From NCBI GenBank assembly GCA_021824575.1, contig JAKAKJ010000016.1, positions 1 to 64,000 on the forward strand: a DNA stretch of 64,000 nt. The letters run 5' to 3'. Below, in pieces: positions 1 through 64,000 of this stretch. The translations under genes were made by a program, and so were the position numbers. How positions within the stretch are numbered: position 1 is the stretch's first letter; every line of letters starts with the position of its first letter. The DNA comes from Chloroflexota bacterium. GTDB taxonomy: Bacteria > Chloroflexota > Anaerolineae > Anaerolineales > Villigracilaceae. The notes beneath the pieces are model-generated. The model was given only the letters and a program-made list of their open reading frames with translations, ran no database searches and was not told the DNA's origin.

Positions 1-1317
1 ATGAAATGGGAGTGGTTTTCGAACTTCATGGCGAACAGGTGATGTTTGAAAATAAAGATAGGAGTAAAGATTTTGCTTCACGGTGCTGAGGGCATCCGAA
101 AAAGTAGGCCGCTTCTTGAGATACCAAGCGGTCTGTTGAACAGGCAGTTGATCCTTGCAGGCATGGACATTGGCGAGCAAGGTGACGATCGAGAAGAGGC
201 TGAGCAAAGCCGGTGTGATGCGCAAAATGGAAAGATCAGCCCACTGGCGTTGGGTCTCCACGCCGAGATGAGTTCGAGTCTCGTGGAAGGTGACTTCCAC
301 CTGCCAGCGCCGTGGAAACCATTGAACAATTTTCTCGGCGGAGATGGTGAGATCCGTGCACAACAAGGACTGCGTCTTGAACCTCTTCTTCGGATCGCGG
401 ACGATGACCCAGCGGATGGGCAAAGCCGGTTTGCCGACATGAAACCACACTGCGGTGCCGGACGTGAATTCGATCTGGCGTTTCTTTTCGCCATACCATT
501 CATGAACGGTGAACTTTTTCCATTGCGTGCGTTGGTTTTCGGCAACCTTCTCAAGTGTCGGCAAACGCTTACCTTTTTTGCGCGGGCGGCCTCTTTGCCC
601 CAAGGTGTTTTTGGCGGACGTATAGAGAGCCGCATCCATGCGAAAGCGAACAATCATGGCCACCGGGTTTTTGAGCTGGCGCAACTGCCAAAGCAGCTCA
701 ATCACGGCAAAACTGCTGTCGGCCACCACGATCAACTGGCGTTTCGGCAGCCATCGGCGAGCTTGAAGGATCACTTGACGAGCCCATTCCGTGAGCTTCT
801 TATGCCGCCGGACTTTGCCTTGGTAATATCGCTCCGAAGGTGCCAGCGCGGTGAGGAACGGCAACGCCCAGGTGTGACCAGCCCATGGAATCGGTGTCAA
901 CAGCATCAGACTCAACCAACGCAGTCCACTGGCTTTGACGAAATGTCCATGGCTGGAACGGACCGGGTCTCGATAGATCCCTTTCGCACGAATTTTGCTG
1001 CCACGCCGCCGTTCAATGGTATCGTCCAAGCCCAGAATCACCGGCCCCCGTATCGCCAATGCGCTGATCAACAATCCCAACAGGATGCGACTGGCCTCCA
1101 AGCTCGACCACTTCGCCCGATTCAGAACCCGATGGTAATTTTCAAAATGCTTCTCCATGCTCAAACCCATCACACGCAGGGCCGCAGCCACGGTTCGTTC
1201 CGCCGGAGACAAGATCGCACCGATCAACAAAATCTTCGCATGTTTCCAGAGGCGATTCGAAAACAAGCTCACAAACGATCCCAGGATCGTGATATAGTCC
1301 GTTTGCAGGGTGGGCAT
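1..1317 (-). CDS. DDE transposase of an insertion sequence (IS701/IS4-like), cut by left edge
   Basis: My minus-strand translation gives an uninterrupted frame of 439 codons from ATG (complement of 1315-1317) to base 1, with no stop, so the C-terminus lies outside the window. An AGAGGA ribosome site precedes the ATG. The protein matches the IS701-like DDE transposases I know: LGLDDTIERRRG (first Asp) and YRDPVRSSHGHFVK near residues 98-125, VVADSSFAVIELL (second Asp) near residue 198, and WQVEVTFHETRTHLGVETQRQW (read in two parts: WQVEVTFHE holds the Glu) near residue 350. It would cut and join the ends of its own element. Terminal inverted repeats were not found; the left end is outside and the right end should lie between 1318 and about 1500. 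The opposite-strand 445-codon frame is an antisense artefact. Confidence 0.85.
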   Translation of the reverse strand, partial: MPTLQTDYITILGSFVSLFSNRLWKHAKILLIGAILSPAERTVAAALRVMGLSMEKHFENYHRVLNRAKWSSLEASRILLGLLISALAIRGPVILGLDDTIERRRGSKIRAKGIYRDPVRSSHGHFVKASGLRWLSLMLLTPIPWAGHTWALPFLTALAPSERYYQGKVRRHKKLTEWARQVILQARRWLPKRQLIVVADSSFAVIELLWQLRQLKNPVAMIVRFRMDAALYTSAKNTLGQRGRPRKKGKRLPTLEKVAENQRTQWKKFTVHEWYGEKKRQIEFTSGTAVWFHVGKPALPIRWVIVRDPKKRFKTQSLLCTDLTISAEKIVQWFPRRWQVEVTFHETRTHLGVETQRQWADLSILRITPALLSLFSIVTLLANVHACKDQLPVQQTAWYLKKRPTFSDALSTVKQNLYSYLYFQTSPVRHEVRKPLPFH

Positions 1318-1515
1318 AGGCTTCCTCTTGATGGAGAGTTTGCCTTAGCTTACCCTGCTTTAGCTCAATCTTCAAATGGATAAAGTCCAGCTTAGATGAT
1401 ATGGCTATTTGACACCCAGAAAGCCCCAGAGCGATTTATTTATTGATTTAGATAAGGATGATTGTTTGATCGGGCTATAAACCGTGTATTCTTGTTTTAC
1501 TGGAGAGGAGGGAGA
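1318..1515. other. Intergenic stretch, probable right end of the insertion sequence
   Basis: No gene is visible. The stretch turns from the composition of the transposase to clearly AT-rich DNA near 1430, which may mark the edge of the element, but I could not identify the inverted repeat or a target duplication because the other end is outside the window. Confidence 0.3.
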
Positions 1516-2268
1516 CTATTTTTTTTCTTCGATTTTTATAATGCTTCGAGCTTTTTCAATAAGCTTTTTTGTTAATTCTTTATCGTATCCTGCCGACCTA
1601 GTAAATGCATCTTTTAGTTTTGCATCCAATTCTTTCATCTCTTGCTCATCCTTTACTGTCTTTACCTTTTTCGATTGTAAGTTTGAAAGCTCATTATCTA
1701 ATTCAATTATCTCGTTTGATAGGCTTTCTATAACGAGCTGTCGTTTAACTTCCCTTTTACGCTCTTTATACTCATCAAGCAATTTTAGTAATCGGCTACG
1801 CATATACATGAAAACTCCAAATCCAACCATCACAATAAAGTAGAATCCAGAAGAACTTACAAACCACAAGACTGCTAACGGTTGATTAAAAAGAGCACAT
1901 AGCAAAAAACCAGATATTCCCATTCCACAACACAATTGCACTTCGGGGCTATTGGTAATATAAATACTAGCTCCAAGAAAAGAAAAAATAGTAATAGCGG
2001 ATAGTATTAGAGTCATTGCTATACCGATAGCACCTACTAATAAGTCGCTTTCCAAATCTATGAACTCTGAAACATCAGTTAGTAATAGATTTACTTGTTC
2101 CTCAAACTCCCTCTTTTCTCGCTCAAGTTTTTCTCTTCTAGACTTGAAATACTTAGCTAAAAATTCATCGATCTTGGGTTTTAGATAAGCAGGAACAAAC
2201 CCAACGAGGATACCAATAATAATTACGCTGAAAAACCACCAAATGAAAGAGGGTATATCAGTAGGCAT
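1516..2268 (-). CDS. Membrane protein with coiled coils, function unknown
   Basis: A 250-residue protein that I do not recognise. It has one N-terminal membrane segment (about residues 8-28), a charged, coiled-coil-like stretch (KYFKSRREKLEREKREFEE, about 39-57), a group of three hydrophobic segments (about 78-155), and a long charged C-terminal coiled coil ending KKIEEKK-like. ATG is preceded by a GGGATAA stretch. The gene is much richer in A+T than its neighbours (many AAA, ATT, TTA codons) and lies beside a transposase, so it was probably acquired by transfer. The gene is intact. Nothing in the sequence shows an enzymatic motif. Confidence 0.7.
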   Translation of the reverse strand: MPTDIPSFIWWFFSVIIIGILVGFVPAYLKPKIDEFLAKYFKSRREKLEREKREFEEQVNLLLTDVSEFIDLESDLLVGAIGIAMTLILSAITIFSFLGASIYITNSPEVQLCCGMGISGFLLCALFNQPLAVLWFVSSSGFYFIVMVGFGVFMYMRSRLLKLLDEYKERKREVKRQLVIESLSNEIIELDNELSNLQSKKVKTVKDEQEMKELDAKLKDAFTRSAGYDKELTKKLIEKARSIIKIEEKK

Positions 2269-2347
2269 GATCGTTATCCCTTTCCTGTTTTGCCTATTTT
2301 ACCAAATACTTTACATCAAACCCATCATGGAAAATTCAAATTTAAGG

Positions 2348-2353
2348 TAAAAT
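2348..2353 (+). promoter_or_regulatory. Possible -10 box of the tRNA-Leu gene
   Basis: TAAAAT lies 10 bases before the first tRNA base, where a -10 box would be expected for a tRNA with a very short leader. No good -35 box is seen at the usual distance. Confidence 0.35.
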
Positions 2354-2363
2354 TTGATTCTCC

Positions 2364-2719
2364 GGGGCGATGGCGGAATCGGCAGACGCAAAGGACTTTA
2401 ACAATTTGAGCACCAGGGCAGGAAACTCCCTGTGTGAATTCGGTCAAACTCGGGAAAACCTTCGATGAACGATGGCAATCCCGAGCCAAGCTTCTTGCCG
2501 ATAGATTGAACTCCTCTGTCCTAATTGTCATTCATTAACAGACAATTATCGGGGAAGCAAGAAGAAGGTGTAGAGACTTGACGGCCGAGACCTAAAGTGG
2601 ACATCCATGGTCAAGAGAAAGTCCAGACTACAAACCTCCAGATGAGGGTGGCGCAAGCCATAGTAGCAAGAAAATCCTTCGGTAGTGATACCATGAGGGT
2701 TCGACCCCCTCTCGCCCCA
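2364..2719 (+). tRNA. tRNA-Leu(UAA), interrupted by a group I intron
   Basis: The exons are 2364-2398 and 2671-2719. The acceptor arms GGGGCGA and TCGCCCC pair fully, with A2719 as discriminator; CCA is not encoded. The D arm is GCGGAATCGGCAGACGC. The anticodon stem AAGGA/TCCTT flanks the seven-base loop CTT-AAAA, giving anticodon UAA. The long variable arm (GGTA/TACC) fits leucine, and the T arm is GAGGG-TTCGACC-CCCTC. The intron sits between U34 and A35, the same place as in cyanobacterial and plastid tRNA-Leu(UAA) genes. Without removing the intron a plain tRNA scan would miss or misplace this gene. Confidence 0.93.
2399..2670 (+). ncRNA. Group I self-splicing intron in tRNA-Leu (272 nt, no ORF)
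   Basis: The conserved core is readable: CAATCCCGAGCCAAG (Q) at 2477-2490, GTGTAGAGACTTGACGG (R) near 2568-2584, AAGAGAAAGTCCAG (S) near 2613-2626, and a terminal G at 2670. P4 pairs CTCGGG (2449-2454) with CCCGAG (2480-2485); P7 pairs ACTT (2576-2579) with AAGT (2619-2622). Compared with the cyanobacterial tRNA-Leu intron as I remember it, both helices carry compensatory changes, which argues for a functional fold. It resembles subgroup IC3. No homing endonuclease is encoded. It should splice itself out of the precursor using a guanosine cofactor. Confidence 0.9.
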
Positions 2720-2730
2720 TAAGACGATAT

Positions 2731-2824
2731 GTCATTGCTTCGTGGTGCAAAAGCGCCACGAAGCAATCCCCTGTTTTGTAGAGGAGATTGCTTCGGGCAC
2801 GCTTCGCGGCACCCTCGCAATGAC
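2731..2824. repeat. Palindromic interspersed repeat (REP/MITE-like)
   Basis: The stretch begins GTCATTGCTTCGTGG and ends CCCTCGCAATGAC, so its ends are inverted copies, and it contains inner inverted copies of GAAGCAATC. It resembles the widespread bacterial repeat family carrying CATTGCGAGG and GAAGCAATC. It separates the tRNA gene from dgt. Confidence 0.65.
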
Positions 2825-2844
2825 GTATGCATTGAAAGGCACTC

Positions 2845-3996
2845 ATGTACTTTGACCGACAGAAGCTCGAAGAACTGGAAGACAAGGCGCTTGCGCCGTA
2901 CGGCGTCCGCAGCAAGGACAGCAAAGGCCGCGCCTATCTCGACGCTGAACCGGATTACCGCACCGCATTCCAACGCGACCGCGACCGCATCCTCCACACC
3001 ACGGCTTTCCGCCGCCTCGAATACAAGACGCAGGTCTTCATCAACTTCGAAGGCGATTACTTCCGCACACGCTTGACGCACACGCTCGAAGTCGCACAGA
3101 TCGGACAAACGCTGGCGCGCGCGCTCGGAGCAAACGAAGACCTGGTCGAGACGATTTGTCTCGCGCATGATCTCGGCCACTCGCCATTCGGACATTCCGG
3201 CGAAGTCGCATTATCGCGGCTGATGAAGGATTACGGCGGCTTCGATCACAACAAACAATCGCTTCGCATCGTGACCGAACTCGAACAGCGTTACCCGGAA
3301 TTCCCCGGTCTGAATCTCACCTGGGAAGTCCGCGAGGGGATGGTCAAGCACGAATCCGAATACGATATTTCGGATGCGCGCAATTACGATCCCAGCCTGC
3401 GCGGCAACCTCGAGACGCAGATCTGCAATGTCGCAGACGAAATGGCATACACATCTCATGATCTCGATGACGGTTTGCGCTCCGGCATGATCACGCCGCA
3501 AATGCTGTCCGGCATCGAGTTATGGCAGGTGCTGGCCGAGACGTACAATTGGCACGGCCCGCAGCTTGAAGATGTAGAACGCCATCGAATGATCCGTCAA
3601 CTGGTCGGCTTGATGGTGACCGACATGATCGAGGCGACAGATAAGCGTCTGAGAGACAGCGCCGTTAAATCGCCGCTGGATATTCAGAAATTGAAAACGA
3701 ATGTGATCGGCTACAGCGAAGACGCGCAGCGCCGCAACCGCGAGCTGAAAGATTTTCTGTACGCGAAAATGTACAAACACTACCGCGTCGTGCGGATGGC
3801 TGTTAAAGCCGAACGCGTCATTACAGATCTGTTCAACGCCTACAAAGCCGAACCGACAATCCTGCCGAACAGCGTTCAGATGTTCATTGACAAACGCGGA
3901 TTGGAACGCGTTATCTGCGATTACATTGCCGGCATGACAGATCGCTTTGCAATTGAAGAACACGAAAAATTATTCAATCCACTCGAAAAACCTTAG
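2845..3996 (+). CDS. dgt: Deoxyguanosinetriphosphate triphosphohydrolase-like protein
   Basis: A cytosolic HD-domain dNTPase of 383 residues, the usual length of the short Dgt-like branch. It would remove the triphosphate from dGTP or other dNTPs and so adjust nucleotide pools. The metal-binding motifs are clear: RTRLTHTLEVAQIG (His) near residue 75, and CLAHDLGHSPFGHSGE (His-Asp pair and following histidines) near 106-121. The N-terminal ARG-type signature FQRDRDRILHTTAFRRLEYKTQV is present near 43-65. The ATG follows AAAGG at a good distance. It ends 9 bases before greA, so both are likely co-transcribed. The substrate preference cannot be read from sequence. Confidence 0.9.
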   Translation: MYFDRQKLEELEDKALAPYGVRSKDSKGRAYLDAEPDYRTAFQRDRDRILHTTAFRRLEYKTQVFINFEGDYFRTRLTHTLEVAQIGQTLARALGANEDLVETICLAHDLGHSPFGHSGEVALSRLMKDYGGFDHNKQSLRIVTELEQRYPEFPGLNLTWEVREGMVKHESEYDISDARNYDPSLRGNLETQICNVADEMAYTSHDLDDGLRSGMITPQMLSGIELWQVLAETYNWHGPQLEDVERHRMIRQLVGLMVTDMIEATDKRLRDSAVKSPLDIQKLKTNVIGYSEDAQRRNRELKDFLYAKMYKHYRVVRMAVKAERVITDLFNAYKAEPTILPNSVQMFIDKRGLERVICDYIAGMTDRFAIEEHEKLFNPLEKP

Positions 3997-4005
3997 GACT
4001 GTGCT

Positions 4006-4470
4006 ATGCCCGAACCCACCTACCTGACACCCGAAGGACACGACAAACTCAAAGCCGAACTCGAAGAATTGAAGGGACCGCGACGTGAGGAGCTTGCAAA
4101 GCGCCTGCGTTCAGCCATCCAAATGGGCGACCTTTCCGAGAACGCCGATTATCACAAAGCCAAGGAAGACCAGGGCTTCCTCGAAGGCCGCATCCAGGAA
4201 ATCGAGTATCTCCTGCGGAACGCGGTCATCATCGAAAAGAATGTGGGCAAAGATGTTGTCTCGGTTGGGAACCGCGTGACAATTCAGGAAGCGGATTATC
4301 CTCCCGAAACGTATCACGTTGTCGGTGCGAAAGAGGCCGATCCGCGCAACGGAAAGATTTCCAACGAATCGCCGATTGGCCGCGCCGTCATGGATCACAA
4401 AGTCGGAGATATTGTCGAAGCCGAAACGCCCGGCGGCAAGATCAAGTTCAAGATCGTGAAGATCGAATGA
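4006..4470 (+). CDS. greA: Transcription elongation factor GreA
   Basis: 154 residues, standard GreA length. It rescues backtracked RNA polymerase by stimulating transcript cleavage through the secondary channel. The N-terminal coiled coil holds the tip signature LSENADYHKAKEDQGFLEGR near residues 43-62, with the acidic residues that act at the polymerase active site. The C-terminal FKBP-like domain carries SPIGRAVMDHKVGD near 124-137. It sits directly downstream of dgt, and a hairpin terminator follows after a repeat-derived spacer. Confidence 0.96.
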   Translation: MPEPTYLTPEGHDKLKAELEELKGPRREELAKRLRSAIQMGDLSENADYHKAKEDQGFLEGRIQEIEYLLRNAVIIEKNVGKDVVSVGNRVTIQEADYPPETYHVVGAKEADPRNGKISNESPIGRAVMDHKVGDIVEAETPGGKIKFKIVKIE

Positions 4471-4482
4471 GTTTAAAGGTAT

Positions 4483-4590
4483 CACCCTGAGCGAAGCGCA
4501 GCGACATCGTACTCAAAGAGTAAGTCGAAGGACATTACTAAATCATGTGCATTTCGACTTCGGCCTAAAGGCCTCCGCTCAAAGCGATAT
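4483..4590. repeat. Repeat-derived spacer
   Basis: It contains CACCCTGAGCGAAGCG, GTCGAAGG and TTCGACTTCGGCC blocks typical of dispersed repeats built around CCCTTCG...GCTCAGGG. A related copy lies inside malQ at 34596-34619. No gene is seen. Confidence 0.5.
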
Positions 4591-4606
4591 AACCCAAAAA
4601 GAATCA

Positions 4607-4642
4607 AACAGGCTGGCCTTTGCCAGCCTGTTGTTTTTGTTT
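4607..4642 (+). terminator. Hairpin terminator between greA and the minus-strand operon
   Basis: An 11-bp perfect stem AACAGGCTGGC/GCCAGCCTGTT with a four-base loop is followed by TGTTTTTGTTT on the plus strand. The minus side also has a T-rich tail, so it may stop transcription from both directions. Confidence 0.85.
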
Positions 4643-5663
4643 ATGCTTTTTGATCTGCTTTGCGCCACACCGCGAGCTCGAGCGTCGTGCGTTCAAAATA
4701 GCTTTTGTCCGGCATGGAACCATTGCCGTATTGCAAATCCACAACGGTCGCCAACAATTGAAGCGTTTCCGTTTCCAGCACCACCTGTTTCTGCGCTTCG
4801 ATCTGGATCAACTCGCCCTTCGCTTCGAGCCGCGCCCGCAGCCCGGCGTCGTTGAAGGCGTGTGCACTCATCAAAACTTTTGTGGCAGTCTTGATATCAT
4901 TCTTATCGAAGAGCCAGATTTCCAGTGCGGTGACTTTCTTCGGGTCGCCCACGCCGACCGTCTCGGAAACGCCGACGCCGTATTCACCCAAAAACTCACC
5001 GCCGCTCGTATCAATGCTGAACGATTCGTCATAGAGATCGTCGCCCAAAACATAGGTCGTCATGTTCTGCGTGACAGGCGGCGCCACGCCCATCGACTCG
5101 AAATTGGTCTTATTCTTGGACGCTTCGCGGGTGATCTCCATCGCCTGCATGGACGGCGTCACCTCATCGCTCTTGCGATTGGTAAGGAGAGGCCGCAGGA
5201 AGAAGAACGCCACTGCCGCGCCGACCAGTAGAACCAGAACCACACCAATCCCAACGACAGCCAGTCCGGAGATGGGTGCATTGGAGGCTGGCTGCGGAGC
5301 AGCGCTCCCGCCAACCAGGTTTGGACCATTGACCGTTTGAATCACTTGAACATACGCGGCAATCACAACCGGGTCAATCCCGCGCGGATCCTGCTGGATG
5401 GCTTGCAGCGCGGGCACAGCCGCGGGGCCAAGTTCATTCCATCGCTGCACAGCCAGATTCGGGTCCCGGTTGACACGGAACGAATCAATCGCCATGCGAA
5501 GATAATCCTGCTGCAAATCCGAACGAAGGACGGCTGGCGTCGCATCAATGAATTTGACCGGCTGAATCACCCATCCCCACAGCAAACCAATGATGATCCC
5601 GGCTACTGCTCCGAGAATTCCAACAACCAGCGGTTTTTTCAATAGATCGAGCGGAGACGTCAT
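4641..5663 (-). CDS. Membrane-anchored protein of unknown function
   Basis: 340 residues, not recognised as a named family. It has an N-terminal membrane segment (about 12-34), an extracytoplasmic or linker part (about 35-125) with a short helical repeat-like piece (RWNELGPAAVPALQAIQ), a second membrane segment (about 132-157, GLAVVGIGVVLVLLVGAAVAFFFL) and a soluble C-terminal domain of about 180 residues rich in acidic residues. The two segments place both termini on the same side. ATG follows AAGGAG. It is the last gene of the run that begins with rpsP, 55 bases after topA, and ends at a terminator. Confidence 0.75.
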   Translation of the reverse strand: MTSPLDLLKKPLVVGILGAVAGIIIGLLWGWVIQPVKFIDATPAVLRSDLQQDYLRMAIDSFRVNRDPNLAVQRWNELGPAAVPALQAIQQDPRGIDPVVIAAYVQVIQTVNGPNLVGGSAAPQPASNAPISGLAVVGIGVVLVLLVGAAVAFFFLRPLLTNRKSDEVTPSMQAMEITREASKNKTNFESMGVAPPVTQNMTTYVLGDDLYDESFSIDTSGGEFLGEYGVGVSETVGVGDPKKVTALEIWLFDKNDIKTATKVLMSAHAFNDAGLRARLEAKGELIQIEAQKQVVLETETLQLLATVVDLQYGNGSMPDKSYFERTTLELAVWRKADQKA

Positions 5664-5718
5664 GGAGGCTCCTTTGTGTGATCTATCCTAATTATACAGG
5701 CTATCCCTCAAAGTGCAA

Positions 5719-8031
5719 TCACTCCGCGCTTGTTTCAGGAATGATTTCTTCAAGCAAAAAAGTTTCCTGGCAGTTCGTGCATTGAGCTTCACGTTTATTG
5801 GAGACGACCAGCAAGCCGCCGCACTTTGGACACGGCTGAACCAGCGGCTTCTTCCATGAAGTGAAATCACAAGTCGGATAATTCGAACAGCCGTAAAATG
5901 TGCGGCCTTTGCGCGTCTTACGCTCGACCAAATCGCCGCCGTCTTTTGGACATTTCACGCCGATCTTTTCGAGCCACGGTTCGGTGTAACGGCAGGCCGG
6001 GAAATTCGAGCACGAAATGAATTTGCCAAACCGCCCATAGCGGATAACCAGCTCGCCGCCATCTTCGGGGCATTTGCGGCCGATCGGCTCCGGCCCGGAC
6101 TTTGTAACAGGCATCTCAGCCTGGGCTTTTTTCACGTCCTCGGCAAACGGACGATAAAACTCGTGCATCACTTCCGTCCATTCGGCTTCGCCTTCCGCGA
6201 TCATATCGAGATCCTGCTCCATGCGTGCGGTGAACTGCAAGTCAACAATATCAGGAAAATACTGCACCATCAAATCATTGACCTGCATACCCATTTCGGT
6301 TGGCACGAGGCGCTTCTCCTCACGCACAACGTAGCCGCGCTGCTGGATGGTTGAAAGCGTCGGCGCGTACGTGGATGGGCGTCCAATGCCGTCTTCTTCC
6401 AATGCCTGCACAAGCGAAGCTTCCGAATAACGCGGCGGCGGCTGTGTAAAGTGTTGTTCGGGAATCAACCGAATCAGTTTTTGTTCCTGGCCTTCCGCGA
6501 CACTCGCCGGAATCTTCACATTCTCTTCTTCCTCTTCCGTCTTTACATCTTCGTTCCTGGCTTCTTCATAAACAACCAAAAAGCCGGGGAACTTAACCGC
6601 GGAACCGGAAGCCCGCAACAAATATTCATGCCCACTGGATTTGCCAGTCACCTCGACCTGCAGCGTGTCATACATCGCCGACTCCATCTGCGACGCGACA
6701 AACCGTTGCCAGATCAGGTTATACAACTTATACATTGCCGGTTCGAGATATTGCTTGATCGAATCCGGCGTGCGCGCCACCGACGTTGGCCGTATGGCCT
6801 CATGCGCTTCCTGCGCGCCAATCGTCCTCGTTTTATATTGCGGCGGTTCGGACGGCAGGAAGTCCGCGCCATATTTGCTCATCACAAAATCGCGCGCTTC
6901 TTTTTGCGCGATCTCCGAGACATTGGTCGAGTCGGTTCGCATGTACGTGATCAAACCCGTGGAGCCGCCATTGCCAACATCCTGGCCCTCGTAAAGTCCT
7001 TGCGCCAGAGCCATTGTGCGTTTGGCGGTAAACCCAAGTTTGCGGGAAGCTTCCTGCTGCAACGTTGAAGTCGTGAATGGCGCCGACGGTTTTCGCCTGC
7101 GCTCGCTGCGTTTGACTTTCGTGATCGAATACGCGGCCGTTTCCATGTCCGCGAGAATCGGTTTGGTCGCATCTTCGTTTGGCAATTCGGGGTCTTTATC
7201 ATCAATCTTTGCAAGCTTTGTAACAAAGGCGGTTTTCATTCCATCGGATTTGAACTCGGCATGGATCGTCCAATATTCAATTGGGACAAACGCTTCGATC
7301 TCCCGCTCTCTCTCGACGATAAGCCGGAGCGCCACCGATTGAACGCGTCCCGCCGATAACCGGCCCCGGACCTTTTCCCACAGAATCGGGCTGATGCTGT
7401 AGCCGACCAAACGGTCCAATACACGACGCGCTTGCTGGGCATTCACCAAATCCATATCAATCGAGCGCGGATGTGCAAAAGCATCATGAATAGCCGATTC
7501 CGTAATTTCATGGAATGAAACGCGCTTCGCAACCGACGGATCAATCTCCGCGGCTTCCAGCAGATGCCATGAAATGGATTCGCCTTCGCGGTCGGGGTCG
7601 GTCGCGAGATAAACTTCTTCCGATTTTTTCGCCAACTGCTTGATCTCTTTGACGATTTCTTTCTTCTCGTTTGGTACGCGATATTTCGGCTCGAAATTAT
7701 TTTCCACATCCACCGATAATTGCGACTTGAGCAAATCGCGCACGTGTCCCACCGAGGCTTTGACGGTGTATCCTCTTCCAAGAAAACGGCCAACCGTCTT
7801 GGCTTTGGCCGGCGATTCGACGATGACCAGTTTGCCATCGCGCTTCTCGATCTTTTCCGGCCTGGGAGGCGGGATCAGTCCTTCATGCGCGGGAGTCCGT
7901 CCCATTCGATAAAGTTTTGTCCCGCAAACAGGACAAGTCCCGGTTGTGATCGGCGAACCTTTCGCGTTAAATGACGCAACGGGGTCCTTGATCTCCCGCT
8001 TGGTTTTACACTTCATGCAATAAGCTTCCAT
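5719..8031 (-). CDS. topA: DNA topoisomerase I with extra N-terminal zinc ribbon
   Basis: A type IA topoisomerase that relaxes negative supercoils by a transient single-strand break. I chose ATG at 8031, which has GGAG six bases upstream; a TTG at 8049 would overlap manC. The protein (770 residues) starts with a Cys4 zinc ribbon (YCMKCKTKREI ... CPVCGTKL, residues 3-40). The TOPRIM domain follows (LVIVESPAKAKTVGRFL near 67, TDPDREGE near 144). The catalytic tyrosine is Tyr363 in LITYMRTDST. Three C-terminal Cys4 zinc fingers follow (near residues 620, 665 and 710-760). The N-terminal ribbon is not part of the usual TopA layout. Confidence 0.96.
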   Translation of the reverse strand: MEAYCMKCKTKREIKDPVASFNAKGSPITTGTCPVCGTKLYRMGRTPAHEGLIPPPRPEKIEKRDGKLVIVESPAKAKTVGRFLGRGYTVKASVGHVRDLLKSQLSVDVENNFEPKYRVPNEKKEIVKEIKQLAKKSEEVYLATDPDREGESISWHLLEAAEIDPSVAKRVSFHEITESAIHDAFAHPRSIDMDLVNAQQARRVLDRLVGYSISPILWEKVRGRLSAGRVQSVALRLIVEREREIEAFVPIEYWTIHAEFKSDGMKTAFVTKLAKIDDKDPELPNEDATKPILADMETAAYSITKVKRSERRRKPSAPFTTSTLQQEASRKLGFTAKRTMALAQGLYEGQDVGNGGSTGLITYMRTDSTNVSEIAQKEARDFVMSKYGADFLPSEPPQYKTRTIGAQEAHEAIRPTSVARTPDSIKQYLEPAMYKLYNLIWQRFVASQMESAMYDTLQVEVTGKSSGHEYLLRASGSAVKFPGFLVVYEEARNEDVKTEEEEENVKIPASVAEGQEQKLIRLIPEQHFTQPPPRYSEASLVQALEEDGIGRPSTYAPTLSTIQQRGYVVREEKRLVPTEMGMQVNDLMVQYFPDIVDLQFTARMEQDLDMIAEGEAEWTEVMHEFYRPFAEDVKKAQAEMPVTKSGPEPIGRKCPEDGGELVIRYGRFGKFISCSNFPACRYTEPWLEKIGVKCPKDGGDLVERKTRKGRTFYGCSNYPTCDFTSWKKPLVQPCPKCGGLLVVSNKREAQCTNCQETFLLEEIIPETSAE

Positions 8032-8045
8032 TGAATCTCCAAAAC

Positions 8046-9137
8046 TCAAAGATATTTCTCCTGTCTGTGCTTCTGTAAATGCTCGACCACTTCGCGCACT
8101 TTCTGCGCCTGGTCGGCTTTGCAGACAAGCAGCGCGTCGTCCGTATCAACGATGACGGTGTCATCCAGTCCAATCGTGACGATCAGCCGCTCGTGATTAT
8201 TTCCATATACCAGTGTATTGTGAGTCTCCATTGCCAGATGCTGCAGAGTCGTCGAAACATTGCCGTTGATATCCGGGAACAGCACATCGAAGAGCGTGTC
8301 CCACGAGCCGACATCGTTCCAACCCAGTCCGCTGGCCGGAAGGATTGCCACATTTTCGGCCTTTTCCATCACGGCGTAATCAACCGTCTCACTCTTCAAA
8401 TCCATCCAATTGGATTTCAAAGTTTCATCACGATTGGACGTATTCCATGCCGCCATGATTCTTTCCAGCGCCGCGAACAGCGCGGGCATTTGTTTTCCGA
8501 TCTCGGCCAGGATCATGTCTGCGCGCCAGATGAACATGCCGCTGTTCCATGAATGATCGCCGGAGCGCAGGAAACCTTGCGCCGTCTCCTCATCCGGCTT
8601 TTCCTTGAAACGTTTGACTTTGTAAACCGGATATTTAAATTCGGTACTCAACAACTCGCCTTGTTGAATGTATCCGTATGCCGATGATGGATGCAACGGA
8701 GTAATTCCAAGGGTTACCAGATAATTATGTTCGGCAACCTTAAATGCAGCGCGCAAAAGATAATGGAACAAATCGCGGTTGCGGATGAAATGATCCGACG
8801 GCAGAATCGCCATCACCGCTTCCGGGTCGCGCTGCTTCAGGACCGCCGCGGCCAGTCCAACAACAGAGGCGGTTCCGCGCGGCGCAGGCTCGATCAAATA
8901 GTTTTCTTCCGGTATCGAAGCGACCTGCGCGCGCATCTCGCTCGCTTGCTCTTTAACCGTGACAACGAGAATTCGTTCCGGCGGAAACAAATCAATCAGC
9001 CGCGCCACGGTGCTCTGGAATAACGTTTCCTGTCCGAGCAAAGGCAAAAGCTGTTTTGGACGATTCTTTCTGGAGACCGGCCACAGGCGGGTTCCGCCGC
9101 CGCCCGCCATAATGACCGCGTAGGTATGTTCATTCAT
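8046..9137 (-). CDS. manC: Mannose-1-phosphate guanylyltransferase
   Basis: It makes GDP-mannose from mannose-1-phosphate and GTP, a precursor for surface polysaccharides such as those encoded at 36-56 kb. The nucleotidyltransferase signature MAGGGGTRLWPVSRKNRPKQ is at residues 10-29, and the family motifs FKEKPD (sugar binding) and WNSGMFIWRAD are near residues 176 and 196. At 363 residues it is the single-domain form without the C-terminal isomerase domain. It sits between dprA (9 bases upstream) and topA, apparently in one transcription unit. Confidence 0.92.
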   Translation of the reverse strand: MNEHTYAVIMAGGGGTRLWPVSRKNRPKQLLPLLGQETLFQSTVARLIDLFPPERILVVTVKEQASEMRAQVASIPEENYLIEPAPRGTASVVGLAAAVLKQRDPEAVMAILPSDHFIRNRDLFHYLLRAAFKVAEHNYLVTLGITPLHPSSAYGYIQQGELLSTEFKYPVYKVKRFKEKPDEETAQGFLRSGDHSWNSGMFIWRADMILAEIGKQMPALFAALERIMAAWNTSNRDETLKSNWMDLKSETVDYAVMEKAENVAILPASGLGWNDVGSWDTLFDVLFPDINGNVSTTLQHLAMETHNTLVYGNNHERLIVTIGLDDTVIVDTDDALLVCKADQAQKVREVVEHLQKHRQEKYL

Positions 9138-9146
9138 AACAATTCC

Positions 9147-10253
9147 CTAAACAGAGTAGCCCGATTGTACCTCACGAACCGCAACGTAATTCATCCCGCC
9201 CACCTGTCTCACCATTCCTTTGAGTTCCATCATCACCAAAGCCGCGGAGACTTTTTCAACGGGCAAGCCGGTTTGATTTCGGATTTCATCCACGTGCAGC
9301 GGTTCATCACCGAGCGCATTCAACAACTGAGCTTCGACTTCATCAGCAGGCAAAATCTTTCGAGCGGCTTTTTGTGCGCCAACACGCGTCAGGTTCAAGG
9401 CTTGCAGCAAGTCCTGCGGTGACAACAACGGCAGCGCGCCGTTCTGTATTAACTTGTTCGTGCCTTTCGACTGCGGCGCAAGTATACTACCCGGCACAGC
9501 AAATACTTCACGACCTTGCTCGGCCGCAAACTCAGCGGTGATCAACGCTCCGCTCGTTTCGCCTGCTTCGATGACAACGACCGCCAATGATAGCCCGGAA
9601 ATGATGCGATTGCGCGGCGGAAAATTTGTGCTCTCCGGCGCAGTCCCAACCGGATAATCACTGACCAGCGCGCCGCGTGACATCATCTGTTCTGCGATGG
9701 CGCGATTCTCCGGCGGATAAATTCGATCCACGCCGGACCCCAAAACGGCGACCGTCCGCCCGCCAGCTTTGATCGCGGCTGAATGCGCCACCGCGTCCAC
9801 GCCGCGCGCCAAACCGCTGACAACGGTCACGCCATTTGCCGCGAGAAACGCAGACAACTCCTCCGTGACCTGGCGGCCATACGATGTGATTTTACGCGTG
9901 CCGACAATTGCAACTGCAAAATGATCTTCAGGAAGGATTTCTCCGCGCACATACAAAACGGGCGGCGGCTGTTCGATCTCCTTTAGCCGCGGCGGATAAA
10001 GTTCATCATCCCACGTCAGGATTTGGATTCCCTGTGCGGTGATCTTATCCCATAATTTTTCAAGGTCAACACTTTTGCGGACTTCAAGCAATCGCTCAAT
10101 GACTTTCGTGCCCAATCCCGCCGCGCGTAATTCATCCGGCGCGCCCTGCCAAGCAGACTTTGCATCGCCGAAATGATCAATCAGCGACTGCAAGCGCACT
10201 GCGCCGATACCGCGCACAAGCGTGAGTCCAATCCAGAATTGTTTTTCATCCAT
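9147..10253 (-). CDS. dprA: DNA-processing protein A
   Basis: 368 residues. DprA binds single-stranded DNA during transformation and loads RecA. The N-terminal SAM-like helices (residues 1-60) are followed by the Rossmann-like Smf domain with VAIVGTRKITSYGR near 113 and GSGVDRIYPPENRAIAE near 170, plus the SGALITAEFAAEQGREVFAVPG stretch near 228. A C-terminal winged-helix domain (about 300-360) is present. Finding dprA does not prove natural competence, since it is widespread. The gene follows rimM after 69 bases of AT-rich repeat sequence. Confidence 0.95.
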   Translation of the reverse strand: MDEKQFWIGLTLVRGIGAVRLQSLIDHFGDAKSAWQGAPDELRAAGLGTKVIERLLEVRKSVDLEKLWDKITAQGIQILTWDDELYPPRLKEIEQPPPVLYVRGEILPEDHFAVAIVGTRKITSYGRQVTEELSAFLAANGVTVVSGLARGVDAVAHSAAIKAGGRTVAVLGSGVDRIYPPENRAIAEQMMSRGALVSDYPVGTAPESTNFPPRNRIISGLSLAVVVIEAGETSGALITAEFAAEQGREVFAVPGSILAPQSKGTNKLIQNGALPLLSPQDLLQALNLTRVGAQKAARKILPADEVEAQLLNALGDEPLHVDEIRNQTGLPVEKVSAALVMMELKGMVRQVGGMNYVAVREVQSGYSV

Positions 10254-10258
10254 AGCGA

Positions 10259-10325
10259 TATTTGATGTTCGATATTGGATATTCGAGATTCGATTTTCGA
10301 ATAACGAATATCGAAGTTCGTTTTA
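10259..10325. repeat. AT-rich TTCGA/ATATTCGA simple repeat
   Basis: The 69-base spacer between rimM and dprA is made of repeated GATATT, TTCGA and TTCGAATAA units that can fold on themselves. It may be a dispersed repeat or a weak transcriptional pause site. Confidence 0.45.
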
Positions 10326-10886
10326 CGATTCCTCGATCAAACCGTCCAGCAGGTGAACGCGAATTAAACGGCGATCCGCCTCAATATCCAGAACGACCGA
10401 CGGAATAACCGGCAGGAGAATTTCGCTTCCATCAGGACGAGTCACAATATAAACATCATTTGCGCCCGTCTGCATGATCTCAGTCAATTTGCCGACGGGA
10501 CCTTTTTCTTCGTCCACCACGTCGAAACCAATCAACTCATGATGATAAAACTGACCTTCCGGCAATTGCGGACGATCCGCTGCCGTGACATATACCAGTT
10601 GATTGCGATAACGCACCGTGTCTTCAGGCGAATCGATGTCTTTGAATTTTACCAACAAGCCTTCCTGGTGAACTCGCGTTCCAGAAATTGTCATCGGTTG
10701 GCGTTTATCGCCCACAAAAACTTTTGTCTTTGCTTTGAGTCGTTCGGGAAAATCAGTGTGAATCTCCATCACCATTTCACCCCGCACGCCATGCGCCCGC
10801 CGCAAAAAACCGACTACTAAATATTCAGGCTCACCGGCGGACGGCGAGCCTGAACCAGCGCTGCTTGAAGTTTTTCGTGGGGCCAT
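10323..10886 (-). CDS. rimM: Ribosome maturation factor RimM
   Basis: 187 residues. RimM binds ribosomal protein S19 and helps mature the 30S head. The N-terminal RimM beta-barrel (YLVVGFLRRAHGVRGEMVMEI, residues 23-43) and C-terminal PRC-barrel (FYHHELIGFDVVDEE near 113 and ILLPVIPSVVLDIE near 155) are both present. A Ser/Gly-rich extension of about 20 residues precedes the first domain. Its start overlaps the last base of khpA, so the two are translationally coupled. Confidence 0.94.
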   Translation of the reverse strand: MAPRKTSSSAGSGSPSAGEPEYLVVGFLRRAHGVRGEMVMEIHTDFPERLKAKTKVFVGDKRQPMTISGTRVHQEGLLVKFKDIDSPEDTVRYRNQLVYVTAADRPQLPEGQFYHHELIGFDVVDEEKGPVGKLTEIMQTGANDVYIVTRPDGSEILLPVIPSVVLDIEADRRLIRVHLLDGLIEES

Positions 10887-11122
10887 TATTCCGGCTCGAT
10901 CACGTCGAGTGTGGCCTGTTTGCCCTCGCGTTCAGCAGCCACCCGCAGAAGTGTACGGATCGAATTGGCGACTTTTCCGCTCTTGCCGATCACGCGGCCC
11001 ATATCTTCTTTAGCCACGCTCAACTCCAGACGGATGTGATCACCATTCCCGTACTCGCGCACTTCGACTTGATCAGGATGGTCAACCAGCGATTTGGCAA
11101 TGAATTCGATGAGTTCTTTCAT
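10886..11122 (-). CDS. khpA: KH-domain RNA-binding protein KhpA (YlqC family)
   Basis: 78 residues, the usual size. A single KH domain with the GxxG loop in DMGRVIGKSGKVANSIRTLL near residues 41-60. In Gram-positive bacteria KhpA works with KhpB in RNA binding and cell-shape control. The rpsP-khpA-rimM order is common in bacteria and supports the call. Confidence 0.92.
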   Translation of the reverse strand: MKELIEFIAKSLVDHPDQVEVREYGNGDHIRLELSVAKEDMGRVIGKSGKVANSIRTLLRVAAEREGKQATLDVIEPE

Positions 11123-11165
11123 GATTCATCACTCCCCTCTCCCTTTTTGGGAGAGGGTCAGGGCA

Positions 11166-11510
11166 TTAATCCTTGCGCGTCTTGGCTGGCGCGGCGCGTT
11201 TGGCAGTTGCTTCAGCTGCTTCTTTCAGAAGAGTCTCGACCGACTCACCTTTCTTGAAACGCTCGAAGCGATCCAGCACGCCCGCGCTCTTGAAAACCTG
11301 ACCAACTGATTCAGTCGGCAGAGCACCGTTCTTCATCCAGTGGTAGACGCGGTCTTCCTTGACGTTCAACGTGGAAGGCTCTGTGCGCGGATTATAAAAG
11401 CCAAGAATTTCCAAAAAGCGGCCATCGCGCGGGGCTTCCTTGTCAGCGGCCACGATGCGATACGAGGGCTGTCCTTTTAAACCGATGCGGCGAAAACGAA
11501 TGCGAACCAT
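11166..11510 (-). CDS. rpsP: 30S ribosomal protein S16
   Basis: 114 residues with the S16 signature VRIRFRRIGLKGQPSYRIVAADKE (first 24 residues), GRFLEILGFYNPRTEP near 30-45 and a basic, Ala/Lys-rich tail. ATG is preceded by AAGGAG. It is the first gene of the minus-strand run that continues through khpA, rimM, dprA, manC, topA and an unknown membrane protein. Confidence 0.97.
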   Translation of the reverse strand: MVRIRFRRIGLKGQPSYRIVAADKEAPRDGRFLEILGFYNPRTEPSTLNVKEDRVYHWMKNGALPTESVGQVFKSAGVLDRFERFKKGESVETLLKEAAEATAKRAAPAKTRKD

Positions 11511-11635
11511 TGAAAACGTACTCCTTCAATTGATTATCTTTTTACTTTTTATTTGGTTCAGTCAAGCGAGAGAGGGGTGCGTGAAAGGACGCGCTCGCAA
11601 GCCCAAAACCCACAGGCGCTTATTTTACCAGAGAT

Positions 11636-12823
11636 TTAACGGGGAAGTGAAAACGAAATTTTCGTTCCCCTGCCCGCTTCGCTTTCGGCTTTGATATCGC
11701 CGCCGTGCGCTTCGACGATATATTTTGCGATGGACAATCCCAATCCCATGCCGCGCGAATCGGCGGATTTATAGAATCGGTCGAAGACATGCGGCAAATC
11801 GGCAGAGGCAATGCCCGGACCACTATCTTCGACGGAAACCACAACGTGTCCCTCTGGACTCAAATCGGATTCCGTTAAACGAATTTTGACCACCCCCCCG
11901 CCCGGCGAATAGCGCAGCGCGTTCGACAGTAAATTTGTCAACACCTGACGAATGCGTTCGGGGTCAATCTCAAGCGACAATTCATTTTTACTGAACGATG
12001 TTTCGATCTTCAAACCAGTTGCATCTGCTTGCGATTGAAACGCGGCGACCGTTTCCCGAATCAAAGAAACCAAATCCGTTGGTTCGCGTTTCAGTTGGAG
12101 CGCTCCGCTTTCTGCCAGACTCAAAGTCCGCAAATCTTCGACCAACTTCGAAAGAACCTGAGTTTCTTCAAGAATGGACTTCAGCCGCGTTTCGTCGGCA
12201 GGATACACGCCGTCCAGAATCCCTTCGACGTTGCCGCGAATGATCGTCAACGGCGTGCGAAGTTCATGCGACACATCCGCCAGCATGGCACGGCGTTGTT
12301 GATCGTTTATTTGTAATCGTTCCGCCATCGAGTTGAACGCGCGCACCAGCGAACGAACTTCGCGCGGGCCGCGTTCATCCACGCGCGTGGAGTAATCGCC
12401 TTCTGCAATTTTATTGGACGCATCCAGCAAATCATCCAGCGGCATGGACATTCGGCGCAGGTTTAATCCAGCCAGCACCACCATCGAAATAACAAAAGCA
12501 AAGAAAATGCCGCCCAGCGGCGCGAGCCATTGGAACTGGGGAAGGGAAACATGAATAATACCAAGCGCATTAAGAACGAGCGCGACCAAAGCCGCCAGAA
12601 AAACAATGCTGAACAAATTAAATGCAGCAAAGGCACAACCCAATCGTTGCAGGAACGGATTCCGTCCGCGTAAGTTGCGCCAGTGGCGGCGCTTTGGCGG
12701 CCACTCTTCGTTCTCAGGCCACCACGGCGGACGATGTTCGCTCAAATATTGTTCACGCCACTGACGGCGCGATACGCGCCAGGGAGGCGGATTAGATTGG
12801 GGCGAATCAGGTTGATGATCCAT
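11636..12823 (-). CDS. Membrane sensor histidine kinase (OmpR-partner type)
   Basis: 395 residues. Two hydrophobic segments at about 65-90 and 100-125 lie close together, so the extracytoplasmic sensor loop is very short. A HAMP domain follows (NLRRMSMPLDDLLDASNKIAEGDY, about 124-147), then the H box SHELRTPLTIIRGNVEG near 190, and the ATPase domain with LLSNALRYSPGGG (N box), DSGPGIASADLPHVFDRFY (G1/F) and GMGLGLSIAKYIVEAHGG (G2). It should phosphorylate the regulator encoded at 13514-14200. A methyltransferase gene lies between the two, with only 5 bases before this ATG. Confidence 0.93.
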   Translation of the reverse strand: MDHQPDSPQSNPPPWRVSRRQWREQYLSEHRPPWWPENEEWPPKRRHWRNLRGRNPFLQRLGCAFAAFNLFSIVFLAALVALVLNALGIIHVSLPQFQWLAPLGGIFFAFVISMVVLAGLNLRRMSMPLDDLLDASNKIAEGDYSTRVDERGPREVRSLVRAFNSMAERLQINDQQRRAMLADVSHELRTPLTIIRGNVEGILDGVYPADETRLKSILEETQVLSKLVEDLRTLSLAESGALQLKREPTDLVSLIRETVAAFQSQADATGLKIETSFSKNELSLEIDPERIRQVLTNLLSNALRYSPGGGVVKIRLTESDLSPEGHVVVSVEDSGPGIASADLPHVFDRFYKSADSRGMGLGLSIAKYIVEAHGGDIKAESEAGRGTKISFSLPR

Positions 12824-12828
12824 ATTTA

Positions 12829-13488
12829 TCAGCGTTCATGCCGCGAGATTCTATTTTTTTCGCCGATATGAATGCCTTGATGCCAATCCGTGCTAACCGA
12901 AGAATACTTCAATCCCGCCTGCTCAAATAGCTGTTGAAATTCTTTTGTGCTGTAAATCTTTACATGTTCAGGCTCAATCCATTTAGCTATTACATCCCAA
13001 AATTTTATGATCCATGAGTCGGCAAGCGGATCAAGGATGTAAAGCTTTCCGCCGGTTTTCAACAGACGACGCATTTCCTTCAAGGCTTTATCGGGATGGA
13101 GGTAGTGATGAAAGGAATTGGTACAAATGATGATATCGAAGAAATTATCATCGAGCGGAATCGATTGGGAATTGGCCTGCAGAAAATGGAAATTATCCTT
13201 TCCGCTAAAGTTGCTTTTTGCTTTCTCGATCATTTTGGAAGATAGATCTACGCCGTAAAACAAACCTTTGCCATTCACCAACTTGGCAACTTGACCAACC
13301 GCCCAGCCGGTTCCGCAGCCGACGTCCAAAAAATGAACGTTCGATTGGACATTCAAAAGAGCAATGACTTTACCCTGGGCGGCTCTTAGAAATCTGGAGC
13401 GACGGCTGTTGTTATCGAGTGTGCCTGCCTCCGCCCATTGATCCCACATGGCTTCGTTCATTCGAGTGTGTTTGGTCTCGTCTTTCAT
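12829..13488 (-). CDS. Class I SAM-dependent methyltransferase
   Basis: 219 residues from ATG 13488, which has AGAAGG nine bases upstream; longer frames would run into the response regulator gene. It has the SAM-binding motif VHFLDVGCGTGWAVGQVA near residues 50-67, YGVDLSSKMIEKAK near 76, and the FDIIICTNSFHHYLHPDKALKEMRRLLKTGG block near 118-148, typical of the Methyltransf_11/UbiE group. The substrate cannot be named. It is somewhat richer in A+T than the flanking regulator and kinase genes and sits between them, so it is probably a later insertion in the operon. Confidence 0.88.
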   Translation of the reverse strand: MKDETKHTRMNEAMWDQWAEAGTLDNNSRRSRFLRAAQGKVIALLNVQSNVHFLDVGCGTGWAVGQVAKLVNGKGLFYGVDLSSKMIEKAKSNFSGKDNFHFLQANSQSIPLDDNFFDIIICTNSFHHYLHPDKALKEMRRLLKTGGKLYILDPLADSWIIKFWDVIAKWIEPEHVKIYSTKEFQQLFEQAGLKYSSVSTDWHQGIHIGEKNRISRHER

Positions 13489-13513
13489 TTTTATCATCCT
13501 TCTAAAATAAACT

Positions 13514-14200
13514 TCACTTATCCGCAAATTTATAACCAACGCCATAGACGGTGATGATATATTTCGGCTCGCTCGGCTTGACTTCGATCTTACGGCGGAT
13601 GTTCTTGATATGAGCATCAATGGCGCGTTCATACGATTCAAATGCCACGCCGTGAATTGCGTCAAGCAACTGTGCGCGGGTGAAGACGCGTCCGGGTTGG
13701 CGCGCCAGCGTGGCGAGCAATTCAAATTCGGTGGGAGTCAGCTCTTCGAGGTCGCGTCCGCTGACAGTCACGCGCAGACGCGGCACATCGAGGGTCAGAT
13801 CAGCAACGCGGATCACATCCGTCGCGGCAGTCGTCGCGTTCTCGATCCGACGAAAAACCACACGCACGCGTGCAACTAATTCCTTCGGACTGAACGGCTT
13901 CGTGATGTAATCGTCCGCACCGAGTTCGAGACCGACGAGCTTATCCGATTCTTCCGAACGAGCCGTGAGCATGATGATCGGCGCATTGGAGGCTTTGCGA
14001 TATTCGCGGGTGAAATCAAGGCCGTCCATTTGCGGCAGGCCAAGATCGAGGACGATCAGATCGGGCTTCTCGGTTTTAGCAAGCGAAAGCGCGGACTTGC
14101 CATCATGCGCCACGCGGACGCCAAAGCCCGCACCTTCGAGATAATCGCGCACGAGTTGAGTGATCTTCGGTTCATCGTCAACAACGAGGATGGTTTTCAT
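13514..14200 (-). CDS. OmpR-family response regulator
   Basis: 228 residues. The receiver domain has the acidic pair VVDDEPK (residues 5-11), the phosphoacceptor Asp52 in LIVLDLGLPQMDG, Thr in MLTARS near 79 and Lys in YITKPFSPKEL near 101. The winged-helix DNA-binding domain follows (LTPTEFELLATLARQPGRVF near 155, and VYGVGYKF at the end). It should be phosphorylated by the kinase at 11636-12823. It lies downstream of a small membrane protein gene, with a 32-bp palindrome between them. Confidence 0.95.
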   Translation of the reverse strand: MKTILVVDDEPKITQLVRDYLEGAGFGVRVAHDGKSALSLAKTEKPDLIVLDLGLPQMDGLDFTREYRKASNAPIIMLTARSEESDKLVGLELGADDYITKPFSPKELVARVRVVFRRIENATTAATDVIRVADLTLDVPRLRVTVSGRDLEELTPTEFELLATLARQPGRVFTRAQLLDAIHGVAFESYERAIDAHIKNIRRKIEVKPSEPKYIITVYGVGYKFADK

Positions 14201-14205
14201 AATTT

Positions 14206-14237
14206 TTGTTGGGACACGATATATCGTGTCCCAACAA
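14206..14237. repeat. Perfect 32-bp palindrome
   Basis: The arm TTGTTGGGACACGATA is followed directly by its exact inverse complement. It lies just upstream of the response regulator ATG. It has no T tract on the minus side, so it is not a standard terminator for these genes; it could be an operator or a dispersed palindromic repeat of the GGGACACGAT type. Confidence 0.7.
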
Positions 14238-14248
14238 TTATACGTTCG

Positions 14249-14665
14249 TTATTCTTTGTTTTCTTCAGGCTGTTTGGCATGCAATCGATCATGCATTTCC
14301 TTGACCATCGGCGGAACATCACCCTCGTACCATCCGTGACGCCAGGCACGACGTCCCATCATATGTCCGCCCCAGCCCCAACGCGGACCAAAGACGACGA
14401 AGCTGATCAGGCGGAAAACGAAGAACAGCAAGAACAATCCGATCAGGAAGCCGAAGATGCCGCCAAAGATTCCAAATGGATGCCAAAAGAATGGCGCACC
14501 ATAATATGGATACGGCATGTTCCCGGGTTGAGTTGCGGACTGTGGCAATTTCGTCGCGACGCCTTGGGCGATCCCAGCGTTGAAGGCAAAGAAGGCGATT
14601 CCCGCAACGACAGCAATCAGCACCAGTCCCGCCACGACACGACCAAAAATATTATTTTCGTTCAT
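14249..14665 (-). CDS. Small membrane protein with His/Met-rich tail, near two-component system
   Basis: 138 residues from ATG 14665, with AAAGGAG five bases upstream. It has an N-terminal membrane segment (about 8-30), a Pro/Tyr/His-rich loop (MPYPYYGAPFFWHPFGIF), a second hydrophobic segment (about 66-88) and a soluble tail with GWGGHMMGRRAWRHGW and PPMVKEMHDRLH. It is the first gene before the response regulator. The His and Met residues could bind a metal, which would make it an accessory sensor or target, but that is inference. I cannot assign a family. Confidence 0.75.
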   Translation of the reverse strand: MNENNIFGRVVAGLVLIAVVAGIAFFAFNAGIAQGVATKLPQSATQPGNMPYPYYGAPFFWHPFGIFGGIFGFLIGLFLLFFVFRLISFVVFGPRWGWGGHMMGRRAWRHGWYEGDVPPMVKEMHDRLHAKQPEENKE

Positions 14666-14776
14666 TTTCACTCCTTTGTATGAACTTATGAATGGCAGTA
14701 TAGGATTCAGTTGTGAATTGAGTGTGAAGAGAGGAGGGAGATTATATGGTTGATTCAGCAGCAGAAAAGCCGATGT

Positions 14777-14782
14777 TATAAT
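14777..14782 (+). promoter_or_regulatory. Probable -10 box of the PrsW-like gene
   Basis: TATAAT lies 30 bases before the ATG at 14812. A weak -35 (TTCAGC) sits 17 bases upstream. Confidence 0.5.
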
Positions 14783-14811
14783 CGCGCCATTCCAATCACA
14801 GGGACAAAGTA

Positions 14812-16194
14812 ATGGCGCTGATCAGCCTGGCATTTCCCATTCTCGTATTAGTTGTGATGTACATTTTTGGCATATACACCTTCCGAAATATCGGATGGGT
14901 ATTGCTCTGTTTGGTTTGGGGTGTCATCGGATTTTGGGCCGCCTTTCTTGCAAGCCCCGAGCTTGCGAAGCTGGGCCTCTCCAATCTGGTGATTGCCATC
15001 GTCATTGTGCCAGTCATTCAACAAATCTTCGCAATGCTGGGAGTATTTTTTGTTGACCACCGTCGAAAATTCGACAACCTGATAGACGGCGCCATGTACG
15101 GGTTCGCAATTGGCCTTGGTTATGCCATCACCGAAAATGTAAAGGTTGCCCTCGCGCTTCCCGCAGGCAGTGTTGAAACTGTCTTGTTGAGATCGTTTTC
15201 TTCGACTCTCGTTTACACCACCGCGTCGGGTATTGTCGGTGTGGTCGTGACACAATTCTATTTTCGTCATCGCGGCAGCCGCGCCGCGATCCTGTTCGGC
15301 GGGTTCATTGCCGCCGTTGCGTATACGGCACTTTTCAGTCTGCTCGTCACGGGCAAAATCGGCGGCGATTATGCGCCAGCAATTTATGGAATCGGCGGCC
15401 TCACGCTTGTGGGACTCTACCTCACGGGGCAATTACGCAGGATCCTGATCCAGGTGGGGATCGAGAAACAACGCGCAAACAACTTATTGGACATCGTCAT
15501 TCCTATCGGCGTGCGGTTGAGCACGGAGAAAAATTTTGGCCGCCTGCTGGAAAATATGCTGGCAGAGGCGCGGAAGTTTTGCAAAGCCGATGCAGGAATG
15601 TTGTATCTGGTGCGGGAAAAACAGCTTGAACTCGCGGTCATGCACAACGACACGCTGCGTCTCAGCATGGGGGGCACTTCGCCCGTGGAAATCACTTTGC
15701 CGGGCCTGTTTTTGTATGACGATCAGGGAAATCCGAATGAGCGCAATGCGGCAGCGTATGCGGCTCTCCATGGCAAGACAGTGAACATCGAAGACGCCTA
15801 CGAAACGAAGGACTATGATTTTTCGAGCATCCGCGCCTTTGACCGGACGCACAGCTATCAGTCCATTTCGTTCCTGACGATTCCACTGAAAGGTGGCGAA
15901 GGAAAAATATTAGGCGCATTCCAGTTGATCAATGCCCTGAACTCAAAGCGGGAGATCATTCCCTTCGACAAAGACCTCGAACGACTGATGGAATCTTTCT
16001 CATCCCTGGCGGCCGCGGCGCTGGAAGGATACATTCAAGAGCAAAGTTTACGAAACGAAATTCAACAATTGCGTATTCAAATTGATGAGGTGAAGCGCGG
16101 CAAGCAAGTGGACGAAATCACCAACACAGATTACTTCAAAAATTTACAGGAAAAAGCAAAGAATCTTCGAAACACTGCCCCGAGGCAGGAATAA
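14812..16194 (+). CDS. PrsW-like membrane domain (catalytic motif altered) fused to GAF domain
   Basis: 460 residues. The N-terminal half has about seven membrane segments and the PrsW-protease pattern IDGAMYGFAIGLGYAITEN (residues 91-109). In PrsW proteases a preceding helix carries EExxK; here the matching helix reads VPVIQQIFAMLG, with Gln70-Gln71 in place of the two glutamates and Ala74 in place of lysine. It is therefore unlikely to cleave peptides. A soluble GAF domain follows (about 230-405; RLLENMLAEARKFCKADAGM, SISFLTIPLKGGEGKILGAF), and then a coiled coil to the end. No output enzyme is attached. It may be a membrane-linked small-ligand sensor. The family link is mine from pattern only. 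Confidence 0.75.
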   Translation: MALISLAFPILVLVVMYIFGIYTFRNIGWVLLCLVWGVIGFWAAFLASPELAKLGLSNLVIAIVIVPVIQQIFAMLGVFFVDHRRKFDNLIDGAMYGFAIGLGYAITENVKVALALPAGSVETVLLRSFSSTLVYTTASGIVGVVVTQFYFRHRGSRAAILFGGFIAAVAYTALFSLLVTGKIGGDYAPAIYGIGGLTLVGLYLTGQLRRILIQVGIEKQRANNLLDIVIPIGVRLSTEKNFGRLLENMLAEARKFCKADAGMLYLVREKQLELAVMHNDTLRLSMGGTSPVEITLPGLFLYDDQGNPNERNAAAYAALHGKTVNIEDAYETKDYDFSSIRAFDRTHSYQSISFLTIPLKGGEGKILGAFQLINALNSKREIIPFDKDLERLMESFSSLAAAALEGYIQEQSLRNEIQQLRIQIDEVKRGKQVDEITNTDYFKNLQEKAKNLRNTAPRQE

Positions 16195-16791
16195 AAATCA
16201 GACGACGCTTTGCTGCGCCCCGTCTCGCAAACGGACTTTGCATCACGGGACCGGACGATAGATGTGCGGCGCGATCCAAACCGCGCTTGCCCCAGACGGA
16301 TTCCCATTAGCGCTTACCGATAATTCAAATTGGACGGTTTTGCCCGCGATGCCGCGCCAGATACGTGAGCAAGCGGAATTCGATGGGTGTCGGCGCGACG
16401 ATGTTCTCGCCGCGTCGGGCCTGACCTCTGGCCTGATCCAGGACCAGATCTGCCACCACCACGACGTTTGAATCTGCCAAAGCTCAATCTCCGTATGTGC
16501 GGCGCAGCTGCGCGCGTATAGGGGAGACAAGTTCACGCAATCCATCCGCCGCGTTGGATTTCAGGACCACGCCGAATCCCTCGCGGCGGAGACTACAGCA
16601 TTTTGATACAAAGTCAATGCGGCAATAACGCCTGTGCGCGGGCAGCGATACGTCAATTTCAAATTCATGCCAAACCGGGAAACTTGCTTGTATGATCAGT
16701 TCGTTCTCTTTAGAATTAGTTCGTTGGGAAGCAACCGTCAGACAAGCACAACATATTGACACGAGCTTCAAAATTGCGCCAAAGGACAATA
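16195..16791. other. Decayed intergenic region
   Basis: About 600 bases without an intact gene. It holds minus-strand pieces of a response regulator (16326-16615) and then the start region of a truncated glycosyltransferase. The rest shows nothing I can identify. Confidence 0.6.
16326..16615 (-). pseudogene. Remnant of an OmpR-type response regulator
   Basis: Two separate pieces read on the minus strand. Near 16500-16610 one frame gives SLRREGFGVVLKSNAADGLR, which resembles the first helix and strand of a receiver domain. Near 16326-16470 another frame gives VADLVLDQARG and PTPIEFRLLTYLARHRGQ, which matches the start of an OmpR winged helix, before a stop. The middle of the receiver, including the phosphoacceptor Asp, is missing, and the DNA-binding domain breaks off. 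A large deletion plus frameshifts is the simplest reading. Confidence 0.45.
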
Positions 16792-16983
16792 ATGACAAGG
16801 GCAAAAAAGGAAGTTAAAGACGGAATTGAGATAAGCATCGTTCTTCCGTGCTTGAATGAAGAACTCACTGTTGGAACGTGCGTCACCAAAGCCCTGGCTT
16901 TTCTCAAAACGAACAGTCTATGCGGAGAAGTCATTATTGCCGATAATGGTAGCAGGCTGCGCGGAGACAAAACCGGGTGCTAA
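16792..16983 (+). pseudogene. Truncated family 2 glycosyltransferase (N-terminus only)
   Basis: A 63-codon frame from ATG with AAAGGA upstream. It reads ISIVLPCLNEELTVGTCVTK and GEVIIADNGS, the start of a GT2 (polyprenyl-phosphate sugar transferase-like) enzyme, then leaves the family pattern after the ADNGS strand and stops. About 200-300 residues are missing, including the catalytic region. The next gene starts inside its last codons, which suggests a deletion joined the two. Confidence 0.65.
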
Positions 16984-19088
16984 ACAACTACACTATCCAT
17001 GACATTTTTAGCTCAAGCTTGGCGTTTATCCTTTTCTCGTTAATATACGTTTTCCCGGGGTACACTACAGCCTGGCTGTTTGACCTATTTGACTTCAGGA
17101 AACGCCTGCAATCTGTGCGCTTCGTCATAGCAATTGCCGTTTCAATTGCCGTAAGCCCCATCTTCGCATTTCTGACTTGGAATCTGGTATCTGTCAGATT
17201 CACTTTCGCGGCACTGGGCGTCTTTGCGATCGGTTTTGGCGTCATCCTGATGAAGTCGAGAACAGTTCCTGTTTCCGGTAGAATAAAACATTTCCAATGG
17301 CTCGCGATTCTTGCAGCCGCAAGCTGGACGGCTTTCACCATCGCGTCCCTGGTTGATATTCAAATTGGGGATAAACTCTATTTCAACATTGTGTCACACG
17401 ACTTCACGACCCGCGTCGCGATTATTAATGCCATGACGCGTACAGGCGTACCACCTGTCAATCCAAGTTATTTTCCGGGTCACCCTGTGCGCTTAACATA
17501 TTTATATTATTTCTGGTATATCCCATGCAGTTTGATTGATCAGATTGGCGGGGTCTGGGTAGACGCGCACGCTGCCATGATTGCAAGTGTTGCATGGTGT
17601 GGTCTGGCGCTGATGAGCATCGTTGCCCTATATCTCAGAACGAGAAACCCTGAAGGCGGCACAAAAGCGTGGAAATCAGGCCTGCTTGGAAATGCCTTGC
17701 TTCTCGTCAGCGGGCTGGATATCATCCCAATTTTATTCTGGCTGGCAAACCCAAAAACAGTGAGCAACTTTGCGTCCCTACAAGGCGATCTCGAGCAGTG
17801 GAATGAACAGATCACGGCATGGCTCGGTGCGCTATCCTGGGTTCCACATCACGTGGCTGCATTGATCGCATGCCTGGTCGGAATTATGCTGCTGCAGACA
17901 ATCCGCAGGAAGTCAACATTCCAACAATTAAAAATAACGGTTGTCATTGGCCTGGCTTTTGCCTCTGCAATTGGTCTTTCCGTTTTTGTGACTCTGGTAT
18001 TCGTATTCTTTTGGGGAATCTGGCTGACTGTTTTCTTTTTTCAGAAGGAACGCAAGTTGGGTTTGCTCATGGTGCTTGCAGGAATGATTGCGTTGATAGC
18101 CGCCAGTCCATTTCTTCTGGGGCTAATTACCCCCGGCTATTCATCCACTGGTCACGACTTACCCATCGCGCTGTCCGTGCGTGTTTTCAGGCCTATCATT
18201 CCATTGGTGATTACATATCCGCCTGCCTTGCTAAATTTGGTGTTCCTCCTTCTGCTCCCCATCAACTACCTCGTGGAGTTGGGGTTTTTCTTTATCACTG
18301 GTCTATTATGGATACAGCAACACAATAAGAGGCAGCTGCAACAGAACCCTTTCTATATCTCGGAGACCATTCTGCTTCTAGTAACCTTATTGATTGGTTC
18401 ATTTGTCCGCTCGACAACAATCGAGACCAATGATTTTGGTTGGCGCGCCTGGCTACCCGGGCAATTTGTTCTCCTCATCTGGAGCGTTGACGTCGTCAAT
18501 GCATTGATTCCAAATGGTTGGCGCAATATTGCATCAATTTCAAACCAAACGCAGAAACTCATTCGCCAGCTCGCGATTCTTCTTGCCATTGGATTGCTGA
18601 CCACGATCGCCAACATTGTTCTTCTTCGCACTTGGCCTTTAATGGTTGACGCAGGCATAGCTAATTTTCCCAATGGCCTAAGCCCCGATACTCAACTTGG
18701 AAAACGGACATTGGCAGCGCGCCAAGCCTATGACTATGTAAATGAGAAGACGCCTGAAGCGACAATTATAGAATCCAACCCAATTGGTATCCTAGATATA
18801 CCGATTGGTCTCTATGCGAATCGACAAATAGCTGCATCGGCCCACACAGCCTTTGGTGTTTCGGCAGAGGAATTCGAATCCCGCATTTCTCGTATTGCAA
18901 CCATCTTCAATGGAACAAACTGGGACACAATGGACCAGACCTGCAAAGAAAATTCCATCAACTTGCTTATTGCAAATGATCTCGACCCGCTATGGAAGAA
19001 TCTTCCCGTCCTGGAGCAGCAGCGCCAGCCACTTTATCAGAATCAGTATTATGCGATCTTTCCCTGCGGGAATCCTGTCAATCCCTGA
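16977..19088 (+). CDS. Large multi-pass membrane protein, GT-C glycosyltransferase-like
   Basis: 703 residues starting at GTG 16977, which overlaps the truncated GT2 frame; GCGGAG lies 12 bases upstream. There are about 14 hydrophobic segments and a soluble C-terminal part of about 130 residues. The first large loop (about 130-175) has HDFTTRVAIINAMTRTGVPP and SYFPGHPVRLTYLYYFWY, similar in style to acidic/His loops of GT-C enzymes, which take polyprenyl-linked sugars. I cannot name a family with certainty. Because the start lies at a likely deletion junction, the N-terminus may not be native. It converges on another large membrane protein with six bases between the stops. Confidence 0.65.
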   Translation: MLNNYTIHDIFSSSLAFILFSLIYVFPGYTTAWLFDLFDFRKRLQSVRFVIAIAVSIAVSPIFAFLTWNLVSVRFTFAALGVFAIGFGVILMKSRTVPVSGRIKHFQWLAILAAASWTAFTIASLVDIQIGDKLYFNIVSHDFTTRVAIINAMTRTGVPPVNPSYFPGHPVRLTYLYYFWYIPCSLIDQIGGVWVDAHAAMIASVAWCGLALMSIVALYLRTRNPEGGTKAWKSGLLGNALLLVSGLDIIPILFWLANPKTVSNFASLQGDLEQWNEQITAWLGALSWVPHHVAALIACLVGIMLLQTIRRKSTFQQLKITVVIGLAFASAIGLSVFVTLVFVFFWGIWLTVFFFQKERKLGLLMVLAGMIALIAASPFLLGLITPGYSSTGHDLPIALSVRVFRPIIPLVITYPPALLNLVFLLLLPINYLVELGFFFITGLLWIQQHNKRQLQQNPFYISETILLLVTLLIGSFVRSTTIETNDFGWRAWLPGQFVLLIWSVDVVNALIPNGWRNIASISNQTQKLIRQLAILLAIGLLTTIANIVLLRTWPLMVDAGIANFPNGLSPDTQLGKRTLAARQAYDYVNEKTPEATIIESNPIGILDIPIGLYANRQIAASAHTAFGVSAEEFESRISRIATIFNGTNWDTMDQTCKENSINLLIANDLDPLWKNLPVLEQQRQPLYQNQYYAIFPCGNPVNP

Positions 19089-19094
19089 CACCGG

Positions 19095-20699
19095 TCAGGG
19101 CGTACACTGGCTAAGAACTCCGGGGCCGATCTGATTATCGCAAATCAAATCCTCCTTCAACAAAAATCGGAATGGAGGGCTGAATAAATTTCCAACCTTG
19201 GTTGTCCACCCCTCCGGTCCAGGGATTGAGACACTTATCCATTCATCAGCAGTGAGCGTGTTGGGATGATCAAATTCAGGAACGAAGGACTGGGCAATTG
19301 AAGGCGGATGCTTAAAATACTGATCAAAAACAAACGGTGAAAGAGATGGAAAATCATAGCGAACGGTCCGCACAATAGAGCGGTTAATTTCGTAAATAGG
19401 CGTCAGCGCGCCCAGGAAAAGAAAGCCCAAAATAACCGCGCGCGGGATAACACTCTTGTTTGTTTCAAGGAAGCGGGCACAACCGAGCATGAGGATATAA
19501 AGCGCCGGGATTGTGGTCCGCATCATAAAATCCCAGCTGCCTCCGAAATTAACAAACGGGGCAAAAACCAAAAAAAAGCCGGCAACATACCACGTCCAAT
19601 CATTCTTATTACCGGGCAATAACAAAAACCACATCAACAGCCATTCGAGGAGGAGGAACAGCACATAAACTGCCGGGGAAGCAGGCAAGCCAAAACTTCG
19701 CGATTGTGCAGAAAGATTTGTTGAAAAGAAAAGTAAGGCAATACTTCCAATCATTACCCCCGTCAAGTTCTCAATCGTGAACACGCGTTGCAAAATAATT
19801 CCCGTCCAGCTTCGAGGTAATTTATCACTGATCAGCTTATATATTTCATCTATTAAGCGCCCGCCGACAAAGGGAAGCATACCCAATGCGGGCAATGGGG
19901 CAAAGAAAAAGCAAAGTCCCGCCAGAAAGACATCCTTCTTGATATTAGACGCAGTGACCAATAAAGACATGATCAGAAGGGCTGGAACAAACTGATTGTA
20001 TGTCCAGTAAAGCTCGGTGGTGAAGGATGAATATTGTAACGAGCCTGCCCACCATTCCAGATGCTGGATCGGCGGCCACAAATGGGGATATGTGTATCCC
20101 GGCACATTTTGCAACAGAAGGACACCTACAAAATCCATCCCGCTAAAGAATATCACGAGCAGTGCCGCCTTCAAAAAAGAGAGCCTCAATTTGAGGGCAG
20201 TCAAGACAATTGACAAAACAATACCCAAATAAGTCCACATGAAGAGAGAAAAGTTCGCAACTCCCCACCCTAATAACTTGCCCACCAACGCCGACGGGAG
20301 CCAAAATCCAAAATAATATGACAAAATAACCACTGGCTGAACGCCGAACTGATTTGCAATTGCTGGGTCAAGATGATATAGGACGGGCCATGGGTAATTG
20401 ATGAGGTCGCGGAAAACCGCATTGCGGCTATGATGATCCCAATTTTGAAAAGAGTAGCCTCCAACGCCAGACAAAAGAAGCCAGACACCCAATACAACAA
20501 CCAACGAAATAAAATCGCTTTTCTTGAATTCCATGCCTTCTTCAGCGGGCATGGATTGCCATCCAAAGACCAGCCCCCCGATAATTATCAAAAAAACAAT
20601 CACCGCGGCAATTATATTAAGCCAGCCAAAAATAAAAAGAATAAAAGGGATTAGCAAATATACATAAGCAATTCTCTTTACTGTGGTTATATTGATCAT
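19095..20699 (-). CDS. Multi-pass membrane protein, function unknown
   Basis: 534 residues from ATG 20699; a longer frame would run through the hppA terminator, so I reject it. About 12 hydrophobic segments span residues 7-425. Loop features include SFQNWDHHSRNAVFRDLINYP near 85 and YSSFTTELYWTYNQFVPALL near 235. The C-terminal 100 residues are soluble. The general plan (first loop with charged residues, many helices, C-terminal outer domain) resembles the protein encoded convergently at 16977-19088 and the GT-C superfamily. No specific substrate can be given. Confidence 0.65.
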   Translation of the reverse strand: MINITTVKRIAYVYLLIPFILFIFGWLNIIAAVIVFLIIIGGLVFGWQSMPAEEGMEFKKSDFISLVVVLGVWLLLSGVGGYSFQNWDHHSRNAVFRDLINYPWPVLYHLDPAIANQFGVQPVVILSYYFGFWLPSALVGKLLGWGVANFSLFMWTYLGIVLSIVLTALKLRLSFLKAALLVIFFSGMDFVGVLLLQNVPGYTYPHLWPPIQHLEWWAGSLQYSSFTTELYWTYNQFVPALLIMSLLVTASNIKKDVFLAGLCFFFAPLPALGMLPFVGGRLIDEIYKLISDKLPRSWTGIILQRVFTIENLTGVMIGSIALLFFSTNLSAQSRSFGLPASPAVYVLFLLLEWLLMWFLLLPGNKNDWTWYVAGFFLVFAPFVNFGGSWDFMMRTTIPALYILMLGCARFLETNKSVIPRAVILGFLFLGALTPIYEINRSIVRTVRYDFPSLSPFVFDQYFKHPPSIAQSFVPEFDHPNTLTADEWISVSIPGPEGWTTKVGNLFSPPFRFLLKEDLICDNQIGPGVLSQCTP

Positions 20700-20708
20700 G
20701 TTTGCTAA

Positions 20709-20739
20709 CAAAAGGCTTCCGGCCAAAACCGGAAGCCTT
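20709..20739 (-). terminator. Hairpin terminator of hppA
   Basis: An 11-bp perfect stem AAGGCTTCCGG/CCGGAAGCCTT with a six-base loop, followed on the minus strand by TTGTT. It lies 17 bases beyond the hppA stop. Confidence 0.85.
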
Positions 20740-20755
20740 CTATCTCCGCTCGATA

Positions 20756-23092
20756 TTATCCGTTGATACTGGGTGCCGGCGCTTTCGACCGCATGATCGC
20801 CCAGGCCAGGACACCAATCAGGACGAAAGCCACAATCCAGACGGCCCACAGAGCGACGCCGGTCACACCTGCGTATTGAACCACAATCGGTGCGATGATG
20901 ACGGAAACAAGGTTCACGACTTTGATCATCGGGTTCAACGCGGGGCCTGCCGTATCTTTGAATGGGTCGCCAACAGTATCACCCACCACGCTGGCTTTGT
21001 GGCGCTCGGAGCCTTTGCCGAGATTCTTCTTCGGGTCCTTCGGTTCGTCTTCGATCAGCTTCTTCGCATTATCCCATGCGCCGCCGGAGTTGTTCAGGAA
21101 CACCGCGAGAAGCTGGCCTGAAAGGATAATACCCGCAAGGAAGCCGCCAAGCGCCTGCACTTGCAGGAGCAAGCCAACCACAATGGGCGTGAGGATTCCA
21201 AGCAGCGCCAGCGACACAAGCTCTTTTTGCGCGGCGGCAGTGGAGATTCCAACAGCTTGCCGATAATCCGGCTTGACTTTGCCATCCAGCACGCCAAGTT
21301 TGAACTGGCGCCGGACTTCCATAACGATCAGGGACGCGGCGCGGGAAACAGCTTGGATTGCAAATGAGGAGAACAGCCACGGTAACGCGCCGCCGATCAA
21401 CATCCCGACAAAGACCTGCGGAATGTCAACGCGAATGCCTGTGGCTTGAATCTGTTCAGCAGCCGGGATGCCAAGGTTGGTCTGCGCGCGAGAAACGTCA
21501 ACCAGGAACGAGCCGAACAGCGAAACCGCGGCAATCACCGCCGAACCGATCGCAACGCCTTTCGTAATCGCTTTGGTTGTGTTGCCAACTGCATCGAGAT
21601 CGGCCATGATTTGCTGGGCGTCTTTGGTGGCCTTATCCGTCTGCCCAGACCAGGACATTTCGCCGATACCATTCGCGTTGTCCGAGATGGGTCCGAACGA
21701 GTCCATCGCCACGTTGTTGCCTGTAAGCGTCAACATGCCGATGCCGGTCATGGCAACACCATACAAAATATATGTAACTCTGCTCGTTGCATCTGCGCCC
21801 GGGATGGTGCCAAAGATGAAGATGGAAGCAACGATGGTCAACGCAATCACGATAATCGCCCATACCGACGACTCAAAACCAACCGAAATACCCTGCAAAA
21901 TCAAAGTTGCCGGTCCGGTGTCCGCTGCTTTTTTGATTTCTGTAACGGGAGATTTATCGGTGCCGGTAAAGTATTCGGTGAGGCGATCAATTCCGATGGC
22001 CAATAAGACGCCAACGGCTACAGCCGCAGGCGTACGCCACCAGCCGCCAAGAGCAGGATTCTGCAAATAGAAGAAGCCCGCGATAAAAAACAAGACAGCC
22101 GAGATCGCAGCCGAAGAGAGAAAGCCGCGGAAAATAGCCGCCATTGCGTTGCCGCTCTTGCCGGGACCGCCGCGCACAACATACGTTCCGATAATGGATG
22201 AAAGAACACCAATACCACGCACCATCAACGGGAAGATGATCCACTCAAGGCGACCAGTCAGATGCCAGAGCGCCAGAGCCAGAATAAGTCCTGAAACGAT
22301 CGTGACTTCATAGGATTCGAAAATGTCTGCGGCCATACCCGCGCAATCGCCGACGTTATCGCCGACGAGGTCTGCCACCACTGCGGGATTTCTCGGATCA
22401 TCCTCCGGGATGCCAGCTTCCACTTTACCAACCAAATCCGCGCCGACATCCGCCGCCTTCGTGAAGATACCGCCGCCCACGCGCATGAACAAAGCGAGGA
22501 GCGTGCCGCCGAAACCAAAGCCAAGCAGCGCGTCCGGCGCAGCAATGCCCAAAATGATAAAGATGATTGTTCCACCCAACAAACCGAGACCATCGGTCAG
22601 CATACCGGTAATGGTTCCTGCGCGATACGCAATGCGGAGCGCGTCGCCGAACGACTTTCTGGAAGCCGCAGCCACGCGTACATTGCCTTGAACCGCCATA
22701 CGCATGCCGATCTGACCGACTGTCAGCGAGAAGCCCGCGCCCATGATAAACGCGATCGCGCGCGCGATGCCGATGATCAATTGCACTGACTGCGCACTAT
22801 AACCGGCAAAGCGCGTCATGGCCTCCTCTGACGGCGGCACGATATAAACTGAGAAGAATAACGCAACAGCCAAAACAATAATCAACGGCGCGATGCTGGT
22901 CAATTGTTTTCGCAAATAAGCATCCGCGCCGTCTTTGATTGCGTTCCAGACTTCCTGCATCTTCTCGGTGCCTTTGTCTTCGCGCAAAATCTGAGAGCGG
23001 AGAAAAACTGCATACAAAAGACCGACAATGGCAATGCCAAATACAGTCCAGATCGCAGCTGTCTCCAATGGCGTCAATCCCATTGTAAACAT
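20756..23092 (-). CDS. hppA: Membrane-bound pyrophosphatase, K+-independent proton-pump type
   Basis: 778 residues with about 16 membrane segments. It hydrolyses pyrophosphate and pumps cations out of the cytoplasm. The catalytic loops are intact: DVGADLVGKVEAGIPEDDPR (near residue 212), DNVGDCAGMAADIFE (near 243) and KASVVGDTVGDPFKDTAGP (near 695). The position that separates the classes reads GNTTKA with Lys at about residue 507. In the family, Lys there goes with potassium independence and proton transport, while Ala goes with the potassium-dependent enzymes. It is monocistronic: its own promoter is upstream and a strong hairpin follows. ATG follows GGAGGAG. Confidence 0.96.
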   Translation of the reverse strand: MFTMGLTPLETAAIWTVFGIAIVGLLYAVFLRSQILREDKGTEKMQEVWNAIKDGADAYLRKQLTSIAPLIIVLAVALFFSVYIVPPSEEAMTRFAGYSAQSVQLIIGIARAIAFIMGAGFSLTVGQIGMRMAVQGNVRVAAASRKSFGDALRIAYRAGTITGMLTDGLGLLGGTIIFIILGIAAPDALLGFGFGGTLLALFMRVGGGIFTKAADVGADLVGKVEAGIPEDDPRNPAVVADLVGDNVGDCAGMAADIFESYEVTIVSGLILALALWHLTGRLEWIIFPLMVRGIGVLSSIIGTYVVRGGPGKSGNAMAAIFRGFLSSAAISAVLFFIAGFFYLQNPALGGWWRTPAAVAVGVLLAIGIDRLTEYFTGTDKSPVTEIKKAADTGPATLILQGISVGFESSVWAIIVIALTIVASIFIFGTIPGADATSRVTYILYGVAMTGIGMLTLTGNNVAMDSFGPISDNANGIGEMSWSGQTDKATKDAQQIMADLDAVGNTTKAITKGVAIGSAVIAAVSLFGSFLVDVSRAQTNLGIPAAEQIQATGIRVDIPQVFVGMLIGGALPWLFSSFAIQAVSRAASLIVMEVRRQFKLGVLDGKVKPDYRQAVGISTAAAQKELVSLALLGILTPIVVGLLLQVQALGGFLAGIILSGQLLAVFLNNSGGAWDNAKKLIEDEPKDPKKNLGKGSERHKASVVGDTVGDPFKDTAGPALNPMIKVVNLVSVIIAPIVVQYAGVTGVALWAVWIVAFVLIGVLAWAIMRSKAPAPSING

Positions 23093-23151
23093 ACGGGGGT
23101 CTCCTCCTGAAAAATAAAAATATTAGGCTTGCGCCTAAAGGAAAGCACGCA

Positions 23152-23180
23152 GATTTTACAAGCGCAAAGTATTTGTGTCA
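23152..23180 (-). promoter_or_regulatory. Sigma70-type promoter of hppA
   Basis: On the minus strand TTGACA is followed after exactly 17 bases by TAAAAT. This leaves a leader of about 50 bases containing a small hairpin (TTAGGC/GCCTAA near 23122-23137). Confidence 0.8.
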
Positions 23181-23251
23181 AGAAAATTGGGGATAATTCA
23201 CATTGGAGAATTCCCAGCTTTTTTGGGAGCTATGGCCAAGAAGTGTGATGA

Positions 23252-23280
23252 TTGACAGCCACGATTAATTTTGATAAGAT
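23252..23280 (+). promoter_or_regulatory. Sigma70-type promoter of the Fe-S carrier gene
   Basis: TTGACA, 17-base spacer, TAAGAT. It is divergent from the hppA promoter. It also shows that an upstream in-frame start at 23252 cannot be used. Confidence 0.75.
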
Positions 23281-23311
23281 AGGTCAACTTAACTCCCAAC
23301 AAGGAGAGAAA

Positions 23312-23686
23312 ATGCTGCAAGATTTAGATGTTCAAACTATTACCCTGACACCAACTGCATCCAAAGCAGTCAGCGACATTCTGGCCGAGCGCAAATTGGA
23401 GGGATATGCCTTGCGCGTTTATGTGGCAGGCGGCGGTTGTTGCGGCGTCAACTTTGGAATGGCGCTGGATAACAACATCCGCGATACCGACTTCAAATAT
23501 GATTCCGAAGGCGTGCAAGTTGTGGTAGACGAAGTCTCCATAGATTATCTGCGCGGCGCAAAGATTGACTTTGTCCACGATCCCGAGCGCGGCGCCGGAT
23601 TTGTCGTTGACAGTCCCTCAGCAGCTCAGCACGAACATGACGAAGAAGGTTGTTCATGCGGCGGCTCGTGTTCGTGCAACAATTAA
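23312..23686 (+). CDS. A-type iron-sulfur carrier (HesB/IscA/ErpA family) with Cys-rich tail
   Basis: 124 residues from ATG 23312, with AAGGAG in front. The HesB-like domain covers residues 8-105 and includes ITLTPTASKAVSDILAE, the first conserved cysteine region GGGCCGVNFGMAL near 46-58, and FVHDPERGAGFVVDSP. These proteins hold Fe-S clusters and pass them to target proteins. The usual short CGCGxSF end is replaced: after a gap with HEHDEE the protein ends in GCSCGGSCSCNN, five cysteines near the C-terminus. It is transcribed alone, with a promoter and a terminator of its own. Confidence 0.9.
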   Translation: MLQDLDVQTITLTPTASKAVSDILAERKLEGYALRVYVAGGGCCGVNFGMALDNNIRDTDFKYDSEGVQVVVDEVSIDYLRGAKIDFVHDPERGAGFVVDSPSAAQHEHDEEGCSCGGSCSCNN

Positions 23687-23705
23687 TCAGCCCCCAACGA
23701 AACGA

Positions 23706-23738
23706 AAAGCGGATTCCATTTTGGAACCCGCTTTTTTT
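23706..23738 (+). terminator. Hairpin terminator, Fe-S carrier gene
   Basis: Stem AAGCGG-TTCC/GGAA-CCGCTT with one mismatch and seven T residues after it. The minus side ends in TTTTCGTTT, so it may also stop the convergent SH3b genes. Confidence 0.85.
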
Positions 23739-24363
23739 ATCTGCCGCGCAGGAATGAGATGATCGTCCCCAACACCCCCACCGCGGCAAAGGCAAATATC
23801 AGCAAACCGATGGGAATGCGGCTGGAACTTCGAGTCTGATTTGCAAATGTCGGGATGACAAGCGGCGCCGGCGCGGTAAAAGTAGCAAGCCGCGTAGCAG
23901 CTACTGAAGGGACAAAGCGCGCTGCCAGCGTGGGATTGATTTGCGGCGTGGTTGCCGGCGTTGGGGTCGGCGGCGCGTCAATCAAAGGCAAGGCAAGATT
24001 CCCTGTTACGCCAGTGAGTGAAACATATAGACCGTAAACCCAGCCAATGGATCCCGGAACACCTTCATAGCGGATCATGATCCACCGGTCATCGGTGCGT
24101 GAACGGCCCAGCGCGGGGACTTTGATTCCTGTTAGCAACACACCAATGGCAGGATAGTTATAACTGCTCGGTCCGGCATAGACATCTATTTGCTCCAGGC
24201 TGGGGTCAACTGAAACCATCGGGCCGCTCGGCGTGCCGGTCACAGTTGGGATGGAGCCGGTTGGCTGCTGGGCCACGACAACTGTCCGGGATGGGAGAGT
24301 CAGGGCTAAAGCGAATATCCCCAATGCCAATATTACGAAGAAAACTGACTTGCGAAAATTCAT
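23737..24363 (-). CDS. Exported SH3b-domain protein with C-terminal anchor (paralogue 2)
   Basis: 208 residues. A signal peptide (MNFRKSVFFVILALGIFALAL) is followed by an SH3b-like fold: DVYAGPSSYNYPAIGVLLTG near 60 and GSIGWVYGLYVSLTG near 104, the pattern of bacterial SH3 domains (N-x-RSGPS-type start, WVY end). A Pro/Thr-rich linker leads to a C-terminal membrane segment (about 184-203) and RGR. Such proteins probably bind cell-surface polymers. The ATG follows directly after the stop of the upstream paralogue, so both are made from one message. Confidence 0.8.
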   Translation of the reverse strand: MNFRKSVFFVILALGIFALALTLPSRTVVVAQQPTGSIPTVTGTPSGPMVSVDPSLEQIDVYAGPSSYNYPAIGVLLTGIKVPALGRSRTDDRWIMIRYEGVPGSIGWVYGLYVSLTGVTGNLALPLIDAPPTPTPATTPQINPTLAARFVPSVAATRLATFTAPAPLVIPTFANQTRSSSRIPIGLLIFAFAAVGVLGTIISFLRGR

Positions 24364-24966
24364 TTATCTGCGAACAAACAGCGAAACAGCAAACACCAAC
24401 GCACCGACGATCGCAACCACGATGATTGCCATACCCATCGGAAAACCGCTGGGGCTTGCGTCGGTGTTGGAAAATGTTGGCACAGCCAAAGTCGAAGCGG
24501 GAGGCGTAAAAGTGGGCAGACGCGTCTGCGTGGGCTGGATATTGAATGCCGCGGCGAGCGTTGGATCAATCGTTGCGGTTGCCAAAGGCGTGGCGGTCGG
24601 CGGCGGCTCGACGATTTGAAGCGAGCCGGTCAACGTGACATTGGCCGCGTAAACCCATCCAATGCTGCCTGGTGCGGACGGATAAGCAATCTCGATCCAC
24701 GTGTGGCTCGGGTCTGTTCCTAAAGCGGGCGCAGTCGAACCAACCGCAAGCTGGCCGATAACCGGATAAAAAACAGTGCTGGGACCGCTGCGAACATTAA
24801 TCGGCTCGATATAGGTGACTGTGATATAGGCCGTCGGCCCGCCGAGCGTATTCGTGGCAGCTGTCTGAGCGTAGACAGAACTTCGGGTTGGCGCGACCAA
24901 TAAAAATCCAAAAAGAGACGCGGCAACACAAATCCAAAAGGAGAATTGAAACCAGAATCGTTTCAT
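24364..24966 (-). CDS. Exported SH3b-domain protein with C-terminal anchor (paralogue 1)
   Basis: 200 residues and the same layout as the gene just downstream: signal peptide, SH3b-like domain (INVRSGPSTVFYPVIGQLA near 55 and GSIGWVYAANVTLTG near 98), Pro/Thr linker, C-terminal membrane segment (about 174-195) and VRR end. The INVRSGPS start is closer to the canonical SH3b motif than that of paralogue 2. The pair is a tandem duplication that has diverged considerably. Confidence 0.82.
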   Translation of the reverse strand: MKRFWFQFSFWICVAASLFGFLLVAPTRSSVYAQTAATNTLGGPTAYITVTYIEPINVRSGPSTVFYPVIGQLAVGSTAPALGTDPSHTWIEIAYPSAPGSIGWVYAANVTLTGSLQIVEPPPTATPLATATIDPTLAAAFNIQPTQTRLPTFTPPASTLAVPTFSNTDASPSGFPMGMAIIVVAIVGALVFAVSLFVRR

Positions 24967-25003
24967 ATCGTAAGATACTCTGAAAGGAAAATCGCGTTGC
25001 GAT

Positions 25004-25009
25004 TATAAT
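25004..25009 (+). promoter_or_regulatory. -10 box just before the zinc-ribbon gene (possible leaderless start)
   Basis: A perfect TATAAT ends only eight bases before the ATG at 25017, and there is no ribosome-binding site. Transcription would begin at or next to the start codon. No good -35 is seen. Confidence 0.5.
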
Positions 25010-25016
25010 CGAAAAC

Positions 25017-25601
25017 ATGGATCAACGAATCTTTCACGGCGACATCACTCCGAATGATCTCGCTCAGGCGCTCGTAGCCGAATTCAATCATGGAAATTTG
25101 CGCGCACAAATTCTGGGACAAAGCGACAACATTGCGGTTCAGATCGGAACGCGGCCGGGCGCGGCATCAGGGGGCCAAATCGCGCTGGCAGTGACCATCC
25201 AAAAAGTAGCGGACGGCATTCTTGTCCAGATCGGCCAGCAGGATTGGCTTGGCACAGCCGCCTCGCTCGGACAGACAACCATCGCCGCGTTGATGAATCC
25301 GTGGACTCTGCTTGGACGGCTCGATGATATCGCGCAGGATGTCGAGAATTTGCAGTTGACAGAAAAAGTCTGGCAGGTAATTGATGAAGCAACCCGGGCA
25401 GCAGGCGCCACTCACCAGCTTTCGGCACGATTAAGCAGAATGGTTTGCGAATATTGCGGCACAGCCAATCCGGTCGGCGAGGGATCCTGCATCGCCTGCG
25501 GTGCACCGCTTGGAAGATCTCAACCGATTGCCTGCCCCAACTGCGGCTTCGTCGTCAATCCCGGCGAAGCAAAATGTCCCAACTGCGGACGATTGCTATA
25601 A
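25017..25601 (+). CDS. Double zinc-ribbon protein, function unknown
   Basis: 194 residues. The first 135 residues form a domain I do not recognise (IALAVTIQKVADGILVQIG, DIAQDVENLQLTEKVWQVID). The end holds two Cys4 zinc ribbons: CEYCGTANPVGEGSCIACG (residues 141-159) and CPNCGFVVNPGEAKCPNCG (172-190). No membrane segment or signal is present. It could bind protein or nucleic acid. It has its own -10 box and terminator. Confidence 0.8.
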   Translation: MDQRIFHGDITPNDLAQALVAEFNHGNLRAQILGQSDNIAVQIGTRPGAASGGQIALAVTIQKVADGILVQIGQQDWLGTAASLGQTTIAALMNPWTLLGRLDDIAQDVENLQLTEKVWQVIDEATRAAGATHQLSARLSRMVCEYCGTANPVGEGSCIACGAPLGRSQPIACPNCGFVVNPGEAKCPNCGRLL

Positions 25602-25609
25602 ACACCAAA

Positions 25610-25636
25610 AGCCTGACGGAAATGTCGGGCTTTTTT
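25610..25636 (+). terminator. Hairpin terminator
   Basis: AGCCTGAC/GTCGGGCT stem (one G-T pair) followed by six T residues, directly after the zinc-ribbon gene. Confidence 0.8.
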
Positions 25637-25736
25637 ATCGGCGCTTAAAAGATTATGTATGTTATGCGCCAATTCGGGCGATTCGTGTTTAAAAACTCCT
25701 CAACTAAAAAAGTCATGATCTTGCGGCAAATCAGGC

Positions 25737-25765
25737 TTGCGGAAATAATCGCTCGCTTCTATAAT
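25737..25765 (+). promoter_or_regulatory. Sigma70-type promoter of the FHA operon
   Basis: TTGCGG, 17-base spacer, perfect TATAAT, 24 bases before the ATG at 25790. Confidence 0.75.
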
Positions 25766-25789
25766 AATCACGCAGGTTAAAATATAGAA

Positions 25790-26611
25790 ATGAAACTACA
25801 GGAATTGGAAGCCCGGCTTCAGTCTTTAATCGAAGTCAAGTTGGTCAGTGTTCTGCCTGGGCAAAAAGCTGAAGACTTGATCGTCCAAAAACTGGTCGAG
25901 GCCATGAAATCAAATGTCATCGCTGACGACCGGGGAAAACAAATTGCTCCGAACGTGTACATGCTCCAGGTAAACAACGAATCGCTTGCGGAATGGAAAC
26001 AATCCCAACTCATCGAAACCCTGATGGATATTCTGAAAGCCGCGGCAGAGGATGCCAAATTGCGATTCAGTTCTGCGCCCACCATCGCCGTAGCTGGAGA
26101 CCCAAAGTTGAAGGAAGGCGAAATAAAATGGATTGCATCGCAACGAATGGAGATTATGGGAGAAACAGAGGATATGCAGGCCGGCAATGAAGGCAACGAG
26201 GATGAGATCGAAGCGCTTCCTGAGAGTGCTTTCCTGATCATCGAAGGCGTGAAAGTATTCCCACTAAGCCAGGCAGTTGTGAATATTGGCCGCCGCCTCG
26301 ACAACACACTGGTCATTGACGACCCGCGCGTTTCGCGCAACCACGCGCAGCTGCGGGCCATCAAAGGTCGTTATGTCATCTTTGATTTGAATTCAACGGG
26401 CGGCACATTTGTCAACGGACAGCGCACAAGCCAAAGCGTGTTATACGCCGGTGACGTCATTTCGCTCGCGGGCGTGTCGTTGATCTTTGGGCAAGACAAT
26501 CCGCCGCCGCGGCCCGATCTGGCTGGCACGGCCCCATTTAACGAAGCAGGCGCAAACCGGCCCACGGCAATCCTCCAAACCATGCCGCCCACCAAGAAAA
26601 AGAAAAAATGA
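25790..26611 (+). CDS. FhaA-like protein (DUF3662 plus FHA domain)
   Basis: 273 residues. The N-terminal part (1-120) resembles the DUF3662 domain found before FHA domains in actinobacterial FhaA (LVEAMKSN, NVYMLQVNNESLAEW). The FHA domain (about 165-243) has NIGRRLDNTLVIDDPRVSRNHAQL with the phosphothreonine-binding Arg, Ser and His, and FDLNSTGGTFVNGQ with the conserved Asn. FHA domains bind phosphothreonine made by Ser/Thr kinases. The next gene overlaps by ATGA. In actinobacteria the same genes stand beside rodA and a PBP gene, as here. Confidence 0.88.
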   Translation: MKLQELEARLQSLIEVKLVSVLPGQKAEDLIVQKLVEAMKSNVIADDRGKQIAPNVYMLQVNNESLAEWKQSQLIETLMDILKAAAEDAKLRFSSAPTIAVAGDPKLKEGEIKWIASQRMEIMGETEDMQAGNEGNEDEIEALPESAFLIIEGVKVFPLSQAVVNIGRRLDNTLVIDDPRVSRNHAQLRAIKGRYVIFDLNSTGGTFVNGQRTSQSVLYAGDVISLAGVSLIFGQDNPPPRPDLAGTAPFNEAGANRPTAILQTMPPTKKKKK

Positions 26612-27066
26612 TTGGCGCACTCGTACTGGCCCTGCGCCTCCTGATGGTGCTGGCCCTGTACGTATTTGTTGGTTGGGCAATATGGACCATCGCTCAGGAT
26701 GTGAAACGGACGGGCTTGCAGGCGATGCCGCGCAGAGTCCCGGCCATCCGCCTCGAGGTCTGGACCCAGAACGGGCAGGCGGTTTCCCAAGCCTTTTCCC
26801 AACCCGAAGTCACCCTCGGACGCGATCCGGCTTGCGATGTTCTGCTCGATGAAGAGACCGTCTCCGCGCGGCATGCCAGACTTTCTTATCATCATAACCA
26901 GTGGTGGCTCGAAGATTTGGAATCGACCAACGGCACCAGTTTGAACGCGACCAGGCTCAACACTGCGACCGTGCTGACAAATGGCGACGAAATTCAGTGC
27001 GGCAAAGCCCGGCTAACCGTAAGTCTTGGAAACAACGACACTCTTCCAATCGCCCAAAAATTATGA
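26608..27066 (+). CDS. FhaB-like membrane-anchored FHA protein
   Basis: 152 residues. An N-terminal membrane segment (about 4-28) is followed by a short linker and an FHA domain with TLGRDPACDVLLDEETVSARHARL (about 70-93) and EDLESTNGTSLNATRL (about 104-119), keeping the phosphothreonine-contact residues. Its start overlaps the stop of the previous FHA gene (ATGA), so the two are translationally coupled. No kinase or phosphatase gene is present nearby. Confidence 0.88.
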   Translation: MIGALVLALRLLMVLALYVFVGWAIWTIAQDVKRTGLQAMPRRVPAIRLEVWTQNGQAVSQAFSQPEVTLGRDPACDVLLDEETVSARHARLSYHHNQWWLEDLESTNGTSLNATRLNTATVLTNGDEIQCGKARLTVSLGNNDTLPIAQKL

Positions 27067-27075
27067 GGAAGCATC

Positions 27076-27939
27076 ATGACTGAAACCATTGAACTTGCTG
27101 TGATCGGCGGCTCCGGCTTGTACGATATGAGCGGGCTGGAAAGTGTAAGGGAATATTATCTTGAAACCCCGTTCGGCAAACCCAGCTCACCGATAACCGT
27201 TGGAAGCCTGGAAGGCAAGCGCGTGGCGTTTCTTGCTCGTCACGGGATCGGCCATCACATCCTTCCCACCGAGGTTCCATATCGGGCAAACATTTACGCG
27301 CTCAAATCTCTCGGTGCGGAACGCGTCATCAGCATCAGCGCCTGCGGCTCCCTGCGCGAAGATTATGCGCCCGGCGACATCGTCATTCCAGATCAGGTCT
27401 ACGACAACACAAAAAGCCGTGAACGCACATTCTTCGGCGAGGGATTGGTGGCGCACATCGGCACAGCCGACCCATTCTGCGAAGACTTGTCGAAACAGCT
27501 TGAAGATGCAGTTAGGGCGACGGGCGCGGTGGTTCACAGCGGCGGGACGTATATTACAGTCGAAGGCCCGCGTTTCTCGACGAAAGCTGAATCGCACATT
27601 TACCGATCCTGGGGCATGTCACTGATCGGCATGACAACCGCCCCTGAAGTCTTTCTTGCCCGCGAAGCTGAAATGTGCTACGCCGTGATGGCGCACGTGA
27701 CAGATTATGATGTATGGCATGTGAGCGAAGCGCCGGTCACCGTTGACATGGTGATCCAAGTCCTGAACAAAAACACGCAGACCGCGCAGCAGGCGATCCG
27801 CCATCTCGCGCGCGGATTGAATCCAACCCGAAACTGTGATTGCGAAAACGCCCTTGCCAACGCGCTGATCACGCAGCGCAACGCCATCCCGAAGACCGCA
27901 AAGAAAAAACTCGAATTGCTCATCAAAAAATACGTTTAG
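27076..27939 (+). CDS. mtnP: S-methyl-5'-thioadenosine phosphorylase
   Basis: 287 residues. It splits methylthioadenosine with phosphate into adenine and methylthioribose-1-phosphate in the methionine salvage pathway. Typical motifs: IGGSGLYDM (residues 9-17), FLARHGIGHHILPTEVPYRANIYALKSLG (phosphate and substrate region, near 53-81), SACGSLREDYAPGD near 88, GTYITVEGPRFSTKAE near 155, and the EAEMCYAVMAHVTDYDVW block near 196. Nine bases separate it from fhaB, so it is likely in the FHA operon, though its job has no clear tie to those genes. Confidence 0.93.
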   Translation: MTETIELAVIGGSGLYDMSGLESVREYYLETPFGKPSSPITVGSLEGKRVAFLARHGIGHHILPTEVPYRANIYALKSLGAERVISISACGSLREDYAPGDIVIPDQVYDNTKSRERTFFGEGLVAHIGTADPFCEDLSKQLEDAVRATGAVVHSGGTYITVEGPRFSTKAESHIYRSWGMSLIGMTTAPEVFLAREAEMCYAVMAHVTDYDVWHVSEAPVTVDMVIQVLNKNTQTAQQAIRHLARGLNPTRNCDCENALANALITQRNAIPKTAKKKLELLIKKYV

Positions 27940-27978
27940 CCCTGAATCAAATCCAGTTGATAGCGTGCATTCATTATC

Positions 27979-30399
27979 ATGAACGACCAGCGTGAAAGCC
28001 GCCTGATTGCCCTGGCGGCTGTTTTCCTTTTTTTATATTCGGTCATTCTGACCCTGGCACCCGCCGTTCGCGAGCAAAGCCTGAACGTCGCGTTCCGCTT
28101 ATCGCATTGGCTCGGTTTTGCGGCATGGCTGCTGCTGGCGTTCCTCGCGTACCGCGTCACGTCGCGCCTCTTGCCCGACCGTGATCCTTATCTCCTCCCG
28201 TCAGCGCTGTTCCTCAGCGGATGGGGATTGCTCACCATCTGGCGGCTCGACTCGGGCTTTGGCTTGCGCCAGGCATTGTGGCTCGGAGTCGGCGTTATCG
28301 CATTTGCCCTTATTGCGTTTTTTTTGAAGGACTTGAACTTCCTGCGCCGCTATAAATACATCCTTCTAGGCACCGGCCTCGCGCTCACCACACTGACGTT
28401 ATTTCTTGGAACCAATCCGACGGGCGCCGGTCCGCGTCTCTGGCTGGGATGCTGCGGAGTTTATCTTCAACCGTCCGAGCCGCTGAAATTATTACTGGTT
28501 GTTTATCTCGCGGCTTATCTTGCAGACCGTCTGCCGACCAGCCTGAACTTTTTCCCGCTTCTGTGGCCCACCATCTTTGCCACCGGCATTGGGATTTCAT
28601 TATTGCTGGTTCAACGCGATCTCGGCACAGCCAGCATTTTCATCATGCTTTACGCGGTCATCCTTTATCTTGCGACCGGAAGACGACGCGTATTGCTCGC
28701 GGCCACAATTGGTCTGATTGTTGCGGGATTGATCGGCTATTTCTTCATTGACGTTGTCCGCACGCGGCTGGATGTTTGGATCAATCCATGGAACGATCCG
28801 ACCGGGCACGCATATCAAATCGTCCAATCATTATTGGCGATTGCAAACGGCGGGACAATCGGACGCGGTCCCGGGTTGGGAAGTCCAAGCCTGGTGCCGG
28901 TAGCCCATTCCGATTTTATTTTTTCCGCGATGGCGGAAGAAACGGGTCTGGCCGGGACCTTTGGCCTGTTCGCCATCTTTGGCCTGATCTTCGCCCGCGG
29001 CTTGATCGCCTCCCTGCGCGCAAAAGATAGATTCCGTCGCCTGCTCGCCGCGGGATTGACCACATATCTCGGCATCCAGGCCCTGCTCATCATTGGCGGC
29101 AATTTGCGATTGTTTCCCCTGACCGGTGAGACATTGCCGTTCGTTGCCTACGGCGGTTCATCGCTTCTGACGGCCTTTGTCGCGCTGGCATTGCTGCTCA
29201 TCATCAGCAACCAGACCGACGTCGAGCCGGTTCCACTGCCATCGCCTCAACCTTATTTTTTTCTTGCCGCCGCGCTTGGACTCGGTTTGATAGCCGCATC
29301 GCTGACCAATACGTGGTGGTCGGTCATACGCTCCTCCGATCTTCTTGCGCGTACTGATAACGCGCGCCGCTCCATTGCGGATCGTTATGTGAAACGCGGC
29401 AGCCTGCTGGATCGAAATAACCAGCCTATTGATGCGACCGAAGGCTCGAGCGGTTCTTATAAACGAGTTTATCTTTATCCCGAACTTGCGCCCGTTGTTG
29501 GATACACGCACCCCATCTTTGGTCAAGCTGGACTCGAAGCTTCGCTGGACGATTATCTGCGCGGCCTGCAAGGGAATCCGAGCAGCCTCATCTGGTGGGA
29601 CCATCTCCTTTATGGCACGCCGCCTCCGGGTCTGGATGTAAGGCTGAGTCTTGATCTTGAGCTTCAGCAACGCGCCGATCAACTGCTTGGAAAATCCACA
29701 GGCGCCATCGTTTTACTCAACGCACAAACCGGCGAAATCCTCGTGATGGCATCCCATCCAAATTATGATCCGAATAAACTGAATGAGATCGGCGCGTCGC
29801 TTGCAAAGGATTCAACTGCGCCACTGGTCAATCGCGCCGCGCAAGGCATGTACCCCGTTGGGACAGCAGCAGTTCCCTTTTACAGCACACTGGGTGAAGT
29901 CAACGCGCCATCCACGCAGCAATTGCAGGCTTTATTCGAGAAGCTTGGGTTTTATACAACACCACAATTAAGTTTACCAGTCGCGATTGCCGCGCCCAGG
30001 GACGAGACCGCAAATCTTCAGGTGAGTCCCCTGCAAATGGCGCTGGCCGCGGCTTCCCTAAGCAATTCAGGGATGCGCCCCGCTCCACGCATCGCGCTTG
30101 CCGTGAACACGTCGCAGCAAGGCTGGGTCATTCTGCCAGCGCAAACGCAGCCTGTTCAAATTTTTTCCGCGGATGTTGCCGCGGCAGCCGCACTTCAAAA
30201 TTCCCTTCAAAACAAAATTTATTGGGGATGGATCGGGTCGGCGAATTCGACAAAGACGCCTGTGACCTGGTATCTGGGTGGAACCCTGCCAAACTGGCAG
30301 GGCACGCCGCTGGCAGTCGTGGTGTTGATCGAAGGCAATAATCCATTTACCGCGCAGTATGCCGGCCAGGAATTGATGCGGGCCGCGACAAAGCCGTGA
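27979..30399 (+). CDS. RodA/FtsW-family protein fused to degenerate PBP transpeptidase domain
   Basis: 806 residues. The first 410 form a SEDS glycosyltransferase with about ten membrane segments; it keeps QPSEPLKLLLV (near 166), NPWNDPTGHAYQI with the catalytic-type Asp (near 271), and the HSDFIFSAMAEETGLAG loop (near 312). RodA polymerises peptidoglycan from lipid II. After a membrane segment (about 427-447) comes a class B PBP-like domain (RRSIADRYVKRGSLLDRNNQPI near 468). Its active-site motifs are gone: the SxxK site reads PVGTAAV (Thr629, Val632), and no KTG triad is visible near KTPVTWYLGG. The transpeptidase half should be catalytically dead. In other bacteria the two are separate proteins. 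Confidence 0.88.
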   Translation: MNDQRESRLIALAAVFLFLYSVILTLAPAVREQSLNVAFRLSHWLGFAAWLLLAFLAYRVTSRLLPDRDPYLLPSALFLSGWGLLTIWRLDSGFGLRQALWLGVGVIAFALIAFFLKDLNFLRRYKYILLGTGLALTTLTLFLGTNPTGAGPRLWLGCCGVYLQPSEPLKLLLVVYLAAYLADRLPTSLNFFPLLWPTIFATGIGISLLLVQRDLGTASIFIMLYAVILYLATGRRRVLLAATIGLIVAGLIGYFFIDVVRTRLDVWINPWNDPTGHAYQIVQSLLAIANGGTIGRGPGLGSPSLVPVAHSDFIFSAMAEETGLAGTFGLFAIFGLIFARGLIASLRAKDRFRRLLAAGLTTYLGIQALLIIGGNLRLFPLTGETLPFVAYGGSSLLTAFVALALLLIISNQTDVEPVPLPSPQPYFFLAAALGLGLIAASLTNTWWSVIRSSDLLARTDNARRSIADRYVKRGSLLDRNNQPIDATEGSSGSYKRVYLYPELAPVVGYTHPIFGQAGLEASLDDYLRGLQGNPSSLIWWDHLLYGTPPPGLDVRLSLDLELQQRADQLLGKSTGAIVLLNAQTGEILVMASHPNYDPNKLNEIGASLAKDSTAPLVNRAAQGMYPVGTAAVPFYSTLGEVNAPSTQQLQALFEKLGFYTTPQLSLPVAIAAPRDETANLQVSPLQMALAAASLSNSGMRPAPRIALAVNTSQQGWVILPAQTQPVQIFSADVAAAAALQNSLQNKIYWGWIGSANSTKTPVTWYLGGTLPNWQGTPLAVVVLIEGNNPFTAQYAGQELMRAATKP

Positions 30400-30414
30400 A
30401 GTCTGGGTTAAAAA

Positions 30415-30446
30415 CAACATCCGCACTGTAATGAGTGCGGATGTTG
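30415..30446. terminator. Bidirectional hairpin terminator
   Basis: A 13-bp perfect stem (CAACATCCGCACT and its complement) with a six-base loop between two convergent genes. T-rich tails follow on both strands (TTTGCTTT on plus, TTTTTAA on minus). Confidence 0.9.
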
Positions 30447-30463
30447 TTTGCTTTCAAAAGAGA

Positions 30464-30877
30464 TTACGCGCCGGTATCGTTATCTTTGGAGCTATAACCC
30501 GGCCCGTTCTTGAAGAAATCGTAGTTCGGCTTGATATCCGGGGTAAGGTCTACAACTTCACCAGCGGCAAGCTGTTTGACGGTATCAAGGGAAATCTTAT
30601 TTCCGTGATGGTTGACGCCTTCAAAGTGACCGGTGAGACCCACTCTGCTGATATACTCACCGCCTTTGGCCTTATATGCGGAGGGCACTTCATCTTCCGG
30701 GAAGATCGCCGCATACGGGCACTCCGGGATGCACGCGCCGCAGTCAATGCAGGTATCGGGATCTATATAAATCCACGGCCATTCGTTCAGCGGAAAGCCG
30801 GGGATCATGCACTCAACCGGGCAAACCTCGATGCAACCTCGATCGCGGACGCACAGGCTGGTAATAATATGGGTCAT
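30464..30877 (-). CDS. Seven-iron ferredoxin (3Fe-4S/4Fe-4S)
   Basis: 137 residues. The N-terminal cysteines CVRDRGCIEVCPVEC (residues 9-23) and CIDCGACIPECPYAAI (near 43-58) match the FdxA-type ferredoxins, which carry electrons in the cytoplasm. An extra C-terminal part of about 70 residues, without cysteines, has no match I know (VGLTGHFEGVNHHGNKIS). ATG follows AAGGAG. It is transcribed alone from a promoter with TATAAT at 30917-30922. Confidence 0.9.
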   Translation of the reverse strand: MTHIITSLCVRDRGCIEVCPVECMIPGFPLNEWPWIYIDPDTCIDCGACIPECPYAAIFPEDEVPSAYKAKGGEYISRVGLTGHFEGVNHHGNKISLDTVKQLAAGEVVDLTPDIKPNYDFFKNGPGYSSKDNDTGA

Positions 30878-30916
30878 ATTGTGTCTCCTTATTTGGAATG
30901 AACAATGTCAGTCGCT

Positions 30917-30944
30917 ATTATATCGTGCTTCCGCACTTGTGCAA
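30917..30944 (-). promoter_or_regulatory. Promoter of the ferredoxin gene
   Basis: On the minus strand TTGCAC, a 16-base spacer and a perfect TATAAT, about 40 bases before the ATG. Confidence 0.6.
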
Positions 30945-30960
30945 GATAGAATTTGCGCTA

Positions 30961-30996
30961 AAAAAGAACAAGGAAACATAGCGCGTTTCCTTGTTG
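30961..30996 (-). terminator. Hairpin terminator of the superoxide dismutase gene
   Basis: An 11-bp perfect stem AACAAGGAAAC/GTTTCCTTGTT, followed on the minus strand by CTTTTTT. Confidence 0.85.
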
Positions 30997-31023
30997 GCAA
31001 TTCGATTGATGAAACTTAAAAAA

Positions 31024-31629
31024 TTATTTGGCGGCAAATCGCGCCGCGATCGCATCCCAATTCACGGTATTCCACCAGTTGGTCACGTATTCGGCGCGGC
31101 GGTTTTGATACTTGAGATAATACGCGTGCTCCCAAACATCAATACCCATGACTGGCGTCAAGCCGTCGGAAAGCGGATTATCCTGATTGGGCGTTGAGAC
31201 AATCGCGAGTCCGCTGCCTTTCTTGACAAGCCACGCCCATCCCGAGCCGAAGCGGCCATTGGCCGCCTTTTCGAATTCAGCCTTGAAATTGTCGAAAGAG
31301 TTGAACACTTTATCAATCGCCTTGGCAAGCTCACCTTTCGGCGCACCGCCAGCTTTCGGAGCCATGATCTCCCAGAACATGCTGTGATTCCACGTGCCGC
31401 CGCCGTGATTGCGGACAACCATCCGCACATCTTCCGGGATCGCGTTCAAATCGCCCAAAAGTGCCTCGAGCGATTTCTTTCCAAGTTCAGGATGTTTCTC
31501 AATTGCGCCGTTCAAATTGCTGACGTACGCTGCATGATGCTTATCGTGATGAATCGTCATCGTTTGGGCATCAATATACGGTTCCAACGCGTCCACCGCG
31601 TATGGAAGTTTTGGAAGTTCGAAAGCCAT
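31024..31629 (-). CDS. sodA: Superoxide dismutase, Fe/Mn family
   Basis: 201 residues from ATG 31629, with GAGAGGAAAG in front; longer frames would include its promoter. It turns superoxide into hydrogen peroxide and oxygen in the cytoplasm. Metal ligands are seen in order: His in [13 protein letters not shown] (near 27), His in WNHSMFWE near 80, and the Asp/His pair in [18 protein letters not shown] near 162. Near residue 147 there is no decisive mark for iron or manganese that I can read, so the symbol only names the family. It points to at least occasional oxygen exposure. Confidence 0.93.
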
Positions 31630-31689
31630 CTTTCCTCTCCTTTGAGTTGGTCCGCCTCTCGGCAGATTTTTATGAGAATTATCATCAAA

Positions 31690-31718
31690 ATTGTAGCCCT
31701 TCAAAAGGCACATGTCAA
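31690..31718 (-). promoter_or_regulatory. Sigma70-type promoter of the superoxide dismutase gene
   Basis: Minus strand TTGACA, 17-base spacer, TACAAT, about 60 bases before the ATG. Confidence 0.75.
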
Positions 31719-31832
31719 GAAATTGGAAGAAACGTTAATAAATCATTTAGACTGGAAAGTGAATTGACGCGCGAGTCCGGATTCTTGCATTGATTATTTC
31801 AACGGTATACTTGCTCGCATCTTTCCGGACTT

Positions 31833-32795
31833 ATGACGGCACCCGATATGGACAAAAATCAACCCCGAATCATTCTCCCGTTCGCGCTTTTTATCGCAAT
31901 CCTTGCCGTTTCGACGGCTTCGATCTTCATTCGTTTCGCACAGAAAGATGCGCCTTCGCTGACGATTGCCGCGCTTCGCCTCGCCTTTGCCAGCATTGCA
32001 TTGACGCCCATCGCTCTCACGCGTCATCGCACAGAACTCAAAAAGCTGAACCGCCGCGATCTCTGGCTTGGATTGCTTTCGGGCTTATTTCTCGCAGTTC
32101 ATTTTGGCACTTGGATTACTTCTCTCGAATACACAACGGTTGCGAGTTCAGTGGTTTTCGTCAGCACCGGGCCATTATGGGTCGCGCTGCTTTCGCCATT
32201 CCTTCTGAAAGAAAAACTTTCGCGTTACGCAGTAGTTGGATTGGTACTCGCCCTCCTCGGGGGAACCGTCATCGCGCTGTCTGGCGCGTGTGTTTGGAAT
32301 AATGGGTTATCTTGTTCGTTATCAGATGCACTGCATGAGCGCGCCGTGTGGGGAAATTTTCTCGCGTTAGTCGGCGCATGGGCCGTGACCGGCTATCTCA
32401 TCATCGGACGCCGATTGCGCGGAAGTATGTCTCTCGTCCCTTATATTTTTCTTGTTTACAGCATGGCCGCGATTGGATTGATCATCGCGATGTTCCTCGC
32501 CCGCGAAACACCCTTTGGTTATCCGCCGATGACGTACGTTTGGTTGCTTCTTCTCGCCTTCATCCCACAATTGATCGGACACTCGACCTACAACTGGGCG
32601 TTGCGTTATTTACCAGCTTCATTCGTCGCGGTGACAACATTGGGCGAACCAGTTGGCTCGGCCATTCTTGCATTCTTCATCCTGCAGGAAGTTCCAACCT
32701 GGTTTACAATTTTCGGCGGCGTTCTGATTTTGGCCGGGATTTACATTGTCTCAAGACAAAACATAAACGAACTTGAATTATCAGAAGCTACTTGA
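31833..32795 (+). CDS. EamA/DMT-superfamily transporter
   Basis: 320 residues with ten membrane segments in two repeated EamA domains (about 10-150 and 170-310). Signatures are FIRFAQKDAPSLTIAALRL near 32 and TWITSLEYTTVASSVVFVSTGPLWVALLSPFLLKE near 93-127, and in the second half YNWALRYLPASFVAVTTLGEPVGSAILAF. Members export amino acids, nucleotides or drugs; the substrate cannot be told. It is divergent from the superoxide dismutase gene and is followed by a YbaK-like gene, probably in the same unit. Confidence 0.9.
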   Translation: MTAPDMDKNQPRIILPFALFIAILAVSTASIFIRFAQKDAPSLTIAALRLAFASIALTPIALTRHRTELKKLNRRDLWLGLLSGLFLAVHFGTWITSLEYTTVASSVVFVSTGPLWVALLSPFLLKEKLSRYAVVGLVLALLGGTVIALSGACVWNNGLSCSLSDALHERAVWGNFLALVGAWAVTGYLIIGRRLRGSMSLVPYIFLVYSMAAIGLIIAMFLARETPFGYPPMTYVWLLLLAFIPQLIGHSTYNWALRYLPASFVAVTTLGEPVGSAILAFFILQEVPTWFTIFGGVLILAGIYIVSRQNINELELSEAT

Positions 32796-32844
32796 GCAAG
32801 AAAAAAATCTGCCAAACCTTCGTAATCTGTGGATGAATCAAAAT

Positions 32845-33330
32845 ATGAAACTTCCGTCACACATTTTTCTCGATAATCTCAATATCCCATACGAAGCGCG
32901 GACCTTTCCAGCCGAGACAGAAAAGGGCGCGGCAAACGTCGCGCGGGTATTAGGCTTCGCTGAACGACAGGCTGTCAAAACGCTGATCTTTCAAGTGGAC
33001 ACAGGCGAGCGCGTGCTTATCATGCTCGGCGGGGATCAAAATGCAATCTCCGGTAATCTCAAAAAAGCCATCGGCTCGCGAAACATTCAAATGGCCGCGC
33101 CGGAAGTGGTAAAAGAAACAACCGGATACGTGATCGGTTCGATCCCGCCCTTCTGCTGGCAGCCGGAAGGATTTCGATCCTTCCTCGAAGCATCATTAGT
33201 CAACGAACCGATTCTCGGTGTCGGCGCGGGGCAATGGGGAAACGAGATCATGATCACGCCAGAGAACCTAATCAAAGCCAGCCAAGCAATTGTGGTTAAT
33301 CTGACGGATCGCGAAAAGCCGGTGTTATAG
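32845..33330 (+). CDS. YbaK/ProX-type aminoacyl-tRNA deacylase
   Basis: 161 residues from ATG 32845 (an ATG at 32833 is also possible; neither has a strong ribosome site). YbaK-domain proteins remove wrongly attached amino acids from tRNA, for example Cys from tRNA-Pro. The family pattern is present: HIFLDNLNIPYEARTFP at the start, the Lys in RQAVKTLIFQVD near 46, GSIPPFCW near 104 (GxxxP loop), and GVGAGQWGNEIMITPENLIK near 130. Stand-alone enzyme, not fused to a synthetase. Confidence 0.87.
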   Translation: MKLPSHIFLDNLNIPYEARTFPAETEKGAANVARVLGFAERQAVKTLIFQVDTGERVLIMLGGDQNAISGNLKKAIGSRNIQMAAPEVVKETTGYVIGSIPPFCWQPEGFRSFLEASLVNEPILGVGAGQWGNEIMITPENLIKASQAIVVNLTDREKPVL

Positions 33331-33354
33331 TCTTACAGGAATTGATTCAAAAAC

Positions 33355-33383
33355 AGCCCTTATAATTGCAAGGGCTATTTTTT
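33355..33383 (+). terminator. Hairpin terminator
   Basis: AGCCCTT/AAGGGCT stem with an eight-base loop and TTTTTT. It lies between the YbaK gene and the convergent malQ. Confidence 0.8.
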
Positions 33384-33388
33384 AGGCA

Positions 33389-34915
33389 CTATCTCAGGTA
33401 TATGTAATTCAACTCTCGCAACTTGGCCGCGAGGGGCTCACTCATATCCTCTTCCTTCATCCGCCATTCCCAGTTGCCGCCCAATTTGCTGGGGAAATTC
33501 ATGCGCGCTTCGCCGCCCAAATCGAGCACATCCTGCATCGGTGCGATGGCAAACATCGCCACGGAAGACCAGATGGTTCGAATCAAATCCCAACTGAAAT
33601 TATGCGAGTCGGTGCAAAGATATTTGAACGCATACTCGCGTTCCTTTTCCGGCGCAGTATTCAGCCAGCCGCGCGCCGTGTCGTTGTCGTGCGTGCCGGT
33701 ATATGCAACGCAATTCTGCACATAAAGATGCGGCAGGAATGGATTGTCCGGGCCGGAGAATCCAAACTGCAAAATTTTCATGCCGGGCAAATGGTATCGC
33801 TCGCGCAGTTCGATCACATCCTTCGTGATGAGGCCTAAATCTTCCGCGATAATCGGAAGCTTGTCACCATCTGAAATATCTTTCAAACCATTCGCAATCA
33901 CATCAAATAGATCCGCGCCGGGGCCGGGAACCCAGCGGCCAATCTCCGCCGTCGGATTGCCCGCGGGGATTTCCCAATACGCGGCAAACCCGCGGAAGTG
34001 ATCGAGCCGGACAATGTCCACCATTTTCAAGATGGCGCGGAAACGTTCCAGCCACCACGCGTAACCAGTCGCTTTATGATTCTCCCAGCGATAAAGCGGA
34101 TTGCCCCACAACTGGCCCGTCGGCGAAAAATAATCCGGCGGGACTCCGGCCACAACAGTCGGGTGCCGTTCGTCATCAAGATAAAACAATTCGGGATGCG
34201 CCCAAACATCCGAGCTGTCCGCGGCGACAAAAATCGGAATGTCGCCGATGATCTTGATTCCTTTTCCGTGAGCATAATCGCGCAAAGCAGACCATTGCTT
34301 GAAGAAAACGAATTGATAGAAGGCGTAGCGTAAAATGGATTCGGCCAATTTTTGACGCGCCTGCGACAGAGCCGCTTCGTCTCTTTTCCGGATCGAGGCC
34401 GGCCACTCCGTCCATGAGCCTCCGCCGTTTGATTCTTTCAACGCCATGAAAAGCGCAAAGTCATCGAGCCACTTTTTGTTTTCAACATGAAAAGAATCAA
34501 ATTCCTTTTGCAAATCTTTTGACGTGTTCTTTTGAAAACTACGAAAAGCTTTTTCGAGCAGAGAAAGCTTCCACGGGATGAGCCGCCCAAAGTTTACCCT
34601 GAGCAAAGCCGAAGGGTCCACGCGCGGTGCGGAAAAGTCTGGCTTATCCGCTAAATCAGATTTGACCAGCAATCCATCGCGCAAAAGAAATTCAGGGCTG
34701 ATGAGATACGGATTCCCTGCGAACGCAGAGAAACATTGATACGGCGAATCGCCGTATCCGGTTGGGCCAAGCGGAAGAATTTGCCAAAGCTTGCAGCCTG
34801 AACCGGCAAGCCAGTCAATGAAACGATATGCCTGTGAGCCAAGATCACCGATGCCATACGATCCGGGCAGGCTGGTTGGATGAAGAAGGATGCCGCCTGA
34901 ACGAGGAAATGTCAT
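33389..34915 (-). CDS. malQ: 4-alpha-glucanotransferase (amylomaltase)
   Basis: 508 residues from ATG 34915. It moves alpha-1,4-glucan segments between chains (GH77) and works with glycogen synthase encoded just upstream. Seen: GILLHPTSLPGSYGIGDLG (start), GYGDSPYQCFSAFAGNPYLIS near 53, IIGDIPIFVAADSSDVW near 220, DIVRLDHFRGFAAYWEIP with the catalytic Asp near 300, and IAEDLGLIT near 347 with the acid/base Glu. An imperfect palindromic repeat lies inside the coding sequence near residue 103 and seems to add the residues PSALLRV without breaking the frame. Nineteen bases separate it from glgA. Confidence 0.95.
   Translation of the reverse strand: MTFPRSGGILLHPTSLPGSYGIGDLGSQAYRFIDWLAGSGCKLWQILPLGPTGYGDSPYQCFSAFAGNPYLISPEFLLRDGLLVKSDLADKPDFSAPRVDPSALLRVNFGRLIPWKLSLLEKAFRSFQKNTSKDLQKEFDSFHVENKKWLDDFALFMALKESNGGGSWTEWPASIRKRDEAALSQARQKLAESILRYAFYQFVFFKQWSALRDYAHGKGIKIIGDIPIFVAADSSDVWAHPELFYLDDERHPTVVAGVPPDYFSPTGQLWGNPLYRWENHKATGYAWWLERFRAILKMVDIVRLDHFRGFAAYWEIPAGNPTAEIGRWVPGPGADLFDVIANGLKDISDGDKLPIIAEDLGLITKDVIELRERYHLPGMKILQFGFSGPDNPFLPHLYVQNCVAYTGTHDNDTARGWLNTAPEKEREYAFKYLCTDSHNFSWDLIRTIWSSVAMFAIAPMQDVLDLGGEARMNFPSKLGGNWEWRMKEEDMSEPLAAKLRELNYIYLR
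34596..34619. repeat. Repeat unit inside malQ
   Basis: ACCCTGAGCAAAGCCGAAGG followed by GTCC is an imperfect palindrome (ACCCT...AGGGT) of the same type as the repeat at 4483-4498. It is read in frame by malQ. Confidence 0.6.
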
Positions 34916-34934
34916 TTCGATTCTCAAAGGGGAT

Positions 34935-36386
34935 TTAGCGCGCCGCAAGTTGGGCAGAGACGCGTTGATAAAGTTGGAAGTATTGCTTCGCCGAAGAAGT
35001 CCACGAAAAATCCTGGGACATGCCAGCCTTTTGCATTGTCTGCCAACGTTCACGATCCTGGAAGATCGTAAAGGCTTTCTTGATCGCGGAAGTAAACCTG
35101 CCAACTGTGGGCTTGCCAAAAATAAAACCGGTCTCGTCCTTGAAGATCGTGTCCTTCAAGCCGCCCACCGCGCTGACAATCGGCACACAACCATAACGCA
35201 TGGCGATCATTTGCGAGAGTCCGCACGGCTCGTAACGCGAAGGCATCAGAAAAATGTCTGCGCCCGCGTAAATCTGGCGAGCCAATCCGCTATCATATTT
35301 GAATTCGGCGCGGACGCGGTCGGGAAATTCAGATTGCAATGCGCGAATCGCTTCTTCCACCTTCGGAATCCCAGTGCCGAGGATAACAGCCTGCCAATCC
35401 AGGCTTTTTATCTTTCTCAGCGCGTCGGGAATTAAGTCAATGCCTTTTTGCGGATCCATGCGAGAGACAGCGCCCAGCAACGGAATATCCAGGTTGACCG
35501 GCAGGCCCAAACGAACCTGCAAAGCGGATTTGTTCAAAAGACGTTTCTCAAGCGTTGGGACTCCAAAGTTCGAACCAATCGCCGGGTCAGATGCGGGATT
35601 AAATGAGTCAACATCCAGACCATTCAAAATTCCATTCAGCGATTCTTTGCGGGCATGAAGATAATCTTCCAAGCCACAGCCAAATTCGGGCGTCAAAATT
35701 TCGCGCGCATACGTTGGAGAAACGCCCACGATCGAATCCGCTGCCCAAAGTCCAAGCGGCAGAGGCAACGCGTGCGCCCATTCGGGCAATCCAGTTTGAG
35801 CCAGCGACAAACCGTACGCGTCGAGGTTAGCCGAAACATCCGGTCCCATGAACGGCAGGTTGTGTAATGTCAGCACAGAACTCACACCGGGAAATTCGCC
35901 TTCCCATCGTTTCAATAAGAGTGCATAACACGCCAGCGCGGTATGCCAGTCATTGGCGTGAACAATGTTTGGTTTCCAATTTAATTGCTTGGTCAACTCG
36001 AGCGCCGCCAGCGAGAAAAATGTGTACTTCTCGCCGTCCAGTGCGGCGTCCAGCGAATAGACCGAACCGCTGGCTGAAATCGGCTCGCCATCCAGAAAAT
36101 AAACCGGCAAGCCGTCGAGATTCGTTTCAAAAACCTGCACTTGCAATTCGCCTGTTTTGTGCGACAATGGAAAGATCAGTAAGGGACGCAACCCGCGCGT
36201 ATCCGCTTTAACGACTGAGTGCATGGGCAGAACGAGGCGGATATCAACAGCGCTTCCGTTCGTGACTTCGGGCGGGAGTCCGCGCAAGGAGCGCGGCAAC
36301 GACCCGGCTACATCCCCCAACCCGCCCACCTTGACAAAGGGTTCGGCTTCCGCGGCCAAAAAGAGAACATTCAGATTTTCGGGCAT
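34935..36386 (-). CDS. glgA: Glycogen synthase (ADP-glucose type)
   Basis: 483 residues, standard GT5 length. It adds glucose from ADP-glucose to the growing glycogen chain. The KVGGLGDVAGSLPRSLR stretch (residues 19-35) binds the ADP-glucose phosphates; NIVHANDWHTALACYALLL lies near 137; and the C-terminal half has the FLMPSRYEPCGLSQMIAMRYG block near 375 with the catalytic-type Glu. It is the first gene of a glgA-malQ unit. No glgB or glgC is present in the window. Confidence 0.96.
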   Translation of the reverse strand: MPENLNVLFLAAEAEPFVKVGGLGDVAGSLPRSLRGLPPEVTNGSAVDIRLVLPMHSVVKADTRGLRPLLIFPLSHKTGELQVQVFETNLDGLPVYFLDGEPISASGSVYSLDAALDGEKYTFFSLAALELTKQLNWKPNIVHANDWHTALACYALLLKRWEGEFPGVSSVLTLHNLPFMGPDVSANLDAYGLSLAQTGLPEWAHALPLPLGLWAADSIVGVSPTYAREILTPEFGCGLEDYLHARKESLNGILNGLDVDSFNPASDPAIGSNFGVPTLEKRLLNKSALQVRLGLPVNLDIPLLGAVSRMDPQKGIDLIPDALRKIKSLDWQAVILGTGIPKVEEAIRALQSEFPDRVRAEFKYDSGLARQIYAGADIFLMPSRYEPCGLSQMIAMRYGCVPIVSAVGGLKDTIFKDETGFIFGKPTVGRFTSAIKKAFTIFQDRERWQTMQKAGMSQDFSWTSSAKQYFQLYQRVSAQLAAR

Positions 36387-36666
36387 TGGGTAATTTTACA
36401 ACGGAATGAGGCTGCGGAGGAAATTCCATTACGGGTAGCAAAGCTTTCGGGTTTGGGAGCAAAATTTGATGGACACCCGTCCAAGGATGAGGCGTTTTCC
36501 ACCCTTATGCTACTGTAATACAAATGTCATCATGTGCCATTAGAATTAAGGAAAAGACTTGATCACTGTTCGTGCGCGAGCATAATTACTCCGCCTCCGG
36601 CGGGACATAACTTCGAACAAGAAAAAATTTTTCGAACATACCAAAACTGTATACGGAGAATCCTGG
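36387..36666. other. Intergenic region between divergent glgA and the polysaccharide arm
   Basis: 280 bases. It should hold the promoters for glgA (minus) and the 36667 gene (plus). I see a short inverted repeat pair GGTAGCA (36436) and TGCTAC (36508) and a TTCGAAC pair near 36612-36640, but no convincing promoter boxes and no gene. Confidence 0.4.
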
Positions 36667-37620
36667 ATGCCCAAAAATTTCATAGAGTGGCTTACTGCCC
36701 CCCGCCTTTCCCAACGCATTTGGAAAAAATTTCTTTCCACCTTCTATTATTTCCCCGAACAGTGGATCATACTGATCGCATCCAACCCGCAGAATAAGTT
36801 ACTCTCTTGGGCAGATTTCAAGCCTATCCTCCCGCCGCCTGACCGTGATTGGGCCGATCCGTTCACGATCGTGCGCGATGGAAATTATTTCGTCTTTATC
36901 GAGGAAAAGATTTATTCAATAGGTCTGGGCCGCATTATTTGCCTGTCCCTCAACCAGAAGCTGGAAGTCCAGTCCACTCACGTGGTATTGGAGAGGCCCT
37001 ACCATCTTTCTTATCCATTTCTTCTTGAATATGAAGGCCAATTATTCATGATCCCCGAGTCGGAGCAAAGCCGTCAAATCGAACTGTATCGCTGCATCCG
37101 CTTTCCCGATAAATGGGAATTTGAAAGGCCGCTCATCAAAGATGTCCGAGCCGTGGATGCCACGCTTGTAAAACACAACGAAAAATGGTGGCTGTTCGCG
37201 AACATAATCGAACCGGGAGGCACGAGCTGGGATACGCTGAACTTATATTATTCGGACAGCCCGCTTTCCAGCGAATGGACACCGCATCCGAAAAATCCGA
37301 TCATAAAAAACATTCATACCGCGCGCCCGGCAGGATATGTTCAAAAAGCCGATGGGCATTTGATCCGTCCATCACAGGATTGTTCAATCCGGTATGGATA
37401 CGCCACGAATTTCAACCGCATCGTAAAGATGACGGAAACAGAATACGAGGAAAGCACTGAACGAATTTACAAACCGCCGCAGAAAGGACCGTTCATCGGC
37501 GCGCATACATGGAATCAAACCGGGGATTTGGTTACCATTGACGCCATCTTCCGTCGGCGGCGAAACACTTCGCTCGCGTCTTTGTTGCCCGGCGGGCAGA
37601 TCATCCAAAGCGCAGAATAA
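36667..37620 (+). CDS. Beta-propeller protein (GH43/GINT1-N-like), polysaccharide locus
   Basis: 317 residues. The repeated pattern WADPFTIVRDGNYFVFIEE, HLSYPFLLEYEGQLFMIPES and AVDATLVKHNEKWWLFAN marks a five-bladed propeller similar to GH43-like enzymes and the N-terminal domain of GINT1-like glycosyltransferases. It has Asp and Glu residues at propeller positions but I cannot say whether it is active. No signal peptide. Together with the following GT4 and ATP-grasp genes it may modify or assemble a sugar. GGAG stands before the ATG. Confidence 0.75.
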   Translation: MPKNFIEWLTAPRLSQRIWKKFLSTFYYFPEQWIILIASNPQNKLLSWADFKPILPPPDRDWADPFTIVRDGNYFVFIEEKIYSIGLGRIICLSLNQKLEVQSTHVVLERPYHLSYPFLLEYEGQLFMIPESEQSRQIELYRCIRFPDKWEFERPLIKDVRAVDATLVKHNEKWWLFANIIEPGGTSWDTLNLYYSDSPLSSEWTPHPKNPIIKNIHTARPAGYVQKADGHLIRPSQDCSIRYGYATNFNRIVKMTETEYEESTERIYKPPQKGPFIGAHTWNQTGDLVTIDAIFRRRRNTSLASLLPGGQIIQSAE

Positions 37621-37661
37621 CAGCGCGAAGAATAACCTTTCAGATTTTTTGGAATCGCACA

Positions 37662-38807
37662 ATGCAGAAACAGATTGCCTTCATACGCCCCAAACCGTGG
37701 CCGCTTGCAAACATGAGGTTGAGTGAAATAATAAAGGAAGAATTTAGAGATTGCAACGTTGATGTGATTGACATCAAACCATTAGTCACACACAACCTGT
37801 GGATTCTAGGCGTCAACGCAGTGATTACGGGATGGCAATACGCGCCCGAACTTCTAACCGGAAAAAAACTATTCAGGGAGGCCTTCTGGCGCACGCCTTT
37901 TATGTTCAAGACAGTCAAACGCCTGCTGGCAAAAAAACTCGCTGGCAGGAATTATTGGTTTACCTTCCAAATGCAATCGCTGTTCGACTGCAGCCTGCCA
38001 GACACGCCGCATTTCATTTACACCGACCATACCCATCTGGCAAATCTGAGCTATCCAGGATTCGACAGGAAAAGCTTGTACGAAAAATGGGTAGACCTGG
38101 AGCGGCAAATTTATCAAAACGCCACAATAAGTTTTGTCCGCAGCACGAACATTCGCCAATCCATCATCGAACAATACAAACAACCACCGGAAAAGGTGGC
38201 TTGTGTTTACGCGGCCAGCAACGTCCAGTTTGATGCCTCCATCACCGAGGGGAAGTCATATGCAAGTCAAAACATCCTGTTCGTTGGCGCAGATTGGGAG
38301 CGAAAGGGAGGGTCGGATCTTGTTGAAGCCTTCAAGCTGGTTTTGGAGAAATTTCCAAAAGCCACTTTGACCATAATCGGCGCCAGCCCAAATATTCAAC
38401 TAAGGAATTGTCAGGTTATCGGTAAAATCGCCCCGCAGAAGCTAATTCAATATTACAAATCGGCCGCGGTCTTTTGTATGCCAACACGAAAAGATCCATT
38501 TGGGATTGTTTACCTGGAAGCGATGCAGGCGGGTCTACCAATTATTGCAACAAACACCGGAGCGATTCCGGATTTTATTCAGGACGGTCATAACGGCTTT
38601 CTTGTCGAACCGGGAGACGTTCAAGGAATCGCATGCGGGATCATGAAGCTGCTTGCAGACGAAAATCTCTGCCAACTTTTTGGCAGGAGGAGCATGAAAC
38701 TGGTCGAAGAGCGATACACAAGGCGCGCGGTCGGCGAGAAAATTCATAAATATATTTTGGAAAGCCTGTCAGTCAAGCCATTGACCAAGACTCAGTTTGA
38801 CGTATAA
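37662..38807 (+). CDS. Family 4 glycosyltransferase
   Basis: 381 residues with a GT-B layout. The C-terminal donor-binding half is clear: ILFVGADWERKGGSDLVEAF near 205-224, VFCMPTRKDPFGIVYLEAMQAGLPIIAT near 268-295 with the EX7E-like Glu pair, and FLVEPGDVQGIA near 310. It transfers a sugar from a nucleotide donor in the cytoplasm. The N-terminal acceptor half contains HFIYTDHTHLANLSYPGF, also seen in a similar form (PRVVYTDYTASMSANHPEAG) in the GT4 at 42238-43392, so these two are related more closely to each other than to the four coupled GT4 genes. Confidence 0.88.
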   Translation: MQKQIAFIRPKPWPLANMRLSEIIKEEFRDCNVDVIDIKPLVTHNLWILGVNAVITGWQYAPELLTGKKLFREAFWRTPFMFKTVKRLLAKKLAGRNYWFTFQMQSLFDCSLPDTPHFIYTDHTHLANLSYPGFDRKSLYEKWVDLERQIYQNATISFVRSTNIRQSIIEQYKQPPEKVACVYAASNVQFDASITEGKSYASQNILFVGADWERKGGSDLVEAFKLVLEKFPKATLTIIGASPNIQLRNCQVIGKIAPQKLIQYYKSAAVFCMPTRKDPFGIVYLEAMQAGLPIIATNTGAIPDFIQDGHNGFLVEPGDVQGIACGIMKLLADENLCQLFGRRSMKLVEERYTRRAVGEKIHKYILESLSVKPLTKTQFDV

Positions 38808-39005
38808 TTAGTCAAAGTTGGCTCAGGGCAAGAATTCCAAACACGCACAAGGGAATAATTTAAAAAGCAGGCCCACAGGTTTCTTCAAGCATTTTCGTAA
38901 TTCAAATAGAATTATCCAAATATCCCTGGGGTGTGTTTGGAAGATGTTTATTTTGGAGGACGATCGTTGTCTCCAGTGGGTTTTGTTACAACGAGGAGGA
39001 TGCGT

Positions 39006-39893
39006 ATGGAAAACATTCTATCCAAGATAGAGGCCTTTTATAATTGGAGGCGTGTCGAGATCGAGGACAGCCTGCCAAAGACTGTCAAAGATTTTGGATG
39101 GAAAGTCCGGTGGAGGATGAGGCACGACCATAATCCACTTTTTATCAGACTTCAGGATAAATACTTAGCTAAAGCTTACGCGGAAGAACGAGGAATCAGG
39201 GCAGCTCGCGTTCTCTACGTAACCGATAAACCCGAAACCATCCCTTTTGATTCCCTGCCGGGAAATTGTTTTATCAAAGCAAATCATGGGTGCGGATGGA
39301 ACGTCCTTTGCAAGGAACATCAATTCTTTACATATCGCAGCGAAGTCAATTTTCGGGGCAATAACGAAATCGCGAAATATAAGATAACACAGACAGAGGT
39401 CATAGATCTCTGCAAATCATGGCTCAGAAAACGTTATTCCAGAACACAGTGGGCCTATCAACATATCGTCCCAAAGATAATCGTCGAGGAATATTTGTAT
39501 CCGAGAGAAGGCACGGAACTAAAAGACTACAAGCTTTATACCTTTTACGGAAAAGTAAAATTAGTGGACGTGCTTTCCCCAACCATCAGGCGAAACCGCG
39601 AGGAATTCCTGCTTAACACGAACTGGCAGCCAGTTGATTCATTTGTATACGAACACAATCTTTCCAATCGCATTCCCCAAAAACCTGATACTTTTCAAGA
39701 ATTGATAAGAACAGCAGAGATATTGGGAAAAGAGTTGGATTTTGCAAGGATTGACCTGTATGACACAACGCTTGGAGTTGTTCTAGGCGAGATAACCATT
39801 TATCCCGAAGGAGGGCGGGTAAACAGCCCCGCGCATGATCGCGCGTTTAACTTGTGGCTTGGCAAACAATGGGTCTTGCCCAACCTCTACTGA
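39006..39893 (+). CDS. TupA-like ATP-grasp protein
   Basis: 295 residues from ATG 39006, which follows GAGGAGG at six bases. It matches the ATP-grasp family named after TupA of teichuronopeptide synthesis: DKYLAKAYAEERGI near 46, PGNCFIKANHGCGWNVLC near 84, and the metal-binding end DFARIDLYDTTLGVVLGEITIYPEGG near 246-271. Such enzymes join a carboxylate to an amine using ATP, here probably attaching an amino acid or peptide to a polysaccharide. It ends with a seven-base overlap with the convergent BNR-lipoprotein gene. Confidence 0.85.
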   Translation: MENILSKIEAFYNWRRVEIEDSLPKTVKDFGWKVRWRMRHDHNPLFIRLQDKYLAKAYAEERGIRAARVLYVTDKPETIPFDSLPGNCFIKANHGCGWNVLCKEHQFFTYRSEVNFRGNNEIAKYKITQTEVIDLCKSWLRKRYSRTQWAYQHIVPKIIVEEYLYPREGTELKDYKLYTFYGKVKLVDVLSPTIRRNREEFLLNTNWQPVDSFVYEHNLSNRIPQKPDTFQELIRTAEILGKELDFARIDLYDTTLGVVLGEITIYPEGGRVNSPAHDRAFNLWLGKQWVLPNLY

Positions 39894-42175
39894 GAATTGT
39901 CGTTGAAATCACGCCTTTGAAAACCTGTCCCCGGTGAGCCAACCCATACGATAGCTGGGTTATTGGGATCAATTGCAATTGGGTTGGCAAAAGGCCAAGC
40001 CATGCCTTCGTTGACCTGTGCCCAGGTCAGGCCGCCATCAATACTCCGCAATACGCCATGCGAGTTTGCAGGATCGCCGCCGCAGCATGAACTGCTGGAC
40101 GAGGTGGCATAAATGATTTTGGGATTTATTGGATTTACAACGACACCGCGCATGTAATCATCTGTCAGCAATTTTGTCCAAGTCTGGCCGCGGTCGTCGC
40201 TGCGATACAGTCCGCCGCCGGAGCCAAGAAAAGTCACATAGACGCGGCCAGCCATTACCGGGTCTGGGACGATGCGGGAGATTCCCGACCAGGAGCCGCC
40301 ATCCCACGGATTATCGCCACTGCCGACAAAGTCAGGATCGTTAACCTGTGCCCATGAGCCAGATGCGCCACCCTGATCAGAAACAAACAAGCCTGCATTC
40401 CCACCGGCATAAACGATGCTGCTATTGAAATGATCCACGGCGGTATACCAACATCCGCCGCAATTAAAAACCAAACTCCAATGCCACCCATCATCTGTGC
40501 TGCGATAAATATTTTTGTCCGCCGCAATAAACAAAATGCGATTGTCTTTCGGGCTGTTCACATCCATCGAAAGACCGGAAAGCGATGTATTAGGCAAACC
40601 GCTGTTAGATTTTTGCCACGACACGGCGCCATTATTGCTGCGTAATAAAGTGAACGGATATGAAAGATCACTTGTTTGTGCAGCCCAAACAACGCCGACA
40701 CGGGACGGATCGGCCAAAATCGTTGTTGTGTTTCCGCCATAACCTCGCCAGCCATCCAGCCTGCCGTTGACAAATTTCGTTGTGCTGGACGGATCGTTGC
40801 AATTCATCCAGCTTATGCCGCCATTGGAACTGTGCCAGCAACCAATATCATAAAAGCCCAGATAAATATCTTTTGAGTTGGCCGGACTGATCGAAATATC
40901 AAACATCACCGTGTTGTCTATGCCCGTTGATTGCCAGTTCCCCGGCGCAGTTTGCCTGGTATATAAATTTATGAAATGCCGTCCATCATCATGAGTGGCA
41001 AAAACAAATTGACTCGTGGCCCAGAACAAAGTATTCGGGTCAGACAGGTCTTCACCAAACGTATGCGCCGCGCCGTCGAAACTTTCTGAGAAAGTCCAAT
41101 CGAGGTTGGACCAGCCTTTGTCCCAGCCATTGATATTGCCAGCCAGCCGCCAGTTATGTCCACCATCGGTTGATTCCCACATTCCAGCGCGCGGGTTTGA
41201 TTGCACCAGCCCCGAATTGATCAGCCGTATTGTGTTTTCATTTTTAGCATCCAGCCAAATTGTGCCAGTGCGATACGCCAGCAGTGTCCAGTGACCTCCA
41301 TTGTCTTCGCTTTTATAGATCTCACCCCCATACGGACTTACCTTTTGACAGTTTTTGTCGCTCGAATCCGGAACATAATCGAAGGTCGTAAAATAAAGAA
41401 TGTTTGGATTAAGTTTGTCCAAGGCAACATCCTGAACATCGGGAAGACCGCCGCCAAGCTTAGTCCAGGTCGCCCCTCCATCCTCGCTTCGAAAAAGGCC
41501 ATTCTCGCCACATGCGAAACGAGAACCGCCGGAGAGTAGATACAAAATGTTTGCATCATCCGGAGTGACAATGATCTTTACGATACGCAAATCATTCGGC
41601 AGATCAAGGCTGGCTTGCCGCCACGTCAAGCCGCGATCTGTGGTCTTGTATATTTGTCCGCCCAGCGAAGCCATCGCCGGATGCCATGCGGCATATCCAA
41701 TGTTCGGATTCGACAGTGAAAATTTTATGTCCAGAATGTAACCATTGCTCAATACCGGTTGAACCGTCTCGCCGCTGTCAGAACTACGAAAGATTCCCTG
41801 CTCTGTACCAAAATATAAGATGGATTGATCTTGCGGATCGAACCCGACGCTTGACACATCGTCGTTCGTCAGCCCCTGAGCGGAACCAATTGGCTTCCAA
41901 CTGACTCCATGGTCGCGTGAGATGTAAGCCCCGCTTAAATCACTACCAACTAAAATAACTCCGGTCGGACCAGCTCCTACCGACGTGAATGCGCCTCCCC
42001 CTCCGGGATTCGAACGTATCCAAGCGCCTGACGGTGCGTTCTCGAATGGATTAATGGTGGGAAACACCGTTGGTGAGAATGGAGTTGGCGGCGCAGGCTC
42101 TGTTCTACACGAAGCCAGGGAAGCCGCCAAACTCGTAGCTACAACAAAGAACAGCACAACACGAACCCGATTCAT
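39887..42175 (-). CDS. Lipoprotein with BNR/VPS10-type beta-propeller repeats
   Basis: 762 residues from ATG 42175. The signal ends in a lipobox, SLAASLASC with Cys23, so it should be lipid-anchored on the outer face. More than ten repeats of the Asp-box/BNR type (SRDHGVSWKPIG, SSDSGETVQP, TTDRGLTWRQAS, SEDGGATWTKLG, SDDRGQTWTKLL) form one or two propellers, as in GH74 xyloglucanases and sortilin-like proteins. It may bind or cut extracellular glycans; I cannot identify catalytic aspartates. It is the last gene of the minus-strand polysaccharide run, 62 bases after the GT4 gene. Confidence 0.82.
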   Translation of the reverse strand: MNRVRVVLFFVVATSLAASLASCRTEPAPPTPFSPTVFPTINPFENAPSGAWIRSNPGGGGAFTSVGAGPTGVILVGSDLSGAYISRDHGVSWKPIGSAQGLTNDDVSSVGFDPQDQSILYFGTEQGIFRSSDSGETVQPVLSNGYILDIKFSLSNPNIGYAAWHPAMASLGGQIYKTTDRGLTWRQASLDLPNDLRIVKIIVTPDDANILYLLSGGSRFACGENGLFRSEDGGATWTKLGGGLPDVQDVALDKLNPNILYFTTFDYVPDSSDKNCQKVSPYGGEIYKSEDNGGHWTLLAYRTGTIWLDAKNENTIRLINSGLVQSNPRAGMWESTDGGHNWRLAGNINGWDKGWSNLDWTFSESFDGAAHTFGEDLSDPNTLFWATSQFVFATHDDGRHFINLYTRQTAPGNWQSTGIDNTVMFDISISPANSKDIYLGFYDIGCWHSSNGGISWMNCNDPSSTTKFVNGRLDGWRGYGGNTTTILADPSRVGVVWAAQTSDLSYPFTLLRSNNGAVSWQKSNSGLPNTSLSGLSMDVNSPKDNRILFIAADKNIYRSTDDGWHWSLVFNCGGCWYTAVDHFNSSIVYAGGNAGLFVSDQGGASGSWAQVNDPDFVGSGDNPWDGGSWSGISRIVPDPVMAGRVYVTFLGSGGGLYRSDDRGQTWTKLLTDDYMRGVVVNPINPKIIYATSSSSSCCGGDPANSHGVLRSIDGGLTWAQVNEGMAWPFANPIAIDPNNPAIVWVGSPGTGFQRRDFNDNSQ

Positions 42176-42237
42176 AATCCTGATTTTAACCATAAGTTGA
42201 CGGGAAACCAGAGTGATAATTTGCCGAGCCCTACTTA

Positions 42238-43392
42238 TCACGTTCCGGACGCAAAAGCAGATTCCAATATGGGGGCCATGCGGTCCACAACACGTTCCCA
42301 TGTAAACTCGCGGGCAACAAGGTCACGGCCAGCCATCCCCATCTTCTCGCGGAGTTCATGCTGAGTAAACAAGCAAATGAGGCTTTCTGCCAGTGTGTCA
42401 ACCTGTTCGGGATGCACCAGGAATCCGGTCTCGCCATGACGAATGATCTCTTCCATTGGTTGACCCGTAACTCCAATACATGGCAAACCGAAAGCCATCG
42501 CCTCAAGAATCACATCCCCCCAAGTTTCCAGCCGCGAAGGCAAGATCAAAACATCTGCTTGAGAATACAAGTCAAGGAAACGTTCACGATCCCAGATAGG
42601 CAGCAGTATTTTCACACCATCAAGCGCCAATCGCGCCGGGATGGGACCCGCTGAGAGAAATATGATCTGAGCGTCTGGCACTGATTTTCTGGCCAATGCA
42701 AAAGCTTTCAGGACCAGATCACCACCTTTCCGGTAGAAATCAGTTCCGATGAATAGCGCGGTAGGTGCTCTGCCGACCGGACGCGGCTGAAGGTCTGGCA
42801 ACTTATGTAAATTAAGTCCGCCGCCCACCACGGTAATGTGGTCGGAAGGCAAAGAGTAATCTTCAAGCAAGGATTTCTTTACAGCAGCAGAACGAACGCA
42901 GATATGGGCCGCACGCTCCATGGCACTGCGTTCGAGCTCGAGCCAACGATCAAGGGCAGTTCCATGAAAAGGAGAACGTCCAGCCTCTGGATGATTGGCA
43001 GACATGGATGCGGTATAGTCTGTATAAACCACGCGAGGCAAGGGATTATTATTCCATCCGGCATCGAAAAGCACCCCCAGTTGCACAATCAGGTCAACCT
43101 GACCTTCCAAGATGCGAGCTTGACGAGATGCTCCTCGAGAACGGCGGATGAAGCCATCCACGCTTTTATGAGTGCGTGCCCTCCATGTATCCAGATCAGG
43201 ATGCCATACAGAGACAGCATTTACTAGGAGTTGCGTCCCATGCAATTTAGCGTCATAAATCGCGGAGATCGGAAATCGTTGCCTCAGCGCTTCAAGAAAC
43301 ACCCCATATTTCACAATGCTCTCCGGATCATGCATCATGTCGCCGCATAAAGCGACCATTATGCGCGGCAACCCCAAGCGCCCAACGCCCAT
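42238..43392 (-). CDS. Family 4 glycosyltransferase
   Basis: 384 residues, GT-B fold. Donor half: ALFIGTDFYRKGGDLVLKAF near 213, VLILPSRLETWGDVILEAMAFGLPCIGV near 288 with the Glu of the GT4 motif, and TGFLVHPEQVDTLAESL near 328. The acceptor half shares a (V/I)YTD(Y/H) segment with the GT4 at 37662-38807. The first codons follow closely after the initiating transferase gene (33 bases), so both are probably on one message. Confidence 0.88.
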   Translation of the reverse strand: MGVGRLGLPRIMVALCGDMMHDPESIVKYGVFLEALRQRFPISAIYDAKLHGTQLLVNAVSVWHPDLDTWRARTHKSVDGFIRRSRGASRQARILEGQVDLIVQLGVLFDAGWNNNPLPRVVYTDYTASMSANHPEAGRSPFHGTALDRWLELERSAMERAAHICVRSAAVKKSLLEDYSLPSDHITVVGGGLNLHKLPDLQPRPVGRAPTALFIGTDFYRKGGDLVLKAFALARKSVPDAQIIFLSAGPIPARLALDGVKILLPIWDRERFLDLYSQADVLILPSRLETWGDVILEAMAFGLPCIGVTGQPMEEIIRHGETGFLVHPEQVDTLAESLICLFTQHELREKMGMAGRDLVAREFTWERVVDRMAPILESAFASGT

Positions 43393-43425
43393 TAAAGAAA
43401 GGACCTTTTCATCATGATGTGAATA

Positions 43426-44910
43426 TTAATATGCGCCCTTCCGCTGCAATACAACTGCAACCGTACGGGCCAGGATATAAATGTCAAGCCATATTGACCA
43501 GTTGCGGACGTAGTATTCATCAAGGCTGACACGCTCTTCATATGTGGTGTCGTTGCGACCAGAAATTTGCCAAAGCCCGGTGAGACCCGGCCGCACCCAC
43601 GTATAGGGATCGAAACGGCTACCATAATGGCGAACTTCATCGGACACAATTGGGCGCGGTCCTATCAAGCTCATTTCGCCTTTCAAAACATTCCACAATT
43701 GCGGCAGCTCGTCAATACTGTATCGTCGCAGAATCCTGCCCAGCCATGTCACGCGCGGGTCGTTCTTTAATTTATGATTAGCTTCCCACTCCACCAATGC
43801 CTCAGGATTCTGCGCTAAAAACTCTTCGAGCTTCGCGTCGGCATTGGGAACCATCGTCCGAAATTTCCACGCACAAAATTCGCGGTTTCCTTTACCGATC
43901 CGCGTGTGGCCGAAGAAAGCACCGGCCTCTTTTGAATCCCATTTCAAGAGCAGCCAGAGCAATCCTAAAAACGGCGAAATCAAAAGTCCGCCGAAGAGAA
44001 CGAGGAGAATATCCATCGCCCGCTTGAGTGTCTGTTGTCCAGCGTCCAACAGGTTGTGGCGCACCTCAAGCCCAAGGACACCGCCAAAGTCGAACGCGTT
44101 CACGCCATAACTGCTAATCTGTTCCAGGTTTGGAATCAAAAGAAGGCGCTTAAACCCCCCCTGCCTGTTATCAGCCAAATAGTTTACAAAATCCGCCGGC
44201 ACGTCCGATGCAATAATCAAGGCTGTTTCCACACCGGTAAGTTCGGCAAGGTCTTTTCCCAACGTCACATTGCGCGATTCCAAGACCCGGATATTCTTAT
44301 AATCAACGGAGGCGTTTCCAGAAAAGTCCAATATCACACTCGGAATCAGGCCAAGCAAGCGGTTGCGAAGAAAAAATTCCAGCGCCCATTCGCTTTGTTT
44401 TCCGCAACCTATGACCGCCACGGTCTCCCCCCAGATATTCAACCGCGCGCCAATCGTCCGCATCAGATCCCTCCCCAACGGCAGGAGGAACAGGCTGAAT
44501 ATCCAGGTCAGGCCAAGAGTGAGACGGGAATAATCCTCGGCGTTTCTCACCCAAAAACTCAAAGCTGCAAACGCAAGGACCACAACACTCGTGCTTGTCA
44601 CAAGTTTTCTCAATTCTGCGACAGCACTCAATCCCAAGGCCGGATAAAGCCCAAACAAACTATAAAAGACCATGGACACGAGCATCACGGGAACCATCTG
44701 CGGATAGAGGTCAAATCGCCAGCCATCATGGAACGGCACGCGTACCAAAATTGCCAAAAAGGCGGCTATCGAAAAACTAATCGCATCTGCCAACACAAGC
44801 ATCAAGCCGCTTCTCACCCGCGGATTCAAGAAATTGACCTTGTGTCGGGAATGTTTTACTTCGTAACGATTCAGATACACGACTTTGACCGCACCCAAAT
44901 TTACGCTCAC
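43426..44910 (-). CDS. Undecaprenyl-phosphate sugar phosphotransferase (WbaP type)
   Basis: 494 residues from GTG 44910, with AGAGG before it; a TTG at 44928 is an alternative. It starts repeat-unit assembly by moving a sugar-1-phosphate to undecaprenyl phosphate. Four to five N-terminal membrane segments are followed by a Rossmann-like domain ([17 protein letters not shown] near 170) and the C-terminal catalytic domain: one membrane helix, [13 protein letters not shown] near 300, [20 protein letters not shown] near 340, [27 protein letters not shown] near 400 (catalytic Asp-Glu pair) and [15 protein letters not shown]. It lies downstream of the bcsB-like gene, with a long hairpin between. 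Confidence 0.93.
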
Positions 44911-44962
44911 GGAAACCTCTTTCGTCAATGAAACGCCAATGGCAGGAACATGAGATCATAAG

Positions 44963-45006
44963 GCCGTCATAACAGGTTTTGCAAATGCGCGGCCTGTTAT
45001 GACGGC
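44963..45006 (-). promoter_or_regulatory. Long inverted repeat upstream of the initiating transferase gene
   Basis: Perfect 14-bp arms (GCCGTCATAACAGG and complement) with a 16-base loop. No T run follows on the minus strand, so it is not a clear terminator. It could be an RNA hairpin that limits read-through from the bcsB-like gene. Confidence 0.55.
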
Positions 45007-45044
45007 ACCGCACGCATCTCAGATCAACGCATGATGTTCGTTGC

Positions 45045-47375
45045 CTACTGCTCCTTCTTGTTATTGCGATTCAACAAGCTGTCAATTGGATTCGTGACCT
45101 TTCCGGGATGGTTACGCAGCCAATTTACATAAACTGCAATAAATATGGTAGCCAGGATTAAAATAAAGGTAACGATCAAAGCAGGCAGAAGCCATCCTGG
45201 CCGATATACTGCCACGGGCGCACCAAGGTTCAAGGTGGGCGGAACAGCCTGCACTGCCGGAGTGCTGCCCGGAACCTGGGTGGAGGCAAGCGGAGCAATG
45301 GAAGCAATACGCGTATCTGCCGTTGTCACTTTCGTATTGTCTATGACTGCAAAATTGCCCTTCAAAGCAAAACTTAGTGGTGCGATCAGATGGGACGCTG
45401 CCCACGTTACACCCTGTTCTGTATTGCCCAGAGCTGCAATAATCACTTTATTGCTGTTCCATGGGGAAGTAAGCAATTCGACATATCCAACAGTCGTATT
45501 TGGCGCAATACGATATGTAACCTGCATCGGCGGCTCAGCTGCCACATCAGAATTACTGGCAAAAGGAGCGGGAAGCGAGCTATTGATCTCACTGATAATC
45601 GGCAATTGACTGGCGCGGCCTATCACCAGCAAGTTGTATTTCGCCCTCTCGGAAGCAGGCAGACCATCCGCGTAGAATACGGCGGGAGTTGTAATACTAC
45701 CCTGGGAAACGCTTCCAAGATAACTTGCCACATTGACGGCAGCGCGCCAGGCCTGTAAGTCATCTTTTGGAAGCACAAACGCGGTGCTGGCGAGGGTGCT
45801 ATCATACGAAAAAGGCGCCGGGTAATTCGTCAAATCGAAAGCCGCATTCGATCCGATCACGGTCGTTGTGAGGGGCAAATGCAATGTGCTTCCAGCCCAC
45901 AGATTCGCGTATGTCCCGCTCAAATTCGGTGAAGTGCATAGATCCTGTGGAATCATGCTCACACGCACTTCAATGTTATTCCGTCCGGCATGCACAAGCT
46001 CAGGTGAGATGGTAAATTTCGCGCTGTTGACAGCCGTGTTCGCAGTCTCGGCAGTGAAAGCCGCGCTGCCAATCGGCTGGCCGTTCAACAACACCACAAG
46101 CCCGGAGCGTGCGTAATTGAGCAGCGCAGAATGGCCGTACAGCAGTTGGAAGTAAGCATCCGCTCCCAGTATTTGCCCAGGCGGAATATAAAAACTGTAG
46201 GTAAAGTAATTTACACCCAAACTGTTGGCCGTCTCAGTTACATAGCCAAGGTCTTGCAGAGTCTGATCAACCGGGATTGAAGCTGGCAGAGGGTTTTGCT
46301 GTACTTGTTTGATCACAGCCAGATTCGGAAACGAATCAGTCCGAAAAGCGCCCGTAGTCATGGCTTGGGCGGCCTTGACCGTACCCAAATCCGTATTCCC
46401 TGATATGACCAATACGGCCTTATCTTTGCTCCACGGCGAGTCGACCAGCTCGACAATTCCATCATCCGGATTGCCTGCATTGTTCTTGATCTGTCCATTG
46501 GTTACAGGCATAGGCAGTTGTAATTGCTGAAGAACAGAAGCCAGCGAGGATGCCTTGCCAACCAGAATCAGATGACTACTCCCAACCTGTTGCGGTGTAA
46601 GCTGGCTGATCGTGACAATATCCAATGCCAATCCCGCACTGGTCAAACTACCAAGGCCGGCCGCGACGGTCATAGCACTCTGCAATTCAGCAACCGAGGG
46701 ATGATCCGGGATTACCAGCAACGCGGAGTCGGGGAAGGCGGAGTTTTGTTGGAATATTGGAGAAGGAAACAGAGTCAGGTCCGTATTAGGTGCGATGAGA
46801 TCGTGCGGCAGGGTCATTGTCGAGCTTGTATGAATCGCGACCACAATGTTCTCATCATAGGTACAGGCCCAGCCACTATCGAGGGTGAATCGAAGTTCCA
46901 TCAACCCATCGGTGCGCGCCGACTTCATAGCGTCCAGCGGGATCGGAAAGTGTTGTGTAACTTCGCCGACCTTCGTAAGGGAGATCACGCCCAAAAGCAC
47001 GTTGTTCATTTGGACCGTCAGAGACCCGGCGGCGCCCACTGTGTTGGGCGCATTGCTCGTAAGGGCCGTATTGAAAGAAACCGCCATGGCGAGGTCAAGC
47101 CGGGGACCCTGCGTGAGTTTCCAGCCAGCAGGCAGCGCAAATATAAGGGCGTTCGAGTCAAATGGCCCAGTCAACGTCATATCGGATTTAAGCAACTGTG
47201 CGAACGCAATCACGTTGCCTGTATCCGAAAGGACAGGAACAGGAGCCGGCATGGTTGTCGGAGTTGGAGTTGCGGCTGGCGTGGGACTCTGTGCCTTGGC
47301 TGTTACCGCCAAACTTGCCAGGAAGATCGCACAAAGCAAACCCACTAGCAAAAGCCTCGTAAAATATTTAGTCAT
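45045..47375 (-). CDS. Cellulose synthase regulatory subunit BcsB-like protein
   Basis: 776 residues. A signal peptide (about 1-28), a Pro/Thr spacer, two copies of the BcsB carbohydrate-binding plus flavodoxin-like unit (first about 50-350 with ALLVIPDHPSVAELQSAMTV; second about 380-690 with AFVLPKDDLQAWRAAVNVAS) and one C-terminal membrane anchor (about 729-752). In known systems BcsB guides the polymer made by BcsA across the cell surface. Here no BcsA-type synthase is found in the window; neighbours are Wzx/Wzy-pathway genes. Its role may be in export of a Wzy-type polymer or it may partner with a synthase elsewhere. Confidence 0.85.
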   Translation of the reverse strand: MTKYFTRLLLVGLLCAIFLASLAVTAKAQSPTPAATPTPTTMPAPVPVLSDTGNVIAFAQLLKSDMTLTGPFDSNALIFALPAGWKLTQGPRLDLAMAVSFNTALTSNAPNTVGAAGSLTVQMNNVLLGVISLTKVGEVTQHFPIPLDAMKSARTDGLMELRFTLDSGWACTYDENIVVAIHTSSTMTLPHDLIAPNTDLTLFPSPIFQQNSAFPDSALLVIPDHPSVAELQSAMTVAAGLGSLTSAGLALDIVTISQLTPQQVGSSHLILVGKASSLASVLQQLQLPMPVTNGQIKNNAGNPDDGIVELVDSPWSKDKAVLVISGNTDLGTVKAAQAMTTGAFRTDSFPNLAVIKQVQQNPLPASIPVDQTLQDLGYVTETANSLGVNYFTYSFYIPPGQILGADAYFQLLYGHSALLNYARSGLVVLLNGQPIGSAAFTAETANTAVNSAKFTISPELVHAGRNNIEVRVSMIPQDLCTSPNLSGTYANLWAGSTLHLPLTTTVIGSNAAFDLTNYPAPFSYDSTLASTAFVLPKDDLQAWRAAVNVASYLGSVSQGSITTPAVFYADGLPASERAKYNLLVIGRASQLPIISEINSSLPAPFASNSDVAAEPPMQVTYRIAPNTTVGYVELLTSPWNSNKVIIAALGNTEQGVTWAASHLIAPLSFALKGNFAVIDNTKVTTADTRIASIAPLASTQVPGSTPAVQAVPPTLNLGAPVAVYRPGWLLPALIVTFILILATIFIAVYVNWLRNHPGKVTNPIDSLLNRNNKKEQ

Positions 47376-47398
47376 CTGAACCTCCTTGAGTACTCATA

Positions 47399-48568
47399 TC
47401 AATTGAATAACCTCGCATGCTTCGCTGCATAGACTTCGTAATACAGCGCTTCGATACGGGCAACCATCTTCGAATAGGGAAACATCATCTCGACCCGCTG
47501 ACGGCCAGCGCGGCCGAAAGCATTCGCCAGCGCGGGATTCCTGATTATCTGCTCGACAGCATCAGCAAGTGCGTTGACATCACCAATCGGGACCAAGATG
47601 CCGGTTTCGCCATCACAAACCGCCTCAGGCGTTCCCATGACGCGCGTAGCCACAACCGGTAGGCTGGCCGCCATGGCCTCCAGCACTGCAAGCGGAAAAC
47701 CTTCCCAATGTGACGACAACACAAAACAATCGAATGATTTCAAGATTGCGGGAATATTGTCGTGGTATCCCGCAAAATGAAAGACGGATTCCAAACCGAG
47801 CGATTCAGCCAGTGCGCGTGACTCTGATTCAAGCGCGCCATCGCCAACCCACACAAAATGAGCGTCGGAGCAATTTGCATGGATTCGAGCCGCGGCGCGA
47901 ACAAAATCTTGTGGGGCTTTTGCTTCGGTGAGCCGCGCCACCGTCCCGATGAGCGAAACGTCAACTGGAATGCCCAACGCAGCACGGACACCAGCACGAT
48001 CCACCGGTTCGCGAAATGGTTCCAAATCAATGCCCGTATGGATCGTAACAAACTGTCCATCTGTTCCCACGGAATAACGCCGTGCCAGATCGCGCTCACC
48101 ATCGCAAATCGCTATGATTCTATCGGTAAGATAGCGAGCCGCCACACGTTCAAGCGCGGCATAAAACAATGCTTCCCGCCGCGGCGCGCCATCATGGAAT
48201 GCAAAATTTGCGGGCTGATAAATAACTGGCACCCCCGTGCCTGCTGCAGCCAAACGGGCGAAAAAACCGGGCTTTGAAGTGTGGGCATGAATTAAGTCAA
48301 AATCGTTCTCCTTAATGATTTTTGAAAGCTTCATACATACTTGCAAATCCGAAAACGGTTCAATACGATCTTTCATGGGAATACTGATCGCATCCACACC
48401 GTCTACTTGCGACATTTCAGCCGCCATCTGGTCAGAACCTTCTGCCAAACACGCCACTGTTATTTGAAATTTCTCTTTATCCAAAGCCTTTATCAAGCGG
48501 CGGGTATACATCCCGACGCCGCCTATTGATTTCGCTGCCTGAAAAACATGAAGGCGCTGGTTACTCAT
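47399..48568 (-). CDS. Family 4 glycosyltransferase
   Basis: 389 residues from ATG 48568, which overlaps the stop of the previous gene by eight bases and has GGAG nine bases upstream. GT-B fold with KSIGGVGMYTRRLIKAL at the start, IHAHTSKPGFFARLAAAGTG near 87, VSLIGTVARLTEAKAPQDFVRAA near 200, and FVLSSHWEGFPLAVLEAMAASLPVVATRVMG near 285 with the GT4 Glu. Part of a run of four coupled GT4 genes; the sugar is not known. Confidence 0.92.
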   Translation of the reverse strand: MSNQRLHVFQAAKSIGGVGMYTRRLIKALDKEKFQITVACLAEGSDQMAAEMSQVDGVDAISIPMKDRIEPFSDLQVCMKLSKIIKENDFDLIHAHTSKPGFFARLAAAGTGVPVIYQPANFAFHDGAPRREALFYAALERVAARYLTDRIIAICDGERDLARRYSVGTDGQFVTIHTGIDLEPFREPVDRAGVRAALGIPVDVSLIGTVARLTEAKAPQDFVRAAARIHANCSDAHFVWVGDGALESESRALAESLGLESVFHFAGYHDNIPAILKSFDCFVLSSHWEGFPLAVLEAMAASLPVVATRVMGTPEAVCDGETGILVPIGDVNALADAVEQIIRNPALANAFGRAGRQRVEMMFPYSKMVARIEALYYEVYAAKHARLFN

Positions 48569-49700
48569 GTTGAACGACTCCATGTTGTGATAATAGCGCA
48601 GAGTAAAGCCGGATGGTTTTCGAATACATTTCATCCAGGCTGTATTTTTCCTTCGCCCGCGCATACGCCGCCTGACCTATCTGACAACGGAGATCAGGAT
48701 CAACAACAAGGCGAAGACAAGCATCGGCAATTGCTTTCGGATCGGATGGCGGGACAAGCAAACCAGTTTCGCCGTCCACAACCAGGCCCGTTATTCCACC
48801 AACAGCAGTAGAAACAACCGGACGTGAAGCGGCCATGCCTTCGAGAAGCGCCATCGGCAACCCTTCATAGACCGAGGACAAAACCAAAATGTCCAAGGCA
48901 TTCATGACCGTTGGTATATCATTCCGTCTGCCACAGAAAACAACTTCGCGATCCAAGCCCAAATCAGCAGATAACTTTGTCAACGATTCGCGTAACGGGC
49001 CATCGCCAACAATTGCAAACCGGGCATTCGGCGCCACCTTTTTAATAAGCGCCGCTGCCCGCAGGAATGTCTCGTGATCCTTTGGCGGATCAAGGCGAGC
49101 CACAATTCCGATAAGCGGTGCATCTGAAGCAATGCCCAACTCCGCGCGCAGATTCAAGGCCGCTTCTTTTTTGTTCTCAAAACGCCGAACGTCAATCCCG
49201 TTCGCGATAGTCAATATCCTGGACGAGGCAAGATGAAAATGATGAATGGCATAATCACGAACTTCTTCTGCCACAGCGATGATTCGATCTGCAAACCGCG
49301 TCGTTACCCCATAGGTAAAACCAAAGAACGGGTTTTTGGCCCACTCGTTGCAACTATGCAACGTGGACAAAACCACAGGCACACCGCTCAATCGGGCGGC
49401 AAATCTGCCATGGAAATCACTCTTAAATAAATGAGTGTGAACAATTTGCGGCGGGTCTCTACGAATCACATTAGCCATCCGTACAGGCAGCATGGGATCG
49501 AATCGCGAGTGCCACGGGATGTGCGTTACATTTACACCCATCCTTGTCAGATCATCGGCTATCGGGCCAGGCTCGCAATAACAAACGCTAACGCGGAAAC
49601 CGTCGGACATAAGCTTGCGTGTCAGTCCCAATACCAACCCCTCTGCGCCGCCAACATCCAAACTATCAACCATTTGAAGAACGTGGATCGGCTTGTTCAT
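48561..49700 (-). CDS. Family 4 glycosyltransferase
   Basis: 379 residues. The start ATGA overlaps the stop of the gene before it. Features: MVDSLDVGGAEGLVLGLTRKL near 10, IVHTHLFKSDFHGRFAARLSG near 85, LIGIVARLDPPKDHETFLRAA near 194, and LVLSSVYEGLPMALLEGMAASRPVVSTAVGG near 281, the GT4 donor site. Together with its neighbours it should add one of the sugars of the repeat unit on the inner membrane face. Confidence 0.92.
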   Translation of the reverse strand: MNKPIHVLQMVDSLDVGGAEGLVLGLTRKLMSDGFRVSVCYCEPGPIADDLTRMGVNVTHIPWHSRFDPMLPVRMANVIRRDPPQIVHTHLFKSDFHGRFAARLSGVPVVLSTLHSCNEWAKNPFFGFTYGVTTRFADRIIAVAEEVRDYAIHHFHLASSRILTIANGIDVRRFENKKEAALNLRAELGIASDAPLIGIVARLDPPKDHETFLRAAALIKKVAPNARFAIVGDGPLRESLTKLSADLGLDREVVFCGRRNDIPTVMNALDILVLSSVYEGLPMALLEGMAASRPVVSTAVGGITGLVVDGETGLLVPPSDPKAIADACLRLVVDPDLRCQIGQAAYARAKEKYSLDEMYSKTIRLYSALLSQHGVVQHE

Positions 49701-50839
49701 GCGACACCGTCCGCGAGTGTTCGATATAAATCAAAATATCGCTTCCCCACCGCATCAAGATCATACTGTTCAATCGCTCGTTGACGCGCCTGCTTCCCAA
49801 GATATTCCATTTCCTTCGGATCGGCAATCAAATGCAAAATCGCATCGGCAAGCTGTCCAACATTATTCGGAGAAACCAATATTCCAGCGCCATCCGCAAG
49901 CGCATCAACCGAACCGCCAACATTCGTTGCAATGCAAGCAAGACCGGAAGACATTGCTTCCAATAAACTGTTGGAGATTCCCTCGCCCAGGGACGGCAGA
50001 ACAAAAATATCAGCAGCATCCAGATATAGTTTGACAGAATCGCGCCTTCCAGCAAAGGTCACATGTGGAGCAATATTCAAGTCCGCCGCCAATGCTTCCA
50101 GGGAGCGCTGTTCTTCTCCATCTCCGAGCAAAAACAAATGTACGTTGGCATAAACGTCAATCACTTGTTTTAGCGCCAGGAAAAGATCGGGCAATGCTTT
50201 TTGCGCTGTCAACCGGCCTGTGAATAAAAACACCGTCTTTCCCGCTTGATGGAGAACGGCTTTGGCGGCTCGCTTATCCGCAGACGGGCAAAACAAAGCG
50301 GTGTTCACGCCGTTGACTACGCGGACGATCCGGGCCGGGGGAAAGCCCGCTTCCAACAGCTCCGATTCAATCTCATCCGTCAGTGCAATATATGCGTCAG
50401 CCCATCTGCGAATAATCGTCAGCGCAAGACGGCCCCTCCATGTTCGATTCAGTTCATGAATATCCCCGAACGCGCCGCTATTTCCAAACTTGACAATAAC
50501 CTGCTTGCCAAGCATTTTTCCTGCGATACTGGCGGCAACAGCCGGCGCAAAAGCAAGGTGCGCATGCAGGATGTCAAAGGATTTGGAGCGCCGGATCATC
50601 GTAAAAAACGCGCCCAAAATAAACGAAAGCGATTTGATCTTTCCAGGGCCAAGTTCCGGTATGCGAAAGATTTGAAAACCGTTCTTCGTCTCAACGTATT
50701 TGCTGTCATCCAGTTTACGAGTGATGAACCCGGCATATATATTCTGCTGGGTTAAATAAGCAGCCAGGCGTTCCGCTTGACGCTCAGTGCCTCCGCCATA
50801 CGGAGGAAATAGATTGATGAGCATCATGACGCCCTTCAT
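49697..50839 (-). CDS. Family 4 glycosyltransferase
   Basis: 380 residues from ATG 50839 (a longer frame would run into the preceding gene). Features: NLFPPYGGGTERQAERLAAYL near 9, ILHAHLAFAPAVAASIAG near 88, FLFTGRLTAQKALPDLFLAL near 200, and FVLPSLGEGISNSLLEAMSSGLACIATNVGG near 280. Both ends overlap neighbours by four bases (ATGA), so translation is coupled through the chain. Confidence 0.92.
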   Translation of the reverse strand: MKGVMMLINLFPPYGGGTERQAERLAAYLTQQNIYAGFITRKLDDSKYVETKNGFQIFRIPELGPGKIKSLSFILGAFFTMIRRSKSFDILHAHLAFAPAVAASIAGKMLGKQVIVKFGNSGAFGDIHELNRTWRGRLALTIIRRWADAYIALTDEIESELLEAGFPPARIVRVVNGVNTALFCPSADKRAAKAVLHQAGKTVFLFTGRLTAQKALPDLFLALKQVIDVYANVHLFLLGDGEEQRSLEALAADLNIAPHVTFAGRRDSVKLYLDAADIFVLPSLGEGISNSLLEAMSSGLACIATNVGGSVDALADGAGILVSPNNVGQLADAILHLIADPKEMEYLGKQARQRAIEQYDLDAVGKRYFDLYRTLADGVA

Positions 50840-51981
50840 GCAAAGCCCACCCTTTCCAGCGTTGGTCGCGCAAGCTGTGCCTTGGAGTAAACTTCCAATA
50901 CTTTGTCGAACCAAGGATCAAGCGCATAATGCGACTCTGCGAAGGAGCGGGCGGCATCACCGGCCCCCTTGCGAATCGAAGAATCATTGAGCATGTTGCG
51001 CAGGCTGGTTATCAATGCGCTCACATCGCGCGGCGATATCAGGGAGCCTCTTCCATCAGCAAGTAAGAACGGCGCCTCCCCCACATTCGTGGCTATAATC
51101 GGCAACCCGGCGGCCATTGCCTCCAGCATGGACATGGACAACCCTTCCCAGTAAGAGTTATTAACAAAAATATCCGACGCGGCAAGCAGCCGAGGCACAT
51201 CCGTGCGTAATCCAAGGAATCGCATATCACCGGCAATCCCCAACGCAGACGCCTGCGATTCCAAATCGCCGCGCAGACTTCCATCTCCAACAATGAGCAG
51301 AAAGGCCTCCGAGTGATCCTTTCGCACTTCAGCGAATGCCGTCAACAGTTCAGCATATCCTTTTAGCAAAACCATCCGACCCACAGCAATAATGATTGTC
51401 CGATTCGGATCGCCCGCCAAATCAGCGCGGAGATTCCTCCGCTCGGAATCTGCAAGCACGAGTCCGGATTTGACAGCGTTCGGTACCACATTCAATTCCT
51501 TGGATCCGAGCCGGACGCGGTGCGCCTCAGCCACTCCATTGCCAACTGCGATAATCTGACATGCAATGTAACGAAGCGCAATTTGCTCAGCCATGGATCT
51601 CATCCGATAGTGCCCTCGCGTATCCAGGTGAGTACTATGCAAAGTCGCCACAACCGGAATACCAGCCAATCTTCCTGCGAATGTTCCAAGGACGTTCGCA
51701 TGTGACAAGTGCGTTTGAATCACGTCGAACCCACCAGAGCGGAAGACGCGAGTCAATATGGGCACTGCTGCAGGCTTGTAAAGTCGCGTAATGGATAAAG
51801 CTTCAACTTTCGCCCCGAACGATTCCAGTTGCGTTCTGTATGGGTTGTTCGCAATAAAAGCTTGCAGGCTGATTACCGTCACATCGAGCCCGCGAAGTCT
51901 GGCAACCTCTGCAAACGAGGCAATCCATTTCTCCGCGCCGCCCCAATGCAACGAATCGATCAGATGAGCAATCCGCATCAT
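50836..51981 (-). CDS. Family 4 glycosyltransferase
   Basis: 381 residues from ATG 51981, overlapping the flippase stop by ATGA. Features: HLIDSLHWGGAEKWIASFAEV near 6, VIQTHLSHANVLGTFAGRLAG near 80, IIAVGRMVLLKGYAELLTAF near 197, and FVNNSYWEGLSMSMLEAMAAGLPIIATNVGE near 274. It is the first of the four coupled GT4 genes after wzx. Confidence 0.92.
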   Translation of the reverse strand: MMRIAHLIDSLHWGGAEKWIASFAEVARLRGLDVTVISLQAFIANNPYRTQLESFGAKVEALSITRLYKPAAVPILTRVFRSGGFDVIQTHLSHANVLGTFAGRLAGIPVVATLHSTHLDTRGHYRMRSMAEQIALRYIACQIIAVGNGVAEAHRVRLGSKELNVVPNAVKSGLVLADSERRNLRADLAGDPNRTIIIAVGRMVLLKGYAELLTAFAEVRKDHSEAFLLIVGDGSLRGDLESQASALGIAGDMRFLGLRTDVPRLLAASDIFVNNSYWEGLSMSMLEAMAAGLPIIATNVGEAPFLLADGRGSLISPRDVSALITSLRNMLNDSSIRKGAGDAARSFAESHYALDPWFDKVLEVYSKAQLARPTLERVGFA

Positions 51982-53450
51982 GCCTCCCGCACCACCGCGG
52001 ACCGCACTGTATGAACCACATCCAAAACCACTCCGCGTTCCAGCACCCACAAAGCAGAACAATAAGCAAAGGCTCCAGAAACAACGCCGAACATCAATTG
52101 CTGCCATGCAGGAGCGGCAGCACTGAGATACAACACCAATTCAACGATTACCGTCATCAAAACAGCAGACAACACAGCTGGCCGCAGCGCATTAATGAGA
52201 TTGCCGATCGAAAGGTGCAATAAACGAGCTGCGACATAAAGTTCTAATATCGCCCCCAAGAAGGCTACTAATGCCTGCATCCAACCCACAGCAATGATTG
52301 AGCCGGCACCGGTGACAGCCCACCACAGCGCAGGAAATAGCAGCGTCAACCTAGCCAGGCTGAGCCACACTATCACTTGCGGGCGCCCCTCGGCCTTGTA
52401 AGCGTCGCCAGCGTTGTATACCAGAGACAAAAGCATTGCATAAATGGCAATTGCTCGGACTACTGGAATCGTACCTGCCCACTTGCTTGTGAAAAGACTT
52501 AACACCAAGGGGCCTGCAACGAGGGCCAGTCCGATTCCCAATGGGACTGTAACCAAGGAAACATAGCGCAACACCTGCGAGAAGGCGCGCGTCAAATTGC
52601 CGGGGACTTCGCGCATGTGAGTGAAAACAGGAAATACAACCTGCCCCAATACACGGGCAAACTGCAAAATCATCAGATCCGGCATACGAAAGGCCAGTGT
52701 GTACAAGCCTAACGCCACCGAACCGAGGTACCGCCCCACAAGCAAATAATCAAGATTCAGCAAAACTTCTGATATCAGATCAACCCAGACGATATTCATG
52801 CCGTAGGAAACAAGGGTACGGGCGACCTTCGTGTCGAAAGCGAAAGAAGGATGCCATGGCGTGATGATCCAGTAAACCACGGAGGAGACAAACGCGCCGC
52901 CGATCTGACCCCAGATCAGACTCCACGCGCCAAACCCGAACATTGCCAGCCCAATGGACACTGCGCCTTTAACCAGGGCCATTGTTATATCGGGGATAAG
53001 CATCCGCCCAAACGCCAGTTTTTTGTACAGAACAGAAGCCTGTATTCCACCCAGAGCATTAATTGGAAACGTAAAACTGAGCGCTCGGGTAACAGGGACA
53101 ACTCTTGGATCGCGGAAGTAAATACCCGCGTAGGGAGCCATTATCCACCCAACACATAAGAGGCCAACGCCAAACAATAGACTCAGCCAGAAAGCAGTTG
53201 TGGAGGTTCTCTCGTCTTCCGTATGGTAAATAAGCGCCGACCCCACGCCCAAATTATTCACAATATCCAGAAATGTAATGGCCGTAACGGCATAACCGAC
53301 CAATCCGAAATCATCAGGCGTCAACAAACGCGCTAATATAACAGTGCTGATAAAAACCAACAACTTGCCGGAAATGAATGCAAGGTATCTCCACGCTGTT
53401 CCGTGGACGGTCGTTCGGCCAAACGTGGAATGCGACTTTGAATCTTCCAT
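51978..53450 (-). CDS. wzx: Wzx-type oligosaccharide flippase
   Basis: 490 residues with about 12-14 membrane segments, of the MOP superfamily polysaccharide transporters. The N-terminus GTAWRYLAFISGKLLVFISTVILARLLTPDDFGLVGYA is typical of this group (read here as two pieces: GTAWRYLAFISGKLLVF and ARLLTPDDFGLVGYA). It turns the lipid-linked repeat unit to the outer membrane face for polymerisation by the Wzy protein encoded four bases upstream. Confidence 0.93.
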   Translation of the reverse strand: MEDSKSHSTFGRTTVHGTAWRYLAFISGKLLVFISTVILARLLTPDDFGLVGYAVTAITFLDIVNNLGVGSALIYHTEDERTSTTAFWLSLLFGVGLLCVGWIMAPYAGIYFRDPRVVPVTRALSFTFPINALGGIQASVLYKKLAFGRMLIPDITMALVKGAVSIGLAMFGFGAWSLIWGQIGGAFVSSVVYWIITPWHPSFAFDTKVARTLVSYGMNIVWVDLISEVLLNLDYLLVGRYLGSVALGLYTLAFRMPDLMILQFARVLGQVVFPVFTHMREVPGNLTRAFSQVLRYVSLVTVPLGIGLALVAGPLVLSLFTSKWAGTIPVVRAIAIYAMLLSLVYNAGDAYKAEGRPQVIVWLSLARLTLLFPALWWAVTGAGSIIAVGWMQALVAFLGAILELYVAARLLHLSIGNLINALRPAVLSAVLMTVIVELVLYLSAAAPAWQQLMFGVVSGAFAYCSALWVLERGVVLDVVHTVRSAVVREA

Positions 53451-53454
53451 GATT

Positions 53455-54867
53455 TTATGTACGCGGATTCAGGGAATAACCGTCCATCTCAGCTCCCGCG
53501 GCATTAGCAGGCTCAACAACATCCTCAAACTCAACAGCATGACTGTTTTTCGCAGCTTGAAGAACTCCCCAGGCGATCCCAACCAGGAGCCATAGATAAC
53601 GAATGTAAGCATCGTGGAGGAAGATGGCCGCGACCAGATAGCCGATCAAACCAACACTCATCGCTGCAGACAGATTCGCAAACTCGTTCATGTTCTGTTT
53701 CGCAAAGAGACCCTTCGCGAGTGCCAGTGCCCTAAAAGTAAAATAAATAATTGCCGCAAATGACAGAAAGCCTAATATGCCTCTCTCCGCGGCAACCTGA
53801 AGAAACAGGTTGTGAGCAGACTGGGTCTCGACGTTTTGGCCCAGCCCCAATTGGCGAGCATACTCCAAATAACGGGTATTAAAGTTGCCAACGCCCACAC
53901 CAAAGATTGGATTCTGGGTAAACATCGTCCATCCCACTGCATCCGTTGCAGCGCGGGCCTGAATCGAAGCATCCAGCGTGACAGAGTTGCTGGCGCCCGG
54001 TATCACTTGAAGTAGCGATCTGATGCGTTGGGTATATTGATCAGGAAGAACTTGATAAGCCAGAAGTCCAAAGGCCAATAACAGAAAAACTGGAATCAAC
54101 GGACGCCGCGGTTGCTGAATGATCGCGAGCAAAGCGACCACCCCAAGCGCAAGGAAGTCGCCGCGCGAATAAGTATAGAGAATGGTAACTATGCAAACAA
54201 ACAATGCCCAACCCGCCAGGATTCTTAAGAGAAGCCGCTTTTCATCCAGGAGTCTTTCAAAAGCCAACGGCACAAGGACTACCATGATTTGCCCATAAAA
54301 ATTGGGGTCATTCAAAACGCCTGCGACGCGATAATCACCAGCAGAGAGGCTGGCAACTTGCCCAAATCCGGCATACAGTCTACTAAACGTGCCAGTAAAA
54401 ACCTGAAAGATTGATATCGTCCCCATCAAAATCCCTGCAGCCAAAAGAGACCACACAGCCCACCGCAAGGATTTTGGATTTTGAATCAAGAAGATGGCCA
54501 CCAAGCCAATAATCACATCTTTCAAGTAAGAAAGCAGTGAGACGCTGGTTTGGGTTACGTTCGATGCGTAAAACAGGGAAAGCGAACCGAGCAATGTGTA
54601 TGTTCCCATTAGTAGGGCTGGCGCAACCCATCCTTGGAATTGATCTTGAAATACCAGCCACCTGGTTACGATCACCAAGACAAGCAGGCTGACCAAGGGT
54701 TGTGCGAGAGATGGCAAACCAAACTTCGATATAAGGATATCCGACAGATTGGTGTAAACGGCAAAGACCAAGATCACCAGCCCCAAGCCGGGTCTCAGTG
54801 TCAGCAAAATAAATGTAATGAGAGCGGGAACGCTCAGCAGGACTAACAGGGTGTAATCAATGTGCAT
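53455..54867 (-). CDS. wzy: O-antigen ligase/polymerase family protein (Wzy-like)
   Basis: 470 residues with about 11-12 membrane segments and the large outer loop of the Wzy_C domain (about 270-350), where IFGVGVGNFNTRYLEYARQLG and SAHNLFLQVAAERGILGFLSF are the typical signatures. It would join flipped repeat units into a polymer, or ligate the chain. Its place directly before wzx and after the Wzz-like gene favours the polymerase role. Confidence 0.9.
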   Translation of the reverse strand: MHIDYTLLVLLSVPALITFILLTLRPGLGLVILVFAVYTNLSDILISKFGLPSLAQPLVSLLVLVIVTRWLVFQDQFQGWVAPALLMGTYTLLGSLSLFYASNVTQTSVSLLSYLKDVIIGLVAIFLIQNPKSLRWAVWSLLAAGILMGTISIFQVFTGTFSRLYAGFGQVASLSAGDYRVAGVLNDPNFYGQIMVVLVPLAFERLLDEKRLLLRILAGWALFVCIVTILYTYSRGDFLALGVVALLAIIQQPRRPLIPVFLLLAFGLLAYQVLPDQYTQRIRSLLQVIPGASNSVTLDASIQARAATDAVGWTMFTQNPIFGVGVGNFNTRYLEYARQLGLGQNVETQSAHNLFLQVAAERGILGFLSFAAIIYFTFRALALAKGLFAKQNMNEFANLSAAMSVGLIGYLVAAIFLHDAYIRYLWLLVGIAWGVLQAAKNSHAVEFEDVVEPANAAGAEMDGYSLNPRT

Positions 54868-55059
54868 AAAACATCACCTAAACCGGCCCGGATAATACTT
54901 ACTGCCATCCCGATGACAACCCAACCCACGCGAGAAATCAGGCAGGGTCAAGAACTGATTTTCAGCAGGGTAATTTTTTACCAACAAGGATGGAAACGCT
55001 GTGACAGCCAGGAAGTCCGAGCAGCCATGGGATGATGGACACGAGTTTCAGAAACATAA
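54868..55059. other. Intergenic spacer between the Wzz-like and wzy genes
   Basis: 192 bases with no gene. I see no clear hairpin terminator, so read-through from the Wzz-like gene into wzy is possible. Confidence 0.4.
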
Positions 55060-56199
55060 TTACCCGGCGTTTGCTTCCTGCTGTGGCCAAAACGGACTCT
55101 TTATTCCCCAAACATAGATTGGATTCGCATTGTCCCTTCTGGCGTTAGTCAAGGCATTCTCGGCCTTTGCAAACAATTCCGAAACAGAAATGTTGTTGCT
55201 GTATTCCGCACCGCCAATATGGGAATCAAGGTTTACCGTTATCCCCAAGGCGCCTAATTCAAGCGGCGTCGAAAGCGCCTGATGGATACGTTCAAAAATT
55301 CGGTTTGCTGCCGAGGCGGAAGTATTGGGCAGCATTAATTCAAAACTCAATTCATTCCGACGCCCAATCACATCATTACCACGTAGTTCATTCCGCAACA
55401 AATCTGTTACTTTTCGCAAGATCCATTGCTGACTTGCCGTCGGTAATGAATCGACCGTATCGCGAAGACCCGTTAGCTCCACGAACCCAATTGTGAATAC
55501 CTCATTCGGATTCTCGGCCAGAGATTCATCAACCGCACGAGGGAAATACCGACTACTGTAAACCCCAGTGATCGGATCCAAGCGATGCCTCTGCCGGAAC
55601 GCATCCAACGGGATACGAAGCTGCTCCCGCAAAACGGCCAACACCGCGCCTGCGATCAATCCAAAGACCAGCGCCACGCCAGCGTTGAGCAATGGCTGCG
55701 GGCTGATGGGAAGTGTAGGCGGAACGGCCCTATCCAAAAAGGTAATTACAAATACTTGGTTGATACGGTCAGAATAGCTGATAGTCTGATCGCCAATCGC
55801 ATTGGCCAGTGCCGCCACAACATTTGGGTCGGGGCCTGTAACGCTTAACTCCAAAATGGTTGTATTGGGAAGCACTGCCGCTTGATAGGTGTAATCCTTT
55901 ACTTGCTGAGGCTGGAGTTTAAGCATAGCCAGAGTGTCCGAATAAATCCTGTCACTATTCATGATCTGGGCGTAGGTGGAAATGACCGATACACTGCCTA
56001 TCGTATCGTAGCTGCGGACAACATCCGGGCCCGTGCTGAGAGAAATACTGCTTGGGATCAGAATGAAACTTGCTGTAGCCCGATATTGAGGGGTCACCAA
56101 AAACGAAAAAAACAACGATGCAGCTAACGCAAGCAAGGCAGTCAAAACAATAAGCCACCAGCCGCGCCTTAACATTTGAAAATACAAACGAATTTCCAT
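55060..56199 (-). CDS. Wzz-type chain-length protein fused to degenerate GGDEF domain
   Basis: 379 residues. The first 195 are a Wzz/chain-length determinant: a membrane segment (14-34), periplasmic-type part (VTPQYRATASFIL, LPNTTILELSVTGPDPNVVAALANAI) and second membrane segment (about 168-190) after Pro-rich SPQP. The rest (about 206-366) is a GGDEF fold starting LDPITGVYSSRYF. At the active site the GGDEF signature is replaced by NELSF (282-286), so it should not make c-di-GMP. The inhibitory-site motif RxxD is kept as RGND (273-276), exactly five residues upstream, as in true diguanylate cyclases. A receptor role for c-di-GMP controlling polymer length is my inference. No Wzc-type kinase domain is present. 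Confidence 0.88.
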   Translation of the reverse strand: MEIRLYFQMLRRGWWLIVLTALLALAASLFFSFLVTPQYRATASFILIPSSISLSTGPDVVRSYDTIGSVSVISTYAQIMNSDRIYSDTLAMLKLQPQQVKDYTYQAAVLPNTTILELSVTGPDPNVVAALANAIGDQTISYSDRINQVFVITFLDRAVPPTLPISPQPLLNAGVALVFGLIAGAVLAVLREQLRIPLDAFRQRHRLDPITGVYSSRYFPRAVDESLAENPNEVFTIGFVELTGLRDTVDSLPTASQQWILRKVTDLLRNELRGNDVIGRRNELSFELMLPNTSASAANRIFERIHQALSTPLELGALGITVNLDSHIGGAEYSNNISVSELFAKAENALTNARRDNANPIYVWGIKSPFWPQQEANAG

Positions 56200-56224
56200 T
56201 TTCTCTCCTCTTTCTCTCCTCTAC
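56197..56224 (-). promoter_or_regulatory. Duplicated ribosome-binding site before the Wzz-GGDEF gene
   Basis: GAGGAGAGAAA occurs twice in tandem directly before the ATG at 56199. Confidence 0.6.
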
Positions 56225-56233
56225 TATATGTTT

Positions 56234-56376
56234 ATGGCTCTTCGGTGCAACGGGAGAGACCGACAATTATTCACAGACTATGCAGGTTTAGCAGATTTTT
56301 TTCTGCACAATCTATGAAATCTGCAAAAAGTCCACCGCACTTTGCTGATGTACCTCGGCAAAAGCGGGAGAGCCAT
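56234..56376 (-). promoter_or_regulatory. Possible structured leader RNA of the polysaccharide operon
   Basis: The arms ATGGCTCT (56369-56376 on the minus strand) and AGAGCCAT close a 143-base domain that ends 35 bases before the Wzz-GGDEF start codon. Inside, CTCTCCCG is present twice near the two ends and a GCAGA/TCTGC hairpin lies in the middle. I do not recognise it as a known riboswitch class, including c-di-GMP-I. Confidence 0.35.
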
Positions 56377-56696
56377 ATTTATTAGTGAAGGAACAAAAAC
56401 ACCAATACGAAACCCGGATAGGCTTCAAATCACTCGGTACAACGTCTAAAAGCAAGTAAATTATGTCGGAGTTGACCACTTTGCAATTTTGTAAGGTTGC
56501 TAAGTCAATATTACCTTATTTAGCTACAAATTGCAATACACGGTTTGATGTGCTCATCGTGAACTAATCTTTTTACATCATGCTCCGACATCTGCCAACC
56601 AAAATTACAGCAAACAAACTGATGTGCATTTCCTTCATTAACTAACTGAGTAGAAAAAATGGGATTGATTGGGTCGCGCCAAAATGCTTTGGTGAG

Positions 56697-56731
56697 CAAA
56701 AAAAAACAGCATCCCATTTAGGGAGGCTGTT
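56697..56731 (-). terminator. Strong hairpin terminator of the ApbE/ferric-reductase operon
   Basis: On the minus strand AACAGCCTCCC, loop TAAAT, GGGATGCTGTT (one mismatch), then nine T residues. Confidence 0.9.
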
Positions 56732-56762
56732 TCAAACCGCGTCTTTCGTTCAAATAGCATTT

Positions 56763-57623
56763 CTATTGCGGTGTCTCAGGAGAATGTGAGACCGTTGCGG
56801 GCTGCGCTGCCGAGTGCAGTTCCGTTTTCTGAGTTGCTTGGGACACGGCGGGGACGGGCGGTTTCCCAGGCGCTTGTTGGGGCCGAGGGCGTTGAGTTGC
56901 TGCCGCAGCGCGCTGTTGAGGCGTTGGTCGTTTTTCAGGGATCATATCGGCAATGATACGATAAACAGTGAAGAACATAAAACTACCACCCAGGGCCCAA
57001 TAGATGTTTTGAGCCCAAGGCGTAGACGCATCGGTGCCAGCGCCCAATCCGTGTATGATCGCAATAATAAAAGTAAAGAAACTGGCCATGTGAATTGCGC
57101 GCCATACTTTCGGCCCGATTTTCTGGCGAACATAAAAAGTCAGAGCCACTACCGCCCAGGTGTAAAAACCAATCTGCCCCAACCCTACCCAAACAGGATG
57201 GTAGTTTATGCTCCCAAATGGCATAAGGATTTGGGCAAGCTTATAGTTAATATAGTGGTCGCCCATGAGGATTAATGCGTGGAAGGCTGCAAACCCCATG
57301 CCCAGCAAACTCACATATTCGTGGATCGCAAATGCGGGTGGGGACCCCGGCCAAGACCGCGCAATCTTATTGGTGATTAGCAAACCAATTGCCATAGACA
57401 TCCACAAGAGACCCAACGCAACAAAACCCGCGCCGCGCGCCAAATACCAATAAGCTTTGGGATCGGTTCCTCCCAGTGATCCAAGCAGGCTGGGCACCCA
57501 ACTTGGCAGAAGCACAACCGCGCTAAAAGTCCCCAGCGCCACGGCCAAGAGAAAAGAAATCAGCGACGCAAGACTTAACGAACTTTCAGGTATCGCATTA
57601 TCGGTAGGGTTATTAGCTGCCAT
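56763..57623 (-). CDS. Ferric-reductase-like transmembrane heme protein
   Basis: 286 residues from ATG 57623, with GAAAGG seven bases upstream. About six membrane segments. Histidines suited to bind two hemes lie in facing helices: FAIHEYVSLLGMGFAAFHALIL near 98-119, and WRAIHMASFFTFIIAIIHGLG near 178-198. This is the ferric-reductase/YedZ-like domain that moves electrons across the membrane. The C-terminal 70 residues are Pro/Ala/Gln-rich and probably disordered. No NAD or FAD domain is attached, so electrons must come from or go to partners, likely the products of the three genes upstream. Confidence 0.87.
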   Translation of the reverse strand: MAANNPTDNAIPESSLSLASLISFLLAVALGTFSAVVLLPSWVPSLLGSLGGTDPKAYWYLARGAGFVALGLLWMSMAIGLLITNKIARSWPGSPPAFAIHEYVSLLGMGFAAFHALILMGDHYINYKLAQILMPFGSINYHPVWVGLGQIGFYTWAVVALTFYVRQKIGPKVWRAIHMASFFTFIIAIIHGLGAGTDASTPWAQNIYWALGGSFMFFTVYRIIADMIPEKRPTPQQRAAAATQRPRPQQAPGKPPVPAVSQATQKTELHSAAQPATVSHSPETPQ

Positions 57624-57643
57624 ATACAAACCTTTCTGAACGG

Positions 57644-58558
57644 CTAACGATATTTTTCAATATTCTGACTATAAAGCCGTTCTCCATTTTCCAGAACCAA
57701 CAAACCAGCCAAGTTGGCGTCTCCATTCAGCCGCGCAAGCCCGACCTGGCTGCCAGAAATCACCACAGCTTTTGCCATTGCTTCAGCCTCCATGGCAGTT
57801 GGCGCGATCACTGTCGCCGCCAGGATATCAGTCTCGGCTGGCAAGCCAGTACGCGGATCTATGATGTGATGCTGCGGGACGCCATTTCGCATCCAACGGT
57901 GGTAATCCTTTCCTGATGTGGCAATACCGCCGCGTTCAAGGTAAAGGGTTTCGATAACGTCACCCTCACTATCAAAGGGATTCTCGACACCAATGGGCCA
58001 TTTTTCTCCGTTTAGCTTTGGACCGCTAATGGCGATATCGCCTCCCGCGTTGGCCAAGGCTGGCCCGGCATCCTTTAGCCGCTCCATGGCCCGATGCGCT
58101 GACCAGCCCTTGGCTACGCCTCCGAAATCAAGATGCGCACCTTTCGGCAGGCAAATCGTTCGGGTTGACGCGTCGGCGCAGATATCGCCTAAGGAGGGAA
58201 TATCCGCCGCGAAGTCCAGAAAGGCGCGAGGAGAATCAAACGACAGGCGTTCAAAGCTTTGGTCATATCCGGCATAGAGAAGGGCATCCAAAATCAGGGG
58301 ATTCACCAAGCCATTGGTTAATTTCTCGGCCTCCTGCGAAGTCTGGAGAACATCCCAGAGGATTTGACTCACCTGCATCGCCCTGCCAGCATTCATATTG
58401 AGCAAGGTCAATTCGCTGTCAACACGAAAGCGGCTTAACGCCTGCTCCCATTCCTCAAACCATGCTGGGACCTCTTCCAAGATATTGGGATGGGAGGCGC
58501 TGTCAACCAGCGCCTCCATACGGCAACCCATTGCACGGAATTGGTTGCGATATATCAT
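57644..58558 (-). CDS. apbE: FAD:protein FMN transferase (ApbE)
   Basis: 304 residues, no signal peptide visible. ApbE attaches FMN through phosphate to a Thr or Ser of extracytoplasmic redox proteins. Motifs: RNQFRAMGCRMEALVD at the start, RFRVDSELTLLN near 43, HLDFGGVAKGWSAHRAMERL near 141-160, ANAGGDIAISG near 168, YHRWMRNGVPQHHIIDPRTGLPA near 215 and the metal-binding ATVIAPTAMEAEAMAKA near 246. The lack of an export signal suggests a cytoplasmic form or an atypical signal. The gene overlaps the Gly-rich gene upstream by ATGA. Confidence 0.93.
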   Translation of the reverse strand: MIYRNQFRAMGCRMEALVDSASHPNILEEVPAWFEEWEQALSRFRVDSELTLLNMNAGRAMQVSQILWDVLQTSQEAEKLTNGLVNPLILDALLYAGYDQSFERLSFDSPRAFLDFAADIPSLGDICADASTRTICLPKGAHLDFGGVAKGWSAHRAMERLKDAGPALANAGGDIAISGPKLNGEKWPIGVENPFDSEGDVIETLYLERGGIATSGKDYHRWMRNGVPQHHIIDPRTGLPAETDILAATVIAPTAMEAEAMAKAVVISGSQVGLARLNGDANLAGLLVLENGERLYSQNIEKYR

Positions 58559-58917
58559 GGTTTCGATGAACCGGTTTTCGACCCGCCCCCGCCACCTGAT
58601 GAACTCGCAGCCGGAGCGCTACCTCCACCGCCTCCTTTACTACCACCGCCGCCCCGCCATACTTTGGCTTGTGGCGCAGCACCCACTTGTTGGGTCTGAG
58701 GAGTCGGCCCCAACAACATTACTTGTCCCGGTAATAACATATCATTATTGGCTGTTGCGCTATTCGGATCGGGCTGGCTCAGATCAGCTGTTCCGGTGGC
58801 TCCGGCAGTCAACTTTTGATTGGAGGAGAACAAACTCCAAAAACCCATCGTCGCCGCAACAGCAATCGAGGAGATGATCATTTGGATATCAGCCCAACTT
58901 TTTGACCTATTTTGCAT
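58555..58917 (-). CDS. Small membrane-anchored Gly-rich protein
   Basis: 120 residues; not a family I know. One N-terminal membrane segment (about 12-28), then LTAGATGTADLSQ (37-49), a polar middle part (LLPGQVMLLGPTPQTQQ) and a Gly/Ser-rich end (RGGGGSKGGGGGSAP). AGATGT is close to the SGATxT site that ApbE flavinylates, but the first Ser is Ala here, so a flavin site is only a guess. Translationally coupled to apbE by an ATGA overlap. Confidence 0.75.
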   Translation of the reverse strand: MQNRSKSWADIQMIISSIAVAATMGFWSLFSSNQKLTAGATGTADLSQPDPNSATANNDMLLPGQVMLLGPTPQTQQVGAAPQAKVWRGGGGSKGGGGGSAPAASSSGGGGGSKTGSSKP

Positions 58918-58971
58918 GTTGTGCCTCTTCTTCTAAAACTTCTTGCCAATTACCAAATCTCTCAAATAAGG

Positions 58972-59457
58972 TTAGTCGTCACCGCCACCGCCGTCACCAC
59001 CACCTTCATGACCACCGCCAGAAGGCGGAGGAGATGATGGTGCAGGCTTACTCTTGCCGCCACCTTTCGCAGGAGCTGAATAAACGGGAGCTTGAGTTGG
59101 TGTCGCGGCTGCCAATCCCAGTACCTGGCCGCTCATGGACACGTATGCAATATCACCGGAAGCAAAGGTCACTTCATAACTCTGTTGACCGTTATAGTCT
59201 GCCAATTGAACCGAATACGGATCGGTGCGGTTCATAAATTTAGCTGCGTCCGCGGCTGCATCACGGGGAGAAATTGCCGCAGCAGTTGGCGCGATCAAAG
59301 GCAGCGAAACAGGCTGATTCGAAGATGGATTTGAGGGCTGCTGCGAAAACAGACTGGAAGCAGACAACCCATTGTTGTAGGCATAAACCACACCTGCCAG
59401 CATTGCCAAAATAAACGCTGTCAATGCGGCAGAAATGAAAGTCACACCTTTTCTCAT
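58972..59457 (-). CDS. PepSY-like exported protein with Gly-rich tail
   Basis: 161 residues from ATG 59457, which follows AAAGGAG. A membrane/signal segment (about 7-27) is followed by a Pro/Ser linker and a domain resembling PepSY (SPRDAAADAAKFMNR, YSVQLADYNGQQSYEVTFAS, IAYVSMSGQVLGL; about 63-118). The end is Pro/Ser then Gly/Asp-rich (GGGHEGGGDGGGGDD). PepSY domains often accompany membrane cytochromes of the ferric-reductase type. It is the first gene of the four-gene unit ending at the terminator at 56697. Confidence 0.78.
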   Translation of the reverse strand: MRKGVTFISAALTAFILAMLAGVVYAYNNGLSASSLFSQQPSNPSSNQPVSLPLIAPTAAAISPRDAAADAAKFMNRTDPYSVQLADYNGQQSYEVTFASGDIAYVSMSGQVLGLAAATPTQAPVYSAPAKGGGKSKPAPSSPPPSGGGHEGGGDGGGGDD

Positions 59458-59691
59458 GGAATTTACTCCTTTCGCGAAAAAACATGCCTGATTGATAGGT
59501 ATTCGTAAAGGAGGTCGCCAAAACACGGAAAAAGTTACGCCAATTTGTCCGCTTTCGCTTCTCGGCACTCAATTTCAGATATGCAAGGTATGACAAAATA
59601 CATGCCAAAATCTACTTATCCGCCGGTTACATGCACAATAAAATAAAGCACAGCAGCTTGATCGTGATACATTTCACCCAAAGGAGACTCC
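59458..59691. other. Divergent intergenic region
   Basis: 234 bases between the PepSY-like gene (minus) and the corrinoid protein gene (plus). It should hold both promoters; I do not see convincing boxes. Confidence 0.4.
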
Positions 59692-60342
59692 ATGAGCGAA
59701 GAACTATTCCAGAAAATGTCCCAAAGCATCGTTGACGGTGATGCGGATGCGGCTGTGGCGCTGGCAAAGGAAGCGATCACAACCGGCGTCCCGCCGCTGG
59801 ATGCAATTACCAAAGGCTTTGTAACGGGCGTCAATATTGTTGGCGACGCTTTCGGGCGCGGCGAAGCTTATCTGCCCGAGCTTGTCATGGCAGGCGAAGC
59901 CATGAAGGCCGCCGTTACAACTTTGGACCCTGAGTTAAAGAAACAAGGCACAGAACGCCGAACGCTTGGCAAAGTTGTGATTGCCACGGTGGACGGCGAT
60001 ATCCACGAAATCGGCAAATCGCTGGTCGCAACCATGCTCGGCGCATCAGGATTCGAAGTCTATGACCTCGGCGTTGATGTGGAAATCGAGAAGATCATCG
60101 GCACCGCGTTGAATGTAAATGCAGACATCATCGCCATGAGCGCCCTGCTTACAACCACGATGGTGAAACAGAAGGAAGTTATCGAGGAGCTTGATAAAGA
60201 AGGGCTGCGCGGCAAATTCAAAGTGATGGTGGGCGGCGCGCCCGTGACGCGCGATTGGGTAAAAACAATCGGGGCCGATGGCTTCTCGGAAGATGCAATC
60301 GGCGCAGTGAATATCGCCAAACAATTGATTGGCGCTGCGTAA
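59692..60342 (+). CDS. Corrinoid (B12-binding) protein, MttC/MtbC family
   Basis: 216 residues. An N-terminal four-helix cap (about 1-88, with LPELVMAGEAMKAAVTTLDPEL) is followed by the cobalamin-binding domain: TVDGDIHEIGKSLVATMLGASGF with the DxHxxG motif (Asp103, His105, Gly108) whose His ligates cobalt, then MSALLTTTM near 148 and VMVGGAPVTRDW near 182. It accepts a methyl group from the methyltransferase encoded 14 bases downstream. AAAGGAG precedes the ATG. Confidence 0.94.
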   Translation: MSEELFQKMSQSIVDGDADAAVALAKEAITTGVPPLDAITKGFVTGVNIVGDAFGRGEAYLPELVMAGEAMKAAVTTLDPELKKQGTERRTLGKVVIATVDGDIHEIGKSLVATMLGASGFEVYDLGVDVEIEKIIGTALNVNADIIAMSALLTTTMVKQKEVIEELDKEGLRGKFKVMVGGAPVTRDWVKTIGADGFSEDAIGAVNIAKQLIGAA

Positions 60343-60356
60343 GGCGGGAGCGCATC

Positions 60357-61835
60357 ATGACAAAGAAAATAAAATCCATTAGCAATCCGAAACTCAAGCT
60401 TGAGATTTTGACTCCGGCGGAAGTCAGGAAGATACACGATGCGACGTTATGGATCATCGAAAAAGTCGGAGTGAAATTTCCGTCGCAGCGCGCACTGGAT
60501 ATTTGGGCGACGAACGGGGCCGAAGTTGACCGCGACCGCAAAATCGTCAAGGTAAAAGGCGAGATCATCGAAGCGGCACTGAAAAAATGTCCACCGATTT
60601 ATCCATTGGCAGCGCGCGATCCGAACCAGGATTTATCGTTGGACGGCAATCATGTTTATGTCGGCACGGACGGCTGCGGCGTGGAAGTGATTGATATCCA
60701 AACCGGCGAGCGGCGCACGTCGAAACTTCAAGATGTGATTGACGTTGCACGCGTCGCTGATGCGACCGAAGAAGTTGCGTTTCACTGGGTCCCCGTTTCG
60801 GCTCAGGATATGCCGGTCGAATCGCGCGGCCTGCACGAAATCAAAGCCATCTGGGAAAACTCAACCAAGCACGTCCAGACCGAAAGCATTTACGATGCCG
60901 CCGAAGCAAAAGCGGCAATCGAAATGGCCGCACTTATCACAGGCGGCAAGGAAGAATTGAGAAAGCGCCCGGTTCTTTCACTGATGCAATGTACCGCGTC
61001 CCCACTTGGACACGATGGCGGCTCACTCGACGCGGCCTTGCTCGCGGCTGAGGCCGGAATCCCGACCGGCTTCATGACGATGTCGGCTTGCCTCACCACC
61101 GGCCCAGCCACGATGGCTGGAACGCTTGCCGTTGGCAATGCGGAAGTCATCGCGGCCACCGCACTTTTGCAACTTGCTTATCCGGGTGCGCCGGTCTTTT
61201 ATGCCGCGGCCCAGACCGCATCGGATCCGCGCAATGGCGCTTATACAGGCGGCGGTCCCGAAGATTTTCTCTTCGGCGCGGCGACCAATGTGCTTTCAGA
61301 TTTTTACAACATCCCGCTTTCCATGGGATCGTTTGCAACCGGCGCAAAAGAACCGAACTGGCAGGCGGGTATCGAAAACAGTCTGTCAACTTTCATGGCA
61401 AGCATCGTGATGTCTGACATGCTATTGGGTGTTGGATTTCTGCACGGAAGCCGTATTTGGTCTTATGCAGAAATGATGATGGACTGCGAAATCTTTTCGA
61501 TCATTGAGAAGACCATGCGCGGCATCGTCGTGGATGACGAAACACTCGCGCTGGATACCGTCGCGGCCGTCGGTTCATCGAGCAACTATCTGACTCAAAA
61601 GCACAGCCGCAAACACATGCTTGAAATATTCATGCCGCAGTTCATGGATCGCCGTCCATACAACGAATGGGAATCCAAAAAGGATGATGCGCGAGATTGG
61701 GCATTGGCCAAAGCCCGCAAGATTCTTGCAGAACATCAACCCGATCCGCTTGACCCGAAGATCAGCGCCGAGATGGCAAAAATCATTGCGTCGGTGGAAA
61801 AGAAGAGAACAGCAGAGTCGATTTCATCGAGGTGA
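60357..61835 (+). CDS. MttB-family methylamine/betaine:corrinoid methyltransferase (no pyrrolysine)
   Basis: 492 residues from ATG 60357. It matches the trimethylamine methyltransferase (MttB) superfamily: GVKFPSQRALDIWATNGAEVD near 37, YPLAARDPNQDLSLDGNHVYVGTDGCG near 82, TGPATMAGTLAVGNAEVIAATALLQL near 245 and GAATNVLSDFYNIPLSMGSFATGAKE near 304. There is no internal amber codon, so it belongs to the non-pyrrolysine branch, which includes glycine betaine methyltransferase MtgB; the exact substrate is not known. It forms a pair with the corrinoid protein. A corrinoid reactivase and a second methyltransferase are not in the window. Confidence 0.92.
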   Translation: MTKKIKSISNPKLKLEILTPAEVRKIHDATLWIIEKVGVKFPSQRALDIWATNGAEVDRDRKIVKVKGEIIEAALKKCPPIYPLAARDPNQDLSLDGNHVYVGTDGCGVEVIDIQTGERRTSKLQDVIDVARVADATEEVAFHWVPVSAQDMPVESRGLHEIKAIWENSTKHVQTESIYDAAEAKAAIEMAALITGGKEELRKRPVLSLMQCTASPLGHDGGSLDAALLAAEAGIPTGFMTMSACLTTGPATMAGTLAVGNAEVIAATALLQLAYPGAPVFYAAAQTASDPRNGAYTGGGPEDFLFGAATNVLSDFYNIPLSMGSFATGAKEPNWQAGIENSLSTFMASIVMSDMLLGVGFLHGSRIWSYAEMMMDCEIFSIIEKTMRGIVVDDETLALDTVAAVGSSSNYLTQKHSRKHMLEIFMPQFMDRRPYNEWESKKDDARDWALAKARKILAEHQPDPLDPKISAEMAKIIASVEKKRTAESISSR

Positions 61836-61974
61836 CATTAAACCGAAACCCGAACCCTTGTCAGCCGAATTTCGGCGAAGCCCTTGCCGCATATCCAATC
61901 TCATCGTCACGCTCAAGTAAAAAAGTAACGATACCTCAATGCGGGCTGGCGCTAAATCCCGGTAAGATAATTGT

Positions 61975-62337
61975 ATGGATGAAAGACGGAAAACCCAGCG
62001 CCGGCATCTTCTCTATTATGGGCGCGTCTATGATGAGGAGCTTCGAAAACAGATCGGCTATCTCGTGGATATTACAGCACAAGGCCTGATGCTTCTCAGC
62101 GAAGAACCGGTCCGCGTCGGAGAAACGCGCAAACTAAAACTCGAGATCACCAATGACGTGGATGACCGCCCCTACCTGACTTTCGCGGCGAAAAGCATCT
62201 GGTGCGAACCGGACATTTCACCCGATCACTACACGACCGGTTTCGAGATTTTAGAGCTAAAGCCTTCGGACGCACAAATTATCAACAATATTGTCCGGAT
62301 CTACGGTTTCCGAGACAACAAAAATCGGGCGGAATAA
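61975..62337 (+). CDS. PilZ-domain c-di-GMP-binding protein
   Basis: 120 residues, a stand-alone PilZ domain. The c-di-GMP contacts are visible: the Arg-rich start DERRKTQRRH (RxxxR, residues 2-11) and VDITAQGLML near 31-40 (the D/NxSxxG motif with Thr for Ser). It should act as a receptor for c-di-GMP, perhaps on polysaccharide synthesis. No ribosome-binding site is seen before ATG, and GATAAT lies only a few bases upstream, so it may be translated from a leaderless message. Confidence 0.87.
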   Translation: MDERRKTQRRHLLYYGRVYDEELRKQIGYLVDITAQGLMLLSEEPVRVGETRKLKLEITNDVDDRPYLTFAAKSIWCEPDISPDHYTTGFEILELKPSDAQIINNIVRIYGFRDNKNRAE

Positions 62338-62354
62338 ATCCACCCGATTTTCTT
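62321..62354. terminator. Bidirectional hairpin terminator
   Basis: AAAATCGGG-GGA/TCC-CCCGATTTT stem with one mismatch, between the PilZ gene and the convergent kinase gene; T-rich on both sides. Confidence 0.8.
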
Positions 62355-62372
62355 ATCTCTTCTCTTCACATC

Positions 62373-63413
62373 TCACGCGTGCGCTGGAACGGTAAAGACG
62401 ATGCGCGCACCTTTTCCAGCCGAGCTATCCACTTCAAATTTGCCGCCCAGCATTTCGGTGCGTTCACGGATCAGCTTCAAACCAAGGCTGTTCCCGCTGC
62501 GAATCACTTCGGGGTCAAAACCTTTTCCATTGTCATCCACACTCACCCGTACCAAATCGTTGCCCATATCCACGAGAATCTTAATCATGGTTGCCTGGCT
62601 GTGTCTGGCTGCGTTGCCCATCAATTCCTGGAGGGAGCGAAAGATCATCACTTCACGATAAGGCTCCAGACGATGTTCAGCGCCGGTTAAAGTCAGGCTG
62701 ACATCAAGACCGGTTTGTTCTTTGAACGCATCCACATATTTCTTGATCGTCGGAAGCAGTCCAAGATCATCAAGGCTCATGGGCCGCAGTTCGAAAATAA
62801 AATTCCGCATCTTTTGGAATGTGCCCATCGCCGATGTCTTGAGATTGCTCAATTCCTCTTTGGCTTGCGACGCATCAATGTCAAGCAGGCGCATGGCAAT
62901 TTCCGTCTGCAAAATGAAATTGGACATGGCCTGCGCAGGTCCGTCGTGCATCTGACGTGAAAGCCGCTGGCGCTCCGCCTCTTGCGCGTTGACGATCATT
63001 TCCATCCCAGATGAGACGCTCTTTCCTTCGTTCGAAGCCGCGCCGCCGCCGGGTCCGGACGGAGCCGCACCCATTTGTTCCAAAGCGGCCTTGTATTTTT
63101 CCAGATGGCCCTTATCGCTCTGCAGTTTTTCCAGCTGGCCGCGCATTACGAACAGACGCTGCTGCGCGTCCAGTGCGGAGTCATAGGCCATGCGAATCTC
63201 TTCGGCGGGGGTTGTCCCAATCTGGTTTTGCATCTGTTGAAGGTGAGTCGTGATGGCTGAATTGCGCTGTGTCAACTTGCCAAGCTCGACCTGGCTCTGC
63301 TCGATCATTAAAGTTATTTCGCGCAAGGCGCGTTGCGTCTCTTCCAATTCTGACGCAACATCCAACTCCTGACCCAATACTTTTTCCTCATCCATGTTGT
63401 TCTGCTCAATCAT
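62373..63413 (-). CDS. Cytoplasmic sensor histidine kinase (DegS/NarX-type, HisKA_3)
   Basis: 346 residues without a membrane segment. A long N-terminal coiled coil (about 15-125; SELEETQRALREITLMIEQS) leads to the H box RQMHDGPAQAMSNFILQTE near 151-170, the dimer helices and a HATPase domain with LMGNAARHSQATMIKILVD near 265 and VDDNGKGFDPEVIRSGNSLGLKLIRER near 294. It belongs to the HisKA_3 class that pairs with NarL/LuxR-type regulators, as encoded just upstream. Its start overlaps the regulator stop by eight bases. Confidence 0.92.
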   Translation of the reverse strand: MIEQNNMDEEKVLGQELDVASELEETQRALREITLMIEQSQVELGKLTQRNSAITTHLQQMQNQIGTTPAEEIRMAYDSALDAQQRLFVMRGQLEKLQSDKGHLEKYKAALEQMGAAPSGPGGGAASNEGKSVSSGMEMIVNAQEAERQRLSRQMHDGPAQAMSNFILQTEIAMRLLDIDASQAKEELSNLKTSAMGTFQKMRNFIFELRPMSLDDLGLLPTIKKYVDAFKEQTGLDVSLTLTGAEHRLEPYREVMIFRSLQELMGNAARHSQATMIKILVDMGNDLVRVSVDDNGKGFDPEVIRSGNSLGLKLIRERTEMLGGKFEVDSSAGKGARIVFTVPAHA

Positions 63414-64000
63414 TAGATTTAGAATCCGAGTGCTTCAACTGCACCCAGCCATGTTTCAAAGCATAGACCACTGCCTGCGTGCGGTCCTCAACGCCAAATT
63501 TTCTTAATATCGAAGTGACGTGATTCTTGACTGTCTGGTGGCTGATGCCGAGCAAGCCGGCAATTTCCTTGTTGCTCAGGCCGCGCACCACGCATTCGAG
63601 CACTTCCATTTCCCGTTCAGATAACGGATGAAACGGGCTGCCTGGCTCGCTGTACGAACGCCGCGCCCCCTCGATTTGCTCCTCGATCCAGGTTTGCAAT
63701 TCGCGGCGCGTCATGGCCTTCGAGTCAAATACATATTTTCCGCCCGCCACATCGCGGACGATACGCATCAGGTTTTTGGGTTCGATATCCTTGGCGCAAT
63801 AAGCCGCCGCGCCCGCCATCGCCGCGTGAAGCGCCTGTTCGATATCGTCATAGCCGGTCATCAGCACCACGCGGCTGGACAATTTTTCCTGCGTAACTTG
63901 ATAAGTGATTTGCTGCCCGTTCATCCCCGGCAGATTGACATCCAACAGCGTGACCGCGGGCTTTAGCGAACGGATCAAATCCAACGCCTGGTCGCCGCTG
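63406..64000 (-). CDS. NarL/LuxR-family response regulator, cut by right edge
   Basis: 198 codons are present; the frame is open at the right edge (SGDQALDLIRSLKPAV), so the first part of the receiver with its acidic pair lies outside. The phosphoacceptor Asp is in VTLLDVNLPGMNG, Thr in VLMTGYDD and Lys in YCAKDIEPKNL. The LuxR-type helix-turn-helix is at the end: LSEREMEVLECVVRGLSNKE and IAGLLGISHQTVKNHVTSIL. It is controlled by the kinase encoded downstream in the same unit. Confidence 0.94.
   Translation of the reverse strand, partial: SGDQALDLIRSLKPAVTLLDVNLPGMNGQQITYQVTQEKLSSRVVLMTGYDDIEQALHAAMAGAAAYCAKDIEPKNLMRIVRDVAGGKYVFDSKAMTRRELQTWIEEQIEGARRSYSEPGSPFHPLSEREMEVLECVVRGLSNKEIAGLLGISHQTVKNHVTSILRKFGVEDRTQAVVYALKHGWVQLKHSDSKSND

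Follow-up and report, generated by a model that had tools for sequence, protein, structure and literature searches.

A short Wzz co-polymerase of the PCP-2 type carrying a catalytically dead GGDEF domain is encoded at 55060..56199 on the minus strand of the window (the whole 64,000-nucleotide stretch of DNA analysed herein), and the sequence makes it probable that this domain serves as a PelD-like receptor, which would bind c-di-GMP through the primary I-site residues R273, D276 and R304. This suggests that c-di-GMP may act directly on polysaccharide assembly via the co-polymerase. Our analysis established the domain order of the protein, the absence of all catalytic residues tested, the retention of the I-site, the gene's place in a Wzx/Wzy locus that lacks a BY-kinase and the linkage to a BcsB-like gene.

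The gene runs from an ATG at 56199, preceded by a strong purine-rich RBS-like stretch, to a stop at 55060 (ORF list), and its product has 379 aa. A promoter scan returned chance level only, and an Rfam scan of 40000-64000 gave no match above gathering scores. Residues 6-89 (55933..56184, minus strand) form a Wzz domain (PF02706, E=1.4e-11) that scores 45.0 bits, over the curated Pfam cut-off of 25.5, and comprises the first transmembrane segment (TM1, about 14-34) and the beginning of a short extracytoplasmic domain. A GNVR-like stretch with TM2 lies at residues about 152-193 (55621..55746, minus strand), where the Pfam match itself (PF13807, residues 152-192, E=8e-4) is weak and under its cut-off. 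Hydropathy peaks at 12-20 and 168-176, indicating two transmembrane segments, and the AlphaFold model has helices at 14-34 and 168-193 that flank the extracytoplasmic domain, which is the arrangement of Wzz/PCP-2 proteins. The C-terminal part, residues 207-359 (55123..55581, minus strand), is a degenerate GGDEF domain (PF00990, E=1.4e-12); neither a GAF nor a kinase domain was matched by Pfam in this protein. The model, built from four sequences, reaches a pLDDT of about 80-90 in the GGDEF region and is less certain in the extracytoplasmic part. Comparison with known cyclase structures, proposed as a check in the original prediction, matched the modelled GGDEF region to c-di-GMP-bound PleD, PA0861, DgcB and others (Z 22-23, about 23 for PleD and PA0861); hence, Pfam domains and modelled fold agree on the Wzz-GGDEF fusion read from the sequence at the outset.

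At the position of the GGDEF active site the protein reads NELSF (N282-F286; 55342..55356, minus strand), and none of 47 fusions carries GG[DE]EF. Other catalytic positions are altered as well (D241E, N249V, D258Q), so that the protein lacks the combination of GG[DE]EF with metal- and substrate-binding residues that marks an active diguanylate cyclase; we ruled out cyclase activity, the catalytic residues being missing in all fusion members. The RGND motif, R273 to D276 (55372..55383, minus strand), is retained, with its arginine and aspartate at -9 and -6 relative to NELSF, i.e., in the register of the published I-site, whose RxxD lies 9 and 6 residues ahead of GGEEF (PMC2170427). Moreover, the family profile aligns RGND to DgcR, both to its RKSD I-site (6zxm) and to the AKSA mutant of that site (6zxb/6zxc), which bears out the exact spacing claimed for the motif. 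A third I-site residue, R304 (55288..55290, minus strand), equivalent to PelD R402 and PleD R390, had gone unremarked in the original prediction. It follows R273 by 31 residues, the spacing that also separates R359 from R390 in PleD. The degenerate GGDEF fold with RxxD at -9/-6 and a third arginine is the sequence pattern of PelD-type receptors, in which R367, D370 and R402 of PelD, as well as the B. cereus equivalents R363, D366 and R395, are each required for c-di-GMP binding (PMC7112168, PMC8461298). The residues of the inhibitory site named in the original prediction are present; inhibitory is nevertheless the wrong word for this protein, which has no enzyme activity left to suppress.

We searched for the fusion in 61 related genomes and took more distant members from 396 genomes of the class and 400 of the phylum; the survey covered Chloroflexota genomes plus one tblastn of plasmids, and one scan of genome contigs relied on single-protein peptide patterns, whose reach is close relatives only. 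The fusion was present in 20 of the 61 genomes. These 20 close members share twelve invariant residues in the GGDEF domain, including R273, D276 and R304 (and the glycine of RGND); the chance that three pre-chosen columns would all fall within the invariant twelve is about 4e-4 if columns are treated as exchangeable, an assumption that does not hold in full. In the main clade of 37 orthologous fusions (support 99/98 in the Wzz-part tree; median GGDEF-domain identity 34%) the intact signature is found in 0/37, R273 and D276 together in 32/37, R304 in 35/37 and all three residues in 30/37. Catalytic loss with I-site retention, first noticed in a single sequence, is thus a property of the family. 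Across 153 columns of the 37 orthologues the I-site residues rank 13th, 4th and 11th by entropy, and the seven metal, substrate and GGDEF active-site columns rank 65-138; since the sequences are related, these ranks, like the Fisher figures given below, overstate independence. Several residues outside the I-site (P253, G274, L309, T293) are likewise invariant or nearly so.

Fusions without RxxD, which had been named as evidence against a receptor, and which do tell against it in part, occur in 5 of the 37, in two lineages, the R273P clade (L087-L090) and L091, and all five remain in Wzx/Wzy loci; the other 32 keep the motif. The GGDEF regions of the R273P subclade are natural I-site variants and may be useful as controls. 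A count in which 42 of 42 dead fusions carried RxxD was discarded, as the underlying search disfavours RxxD-less sequences and had missed the R273P clade. In ten more distant fusions RxxD is kept, R304 is absent and the intact signature is found in 0/10. Additionally, the Wzz-only proteins L093, L095, L096 and L101 nest inside the main clade of the Wzz-part tree, and therefore the GGDEF domain has also been lost in places.

How much of this conservation is inherited can be judged from 33 intact GGDEF domains of the same genomes, which we compared with 33 fusions. Active-site residues are present in 32-33 of the 33 intact cyclases versus 0 or 1 of the 33 fusions. RxxD was found in 32 of the 33 intact cyclases, so that the motif is ancestral in the lineage and its presence alone carries little weight; we rejected the argument that RxxD by itself proves a receptor, and what is telling is its retention after catalysis was lost. 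The R304 position is occupied by arginine in 31/33 fusions versus 21/33 intact cyclases (p=0.005, a value which kinship makes generous). Intact cyclases conserve D276 and R280 on other grounds; this, together with the near-universal RxxD, implies that some of the conservation is inherited, possibly for structural reasons. The genome containing the window encodes c-di-GMP enzymes, with 19 GGDEF hits, several with intact GG[DE]EF, and 8 HD_5 hits, and no EAL match was returned by a search of this genome whose PF07238 counterpart missed the PilZ gene of the window.

The fusion opens a run of genes on one strand, in the order PCP-Wzy-Wzx-four glycosyltransferases-BcsB-like-WbaP-glycosyltransferase, with overlaps or gaps of less than 200 bp, as expected from the claim that it heads a complete Wzx/Wzy operon. 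On the minus strand follow a Wzy-type polymerase/ligase (53455..54867; PF04932, E=8e-21), a Wzx flippase (51978..53450; PF13440, E=1.5e-74), four glycosyltransferase genes in overlapping order that are mutually related by phmmer (47399..52107) and, beyond the BcsB-like gene, a WbaP-type initiating phosphoglycosyl transferase (PGT) of 500 aa (43426..44928; PF02397, E=4e-61, and PF13727); pel operon genes are absent among these neighbours. In 41 neighbourhoods, some of which are Wzz-only and some at contig ends, a Wzy relative was found in 33 and a Wzx relative in 29. A BY-kinase was found by phmmer in 0/41, and two known kinases of this genome, L004 and L016, were recovered by the same query as positive controls. 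Hence, the fusion lacks the C-terminal or adjacent BY-kinase of PCP-2a/2b systems, and its GGDEF domain occupies the position where PCP-2a proteins have that kinase, in keeping with the contrast to kinase-bearing regulators drawn in the original prediction. Since Wzc-type proteins exist elsewhere in the genome (L004, L008, L016), the swap is local to this locus and not genome-wide. A PilZ gene does lie about 6 kb away, as had been pointed out (61975-62337, plus strand; PF07238, E=1e-7), on the strand opposite to the fusion and behind unrelated genes; as a partner it was rejected, PilZ having been found near the fusion in 0/40 other neighbourhoods. This gene was unlisted by the own-genome PF07238 search though it scores over the Pfam cut-off, and short genes can be missed by that search.

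A BcsB-like gene, unmentioned in the original prediction, accompanies the fusion far more regularly. In the window it encodes a membrane-anchored extracytoplasmic protein of 776 aa (45045..47375, minus strand; PF03170, E=4e-44), and a PF03170 gene lies directly downstream in 18 of the 41 loci and within reach in 28. Nineteen of the 20 genomes with the fusion have a BcsB-like gene versus 3 of the 41 without it (both 19, fusion only 1, BcsB only 3, neither 38; 61 genomes; Fisher p=1e-11, uncorrected for kinship), and the single fusion-only genome, G016, carries the fusion on a contig of 3 kb. The window protein shares PF03170 with BcsB but is without an adjacent BcsA, and a cellulose synthase over the CelA cut-off was found in 0/61 genomes. 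In the genomes with BcsB alone, the BcsB gene of G024 adjoins a membrane GGDEF protein with a dead GGEKY and an RSTD I-site, a glycosyltransferase with MshEN domains lies nearby in G038, and in G047 the contig with the BcsB gene also encodes a cellulose-synthase-like protein; MshEN domains are known binders of c-di-GMP. Because of these three genomes we note that BcsB-like genes here tend to accompany possible c-di-GMP receptors. The BcsB-like protein is a likely extracytoplasmic partner of the fusion. The GGEKY/RSTD protein (L162:6663-7529) has no Wzz domain, and the MshEN-domain glycosyltransferase (L161:5187-7412) is NfrB-like.

Another membrane protein with a dead GGDEF, about 295 aa long and likewise unmentioned in the original prediction, is encoded in 16 of the 41 loci, the window not among them, near the PGT gene and mostly just upstream of it; some members score under the Pfam cut-off. 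Of these 16 proteins, 13 have all three equivalents of R273, D276 and R304 and the other 3 have none of them, and being kept or lost as a set is the pattern expected of one binding site. Examples are L145:7427-8311, L122:7133-7993 and L149:14946-15827, with 13 others. In L137:6033-7730 this dead-GGDEF membrane protein and a Bac_transf initiating transferase are naturally fused into one protein of 565 aa, whose own RxxD is lost.

Parts of this scheme have known counterparts. PelD is likewise a membrane-anchored degenerate GGDEF protein with RxxD and a third arginine, a c-di-GMP receptor controlling polysaccharide production (PMC2170427, PMC7112168, PMC8461298); unlike the fusion, it has four TM helices and a GAF domain and belongs to a synthase-type system, whereas the fusion has a Wzz domain and lies in a Wzx/Wzy locus. 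Wzc and the CpsC-CpsD and CapA-CapB pairs have in common with the fusion the Wzx/Wzy context, the Wzz domain, a pair of TM helices and, following TM2, a regulatory C-terminal domain in the cytoplasm, but those systems use a BY-kinase where it has a dead GGDEF and no neighbouring kinase. Alg44 of the alginate system resembles the role proposed for the fusion, being a co-polymerase subunit that directly binds c-di-GMP to drive polymer export (PMC8461298), but does so with a PilZ domain, in a synthase-dependent system and without a Wzz domain. BcsE (PMC8461298) and YdaK are degenerate GGDEF-type receptors with an I-site in polysaccharide pathways, and neither is a chain-length regulator. Dead GGDEF receptors in polysaccharide control and a c-di-GMP-binding co-polymerase are already known. 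The original prediction knew of no description of the scheme, and in the open-access full texts that were searched we too found none, neither for a GGDEF domain fused to Wzz within a Wzx/Wzy locus nor for the association of such a fusion with BcsB-like proteins.

Chain length in PCP-2 systems is set by a phosphorylation cycle, which opens and closes the octamer (PMC12220298). We postulate that in the fusion c-di-GMP would take the part played by tyrosine phosphorylation in Wzc/CpsCD: the ligand, probably as an intercalated dimer, would dock at the I-site as in PelD and would link or lock neighbouring GGDEF domains under the membrane, which may change how the Wzz oligomer is assembled and how it works together with Wzy. 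The direction is the least certain element; by likeness to other c-di-GMP-activated exopolysaccharide systems, high c-di-GMP would turn export on or lengthen the chains. More broadly, these loci may represent a widespread Chloroflexota Wzx/Wzy type that reads c-di-GMP in place of a tyrosine-kinase cycle. The reading would be done by dead GGDEF domains, that of the co-polymerase and, in some of the loci, one next to or joined with the initiating transferase, and a BcsB-like protein would be a constant partner on the extracytoplasmic side, apart from any cellulose synthesis; for this proposition we see the balance as even.

The receptor reading has to be weighed against the R304-less distant fusions, the four Wzz-only members of the clade and the five fusions without RxxD; it gains from independent dead-GGDEF proteins of the same pathway that retain the site (the PGT-linked family and the RSTD protein of G024). 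Degenerate GGDEF domains can act through protein contacts alone, and the domain could instead be an assembly or docking module, serving the Wzz ring or recruiting Wzy, PGT or a diguanylate cyclase, with LRGND kept for folding or as an interface. The conserved P253, G274, L309 and T293 and the survival of four R273P fusions as genes would suit such a module. However, the three residues familiar from PelD, which lie apart in the sequence, all belong to the best-conserved positions, and the PGT-linked family keeps or loses them as a set, and we therefore regard a docking module as rather unlikely.

Less probable still, by a good distance, is a different nucleotide ligand (GTP, ppGpp or some other cyclic dinucleotide), bound either in the degenerate active site or at the I-site. 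Some degenerate GGDEF domains do bind GTP. PleD has been crystallised with c-di-GMP plus ppGpp or pppGpp (9g85, 9g86). Against this, the active-site columns vary freely, which makes a conserved ligand there unlikely; the argument covers the active site, and at the I-site the ligand may, as far as sequence goes, be a different dinucleotide. Finally, the nested Wzz-only members and the one subclade without R273 could be read as stages in the decay of a functionless relic, but a domain that persists at this divergence with twelve invariant residues in the 20 close members and no intact active site, and that retains three dispersed I-site residues, makes decay scarcely credible.

If, as the receptor reading would have it, the co-polymerase itself reads c-di-GMP, one could ask whether chain length can be set by a PCP ring whose assembly is driven by a ligand and not by the phosphorylation cycle. 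The family offers natural comparisons in the R273P I-site variants and the members without the domain. The nearest named case, hrd7_33270 of Leptolinea sp. HRD-7, was retrieved by the tblastn of plasmids and is annotated as hypothetical; on its sequenced 212 kb plasmid (AP024711.1; L167:12001-17756) the Wzz-GGDEF gene is followed by two consecutive BcsB-like genes, all of them annotated as hypothetical.
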